Below are positions 1-30,000 of a stretch of DNA of 30,000 nt, in pieces. Positions within the stretch are counted from its first letter, which is position 1, and each line of letters starts with the position of its first letter. The translations under genes and the position numbers were made by a program. The notes under the pieces were generated by a model. It saw only the letters and a program-made list of their open reading frames with translations, had not been told where the DNA came from and searched no databases. The DNA lies in contig JAQGDQ010000563.1 in the NCBI GenBank assembly GCA_030141605.1, positions 1 to 30,000 on the forward strand, written 5' to 3'. The stretch is from Tubiluchus corallicola. Taxonomy: Eukaryota; Priapulida; Priapulimorpha; Priapulimorphida; Tubiluchidae.

Positions 1-50
1 AACATGTGAATAACTAGAAAAACTTAATTGCCGACTTATGGACTATTTGC
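1..50 (+). repeat. Family C repeat, 3' end fragment
   Basis: GTGAATAACTAGAAAA followed by CTTATGGAC matches the right end of the family C copies at 2219-2265 and 13387-13400. The rest lies before the window. Confidence 0.65.
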
Positions 51-66
51 ATTTTTTTCATGTCAG

Positions 67-147
67 GTTGAGTTTCACAGAGAACTTTCTAAGAAGAATG
101 AACTAGAAGCTGAAGCTTACAAAGACAAACTGAAACTTCAACGCAAA
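67..147 (+). CDS. ACIN1: ACIN1 exon (first in window)
   Basis: The exon is 81 nt, 27 codons, in phase 0 at both ends. The acceptor is a T-rich tract plus TGTCAG, and the donor is AAA followed by GTAAGTG. It encodes [20 protein letters not shown] followed by KLKLQRK, a charged helical segment. It may match the segment just after the RRM in vertebrate Acinus (DELDYHRGLL), but similarity is weak. Frame and splice sites fit the next exon exactly. Confidence 0.75.
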
Positions 148-3100
148 GTAAGTGTGAAAATTTTGTACTCTATTTTGACTATCGATTGACACCTTCATTT
201 CTTATCTATATAACAGATTCAACTTGACAGCATAACAGCACCTCTTGTGTGCAAATGATCCAATGCGCCTTTCACTTCTCGAGATTGCTTGTATGAACCT
301 GGCCCAGGTTGGACGGCACGCTTGGCCAATACTTAGACATCAGGGAATGCAATGCTTTACGTACATGACATGAGTTCATTCAGTAATTTTCTCATGGCAC
401 CTTTCAAATGAAAAAAGGTAAAAAATAAAACTTTCGGACGAAATTTCCTGATCAAATTGCTGCAATAAACTGGGACGATAAGCTTTGAATTGTCGTTGTT
501 CAGATACGCCAAAGTTAAAAGTCAAACTAAACCCTCATTATAATATAAACTTTCACAACTCAAAATCCTACTCTCAGTACGAATGTTCGATTTATTTTAT
601 TATAAACTTGCTGTAAAACTTGTTTCTTTTGTTTTTATCACTTTGTTGTTAGCGAAATTAAATTTGAAGAAGCGCCATTTTTCATTGTGCAACACGAATG
701 ACGTAATGAGTACTCTCACGAGGTCACCAAAGATCAATAAATAGACATCCATAACCAGAGGCGCTTTCTCTACCTTGTACGTCATTCTCGCTCGCTCATG
801 GCAAAGACATGAAATATGGCGATGGACGCTTTCGAGCGTAAACTTATTCAAACTTCTGCCGCTTACCTAATATTCACACAAAAACATTACAATATTAGAT
901 TTTTTTTTGTAAAAACTCATTACGCTTTTGACGAAGATTGACAGTGCGCTAGTTTTCTTCAAGACGAATGACGTCATTGGAAGAAGAAGAATGACGTCAT
1001 TGGAAGAAAATGGGAGCATCCAAGCATGAAGTGATCGCGACTTTAAAGTGATTTTACTAATTACACGAGTCGTTTATTGCAGTTTTATTACTAAATCCTT
1101 CTAACATTTTTTGCGAACGTTGAAGTAACTCTAACCTCCTAGAATAGTTGATCTTTCCTTTAAGATCCCAATGTTCAAGCTTTAGATTGTTATGAACACA
1201 AAACTTTCATAATTTCTTTGTTTTGTTTAAAGTAATGTAAAGTTTAGTTTAGTATGTTTATAAAGAATACGTTCTTATGTACAAAATACGTTGCAAGCTT
1301 TTTAAATCTTATCAATATAAAATTCAGTTGTTGAAATATTTAGGAATTTTTTTTGATACTGGGACAAAAATTTCCGCTTACGTTCTAATGAAGAATCATA
1401 GGACAATCATTTCTGACACTTTTTCAACGAATAATTAAAGTAGAACACGAACAATGGTAGTTTGTTCCGGAACAGTTTTTTCACACTACGTTTTATTTTT
1501 CTTCTTTAAAATTTTAATCTTTAACTTTTCACAGGAGGAAAAGAGACGGAAGAGGTTGGTAGAAGGAAAGGCAGCAGACAAGGAGAAGGATAAAAAACAA
1601 CGAACATCTGAACAGCCGAGTAGAAAAAAAGCAACTTCTCCCGTAGAGATCCGAGAATGGGATCTAGATAAAATTCCTGGACGTTCTCCGCCGGAGTATT
1701 CCAGGTAATTATAACATTTAATCAAAAGCTCTAATCGTTAAGTTAACGTAGCAAGAATGTTAATTACCAAAACTTATCGAAATTTAATTCATCAAAATGT
1801 TTCTTGCTATTTGTGAGCCAAAACCATCCTCAAATCGGCATAGTTAGAACTACGTTATGATGCTTCAAAGTGAAATGTATCATAAATCTAGTCAAAGTAT
1901 TTTTCTTTATAAAAACAAATGCTAAATATATTGGGCTTTTACATTGTAGCAGAAATTATCAGAAAAAATTGTTTAAAAAGTACTAAAAATTTAATTTCAT
2001 AACCTCGTATCCAATTTTCTGGCTAGAAACTAAAACTGCAATTTTGTAGAAACACGACAAAAAACAATGGCTGACTTTAACAGTGATTTTCTCAAGATTA
2101 TGTTTTTCAATGCGTAGCCTGTACCTCAAATTCAATGTGGATTATCTCAGCTTAGAAACAACATAGAGTGATGAACTTGGTATCAAAATGATCCTTGTGA
2201 AATGGAGATTCAGGACACGTGAATAACTAGAAAAGCTTAACTGCTGACCTATGGATGATTTTGCTATGCAAGTTCACATATTTTTTATTTTGAATGGCAT
2301 TTATTTGAGGTGATTAATTTCAGAAACAGACAGAAATCAAGATCTCCTGTGGAGAGGAGAAGGGAAAGACGACATTCACGACAAGAGAGCAGGGAGCGGA
2401 GAATGAGAGAGCGAAGTAGGGAGGGAAGAGATAAGAAAGGTATTGCCTTTTGTATGACTCGCACGCACGCACAGAAACATGTTTTTAAACGTTATTGTTA
2501 CGTGTTATCAAAATATTAACATATTTCAGTTAAGTGTAGAGATATATGTAGGATACAAAAAGATGACACCGCTGTAATTAGTGAATATTCAGTATTTTAG
2601 TAGTTTGATTAATTAGAAATTAGTGAGATTACAGAGTGTAATTCATATTTGTTAATGTAATATCCTGCAATGCTTTATTTTTAAGTTGTTATAGCGTTAT
2701 TTTTCTTTTTTTCTGAAGTATTTCCTGCTTCTTATTTTGTACAAATTATCACCACTAGGACATTGACTTAGTGATTGCTTGTACCAAGCGGTACCTTATG
2801 AATGTCACCTAGTTAAGCTTCCTGGTTTTGTGAAGCGTTGGCTATTAAAGAAATATAATGAAAAAAACCCGCACAGAGCCAGTAGGTTTTGGGCAGTCAC
2901 TTAATAAACTCTCTTGACTAGCTGACACTCAGTAACTCACTGCCAGTCACTCAGTAAACTCTCTTGACTAGCTCACATTCAGTAACTCACTGCCAGTCAC
3001 TTAATAAACTCTCTTGACTAGCTCACATTCAGTAACTCACTGCCAGTCACTCAATAAACTCTCTTGACTAGCTGACACTCAGTAACTCACTGCCAGTCAC

Positions 3101-6100
3101 TCAGTAAACTCTCTTGACTAGCTCACATTCAGTAACTCACTGCCAGTCACTCAATAAACGGTCTGACTAGCTCACATTCAGTAACTCACTGCCAGTCACT
3201 CAATAAACTGTCTGACTAGCTCACATTCAGTAACTCACTGCCAGTCACTCAATAAACTGTCTGACTAGCTCACATTCAGTAACTCACTGCCAGTCACTCA
3301 ATAAACTGTCTGACTAGGTCACATTCAGTAACTCACTGCCAGTCACTCAATAAACTGTCTGACTAGCTCACATTATAGTCTTTCACGATACATTTTTTTA
3401 GAGAAAAAGAAAGAAGAGGCTCCAGCCAAACTGTTAGATGACTTATTTCGAAAGACGAAAACCACTCCGTGTATTTACTGGTTACCACTGACTGAAGAAC
3501 AGGTGAGTGGTCAGCTTCATTGGTCAGCTTGGTTGTTTACTGGTTACTACTGACTGAACAACAGGTGAGTGGGGAGCACGGTCAGCTTCATTGGTCAGCT
3601 TGGTTGTTTACTGGTTATCACTGACTGAAGAACAGGTGAGTGGAAAGCTTGGTCAGTTTCATTGGTCAGCTTGATTGTGTACTGGTTACCACTGACTGAA
3701 GAACAGGTGAGTGGAAAGCACGGTCAGCTTCATTGGTCAGCTTGGTTGTTTACTGGTTATCACTGACTGAAGAACAGGTGAGTGGATAGCATGGTCAGCT
3801 TCATTGGTCAGCTTGGTTGTTTACTGGTTACCACTGACTGAAGAACAGGTGAGTGGATAGCATGGTCAGCTTCATTGGTCAGCTTGGTTGTTTACTGGTT
3901 ACCACTGACTGAAGAACAGGTGAGTGGAAAGCACGGTCAGCTTCATTGGTCAGCTTGGTTGTTTACTGGTTACCACTGACTGAAGAACAGGTGAGTGGAT
4001 AGCATGGTCAGTTTCATTGGTCAGCTTGGTTGTTTACTGGTTATCACTGACTGAAGAACAGGTGAGTGGATAGCATGGTCAGTTTCATTGGTCAGCTTGG
4101 TTGTTTACTGGTTACCACTGACTGAAGAACAGGTGAGTGGATAGCATGGTCAGCTTCATTGGTCAGCTTGGTTGTTTACTGGTTATCACTGACTGAAGAA
4201 CAGGTGAGTGGATAGCATGGTCAGTTTCATTGGTCAGCTTGGTTGTTTACTGGTTACCACTGACTGAAGAACAGGTGAGTGGATAGCATGGTCAGCTTCA
4301 TTGGTCAGTTTGGTTGTTTACTGGTTACCACTGACTGAAGAACAGGTGAGTGGATAGCATGGTCAGCTTCATTGGTCAGTTTGGTTGTTTCCTGTTTACC
4401 ACTGACTGAAGAACAGGTGATTAATATAGAATTAATTTGGTTAAATTTTTTCTCTTAGCTACTTCATCAAGCTTGTATCAGAGCAAATAAAAGGAAAACA
4501 GTGAAAACAAAGTATTTAATTTATTTCTGATTTTTTTCCACTTTTGGTAGTAGTTGGTTTTGCAAAAATGATTTCCGTTCAGTTTCTGTTTGTAACTTCA
4601 GTTTCAGTAACATCCCTGATAAAAACGCTGAATCACGAACATTTCGTATTTGTAAGTGTAAAATATATGAATGTTTAATTGCCACGTTTGTGAGTCAAAT
4701 CCCATTTCCTCTAGTTTGCACAAAAAGAGAAGGAAAGAGCTCAGCGTATGGAGGAGCGAGAACGGCGAAGGCGTCTCATCGCCAAGAAAGAGAAGGAAGA
4801 AGCTGAGGCGGTGCAGAAGGAACGAGAAGTAAGATTTTGCATTCCAAGTAATTAATAATTAATGATAATGATTAAGTAATGGAGAGTAGAATAATGATTA
4901 AGTAATGGAGAGTAGAATAATGATTAAGTAATGGAGAGTAGAATAACGATTAAGTAATGGAGAGTAGAATAACGATTAAGTAATGGAGAGTAGAATAATG
5001 ATTATGTAATGGAGAGTAGAATAATGATTAAGTAATGGAGAGTAGAATAATGATTAAGTAATGGAGAGTAGAATAATGATTAAGTAATGGAGAGTAGAAT
5101 AATGATTAAGTAATGGAGAGTAGAATAATGATTAGGTAATGGAGAGTAGAATAATGATTAGGTAATGGAGAGTAGAATAATGATTAAGTAATGGAGAGTA
5201 GAATAATGATTAAGTAGTGGTAGAATAATGATTAAGTAATGGAGAGTAGAATAATGATTAAGTAATGGAGAGTAGAATAATGATTAAGTAATGGAGAGTA
5301 GAATAATGATTAAGTAATGGAGAGTAGAATAATGGTTAAGTAATGGAGAGTAGAATAATGATTAAGTAATGGAGAGTAGAATAATGATTAAGTAATGGAG
5401 AGTAGAATAATGGTTAAGTAATGGAGAGTAGAATAATGATTAAGTAATGGAGAGTAGAATAATGATTAAGTAATGGAGAGTAGAATAATGATTAAGTAAT
5501 GGAGAGTAGAATAATGATTAAGTAATGGAGAGTAGAATAATGATTAGGTAATGGAGAGTAGAATAATGATTATGTAATGGAGAGTAGAATAATGATTAAG
5601 TAATGGAGAGTAGAATAATGATTAGGTAATGGAGAGTAGAATAATGATTAGGTAATGGAGAGTAGAATAATGATTAAGTAATGGAGAGTAGAATAATGAT
5701 TAAGTAATGGAGAGTAGAATAATGATTAAGTAATGGAGAGTAGAATAATGATTAAGTAATGGAGAGTAGAATAATGATTAAGTAATGGAGAGTAGAATAA
5801 TGATTAAGTAATGGAGAGTAGAATAATGATTAAGTAATGGAGAGTAGAATAATGATTAAGTAATGGAGAGTAGAATAATGGTTAAGTAATGGAGAGTAGA
5901 ATAATGATTAGGTAATGGAGAGTAGAATAATGATTAAGTAATGGAGAGTAGAATAATGATTAAGTAATGGAGAGTAGAATAATGATTAAGTAATGGGGAG
6001 TAGAATAATGATTAAGTAATGGAGAGTAGAATAATGATTAAGTAATGGAGAGTAGAATAATGATTAAGTAATGGAGAGTAGAATAATGGTTAAGTAATGG

Positions 6101-7601
6101 AGAGTAGAATAATGATTAGGTAATGGAGAGTAGAATAATGATTAAGTAATGGAGAGTAGAATAATGATTAAGTAATGGAGAGTAGAATAATGATTAAGTA
6201 ATGGAGAGTAGAATAATGGTTAAGTAATGGAGAGTAGAATAATGATTAAGTAATGGAGAGTAGAATAATGATTAAGTAATGGAGAGTAGAATAATGATTA
6301 AGTAATGGAGAGTAGAATAATGGTTAAGTAATGGAGAGTAGAATAATGATTAAGTAATGGAGAGTAGAATAATGATTAAGTAATGGAGAGTAGAATTTGT
6401 TCAGGAGTTTGTGGAAAGAACCATAGAACAGAGTCAATATTTTACAAAATCTGCAGTAGACATGTTGCTGTAAGACAAAATTAAAGACACAATTGTGTAA
6501 TTTACTTGGAAAATTCAATTTTTTTTGATAAGCATTCTTTGCAATAAGCCTTTTCACAGTTTCATTGTGCACACGCCTAGTTGCTGTAGATCAGTGGTTA
6601 ATTGAAGTGTATCACAGCAACACAACTACAATCATCATGTGACGTGTGGGTAAAGCAAAGCCATCTGCATTCCAGCAAGTCTGTGGCTAAAGCAAAGCAT
6701 CGCTTCAGTAACTTCAGTTGTTTAACTTAATTATGTAGGTGTAGAGTGATTTACTAGTGGGATTTTGCTTGGAAACAAGAAAGAATGAAACTAGGTAAGG
6801 TTCTTGGTGTTAAAACTGTTAGTATTACAACAGCGTGGGCTGTGAGGCCTTGTCAAGTGTACACAAATGCGTTGTCTGGTACATTTAACCTTTGACCTTT
6901 TCACGATCATCATCAATCACTGGAACTGTGAAAAGGTTTATTTTGAATCAAATTTATCTAACCAATGTATCTTTATGTATAAGAATAAGTGCAGTGACTC
7001 ATTAAAGACCCACATGTCATGGGACGGTTGTAGTTAAGACACATTGCTCTGGTACATTTAACCTTTGACCTACAGCAACTGCACGTGCGTACAATGAAAC
7101 TGTGAAAAGATCAAAGGTTAATTGTACCAGATAATGCATTTGTGTACACTTGCAAAGATTAATTGTGCCAGATAACGCATTTGTGTACACTTGACAACAC
7201 CCTGCAGCCCAAGCTGTTGGAAAGGTAACAGTTTAAACAGCTAGCTAAGACCTTACCTAGTTCATTTTTTCTTGTTCCCAAGCAAGATCCTGCTAGCAAA
7301 TCACTCTATGCACAGACTAATGCATAAATAAGTAAAGTCCACCTAAAACAACTGAAGTTTGCTGAACTGATGCAGCAGACGGCTTTGCTTTATCCACACG
7401 TCACGTAATGGTTGTAGTTGAAACGCGCTGCCGTGGTACACTTGACCTTTGACCTACAGCAACTGTGGAAAGGTTTGTTATCCACTTTGTATCCAATGAC
7501 ATCCAAACTAATAAAGTTGAATTTCGTTACTTTAGGAAAAGCACCGTGAGCGAAGCAGAGAAAATCGTAGTAGAAGTAAAAGCCGTCGTCGGCGACATTA
7601 A
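67..7601 (+). CDS. ACIN1: Acinus (ACIN1), 3' six exons; gene starts upstream of window
   Basis: Coding exons are 67-147, 1535-1704, 2324-2439, 3402-3502, 4715-4828 and 7536-7601. They sum to 648 nt, join in one frame, and end at TAA 7599-7601. Acinus is a nuclear RNA-binding protein that forms the ASAP complex with RNPS1 and SAP18 and associates with the exon junction complex; this is family knowledge. The sequence shows the family's C-terminal layout: a charged Lys/Arg/Glu region, an Arg/Ser stretch, the RSB motif ([10 protein letters not shown] then PCIYWLPLT) that contacts RNPS1 and SAP18, a Glu/Arg helix beginning [10 protein letters not shown], and a short RS tail ending [10 protein letters not shown]. 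The RRM expected before this part lies outside the window. No frameshift or premature stop is seen. Introns are 0.6-2.7 kb and three carry large minisatellites. Identity is secure from the RSB motif; the first exon is less certain. Confidence 0.93.
148..540. other. ACIN1 intron, unannotated part
   Basis: I see no gene or clear repeat here. The sequence is moderately AT-rich. Confidence 0.5.
600..1165 (+). repeat. Dispersed repeat family D (CRE-bearing), copy 1
   Basis: The part at about 905-1165 has an inverted counterpart at 16125-16360. Shared landmarks are ACAGTGCGCTAGTTTTCTTC, AAGACGAATGACGTCATTGG, the interval to TTATTGCAGTTTTATTACTA, and CTAACCTCCTAGAA. It contains two copies of ATGACGTCATTGGAAGAA in tandem. 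It is likely a non-autonomous transposon remnant in the ACIN1 intron; its left boundary is not resolved. Confidence 0.7.
1535..1704 (+). CDS. ACIN1: ACIN1 exon, charged linker
   Basis: The exon is 170 nt, from phase 0 to phase 2. The acceptor is TTAACTTTTCACAG and the donor CCAG followed by GTAATT. It encodes a Lys/Arg/Glu-rich segment starting [20 protein letters not shown] and containing [16 protein letters not shown]. The latter resembles the REWDRDK segment between the RRM and RSB motif of vertebrate Acinus. Confidence 0.85.
1821..2266 (+). repeat. Family C dispersed repeat, copy in ACIN1 intron
   Basis: It is similar along its length to 12878-13400. Shared blocks include TTCTGGCTAGAAACTA, CGACAAAAAACAATGGCT, TTTTCTCAAGATTATGTTTT and TGATGAACTTGGTATCAAAA. 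Its ends resemble each other in inverted orientation (GTCCATAAGTTGGC-like), suggesting a TIR element. No autonomous coding part is seen. Confidence 0.7.
2324..2439 (+). CDS. ACIN1: ACIN1 exon, Arg/Ser/Glu-rich
   Basis: The exon is 116 nt. The acceptor is TTAATTTCAG and the donor GATAAGAAAG followed by GTATTG. The first base completes the Arg codon split with the preceding exon, and the last G is carried into the next. The product is [20 protein letters not shown] followed by further RE/RS repeats, consistent with the RS-like segment before the RSB motif. Confidence 0.87.
2894..3375. repeat. Minisatellite, 49/50-bp unit, about 9-10 copies
   Basis: The unit contains CACTCAATAAACT, TTGACTAGCTCACATTCAGT and AACTCACTGCCAGT. 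Early units have CTCTCTTGAC and later ones a one-base-shorter CTGTCTGAC form, so two unit types occupy separate halves. It ends about 26 bp before the acceptor of the RSB exon. Confidence 0.95.
3402..3502 (+). CDS. ACIN1: ACIN1 exon with the RSB motif
   Basis: The exon is 101 nt. The acceptor is CATTTTTTTAG and the donor GAACAG followed by GTGAGT. It encodes [20 protein letters not shown] then [14 protein letters not shown]. This is nearly identical to the vertebrate Acinus RSB motif that binds RNPS1 and SAP18 in the ASAP complex. The last ~28 nt of the exon plus the donor are also the start of the 71-bp tandem repeat that follows. Reading through the donor meets TGA at 3551-3553. Confidence 0.96.
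3474..4427 (+). repeat. Junction-spanning minisatellite, 71-bp unit, 14 donor copies
   Basis: The unit joins ~28 nt of exon end (TTACTGGTTACCACTGACTG then AAGAACAG), the donor GTGAGTGG, and intron sequence (CATGGTCAGCTTCATTGGTC). The first copy is the real end of the ACIN1 exon. The last copy ends in a changed donor, GTGATT. Copies differ by few substitutions (TTATCACTG for TTACCACTG, GGAAAGCACG for GGATAGCATG). Confidence 0.96.
4715..4828 (+). CDS. ACIN1: ACIN1 exon, Glu/Arg helix after RSB motif
   Basis: The exon is 114 nt, 38 codons, in phase 0 at both ends. The acceptor is CATTTCCTCTAG and the donor GAGAA followed by GTAAGA. It encodes [20 protein letters not shown] and then [18 protein letters not shown], matching the IVQKEAERAERAKER region of vertebrate Acinus. 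A 26-bp array starts about 30 bases beyond the donor. Confidence 0.93.
4859..6395. repeat. Minisatellite, 26-bp unit, about 59 copies
   Basis: The unit is AAGTAATGGAGAGTAGAATA plus ATGATT. It is very homogeneous. Recurrent variants are GGTTAAG, GATTAGG and GATTATG, and one unit near 5215 is shortened. It begins about 30 bp past the donor of the ACIN1 exon 4715-4828. It is the longest array in the window. Confidence 0.97.
6547..6938 (+). mobile_element. Family A MITE, complete copy with TA flanks
   Basis: The ends are AGCCTTTTCACAGTT and AACTGTGAAAAGGTT, near-perfect terminal inverted repeats of about 15 bp flanked by TA on both sides (6545-6546, 6939-6940). The length is 392 bp with no coding capacity. 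Size, ends and TA target suggest a Tc1/mariner-like MITE. Confidence 0.75.
6970..7478 (-). mobile_element. Family A MITE, rearranged inverted copies
   Basis: There are partial minus-oriented copies: a fragment near 7015-7115, a short internally repeated part (AATGCATTTGTGTACACTTG near 7134 and 7175), then most of an element to about 7475 ending CAACTGTGGAAAGG. With 6547-6938 they form a large inverted repeat just before the last ACIN1 exon. Confidence 0.7.
7536..7601 (+). CDS. ACIN1: ACIN1 terminal coding exon, RS tail
   Basis: The exon has 21 codons plus TAA. The acceptor is TTCGTTACTTTAG. The product begins [14 protein letters not shown] and ends KSRRRRH, a short Arg/Ser tail like the end of other Acinus proteins. 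It is in phase 0 with the exon ending at 4828. The other open frame here, which runs on to 7674, gives no RS pattern and does not join the upstream exon. Confidence 0.88.
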   Translation, partial: EKHRERSRENRSRSKSRRRRH

Positions 7602-8199
7602 TCTTGTTTGTTTAGTGTCAAATGTTCAGAAGTGTTTCCGTGACGACCGTATCGGCTACTTTGTAATTTCTTAATTGAATTTTAATTGTTAATACAGACT
7701 ATCATTTTGCTTTTAGTTAGTAAAATCATTGCTAAGTTGCTGAAATTGTAGTTTCGTGCCGCATAACGTTCGTATTTACGTTTATTCTACTGAGAAAAGG
7801 CACTAGAGTTTTTATCGCATTAAATCCGAGTATCTGAGAAGTTTAAGTAAACTTGTGTTTTCTTTTTCGACTGGTTGTTAAATTTACGACTTCATTTGTG
7901 TGATTTCACTTACCCTTTTGCAGATTAATCACATTTATACATTGTTTTTGCTTACGACTGCTCTCATGATTATTCGTGTTTGTTGATGCAAATACTTCAT
8001 ATATCTAACTAGTTTTTTGGCTATTCTTTAAATGTGAACTACTTTGTTTTTAAACGATTCTTGTTTATGTCGTTCATTTACCTGTATTTACTTGAGTAAC
8101 GCTTCTCTGTGTTACAATGTTTTCATACATAGCAATGCATTCTGGCATTACATACAGGTGTTCGTGTTACCCAGGTGTGTGTTTGACTTTACTAAAGTT

Positions 8200-8331
8200 T
8201 GCACTTTATTGTCACAACATAATGTGCGTAGTCATAACATTTTGCACTCTATTGTCACAACATAATGTGCATAGTCATAACATTTGGCACTCTTGTCACA
8301 ACTTAACGTAGGTAGTCATAACATTTTAAGC
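8200..8331. repeat. 43-bp tandem repeat, 3 copies, in 3' UTR
   Basis: The core GTCACAACATAATGTGC recurs at 8211, 8254 and (diverged) 8295, giving periods of 43 and 41. Short open frames over it are by-products of the repetition. Confidence 0.8.
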
Positions 8332-8797
8332 CTGTAACATTGAATTTGCTCTATTAATGTGTTAATTAATGTAACAGCAGGTATTTTGAGTTTTAGTCTG
8401 ATGTGTGTGGTGTACGTGACTTGACAATGTCGTGGTTCTTCAGTTTTACCACTAATTCATGGGTCCACTCCTAATCTTTACAGACTGGCTCTACTAGTAG
8501 ACTAGGGCACCACCCACTTACTACCCCTAATCTTTATAGAACTCGTGTGTTGAATTGATCAGATTTCTTAAGCGCGTAATGTTACGCATTCCACACACAG
8601 TCGATACGCTTTCGTGCATTAAGGCAGTTTTTCCTATCGCCAAATAGTTTTTTGAATTGTTTGCGTGTGAGAAATATAATCTGTATTTAGTTGGTCGCAA
8701 AAGTGATAAACATGGAGTTTATAAAGAATCACTGTCTTTGACTTGCGTATTAAAATGTTTCAATGTGTTCTGCTGTAAACAGAGATTTTAATGTGAT

Positions 8798-8847
8798 AAT
8801 AAACAATGACTTCTCTTCAAATAAACAATGACATCTCTTCAAATAAA
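8798..8847 (+). terminator. Triplicated poly(A) signal
   Basis: AATAAA occurs at 8798-8803, 8820-8825 and 8842-8847, each inside a 22-bp tandem unit AATAAACAATGACTTCTCTT. A TTTGCTTTGTGTT stretch after 8880 could be the downstream GU-rich element. It is the best candidate 3' end for ACIN1. Confidence 0.6.
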
Positions 8848-8869
8848 CAATGACTTCTCTTCATTCACT

Positions 8870-9589
8870 TTCCTCCAATGTATTTGCTTTGTGTTACATT
8901 TACAACAGGTTTGAAACATAATAGCTTAAATATATAAGAGCTGTACACATATATATATATGTACACATCAAACATACGTTTTATTATGTGAGAAAAGTGT
9001 AAACTCAATAGATAAAAAGCGCACAATTGTAAAAATATTTAAAATTAATTACTACAGTCACTGTTGATGATATCAAATTATGATAGTGTCTGTCGTATTT
9101 TTTCCTAAAAAGCATTTGTACTGGGGGCTAACACCATTGGCAAATAGCAAACTTTGTCCGTTTTATCCGCTAAGAGATGGCAGCACCATATATAATACTA
9201 TACACTCAGGTAAGCTGTTCCACAGACAAACAGTTCTTTTACTAAAAACAACTTTCTTAGATTATAATGTGTCCTATTAATTTCAAAAGTAAAACAACGT
9301 CCTAGTAAGCCAGGAGAGGTTCTTGCTTTGAACATTGATTGACATTATTATAACCTTGAACAATGAACATTGTTTTATTATAGACATTATTATAACCTTG
9401 AACGATGAACATTGTTTTATAATAGACATTATAACCTTGAACGAATTTAATGACTTCAATGATTCTACGATCTTCTAATGATGTGAGTTTTAAAACATTC
9501 AGCCTCACATCAACACGATGATATAAACACAATTTCTCTAATTTATTTAAGTTGATTTCTGTGAAAGTTTAACCTATTTCTTTAATTTA
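8870..9589. other. Intergenic stretch between the two gene ends
   Basis: No gene is seen. It holds a short AT/GT palindromic tract near 8946-8968 (ACACATATATATATATGTAC) and a 42-bp repeat at 9341-9440. Open frames here are short and unlike any family I know. Confidence 0.6.
9341..9440. repeat. 42-bp tandem repeat, 2.5-3 copies
   Basis: GACATTATTATAACCTTGAA starts at 9341 and 9383, and in shortened form at 9425. ATGAACATTGTTTTAT lies between. Confidence 0.85.
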
Positions 9590-10171
9590 CAGTAAACAAT
9601 GTATAACTTGAACCGGTATGACTCAAATTCATGAGTGTCTCGGACAGAGCTCCTGGAACGAATTTTCCCTTTAAGAAACGTCGTGTAACTCAAACTGAAT
9701 TCCCGGTACAATTTATAAGAATCTGACTGAAATTACCCCACCTATCTCAAACAACTTCCCAAATGAGAAATCCTATGTGAAAGTGTGCACCACGTTACAA
9801 TTTTAACTACTAGTTTCTTCAAAAATGCTAAGATTTCTTGTATTACCTTAGCAGAACACTAAACACAGCATGGCTTAACAAACGTGGCTTAATGTAGATC
9901 ACAGTATTATTGCCGAATTCTATTAACCATGCTACTGAGACTACAATAGAGGTGGACCAGTCATTTTATTTTTGATTATTCATAAAACATGTTTAATATT
10001 TGATTAAATGCTCAGTTTGTCATTTTCACAGGCTGTAGTGTTACTAGTGTACTGTCCCACGTTGATGAGTGACTCAGTCTTGTTTTCTTACAAACATTGT
10101 CTAACTTGAACCCTCGCATAAGTTGAACAAAATTTCCGGTCCCGAGATGTTCGAGTCATGCATACTTACTG
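9590..10171. mobile_element. pogo/Tigger-like MITE with TA target duplication
   Basis: The left end is CAGTAAACAATGTATAACTT. The right end, read inverted, is CAGTAAGTATGCATGACTCG. Both ends continue into GAAC and are flanked by TA (9588-9589, 10172-10173). The CAGTA...AACTYGAAC ends are typical of pogo-type elements. It is 582 bp with no transposase. It lies between the ends of ACIN1 and PIGN. Confidence 0.72.
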
Positions 10172-10242
10172 TATATGACTGTATATGTGTATGTGTATTT
10201 ACTGTATATGAGAACAGTACATTGCAAACTCGCTTTCTTTAA

Positions 10243-10248
10243 TTTATT
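10243..10248 (-). terminator. Candidate PIGN poly(A) signal
   Basis: AATAAA on the minus strand lies about 40 bases past the PIGN stop codon, before the MITE that ends at 10171. Other AATAAA motifs lie further on, so the 3' UTR could be longer. Confidence 0.4.
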
Positions 10249-10288
10249 TACATGAAAGTTCTTACCTAATGTTTAACAAGTTCACATT

Positions 10289-10453
10289 CTAGTCTAACTT
10301 TTCACTTAGACTGATATGCCAACTGGTGAGTATTTTTGCTATGCAGTAAAGTAAAGCTATAAATATATTTGTTGTCAGTGCTATCACATAGTGACTTATG
10401 CTAGTTCCAATATCCAACCAACTTCCAGAATCTTGTACCATGAAGAAAAAGTG
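10289..10453 (-). CDS. PIGN: PIGN terminal coding exon
   Basis: The exon has 54 codons plus TAG. The acceptor is TTCTTCTTTTTCAG. It begins [20 protein letters not shown], then [20 protein letters not shown], and ends SLSEKLD. The HFFF...[16 protein letters not shown] block is strongly conserved in PIGN C-termini. The last helix is followed by a short cytosolic tail. A KK-type retrieval signal such as some relatives carry is not evident. Confidence 0.96.
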   Translation of the reverse strand, partial: HFFFMVQDSGSWLDIGTSISHYVIALTTNIFIALLYCIAKILTSWHISLSEKLD

Positions 10454-13400
10454 CTGAAAAAGAAGAAAAAAGAATTAAAACAGGATTCATCCTGCAACTT
10501 TGTATATAACTACCGCCCCCCCCCCCCACATTAATTTTATTCAGTTTGGCCTTCTGGAAACTGAAAATTGTACTTAAAGCAAAACCAGACCTAATCTTAA
10601 ACTGTACGTCAAAACAATCTACTTTTTAAAATAGTGAAAGGAAATATTATTTTTTTAAGAAATGACTTGCATGAAAGAATTATTACCACACAACACAATT
10701 TCGTGTTCGCGCCACTAGTTTTTTGCTGTTACATGCATTTCACCATTTACTAGTTAGACGCGTACTAGTGCCTGTATTTCGGAAACGCGTTGCACAAAAA
10801 ACAGGTGCTGTACCTGTCAGTGTGCTCGTTTGTGACGAACTGCATCGTCTAACTTTATTGGCTTCATGATAATGTTTGAAGGACAAAATGTGTGTTTTTA
10901 GACTTTCTTAGCAAAAATTATTGGGCAAAGTTTGCTTACATTGAGTATTTTCAACATTACTTTACTATAGACTCACCAATCACATGAAGTCTGACATAAT
11001 GAGAACCAATAAGAAGAGACATTACTTTACTGTAGATTCACCAATCCCATGAAGTCTGACATAATGAGAACCAGTAAGAAGAGACATTACTTTACTATAA
11101 ACTCACCAATCCCATGAAGTCTGACATAATGAGAACCAATAAGAAGAGACATTACTTTACTATAAACTCACCAATCCCATGAAGTCTGACATAATGAGAA
11201 CCAATAAGAAGAGACATTACTTTACTATAGACTCACCAATCCCATGAAGTCTGATATAATGAGAACCAATAAGAAGAGACATTACTTTACTATAAACTCA
11301 CCAATCCCATGAAGTCTGACATAATGAGAACCAATAAGAAGAGACTAGTTGTTGGTACTTTAGTTGTGACATGGATGGCATGAAATACACAGCTCACCAT
11401 TATGAATGGTATTACAACCTAAATAAACTCAAATTTAAACTACAAAATATTTATTATACAATGTTCTTTGTCACAAGTATAAAAATACAAACGGTATTGT
11501 TAGTGAAGTGGTATAGCAAATTATCAAATTATGAACAAATATACTAGTACTCAACTTATGAACAAATATACTAGTCCTCAACGAGACATTAAAAACTTCG
11601 GTCAGAATATCATCGTGATTATGTCCGTTACATCTGTTGTGGACCTTGGGGAGGCTGTTATGTCTGTTGTGGACATTGGGCAGCCCGTTACATCTGTTGT
11701 GGACATTGGGCAGCCTGTTTACATCTGTTGTGGACATTGGGCAGGCTGTTATGTCTGTTGTGGACATTGGGCAGCCCGTTACATCTGTTGTGGACATTGG
11801 GCAGCCTGTTTGCATCTGTTGTGGACATTGGGCAGGCTGTTATGTGTGTTGTGGACATTGGGCAGGCTGTTATGTGTGTTGTGGACATTGGGCAGCCCGT
11901 TACATCTGTTGTGGACATTGGGCAGCCTGTTTACATCTGTTGTGGACATTGGGCAGGCTGTTATGTGTGTTGTGGACATTGGGCAGGCTGTTATGTGTGT
12001 TGTGGACATTGGGGAGGCTGTTATGCATATTGTGGACATTGGGCAGCCCATTTACATCTGTTGTGGACATTGGGCAGCCTGTTTACATCTGTTGTGGACA
12101 TTGGGCAGGCTGTTACGTCTGTTGTGGACATTGGGCAGCCTGTTATGTGTGTTGTGGACATTGGGCAGCCTGTTTACATCTGTTGTGGACATTGAGAAGG
12201 CTGTTATGTGTATTGTGGACATTGGGCAGGCTGTTATGTGTGTTGTGGACATTGGGCAGCCTGTTTACATCTGTTGTGGACATTGGGCAACCTGTTTACA
12301 TCTGTTGTGGACATTGGGGGGTGGGCTGTTATGTCTGTTGTGGACATTGGGGAGGTTGTTATGTGTGTTGTGGACATTGGGCAGGCTGTTGTGTATTGTG
12401 GACATTGGGCAGGCAGAATTCTAAACTAACTATTTACACACCATTATGAGTGTCACTGCTGGGAAAATTAAACTTCACAAAGAACATTGACACCAGAGGA
12501 AATAAAATAATGATGTCCAAAGTAGCATTAACCAATATGTCAGTGTCCAAAGTAGCATTAACCAATATGTCAGTTTTACATACCTTCAGCATCATCAAAG
12601 CTCCCATTGTGAATGGACTGAAGACGGTAAGAAAACAGTAAACAGATGCAGGATCAAAACTGTAAATAAATACACAGTACATTATGAATAGGAATCACAT
12701 AAACAGATGCAGGATCAAAACTGTAAATAAATACACAGTACATTATGAATAGGAATCACGATCTTAAACGATAAATTGATGTACAGACAAAGTATGAATA
12801 TACTCTTATGATACAAATAGTTTCTCTTGACTAATCTATAATAGGTTATAATAGGTTATAATCTATAATCTTTCAACCGTCCATAAGTTGGCATACTGAA
12901 AATTACGTTATGACGCTTCAAAGTAGAATACACCAAAAATTGGGTCAAATGTTGACTAAATAATTGGACTTTTGTATTTTGGCATCAAATTATCAAGAAA
13001 ATGTTTAAAACATGTTAAAAATCTAACCCCCTAACCACTTTTCTGGCTAGAAACTAGTCATGGTATTATAAAAAAATTGTATTTTCAAACTCTGATAGTA
13101 GTTACTGGAAGTAGTTATTTTGCTTCGGTTTTTCTGCTGCCAAGCCAGATATTCGTCAGAAAGAGCCATCTACTGGATTTAAACATAACTGCAATGTGTT
13201 CTTGTAATGTTAAGTGTTTTGTAGAGACGCGACAAAAAACAATGGCTAACAGCGATTTTCTCAAGATTATGTTTTTCAGTGCACAGCCTGCACCTCAACT
13301 TCAATGTGGATTATCTCAACTTAGAAATAACTTAGAGTGATGAACTTGGTATCAAAATGATCCTCATGAAATGGTGATTCAGGATATGTGAATAACTAGA

Positions 13401-16400
13401 AGATTTCAGAACCATATCTAGCTTCTACATGAGGGCAACGGCGTCCCGTAATGGGTGTTTTCCCATACTCGGCGACGGCATCCCGTAACGGGTGTTTTCC
13501 CGTACTCGGCAACGGCGTCGCGTAATGGGTGTTTTCCCGTACTCGGCGACGGCATCCCGTAACGGGTGTTTTCCCGTACTCGGCGACGGCGTCCCGTAAT
13601 GCGTGTTTTCCCGTACTCGGCGACGGCATCCCGTAACGGGTGTTTTCCCGTACTCGGTGATGGCGTCCCGTAATGCGTGTTTTCCCGTACTCGGCGACGG
13701 CATCCCGTAACGGGTGTTTTCCCGTACTCGGCAACGGCGTCGCGTAATGGGCGTTTTCCCATACTCGGCGACGGCATCCCGTAACGGGTGTTTTCCCGTA
13801 CTCGGCAACGGCGTCGCGTAATGGGCGTTTTCCCGTACTCGGCGACGGCATCCCGTAATGGGCGTTTTCCCATACTCGGCGACGGCATCCCGTAACGGGT
13901 GTTTTCCCGTACTCGGCAACGGCGTCGCATAATGGGTGTTTTCCCGTACTCGGCGACGGCATCCCGTAACGGGTGTTTTCCCGTACTCGGCGACGGCGTC
14001 CCGTAATGCGTGTTTTCCCGTACTCGGCGACGGCATCCCATAATGGGTGTTTTCCCGGACTCAATTCCAGATTTTTCCAAAATTTTGAGTGAACAGCTTG
14101 TAGAAAAAACATTCTAGTTGCGCCTGGTGGGACTCCTGGAAGTGGATATATAGCTCTTTGGATGTACGGTTTTTTCGAGTCTCCTCCATCAAGAAGAGTG
14201 GCGATGAGTTGATTGGAGGTTCCATTTCGGAAGATTACCGCTTATAAAACTGCTAACGCGAAGCCATTGTTCTGACGTCATCCATTGTACTCTGACTGTT
14301 AATTTTACGTCAGTAAAAGCTGCTGCTGGCCGTGCATTATAAGTCAACACTATGTAGGATGTTCACGCATTATCGATTATAAGTGCTATTAGACATTATT
14401 GTAGCTTACCTGTTTAGGCTAGCAATGTTTCCTGTACCAAAGAAAGCAAGAGTGATGAAGAAAAGATAAAAACAGCTGCATCTCACATCAGACAGGCATA
14501 AATACCTGTTCAAGTTTTCCATTGTGTATCTTTTCTTCGGTTTAAAATCAACACTTGTCAACTGAAAACAAAAAAAAACTACTAAGTCAATTTACACAGG
14601 CACTTCAAAGAATATTATTATTAAAACGACACAATTTTTGTTAAAAACCTTAATTTACAACAGTTTAAAAAACACGTCAAAAGTTTCAACAGCAATCAGC
14701 TGTCATCATCAGTGGTATACTATACAAATAACAACCAGTTTATATATGTAAACTAAAAAGCCTTCTCTTAATGTGCAAAGTAGTTCAATTCTATTAACTT
14801 TATTTTCAAACACTTAGCTATCTGCTATCTGTGTGGTAATAATTCTTTCACGTAGGTCATTTTTGAAAAAATACTACGTTCCCCTTCAATATTCTGAAGA
14901 GTAGATTATTGTGACCTATTGTTTAAGATTGGGTCCGGTTTTGTTTTAACCTAATTCAAGAATAAAATATAAAAAATTCAAAAATTCAATGGAATACAAG
15001 ATACAATTGGAATAAGTTTCTTACTTGAGTAAAACGTGTGTCGCTGATGCGATGCTCTATGAGTAGCCAGCAGCAGAGCAGACAGCACAAGGATAAGCAG
15101 AATAGTCCTTCATAACTAAAAAATGCATCTATCAATAACAAATATGGTAAAACTATCATTTTTGGCTAAAGTTTACAATTCCCACATACAAGAAATTAGT
15201 TTGTGAAGCAGATTAGGATTAGGATTAAGGTTAGCCACATACAAAACATAACTTGTGAGTCAAACAAACCTTGACACTTGACCCGTGAACCATGACCCGT
15301 GATCGTGACATGTGAACCATGACTGTGAATCATGACCCGTGAACCACGACCCGTCAACCACAACCCATGAATTGTGACCCGTGAACCATGACTTATGAAC
15401 TATGACCTGAACCATGACCTGTGAACCATGACCCATGAACTATGACCCGTGAATCATGACCTGTGAACCATGACCCGTGATCATGACATGTGAATCATGA
15501 CCCGTGAATTGTGACATGTGAATCATGACCTGTGACCCATGACCCGTGAACCACGACCAATGAATTGTGACCTGTGAACCATGACCCATGAACCATGACC
15601 CGTGAACCATGACCCGTGAAACATGACCTGTGAACTGTGAACCATGACCCGTGAACAATGACCCGTAAAACATGACACGTGAACCATGACCCGTGATCGT
15701 GACCCGTGAACCATGGCCTGTGAACCATGACCCGTGAACCATTACCTGTGAACCATGTTGCGTGAATCATGACCTGTGAACCGTGAACCATGACCCGTGA
15801 TCGTGACATGTGAACCATGACCGTAAACCATGATCCGTGAACCATGACCCGTAAACCATGACCCGTGAACCATGACCTGTGACCCATGACCGTGAATTGT
15901 GACACATGAACATTAAATGTTGACAGAAATTGTGAAAATGACATAAAAAAAACTGCAAAACATCAACATACCTGGTACTGAGAAGTATGTAAACCATGAG
16001 CAGTGACAATAAAACCGTGAATAATCTTAGCACAACCTTTGTAGAACTTAAGAAAGGAAATAAGACTGAACTACCTACAAAATGAAAACAAACAGCGAAG
16101 TGATATGAAAAAAACGTTAAAGGAAAAGTCAACGCTTCTAGGAGGTTAGGCTTATTTCAATGTTCGCGAAAAATATTAGGATTTAGTAATGAAACTGCAA
16201 TAAGCGCCTCACGTAACTATAGTAAAGTCAGTTTAAAGTTACGATCACTTCAGGCTAGGACGCTCAAATTTCCAATACCCATTCTTCTTCCAATGACGTC
16301 ATTCGTCTTGAAGAAAAGTAGCGCACTGTCAATTTTTGTCAAAAGTGTAATAAATTTTTATAAAAGCATCAGATAGCTGATTTCGTACCATTTTTGTATA

Positions 16401-19400
16401 AACATTAGGCAAGCTACAGAAGTTTGAATTAATTTAACCAGCGAGCGCTTACGGAAAGTCTCGACGCGCTTATGAAAATTCACGAAGTCTCCCAGTTACG
16501 TCATAATTTTCAAGTGAATGGCGGCAACCACCACATCTGAGAATTTCTATTCAGAACTAGTATGTTTTAAATTTATGCTTTATAGGCAGTTCTTTGCAAA
16601 TTTCTTTGTTATAAGTTTTTAAGTTTAAGTGATAACAGTAAAATAAACATAACATACTGAGTGACTTGTTCTTTCCTTTAATGAAAAACATGTAAGAAAC
16701 TTGAAAAGAACATTTGCAAACATATAATACATGATTAACACAATATCATTGCGAAACTCACCTAAAATTGACCAACTAATGATGCTGTTGATAGGCGGTA
16801 ATCCTTGTTTATTTTTCAAACTTCGTGATGTTGACCAAACAACAATTGTTGCAACCACAATAAGCAATGCCTAAATTCAACATTCTCACATTTATTATAA
16901 TTATAAATTAAAATATAATGCTTCCCAATAAAGTTACTTTTCTGGATAAAATGTACGGATAAGAAAGTTTGTAAAAACGACAGACTTTGTTATAGTTTTG
17001 GTTTAGTTTAGTTTATACACACCTATTAGTACATAAAACAACATTCATAAAAAAATAAAAATCACTCTATGCACAGACAAATGCATAATTAAGCAAAGTC
17101 CACATAAAACAACTGAAGTTACTGAACTGTTGCCGCTGATGGTTTTGCTTTACACACGTCATGTGACGGTTGCAGTTAAGTTGCATTGCATTAAACTTAA
17201 CCTCTGACCTATAGCAACTGCTCATGCATACAATGAAACTGTGGAAAGGCTTCATTCCTCCATCGAAGAAAATTTCTTGCATCTGTTACATCTGTATTAA
17301 TAAGCTATTACTCATGTGATCACATTTTATTACCTGGATTACATTGAGAACTAGCACCTTCCTTCGCTCATTTCCAGTAATGACCGATGCCGTGACCCTG
17401 AAACAGTTTTAAAGACAATTTCACTAATGCAACTTGGAGGTTAAGAAAATGAAATTCAGCCAAAAAACAAACCAGCACCCAAATGCATACACAAAGTTTT
17501 TTCATTTGTTTAGAAAAAACCAACCAGCACCCAAATGCATACACAAAGTTTTTTCATTTTGTTTAGAAAAAACCAACCAGCACCCAAATGCATACACAAA
17601 GTTTTTTCATTTTGTTTAGAAAAAAACAAACCAGCACCCAAATGCATACACAAAGTTTTTTCATTTTGTTTAGAAAAAAACCAACCAGCACCCAAATGCA
17701 TACACAAAGTTTTTTCATTTTGTTTAGAAAAAAACCAACCAGCACCCAAATGCATACACAAAGTTTTTTCATTTTGTTTAGAAAAAAACAAACCAGCACC
17801 CAAATGCATACACAAAGTTTCTTCATTTTGTTTAGAAAAAAAACAAACCAGCACCCAAATGCATACACAAAGTTTCTTCATTTTGTTTAGAAAAAAAACA
17901 AACCAGCACCCAAATGCATACACAAAGTTTTTTCATTTTGTTTAGAAAAAACCAACCCAACCAGCACCCAAATGCATACACAAAGTTTTTTCATTTTGTT
18001 TAGAAAAAAAACAAACCAGCACCCAAATGCATACACAAAGTGTTTTCATTTGTTTAGAAAAAAACAAACCAGCACCCAAATGCATACACAAAGTTTTTTC
18101 ATTTTGTTTAGAAAAAAACAAACCAGCACCCAAATGCATACACAAAGTTTCTTCATTTTGTTTAGAAAAAAAACAAACCAGCACCCAAATGCATACACAA
18201 AGTTTCTTCATTTTGTTTAGAAAAAAAACAAACCAGCACCCAAATGCATACACAAAGTTTTTTCATTTTGTTTAGAAAAAAAACAAACCAGCACCCAAAT
18301 GCATACACAAAGTTTTTTCATTTTGTTTAGAAAAAAAACAAACCAGCACCCAAATGCATGCACAAAGTGTTTTCATTTGTTTAGAAAAAAACAAACCAGC
18401 ACCCAAATGCATACACAAAGTTTTTTCATTTTGTTTAGAAAAAAAACAAACCAGCACCCAAATGCATACACAAAGTGTTTTCATTTGTTTAGAAAAAAAC
18501 AAACCAGCACCCAAATGCATACACAAAGTTTTTTCATTTTGTTTAGAAAAAAAACAAACCAGCACCCAAATGCATACACAAAGTGTTTTCATTTTGTTTA
18601 GAAAAAAAACAAACCAGCACCCAAATGCATGCACAAAGTGTTTTCATTTGTTTAGAAAAAAAACAAACCAGCACCCAAATGCATACACAAAGTGTTTTCA
18701 TTTTGTTTAGAAAAAAAACAAACCAGCACCCAAATGCATGCACAAAGTGTTTTCATTTGTTTAGAAAAAAAACAAACCAGCACCCAAATGCATACACAAA
18801 GTGTTTCCGCGTGTTCCAAGGTCACTACTAATCATACCACCAAATGAAAACCCACATATAAGCTCCTATTCGTCTCCAAAAGATGGTCAAGCATCTATCT
18901 GTGAAGCCTTCAAAATTCAGGACCCTTTCTTGACCCTTTATTGTCCGGGGGGACAGCGGGACAGAATGCAAAATCTTATAAAAATGTCCAAAACTCTGTT
19001 ACACTGACCTAAAGAATCATTCCTGAAAGTTCGGCAGCTGTATCCAGTCAGCCCCGTTTCATCAAAATTTGGCCTTAACAGACTGGGCTATTTCTTATTT
19101 GTTTATAAATCAGACATTATATACCATATAAGAGAAATGGTTTACCTAGTTGTAACGTATGCAGTCAGGATAACAGAGATTACTCCTGTAAGAACTCTAA
19201 AAAGAACAAAATTATATTAAAGAACAACATCAAGCTTTATATATAAATGTTGAATGAATTAAGACATTTCTGTAGCATCTTACAGAAAACATTAAAGAAA
19301 AACAGGATGATTTTTGATATCCTACCCTATTTTCAAGTCCGTATACATAGTAAGTATAGTAAGGATAGTAAGTATACATTTTAACACAATTAATACTGCA

Positions 19401-22400
19401 AAAGCATTTCTGATAATTAAATAATAGATCAAAAACTATCTGTGTCACATGTGTGCCGGACATACATTCAGCTCATAACCATGGAAACCAATAACATGGT
19501 GATTTAAAGTGTTTTGGCAGTTTTGCAGCATTTTGAGTAACATGGAGCAAAATTATTAGTGCGAATTTACCATAATGAATATTCTGATTGCCTAAAGTAG
19601 TGTTAAGCTAATTTGTTTGACACCTTGCGCAATAGGGTTAGCCTGTTCCGAAGTTGACTCATTGTTAATTAGGTGATACATATTTTCTCACAATAGCAAA
19701 CGATAGAGCTTTTGCATACGGATTCAATCTGCACGGCTTCATGTAAACTCCATAAATAATTCGTCTCAACATCAGTACAGACAGGCCATGCACCGTTGTA
19801 AAATAAATTACATACTTAGATAACAGTGTTAAACTGACACTGGTGTTAAAACACGTGAAACACTTACACGAAAACAAAGTTAGAATCTCTTCCTACGACA
19901 GGCAGCAATGGAAATACTGCAGTGACTAGACAAGACACAGTCCAACCCAACACGATCTTCTACAAAATAAACCAGAACAATCAGCAATACGACATATCAA
20001 ACCATTTCAGACGTATCAGGCAGGGATGAGAATGACAAATTGGAAAAAACTCTGAAACGGGCTGGGGGTTTAGGGGCAGTGTAGGCCTCCCATGGGGGTT
20101 CAAGGGGGGCAAAGCCGCCTTGGAGCCAGCAACAAATTGCAATTTTGTGACCATAGAGAGCCTCTAAGTGGAATTAAAATATCAGTTACCTTGTTTCATG
20201 CATAATTTAAAATACCCAACTATCAAGGATACATGATACCTAATTGTCTCAAAAACGCCTAAGTACTGGCCGCTCCTATGCAAAAGTATATAAAAACTGT
20301 CTGTAATTGACTCAAATAACTCTACACAATTGATTCTATATTTTTATACATAGAGATATACACGTGGTTACACTGATGTACGTGATGTAAACAAAGTGAC
20401 GGCCTGCCAACTAGCGGTCAGCTTGTGAAACAATGTACCGGGTCTGTAAAAATTTTCTCAACGAATTTATGCGATTTACAAAAATGATACTACTGGTCTT
20501 CCAAAAACTCGGAATTCCGCGTATTCAATTCAACAGTCTGTTAATTTATATTTACACTGTAATTGTATTTTTGTGTTGAAGAAATAAATACAAATACAAA
20601 TACAATTATATAAATACAAATTTCATAATGACTTCTGGTATTTCTTTTTAAATTATGAAGTGTTTAGAGGAAAACCGGATGATCGAGTAGACATTAATTC
20701 AAAATGAAGTATGCTCTCTAAAAATATTCAAAACTAGAACAGGTTTTTTTGAAATCAAACTTAGGGATTGAATAATAATTACCTTGGATACTTAAATTTG
20801 GTTAAAATTTCAAATTTTAGCAAATCTACTAAGACTGGCAATGGTGCCTTTTTGTCAAATTTGTGTGACCGATAAATAGGTGCAGTACAGTGATAAGCAT
20901 GATCAGGAACTGCAGTGTTCGTCTGTGATGTCAGTGTAACGTAGAGCTCATTTTTGTGACATCATTTCAGCATCTTATAGAAACCTTCACTTATGCAAAC
21001 CTGCTTGACGCTCAGGGAAGATATCTATCATTGCACAAACTGTGGTTAGTTTGTGATGTAAGCAATAGCTGTGTTCGGTTGCCATTAATTAACTTTCCAA
21101 GGTAATTATTTAAATATTACAAACAAATGCAAACTTTTATAGGCAACAAAATGTATTTTCCGGACAGTAAATTAAAATTAAAATCAGATTGAGTCTAATC
21201 AATCAGCCGGTTTCCTTTAAATTATGAAAAATTACCAGATATTGTTCTTGAGAATAAGAGACCAATGGCCACAGTCCAATACAAACAAGCCCTATAGACA
21301 ATATGTGTCGATAGAAAAATGATAAAACCTACAAAACAAAACAAACTTCGAGTTACAAAACGATTTTAGAATTGAAATTAATAAAATCATAAAACACCAT
21401 ATTAATTCCCTTCATAGATATAAATTATTGCATAATGAATTAAACACAATTCAAAACTGCATCAAGCACATATAATGATTATGAATCTTACTAATGTGGC
21501 TAAGTAGCCAAAGTTGTCAAGCAGATTTAGGGAATGCTCGAATGGTAAGGGGCAGTGCACATTCGACTGTGTTAACACTTGTGTGCAAACAATATGAAAG
21601 AAAGTTTCTGGGTGTTTGAATTCTGTTAATCCAGTGAAATTTCTTCACATCGACAGAGCGGCACTGCAGTTCTGTCAGGGGCAGCTCTAGGTAGTTTCAC
21701 GTTCTAGGCAAAAAGTATTTTTAGCACCCCCCTCCTCAATGGTCAACCCCTTCCCCCCACAGTCCGAACCACACCCTCAATGTTAAATTTTTCTCGTATA
21801 ATATTATAACAAAGTGTGATGGTACCTGTGTGTTAGGCTTATACATGTATATAGTGCACTGACTAAGTGTAGTTAATTCAGAGATGAGAACAACAAATTG
21901 CAAAAAACTCTGAAACAGGCCGGGGGTTTTGGGGCCGCCTAAGCCCCCCAATGGGGTTAAGAGGCAAAGCCCCCTTGGAGCCAGTAACAAATTGCAATTT
22001 TGTGACCATAGAGAGCCTCTCAGTAGACTTAAAATATCAGTTACCTTGTTTCGTGCATAATTTAAAATACCCAACTATCAAGGATACATGATACCTGATT
22101 GTCTCAAAAACGCCTAAGTACTGGCCGCTCCTATGCAAAAGTGTATAAAAACTGTCTGCAATTGCCTCAAATAACTCTGCACAATTGATTCTATATTTTT
22201 ATACATAGAGATCTACACGTGGTTACACTGATGTACGTGATGTAAACAAAGTGACGGCCTGCCAACAAGCGGTCAGCTTGTGAAATAATGTACTGTATCC
22301 GTAAAATTTTCTCAACGAATTTATGCGATTTACAAAAATGGCACTACTGGTCTTCCAAAAACTCGGAATTCCGAGGAAAATTCTCATCCCCGAGTTAATT

Positions 22401-25400
22401 ACCTTCTATAACTTGTGCTGATCGAATTTGAAATTGAATTTATGACACCACTGCATTCTGTATGACTCACCAGCTTTTTTACCTTTCATTTCCTCTATTC
22501 GGTTTATATGAGTTAGATATATCAGACCAAAGTTAGATAACTACTATTGTAAAATTTGTTTTTTTAAAACTCATAATAGAAACTGGAGCCGAAAGCAGAG
22601 CAATGAGTCTTTAATATCATTAAGTAATGCCTGTGCGAAATGACGTAATCTCTGAAAACCAGAAAAAGGCAAAGTGTTTTGCTACGGTAAGACATGTGCT
22701 GCCATCTATGAAAACCAGAAATAGGCAAAGTGTTTTGCTACGGTAAGACATATGCTGCCATCTATGAAGTACACATTTCGACAAGAAAAGTGTCCTTTCA
22801 ATTAATTAGTATTGTGTACATAAGGAAAGCAAGTGCCTAGTTTGCCTAGAGATAGAGCCGGCATTGAGTTCTGGTGTTAACTTGAAGAACTAACCCTGTT
22901 CCATTACTCGTATTTGTCTTACTTATTGTACTATGAGTAAGTGATGATACTAATAAAAGAAAAAAGTCTTTATATGCAAAGTACTGTCCACTTTTCTGAA
23001 GTTAAAATAACGTTAAAAAGCCACTTACTAAAGTTTGTACAGCTAATATGGTGAGTATCACAATTAATGCAGCCTTGATAGCAAGTTGATTTAATGCTAT
23101 GTATTTCATTGCATCAACAAATATACATTTCCTGAAAAGAAAACAAACAGCTATTTAAACTTTTTACTGATAGTAGAAAATCTCGCAATAACAGTTGAAA
23201 ATCGAATCATTTATTGCGGCTAAAATCACTTCTAATTCAGTGACTTGACTACTAGAATTCTTGCTTTAAGGAAAAAAAGTTTTTTTTATCATATGCTGAC
23301 CTACTTTCAAAGTATACACAGGAAAGTATACATTTTAGCATTTACAGAAACTCCAGTGTTTCTGATAATTAAACATTAACTTGAAAACTTAATTTAAACT
23401 TAATTTAACTAAACTGATGTCAACATAGCACAATCTATTATCTTTCTTCCTACCATTTCTACTAACACATCCTTCTACCCTTCCTGTGTGATCTAACCTT
23501 TCTCCTAGTTCTTTTTTGTTCACTCATCCATTTTTTTTATCGGGTTCACATGACAGTGGGCTTATACAAGCCTTTGCTTCTCTAGCCCACTGCAGTACAA
23601 TTATTCTTTTATGATAACGATAGTGTATGAAACATAACAATTTGATACAGTATGATGTAATAATTTTGATGTCAGTGTGAGCTTAATGTTATTATATTGT
23701 ACTGAATGTGATAATAATTATAAATAAAAAGAAAATAATTAGCAACTGGCGAAATGATGCGATGAGGAATGAAAAAAAGTTTTACGGAACAGAAACATTC
23801 CATCAGCATTTCGTTGCAACAGCGAAAATTGAAATTCAGTGTTGTACGTACAACGTTGACCGCGATACACTAAGATAATTTGTGTTTAAAAATTTGAATT
23901 TTATGAGGCGTATCAAGGTGGAGGTACAGGGAGCAACCGCACAGGGGCACAAGGGTGAGAGGCCGCAAAATTCTTGTAGAGTTCAATGACTGTTAATTAT
24001 TAATTATAGATCCTACATTAACGAAACAATTATCAAAAATTTTCAAACTTCAGCAAAATTGCCTAGTCAGAGATCATTGTAGCTTAATTACTACATACAT
24101 CTTACAAAAAAGACTAAAGTTGTTACTTAATGGTATGTATTGGGTGTCGTGTGGCTTAGCAGATTGATAATTTTGGGAGAAACAGTGACGTTTCTCTAAA
24201 TGCAGATTGTATTATTGTGAAAACCTGCAGTGTTCTGTATCTTTCATAATCTTTGCATGTTTTAATGCTGGAGCTGAATGTTTAATGACTGTCGTGTTAT
24301 GAGCAACTAATGCATAGAAAAGAGTTACTCTGCTGCAGTACCACAAGTCAAACTCAGGGTCATTCTTAGAGAAAATTCATTTATCTTTATCCCATCACGC
24401 CGAGAAAGGAAAGTAGGGCTCAGAGACGCATAAGACGTGCAAAATTTGTGGCTTCACCCAGGAAACAAATGATCAAAACATTAAAGGGGTAGGGCGCTAG
24501 AAGTCTTTTTGCCCCCAGGAACCACAACTACTCGCTACACCAATGGTTTACCACTGCGGCAACACAAAAGTTTGCAAATGTTTCAATGCTTCTGTGCAAT
24601 GTGTTTCCGAGATACAACGTTAGTGTCCATGTAACTGGAATGGCAGATATATGCAGGAAACCAGCGATGCGAATGCAAAATTATGTTTCTGCAGTAATAA
24701 TTCTTTCAGATAAGTAGCAGTGTCCTAGCTAATAGGACAGCGGGGGGGGGGGGGGGGGGGAGTAACCTAACCTCCCCCTGAACACATTTTTCAAAATTGG
24801 TGCCTTTCCGACAGTTTTTTAACGTTTCAGTTAATTTGTGTGACAACAGTCAAATCTTTTCTTTTATTTTGTAATCGCACGGCCTTGGAAGAATTTTCTG
24901 GAATCAATTTGACCAACCTGCTTCCCCTGCTTTTAAAACGAGCGTGCATTTACATGACTCATTTGTCAAGGTTGAGTGACTGGACCAAGAGTGACGGAAC
25001 CCTAAATCTAATTATTATAACATATTCTTGTCACATGCTGATACTGTATGTTGCTGCATAGACAAACATGTAATTGCTTCACGTGTCACGGTGCCTTTTT
25101 ATGTGCTTGCTCCCCTTTATTTTACAACCTGGATACGCCCCTAATAAGTAGTTCTTAAAATACAAATTCGGTTTCAATATTTTATGCCTTAGATTATTTT
25201 GAGCTACAGTTTAAAATTATGTACTGTTTTCCTTTAATAGCAAACAAATACAAGTTCGGTTTCAATATTTTATGCCTTAGATTATTTTGAGCTATAGTTT
25301 AAAATTATGTACTGTTTTCCTTTAATAGCAAACAAATACAAGTTCGGTTTCAATATTTTATGCCTTAGATTATTTTGAGCTATAGTTTAAAATTACGTAC

Positions 25401-28400
25401 TGTTTTCCTTTAATAGCAAACAAATACAAGTTTGGTTTCAATATTTTATGCCTTAGATTATTTTGAGCTATAGTTTAAAATTATGTACTGTTTTCCTTTA
25501 ATAGCAAACAAATACAAATTCGGTTTCAATATTCTATGCCTTAGATTATTTTGAGCTATAGTTTAAAATTACGTACTGTTTTCCTTTAATAGCAAACAAA
25601 TACAAGTTCGGTTTCAATATTTTATGCCTTAGATTGTTTTTAGATATAGTTTAAAATTATGTGCTGTTTTCCTTTAATAGCAAACAAATACAAGTTCGGT
25701 TTCAATATTTTATGCCTTAGATTATTTTGAGCTATAGTTTAAAATTATGTACTGTTTTCCTTTAATAGCAAACAAATTAGAAATGAGAAGATTATATTTT
25801 ACAAATGAATAAATATGACTTACTGTTGCCAAACTTGACTCCATAGAAACAGCGGCAGTAAGCAATAGATGTAATACATAACCGGGCTAGATTGAACTGC
25901 AAGAAAAACATTCAATTTTTATTCATAACGAATGTGAAACAACAAATTCATCATCATCATCATCGTCATACGCCCGTCACGTCTATTGTAGACATTGGGC
26001 AGGCAGAATTCTAAAATAAAAGAAATCTGCCTTCAGACAGGTAAACGCAGTAGTAATCCAGCAAAAAAACTAGACACTGCTACGTCAGTGGCTTGTCAGC
26101 ACCACTTCCGAAAGAAACAACAAATTACTAGTGTTGTGTGTCAGTGGCGTAGCTGATGGGGGGAGGGGGGAGCAAAGAAAACAGCCACTCGCTCTGAACA
26201 CATGTTTGAAAATTGGCAACTTTTTGTTAATGGAGACGTTACTTTATTTGACCAACCTGTCTTCCGTGTTTTTGAAACGAGCGTACATTTACACAACTCA
26301 TTTGTCAAGGTCGTCTGATTAAATCAACGATCAAATTTCTACCCAAAGTCTCTTTAATAAAAGTTATGAGTAACATTAAAAATGCGGAAAGTTAAGTTAT
26401 GTTCATCAGCCTTTTCAAAGTTTCAGCAATTGATGACGATTGTGAAAAGGTCAAAGGTTAAGTGTACCAGACATGGCATTTGTGTACACTTGACAACGCC
26501 TCGCAGCCCATGCTGTTGTAATAGTAACACTTTTAACAGCTAGAACCTTACCTAGTTCATTTTTTCGTTGCCAAGTGAGATCCTGCTAGTAAATCACTCT
26601 AGGCACAGAATAATGCATGATTAATCAAAGTCCAGGTAAAACAACTGAAGTTACTGAACTGATGTGCCAGTCGGCTTTTCTTTAAAAACACGTGTCATGT
26701 AACGATCATAGATAACATGTGTTGCTGTGGTACACTTAACCTTTGACCTACAGCAGCTGCACGTGTGCACAGCGAAACTGTGAAAGCCAAGCAAGATCCT
26801 GCTAATAAATCACCGTACGCACAGGCTAAAACAAATTTAATAAGGTCCACGTAAAACAGCTGAAGTTACTGAACTGATGCGGCAGACAGCTTTGCTTTAC
26901 ATAGACGGCACGAGACGGTTGTAGTTAACACGCATTGCTTTGGTACACTTAACCTTTGACCTACAGCAACTGCGCGTATGAACAGAGAAACTGTGAAAAG
27001 GCTTATTTATTCGAAGTGAACATTAAATTTACCAGTTAAATTTATCAGGTTAAAATGCAACTCAACTTGAAACAACAAGCAGATGTGTGAAAACAGCAAA
27101 ACTTCAACTTACCAAACAGTAAAAAACAGATGATTAAAACTACGCCACTTAAAGACTTCACATTGTTTCTATCCCAGAATGCCCTGTCTAATTGTTGCCC
27201 TCTGTGTGGAACAATGTCCGTGTGATTCTGGATGAGAAGCACGAAAACGTAAACGATCCAACCACAAAATATTGAGATTATGCACAAGCTGAGAAACGGC
27301 CTGTCGTAAGTCTGATAAAACTTTAACCCTTCCAAGGTCAACGAGATTAACTCTTTACTGGCATTATTGGCTTCGTCATGACTCTTGTTTCTCATGAGAT
27401 TTTCTATTCTTCGTTGTTTCTCTTGTATCCTCGTTTTCGTCAGCATCGCAAACGGACGAAATAATAAAGAAATCGTGGTGAGCCTTTTCTCCTCTTCTTT
27501 TACTTTGTACTGTTCTGCCATCTGACGAGCATTCGTGAGCAACGCAGAGGACTTGAACTCGTCCGACGTACCTAGATAATCAATTGGGAGAACTCCGACG
27601 GAATTCACGGGAAAAGGGATTCCGATTAAAGTCGCCATAAGTGGAGTTATGTCGGCCTGTTCTACGTCCGAGCGATGAAGATGATGGAGACCCCAGGAGA
27701 TGCTAAGATCGTCCGCTTCGTTTGTCCTCAAGATAGGGCCACGAGTACCTGACCCCCATGCGACCAGTGGTGTTAATGTCTCCTGAGGGTGACCCGTTCC
27801 ATGTGACCCTAAATAATGACAAATATTCAAATGATTAGACAATGCTTTTTCTAAATTTTGTTAAAAATTATTTACATTTCACTTGTATCTGATCATAAGA
27901 AGTCTTTTCACAGTTTCGTTGTGCACATGTGCAGCTGCTGTAGGTCAAAGGTTAAGTGTATCACAGCAACACATGTTACCTACGATCGTGTCATAACACG
28001 TGTTTTTAATGCAAAGCCGACTGGCACATTAGTTCAGTAACTTCAGTTGTTTTACGTAGACTTTACTTAATTATCCATTGGTCTGAGTGTAGACTGATTT
28101 ACTAGCAGGATTTTGCTTGGGAACAACAAAAAATGAACTAGGTAAGGTTCTGGCTAGCTGTTAAAACTGTTACTATTACAATAGCTTGGGTTGAGAGGCG
28201 TTGTAAAGTGTACACAAATGCGTTGTTAGGTACACTTAACCTTTGACCTTTTCACGATCATAATCAATCGCTGGAACTGCGAAAAGGCTTACTTCCCAAT
28301 TATTTTAAATATTCTAACAGCATTTCAAGCTTTAATGTGATCTAGAATTTGCGAGATTTTAAATTTACCCCAGTCAGTCATGCCGTGGTCGGATGTGAAG

Positions 28401-28499
28401 ATGAAACTCGTCAGATTGTCGTCATCGTAGAAATTGCTAATTAGTGTAACGATCTCTTGTATTTTCTCATCCACTAATCTGATGTTGTCATTGTACTCC
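10289..28499 (-). CDS. PIGN: GPI ethanolamine phosphate transferase 1 (PIGN), last 15 exons; 5' part outside window
   Basis: PIGN is an ER membrane enzyme that adds ethanolamine phosphate to the first mannose of the GPI anchor; this is family knowledge. Exons on the minus strand, in order: 28369-28499, 27113-27808, 25824-25896, 23029-23131, 21236-21328, 19868-19959, 19146-19196, 17334-17397, 16762-16870, 15972-16074, 15025-15115, 14410-14561, 12584-12659, 11302-11418 and 10289-10453. They sum to 2116 nt, all in frame with GT-AG borders, about 704 residues against ~930 for the human protein. The first exons carry the end of the catalytic domain (alkaline-phosphatase fold) with the metal-binding [14 protein letters not shown] motif. 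The rest encode the multi-pass membrane domain and end with [20 protein letters not shown], the conserved PIGN tail. No break is seen. About 230 N-terminal residues lie beyond 30000 on this strand. Confidence 0.95.
10516..10527. repeat. C homopolymer, 12 bases
   Basis: A run of 12 C is seen directly, in the last PIGN intron. Confidence 0.95.
10540..10780 (-). repeat. Family H dispersed segment, inverted relative to 14820-14950
   Basis: Read on the minus strand, GTGTGGTAATAATTCTTTCA, GTAGATTGTTTTGACG and GTTTAAGATTAGGTCTGGTT match the plus strand at 14834-14940. It is a probable transposon remnant. Confidence 0.6.
10956..11345 (-). repeat. Junction-spanning minisatellite, 65-bp unit, 6 donor copies
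   Basis: On the minus strand each unit is 44 nt of PIGN exon end (from GTCTCTTCTTATTGGTTCTC to TTCATGGGATTG) plus about 21 nt of intron starting GTGAGTTTATAGTAAAGTAA. The CCAAT landmark ends at 10980, 11045, 11110, 11175, 11240 and 11305, an exact 65-bp period. The copy at 11302-11345 is the functional exon end. The most distal copy has CACATG for CCCATG. Confidence 0.96.
11302..11418 (-). CDS. PIGN: PIGN penultimate exon, ending inside a tandem array
   Basis: The exon is 117 nt, 39 codons, in phase 0 at both ends. The acceptor is GAGTTTATTTAG and the donor GGATTG followed by GTGAGT. It encodes [20 protein letters not shown] then [19 protein letters not shown]. It aligns with ILIPFVLVMCAFEAVQLTT and LIVLVISDIMAL of human PIGN. 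The last 44 bases and the donor are the first unit of a six-copy 65-bp repeat. Reading through the donor meets TAG after three codons. Confidence 0.93.
11626..12425. repeat. Minisatellite, 30/31-bp unit, about 26 copies
   Basis: The unit is GTTGTGGACATTGGGCAG followed by either GCTGTTATGTST or CCTGTTTACATCT. The two unit types alternate in higher-order blocks. The flanks resemble a single-copy sequence at 25955-26015. It lies in the PIGN intron between 11419 and 12583. It is open in several frames only because the unit lacks stops. Confidence 0.95.
12584..12659 (-). CDS. PIGN: PIGN exon, [10 protein letters not shown] segment
   Basis: The exon is 76 nt. The acceptor is TTTATTTACAG and the donor CTGAAG followed by GTATGT. 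With the split codon it encodes [20 protein letters not shown] and ALMMLK, nearly identical to human PIGN. The acceptor and first ~20 exon bases are duplicated 61 bp upstream (transcript sense), giving a second identical acceptor at 12721-12722. Confidence 0.96.
12639..12760. repeat. 61-bp tandem duplication containing a PIGN splice acceptor
   Basis: AACAGATGCAGGATCAAAAC followed by TGTAAATAAATACACAGTAC occurs at 12641 and again at 12702, with near identity. On the minus strand both copies read TTTATTTACAG then the first ~20 bases of the exon. Only the 12659 copy continues into the full exon. Confidence 0.93.
12878..13400 (+). repeat. Family C dispersed repeat, copy in PIGN intron
   Basis: This is a second copy of the element at 1821-2266, with an extra internal ~100 bp around 13080-13190. 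It stops at GAATAACTAGAAG, just before the 37-bp array, lacking the right terminal inverted repeat. Confidence 0.7.
13430..14056. repeat. GC-rich minisatellite, 37-bp unit, about 17 copies
   Basis: The unit is GGCGACGGCATCCCGTAACG followed by GGTGTTTTCCCGTACTC, with CpG at several positions. Variants include AACGGCGTCGCGTAATG. It contains the short palindrome CCCGTAACGGG. Its base composition contrasts sharply with the AT-rich intron. It lies in the PIGN intron 12660-14409. Confidence 0.95.
14410..14561 (-). CDS. PIGN: PIGN exon, FFGTGNIAS motif
   Basis: The exon is 152 nt. The acceptor is TGTTTTCAG and the donor AACAG followed by GTAAGC. It begins [20 protein letters not shown] and ends [24 protein letters not shown] is a PIGN hallmark. 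Confidence 0.95.
14575..14950. repeat. Dispersed segment shared with 28770-28935 and 10540-10780
   Basis: TTTATTTTCAAACACTTAGC and CAAAG[TC]AGTTCAATT occur here and near 28870-28915. The right part matches family H in inverted form. It is a probable old transposon. It begins just upstream of the acceptor of the PIGN exon 14410-14561. Confidence 0.6.
15025..15115 (-). CDS. PIGN: PIGN exon, YEGLF segment
   Basis: The exon is 91 nt. The acceptor is GCATTTTTTAG and the donor CTCAA followed by GTAAGA. It encodes [20 protein letters not shown] then [11 protein letters not shown]. It corresponds to the [21 protein letters not shown] region of vertebrate PIGN. It is unusually rich in Cys and Leu. 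Confidence 0.92.
15276..15908. repeat. Degenerate short-unit array (about 14 bp)
   Basis: Units resemble GTGAACCATGACCC with many variants (GATCGTGACATGTGAACC, AATTGTGACC). The array is older and more diverged than the others in the window. It starts about 65 bp past the donor of the PIGN exon 15972-16074. Confidence 0.9.
15972..16074 (-). CDS. PIGN: PIGN exon, membrane segment
   Basis: The exon is 103 nt. The acceptor is TTCATTTTGTAG and the donor ACCAG followed by GTATGT. It encodes [20 protein letters not shown] then [14 protein letters not shown], as in human RLFSILLSLMSTYLLLST. A 14-bp degenerate array starts about 65 bp beyond the donor. Confidence 0.94.
16125..16360 (-). repeat. Dispersed repeat family D, copy 2 (inverted)
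   Basis: This is the reverse complement of much of 905-1165, with one rather than two ATGACGTCATT blocks. It sits in the PIGN intron upstream of the exon at 15972-16074. Confidence 0.7.
16762..16870 (-). CDS. PIGN: PIGN exon, KQGLPxxNxIISW motif
   Basis: The exon is 109 nt. The acceptor is TTGAATTTAG and the donor TTTTAG followed by GTGAGT. It encodes [20 protein letters not shown] then [16 protein letters not shown]. This matches the RKQGLPLMNQIISW segment of human PIGN. Confidence 0.96.
17060..17258 (-). mobile_element. Family A MITE, half copy
   Basis: It shares ATCACTCTATGCACAGAC, ACAACTGAAGTTACTGAACT and AACTGTGGAAAGGC with the other copies. Only one end is present. Confidence 0.7.
17334..17397 (-). 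CDS. PIGN: PIGN exon, loop after helix
   Basis: The exon is 64 nt. The acceptor is AAAACTGTTTCAG and the donor ATCCAG followed by GTAATA. It encodes [20 protein letters not shown] and IQ. It fits the loop and helix start before the QGLP motif in PIGN. The 54-bp array lies about 55 bp upstream of its acceptor. Confidence 0.85.
17455..18806. repeat. Minisatellite, 53-55-bp unit, 25 copies
   Basis: The unit is CAGCACCCAAATGCATACAC followed by AAAGTTTTTTCATTTTGTTT and AGAAAAAAACAAAC. The length of the A run and TTTTTT versus GTTTTC vary. The right half alternates GTTTTC and TTTTTT units, a higher-order pattern. It is in the PIGN intron upstream of exon 17334-17397. Confidence 0.96.
18810..19145. 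other. PIGN intron remainder
   Basis: No gene is seen. TTGTCCGGGGGGACAGCGGG at 18941-18960 resembles a hAT-type terminal motif, but no partner end was found. Confidence 0.45.
19146..19196 (-). CDS. PIGN: PIGN microexon-sized exon, membrane helix
   Basis: The exon is 51 nt. The acceptor is TTGTTCTTTTTAG and the donor ACTAG followed by GTAAAC. It encodes [17 protein letters not shown] including the split first codon. It is assigned by phase (2 to 2), hydrophobicity and position. Confidence 0.85.
   Translation of the reverse strand, partial: SSYRSNLCYPDCIRYN
19197..19867. other. PIGN intron, nothing recognised
   Basis: This is AT-rich single-copy-looking sequence. A short repeat of AGTAAGTATA and AGTAAGGATA occurs near 19349-19377. 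There is no coding signal. Confidence 0.6.
19868..19959 (-). CDS. PIGN: PIGN exon, FPLLPVVGR segment
   Basis: The exon is 92 nt. The acceptor is TTTATTTTGTAG and the donor TTCGT followed by GTAAGT. It encodes [20 protein letters not shown] then [10 protein letters not shown]. AVFPLxPVVGR is conserved with human PIGN. Confidence 0.93.
20021..20519. mobile_element. hAT-like MITE, copy 1 (right end truncated)
   Basis: It begins CAGGGATGAGAATGACAAAT and is highly similar to 21879-22392 throughout. It stops at GGAATTCC before the right terminal repeat. It carries no coding sequence. Confidence 0.8.
20520..21235. other. PIGN intron, nothing recognised
   Basis: It contains an ATACAAATACAAATAC microsatellite near 20587-20622. 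Otherwise no feature is seen. Confidence 0.55.
21236..21328 (-). CDS. PIGN: PIGN exon, VLSFFYR segment
   Basis: The exon is 93 nt, 31 codons, in phase 0 at both ends. The acceptor is TTTTGTTTTGTAG and the donor ATCTG followed by GTAATT. It begins [20 protein letters not shown]. This is almost identical at its start to VLSFFYRYML of human PIGN and keeps the WPL that follows. Confidence 0.94.
21329..21870. other. PIGN intron, possible hAT-like end
   Basis: CAGGGGCAGCTCTAGGTAGT at 21677-21696 resembles hAT termini, followed by a C-rich tract. No matching right end was identified. The rest is featureless. Confidence 0.4.
21879..22392. mobile_element. hAT-like MITE, copy 2, complete
   Basis: It has terminal inverted repeats CAGAGATGAGAA and (inverted) CGGGGATGAGAA. 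The flanks are a perfect 8-bp duplication AGTTAATT at 21871-21878 and 22393-22400. An 8-bp duplication with CAGGG-type ends is characteristic of hAT elements. It is 514 bp and non-autonomous. Confidence 0.85.
22654..22768. repeat. 56-bp tandem duplication
   Basis: GAAAACCAGAAAAAGGCAAA and GTGTTTTGCTACGGTAAGAC recur at a spacing of 56 bases, with two mismatches. Confidence 0.9.
23029..23131 (-). CDS. PIGN: PIGN exon, membrane helix
   Basis: The exon is 103 nt. The acceptor is TTTCTTTTCAG and the donor CTTTA followed by GTAAGT. It encodes [20 protein letters not shown] then [14 protein letters not shown]. Sequence similarity is low here, but hydrophobicity, phase and position between two well-matched exons support it. 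Confidence 0.88.
23132..24728. other. Long PIGN intron stretch without recognised features
   Basis: About 1.6 kb of AT-rich sequence with no coding exon, RNA gene or tandem array visible. GCAGTAATAATTCTTTCAGA near 24691 is a short match to family H. Confidence 0.5.
24738..25133. repeat. Dispersed repeat family F, copy 1 (hAT-like ends)
   Basis: It ends ACAACCTGGATACGCCCC, which inverted reads like a hAT terminus (GGGGCGTATCCAGG). The body shares CTGAACACATTTTTCAAAAT, TTTGACCAACCTG, AAAACGAGCGTGCATTTACA and ACTCATTTGTCAAGG with 26142-26330. A run of 19 G (24742-24760) lies at its left edge. Confidence 0.6.
25155..25777. repeat. Minisatellite, 88-bp unit, 7 copies
   Basis: TTCGGTTTCAATATTTTATG recurs at 25167, 25255, 25343, 25431 (as TTTGG), 25519, 25607 and 25695, an exact 88-bp period. 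It ends about 45 bp from the donor of the PIGN exon 25824-25896, on its intron side. Confidence 0.96.
25824..25896 (-). CDS. PIGN: PIGN exon, membrane domain
   Basis: The exon is 73 nt. The acceptor is TTTTTCTTGCAG and the donor AACA followed by GTAAGT. With the split codon it encodes [20 protein letters not shown] followed by QVWQ. This matches the IQACPWTYYVYGLLPLPIW segment of human PIGN. Confidence 0.93.
25949..26015. repeat. Single copy of the 30-bp minisatellite's parent sequence
   Basis: A TCATCATCATCATCGTCATA tract is followed by CGCCCGTCACGTCTATTGTA and GACATTGGGCAGGCAGAATT. The 31 bases at 25985-26015 match 12395-12425 with one clear mismatch. The part to its left matches the left flank of the 11626-12425 array. 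It may be the 3' tail of a LINE or SINE (inference). Confidence 0.75.
26142..26330. repeat. Dispersed repeat family F, copy 2 (partial)
   Basis: It begins CAGTGGCGTAGC, a common hAT terminal motif, followed by a G-rich stretch. It shares its body with 24738-25133 up to TCATTTGTCAAGG and then diverges. Confidence 0.65.
26406..27003 (-). mobile_element. Family A MITE, full copy fused to a partial copy
   Basis: A near-complete minus-oriented element starts at CAGCCTTTTCAAAG and runs to about 26790. A second partial copy then restarts at AAGCAAGATCCTGCTA and ends AACTGTGAAAAGGCTTA. It lies in the PIGN intron between the exons ending at 25896 and beginning at 27113. Confidence 0.72.
27113..27808 (-). 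CDS. PIGN: PIGN exon, end of catalytic domain and first C-terminal membrane helices
   Basis: This is the largest exon, 696 nt. The acceptor is GTCATTATTTAG and the donor TTTG followed by GTAAGT. It begins [20 protein letters not shown] and includes [29 protein letters not shown] and a long charged segment, all close to vertebrate PIGN. Two hydrophobic helices follow ([20 protein letters not shown] and [12 protein letters not shown]), the start of the membrane domain. The open frame extends upstream of the acceptor by chance. Confidence 0.97.
27898..28289 (+). mobile_element. Family A MITE, copy in plus orientation
   Basis: It runs from AGTCTTTTCACAGTTTC to AACTGCGAAAAGGCT, followed by TA. 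The body matches 6547-6938 throughout. It is inverted relative to 26406-27003, placing the PIGN exon 27113-27808 between two inverted copies. Confidence 0.75.
28369..28499 (-). CDS. PIGN: PIGN exon, catalytic metal-binding motif
   Basis: The exon is 131 nt. The acceptor is TTCTTTTTTAAG and the donor TGGG followed by GTAAAT. It encodes [20 protein letters not shown] and, later, [13 protein letters not shown]. The Asp-His of SDHGM are metal ligands in this phosphatase-fold family. The final G joins GG of the next exon to give the Gly of GSHG. Confidence 0.94.
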
Positions 28500-29011
28500 C
28501 TTAAAAAAGAAATTTTAGAAATGTGACAATCAAAAAAAATATCATTTTAAAACAATGTTGAATACAAAAAAAAACTGATATCATTTCGAGAAAAATTTCA
28601 AAGATTCCATACTAACCTTTTAAGACATTATATTGGGTAAAAAGCACCCAAATGATTTATAAATTTAATAACAGTGTTAGGGTGTTTCATAATCCCAAAA
28701 TTCATTCAGGGCTGGACTGTCCTATAAGCTAGTATAGGCTACAGCTTAGGTCCCTCCCTCAAACTTTTGTAACATTTAATACAAACACTTAAGTCAAATT
28801 GTTTATTGCAGGCACTTGAAAACATTTATAGTTAAAACACTATAAGTTCATTATATAGCTTTTAATTTACAAAGCAGTTCAATTTGTTTAAGTTTATTTT
28901 CAAACACTTAGCTATTTGTTATTGTATCAATTTCTTTTCTATTGGTAAGCTATGTAAATATCGCTAAATAAGATAATAAGATATTTTATTAGGTAATCAC
29001 AATTACAAATC
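28500..29011. other. Upstream PIGN intron with hAT-like remnant
   Basis: CAGGGCTGGACTGTCCTATA at 28707-28726 resembles a hAT end. 28770-28935 matches 14575-14860. No further PIGN exon is seen here. Confidence 0.5.
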
Positions 29012-30000
29012 ACACAATACACACACCGATTATAAAGACACAATTACACACACATACAGTACTACAAAAAAACCTAAACCAGGTTAACAAGAACACACTT
29101 ACACACATATACAGCGCTACAAAAAACCTATACCACGTTAACAAGAACACACTTACACACATATACAGCGCTATGAAAAACCTATACCACGTTAACAAGA
29201 ACACAATTACACACATATACAGCGCTATGAAAAACCTATACCACGTTAACAAGAACACACTTACACACATACACAGCACTACAAAAAACCTATATCATGT
29301 TATCAAGAACACAATTACACACATATAGAACGCTACAAAAAACCTACACCACGTTATCAAGAACACAATTACACACATATACAGCGCTACAAAAAACCTA
29401 TACCACGTTAACAAGAACACAATTACACACATATACAGCGCTACAAAAAACCTATATCATGTTATCAAGAACACAATTACACACACATACAGCGCTACAA
29501 AAAACCTACACCACGTTATCAAGAACACAATTACACACACATACAGCGCTACAAAAAACCTATACCACGTTAACAAGAACACACTTACACACATATACAG
29601 CGCTATGAAAAACCTATACCACGTTATCAAGAACACAATTACACACATATACAGCGCTACAAAAAACCTACACCACGTTATCAAGAACACAATTACACAC
29701 ATATACAGCGCTACAAAAAACCTATACCACGTTAACAAGAACACAATTACACACATATACAGCGCTACAAAAAACCTATATCACGTTAACAAGAACACAA
29801 TTACACACATATACAGCGCTACAAAAAACCTATAGCACGTTAACAAGAACACAATTACACACATATACAGCGCTACAAAAAACCTATATCATGTTATCAA
29901 GAACACAATTACACACATATAGAACGCTACAAAAAACCTATACCACGTTAACAAGAACACACTTACACACATATACAGCGCTACAAAAAACCTATAGCAC
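29012..30000. repeat. Minisatellite, 54-bp unit, about 18 copies, runs off window end
   Basis: The unit is GTTAACAAGAACACAATTAC followed by ACACATATACAGCGCTACAA and AAAACCTATACCAC. Variants are CACACTTAC, ATGAAAAACC and ATCATGTTATC. The period is a multiple of three, so frames stay open on both strands without being genes. Confidence 0.95.

Follow-up and report, generated by a model that had tools for sequence, protein, structure and literature searches.

The last coding bases of one ACIN1 exon, the exon encoding the RSB motif, have been amplified together with the adjoining 5′ splice site into a tandem array of 14 copies. We think it likely that this array is a tolerated junction minisatellite of the type called mirages, in which the first splice donor (donor 1) is the one used and transcripts occasionally spliced at the downstream decoys are lost by decay. 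As in mirages, the repeat unit spans an exon-intron boundary, each copy comprising 29–32 exonic bases and a donor, so that the copies carry splice signals. The window discussed here is the whole stretch of DNA that was analysed, 30,000 nt long, and its relevant features are collected in Table 1.

The earlier note on this DNA had named the gene as ACIN1, and the RSB motif and six exons matching a close relative, P0121, bear this out. The Pfam model RSB_motif (PF16294) scores 88.4 bits in the exon frame and 84 bits in the spliced product against a cut-off of 27.1; frames +1 and +3 give matches below the cut-off (17.7 and 17.5 bits) that fall within the repeat copies. The exon aligns moreover with peptide chain 4a8x_B, deposited under the name HOOK-LIKE, ISOFORM A, which we take to be Drosophila Acinus in the ASAP complex. 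An intron splits the E codon at the start of this exon, and copy 1 of the repeat takes up the exon's last ∼29–32 bases. When trimmed, the six exons join into 648 nt counted from position 67 (651 nt from 64) with a single, terminal stop. The window begins downstream of the ACIN1 RRM; SAP, RRM and RSB are all present in P0121. Other genes were sought by six-frame Pfam annotation of the 30-kb window (stop codons written as X, E ≤ 0.01), which gave RSB_motif only, and the window has no Rfam match at gathering scores and no tRNA.

Table 1. ACIN1 exons, splice sites and repeat arrays in the window, in order of position; a slash marks the exon-intron boundary
Feature	Coordinates	Strand	Donor	Basis or description
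First ACIN1 exon in window	67..147	+	AAA/GTAAGT at 148	P0121 TBLASTN, 89% identity over 28 amino acids (from 64); frame and acceptor; start placed from AG at 65-66
ACIN1 exon ending SPPEYS	1535..1704	+	CAG/GTAATT at 1705	83% identity to P0121 over 59 columns (1532-1705); frame joins
ACIN1 RS-rich exon	2324..2439	+	AAG/GTATTG at 2440	77% identity to P0121 over 44 columns; frame joins
49/50-bp minisatellite, upstream intron	2894..3374	+		Ends 27 nt before exon 3402
ACIN1 RSB-motif exon	3402..3502	+	Donor 1	PF16294; 34/34 residues identical to P0121; 4a8x_B match
Junction minisatellite	3471..4423	+		14 copies of exon end plus donor; ∼33-42 intron bases between
True 5′ splice site (donor 1)	3503..3508	+	CAG/GTGAGT	Site map, consensus score, P0121 match
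In-frame TGA met via any donor except donor 1	3551..3553	+		Reading frame
Twelve decoy donors, copies 2-13	3565..4351	+	CAG/GTGAGT	Site map, consensus score
Copy 14 donor, weakened	4417..4422	+	GTGATT	7.5/9
Next ACIN1 exon	4715..4828	+	GAA/GTAAGA at 4829	97% identity to P0121 over 38 amino acids
26-bp minisatellite, 59 copies, downstream intron	4865..6396	+		Starts 36 nt after 4829
Last coding exon, stop-ended	7536..7601	+		73% identity to P0121 over 22 columns

P0121 is a 1224-residue ORF on a 5189-nt contig, taken from a search for full-length relatives (among the best 120 of 431 matches). Its residues 1002–1224 match the window at 64-147, 1532-1705, up to 2438, 3401-3502, 4715-4828 and 7536-7598. 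Since the homologous 3′ part occupies 7.5 kb with five introns, we infer that P0121 represents spliced RNA or cDNA. It joins LTEEQ directly to FAQKEK, the product expected from donor 1 and the acceptor at 4715, so that the acceptor at 4714/4715 proposed earlier is confirmed; this is the productive junction in the close relative, which may itself lack the array. A protein search scoring 7958 candidates placed P0121 first and Priapulus caudatus next (292 bits, versus 194 for the third) among the best 120 of 664 matches. The DNA probably belongs to a priapulid or related scalidophoran, a lancelet being an unlikely source. Valine, as would be read from GTN, follows the Q position in 111 of the 120 best listed of 152 homologues, with exact QV in 102 of these 120. 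These homologues are probably for the most part genomic ORFs that run from exon into intron, in which case the intron position would be old in animals.

The first intron bases of the 14 donors lie at 3503, 3565, 3636, 3707, 3778, 3849 and 3920 (donors 1–7) and at 3991, 4062, 4133, 4204, 4275, 4346 and 4417 (donors 8–14). Tandem Repeats Finder (TRF) describes the array as period 71, 12.9 copies, 95% matches and score 1651. Much of what the earlier note had read from the letters stands: there are indeed 14 copies of the exon end and donor, mapped as CAG/GTGA(G or T)T sites, 13 of them CAG/GTGAGT and the last, copy 14, weakened to CAG/GTGATT. The 71-bp unit holds for twelve spacings, but the first, from copy 1 to copy 2, is 62; and position 3402, from which the repeat had been counted, is the start of the exon, the repeat itself starting near 3471. 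Copy 1 had been taken as the last ∼28 coding bases plus the real donor, and its exonic bases in fact equal the consensus of copies 2–13 in the last 29 of 29; over 32 exonic bases the two disagree only at -30 and -32.

Donor strength was scored as the count of matches to CAGGTAAGT, with a maximum of 9 and half a point for G at +3. On both strands of the 30 kb the only sites scoring at least 8.5 are the 13 intact array sites, which excludes chance. All 13 are identical from -3 to +6, decoys 2–13 thus scoring 8.5 like donor 1, and consensus strength alone therefore cannot single out donor 1. The other four ACIN1 donors in the window score 7, 8, 5 and 6, below the decoys. For the copy 14 donor the duplex with the U1 end is computed at -8.2 versus -13.3 kcal/mol for intact sites.

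As claimed before, only donor 1 preserves the protein, since donors 2–14 all read into the same TGA, at 3551-3553, after 16 further residues. The exon measures 101 nt with donor 1 and 163 to 1015 nt with donors 2 to 14, and the distance from the stop to the last junction runs from 125 nt (donor 2) up to 977 nt (donor 14). A premature stop that far ahead of the last junction usually leads to nonsense-mediated decay; with at least 125 nt for every decoy, decay is expected by this rule. Donors 2–14 each combine a premature stop with downstream junctions, as alternative sites in unproductive-splicing autoregulation do. The decoy product retains an RSB match of 73.2 bits versus 84 for the spliced product, and if it escaped decay it would be a truncated, possibly active protein and not simply a null.

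The copies are unequally diverged. Copies 2 and 3 are 3–9 bases away from the other full copies and copy 4 is 1–6 away; copies 5–13 differ among themselves by 0–4, and copy 14 is truncated. Extra constraint on the donors was not detected (0 of 9 donor columns variable versus 11 of 71 overall, P = 0.20), nor did exon-like and intron-like columns differ (4 of 32 versus 7 of 39 variable, Fisher P = 0.74). By analogy, this pattern of divergence resembles that of concerted tandem repeats and of the mirages in the globin gene BflGb6. Decoy copies 3, 5, 9 and 11 (3535-4203) encode YWLSLTEEQ, a Pro-to-Ser change relative to YWLPLTEEQ, and copy 2 encodes YWLLLTEQQ. Such YWLSL and YWLLL copies form a reservoir from which conversion could reach the coding exon and harm its motif. 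When other ACIN1 proteins were searched for a repeated YWLPL, one of 344 had a second loose match, in an unrelated part.

The surroundings are rich in repeats. TRF rows, merged by hand, give 23 tandem arrays covering 9,646 of 30,000 bases (32%), and 10 of the arrays have at least five copies. In a random-seed null, which used exon starts 1532, 2321 and 64 instead of 1535, 2324 and 67, at least one of the gene's three many-copy arrays crosses a junction in 14% of cases and a donor in 7%. A junction-crossing array is therefore unusual yet expected occasionally in a region so rich in minisatellites. That both neighbouring arrays hug exon edges has a chance of about 0.007, in a post hoc calculation made by hand with the focal array excluded. 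Copies of the unit dispersed elsewhere in the window were not found, the matches being of only 9–10 bases with E of 1.4 or more. A templated inverted origin of the intronic filler was also considered and set aside: the local score was reached by 46 of 2000 shuffles, a weak and post hoc result.

Three further places in the window have splice-like features of their own. In the 26-bp array at 4865-6396, TAAGTAATG occurs 49 times and TAGGTAATG 7 times, and the TAGGTAATG sites score 6/9, the same as the real donor of that intron, GAA/GTAAGA at 4829. Between the junction array and the next exon, the 193 nt of 4459-4651 could be a cryptic or poison exon: a good acceptor-like site, ttttttctcttag, precedes 4459, a stop lies in frame, and TTT/GTAAGT provides a donor at 4652. 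The repeat at 22648-22768 (56-bp unit, 2.2 copies) includes the donor-like CTACGGTAAGAC; it also holds CGGTAAGA and was considered as a second exon-end duplication, a reading we set aside; no Pfam match covers the repeat.

Several known systems invite comparison. Mirages have been described in amphioxus Adh3, in the globin genes BflGb6 and BflGb9 and in TnC, with similar splice-site repeats in PGBD5 (PMC3087553, PMC3902484). They are junction-spanning repeats, many but not all with splice signals, and are reported to leave regular splicing undisturbed and to vary in copy number (PMC3087553, PMC3902484). The BflGb6 mirages are said to evolve in concert, with units at cluster boundaries escaping homogenization, and the same source cautions that splice signals in the repeats could serve as cryptic sites (PMC3087553). 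The ACIN1 array shares with these the form of a boundary-spanning tandem repeat that carries splice signals. It differs from them in lying in a gene whose closest named relative (among the best 120 of 664 matches) is a priapulid, not a lancelet, and in having 14 copies, 13 of them with the same near-perfect donor.

In humans, the minisatellite of the gene 6-16 reportedly provides multiple splice donor sites (Turri et al. 1995). This gene, IFI6, and the ACIN1 array have in common that a minisatellite supplies several donors to one transcript. In IFI6 two downstream repeat units reportedly act as donors, and three mRNAs and protein isoforms result (PMC4526556), whereas the downstream donors of ACIN1 all lead to a stop. 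In genes of human segmental duplications, exon-intron boundaries are reported to bear tandem repeats that vary and are able to provide splice sites (PMC2812944); these are tied to new introns, whereas the ACIN1 intron is probably old. In the model of Rogers, as summarized in PMC3087553, introns are gained when AG/GT segments duplicate in tandem. The likeness is that duplicated AG/GT junctions are raw material for splice sites; the difference is that ACIN1 has no new intron, its position being common to the listed animal homologues.

The tolerated-mirage reading would proceed as follows. A tandem duplication across the exon-intron junction would have grown, through slippage or unequal exchange, within a minisatellite-rich region. 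If exon definition is assumed, the spliceosome would recognize exon 3402-3502, of 101 nt, through that exon's acceptor and pick donor 1, and the array would be removed within an ordinary intron of 1.2 kb. Occasional use of a decoy would yield transcripts with a premature stop, to be removed by nonsense-mediated decay. The array would then be a nearly neutral burden, likely to vary in copy number and to act as a source of conversion for the coding exon. Two alternatives had been offered at the outset, that position or exon definition resolves the choice among donors, or that decay-prone decoy isoforms tune ACIN1 output. The former is the better supported, by the P0121 junction and by what is reported of published mirages (PMC3087553, PMC3902484). 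Given IFI6 and the caution in the mirage paper, decoy use need not be negligible, and by analogy some leak is plausible. The reading leaves unexplained why only the last donor is weakened and why the neighbouring arrays come within 27 and 36 nt of exon edges.

The alternative of tuning deserves weighing in its stronger form, a regulated sink in which decoys compete with donor 1 and array length, together with ASAP/EJC activity, sets ACIN1 output by feedback. Such a sink would fit the twelve decoys as strong as donor 1, each of which leads to the TGA and leaves a junction 125 nt or more beyond it, and unproductive splicing is reported to self-regulate many RNA-binding proteins (PMC6547761). The donor columns, however, bear no detectable extra constraint (P = 0.20), and the effect of ACIN1 knock-down on recursive exons is given as significant but very weak (PMC6224609). 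With a window so rich in minisatellites as well, the earlier suggestion of tuning gained no positive support, and we regard the sink as unlikely. A related proposal makes the array a working rheostat, in which AG/GTGAGT sites are used or by-passed according to ASAP/EJC activity, ACIN1 level being set by competition and copy number; we consider this very unlikely. Its setting would be 13 identical recursive-type sites in a gene encoding a splicing factor that is peripheral to the EJC and has partners that hold back re-splicing, and, were it true, a truncated RSB-bearing isoform would perhaps be set likewise. RNPS1 and PNN have been linked to repression of recursive sites (PMC6224609), and in Drosophila EJC loss can activate weak sites (PMC8184009). 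At EJC-repressed recursive sites an AG/GT-type site is rebuilt after splicing, as the ACIN1 array would do, but the array CAGs differ from them in their poor pyrimidine context.

That context also weighs on ratchet (recursive) splicing, in which the array would be removed as 13 head-to-tail GT...CAG mini-introns, 62 nt once and then 71. Splicing from donor 1 to the CAG of any copy rebuilds CAG/GTGAGT and preserves the protein, and 13 of 14 copies, copy 2 being different, end in a stretch of the ACTGACTGAAGAACAG type with a branch-point-like CTGAC. The pyrimidine fraction is 0.41 in array copies (0.47 in copy 2), values reached by 72% and 60%, respectively, of the 881 YAG sites in the window, whereas the six true acceptors have 0.76, 0.71, 0.53, 0.71, 0.76 and 0.65. 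The weakest of these, at 2324 (0.53), is only slightly better than the array CAGs, and EJC-suppressed cryptic sites in Drosophila are reported to be often of weak motif (PMC8184009), such that weak acceptors are no bar. A recursive site should nevertheless combine a good acceptor with a good donor; here the donor is strong and the acceptor context poor, and we consider ratchet splicing highly improbable.

Selection of donor 1 by RNA structure that hides the decoy donors seems to us extremely unlikely. Copies 2–14 do have an upstream CTTCA...GTCAG able to pair with CTGACTGAAG, which donor 1 has not upstream of it, but in three window settings donor 1 is predicted to be no more accessible than decoys 2–13, donor 14 is predicted to be the most accessible in each -3..+6 row, and folding energies are not distinct from those of shuffles (z -0.04 and -1.17). 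An assembly artefact, in which the assembler inflated the copy number or else collapsed or duplicated copies, is very unlikely. The identical copy pairs 6/10, 9/11 and 12/13 would fit it; against it stand unit variants that change along the array, the divergence of copies 2 and 3, a first spacing of 62 and a truncated last copy. Long reads can span an array of roughly 1 kb, so that this one lies within their reach.

The tolerated-mirage reading would make the ACIN1 array, as far as its sequence tells, probably a mirage outside lancelets, of a kind already known; junction-spanning minisatellites are then probably not confined to the lancelet and human examples considered here. The end of a coding exon here evolves in concert with non-coding copies, and four of these show the Pro-to-Ser change in YWLPL. 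The array is moreover a natural competition experiment, with 13 identical donors in one transcript and the full protein from one only, in which junction counts would reveal what part position, exon length and exon definition play in the choice when donors are equal.
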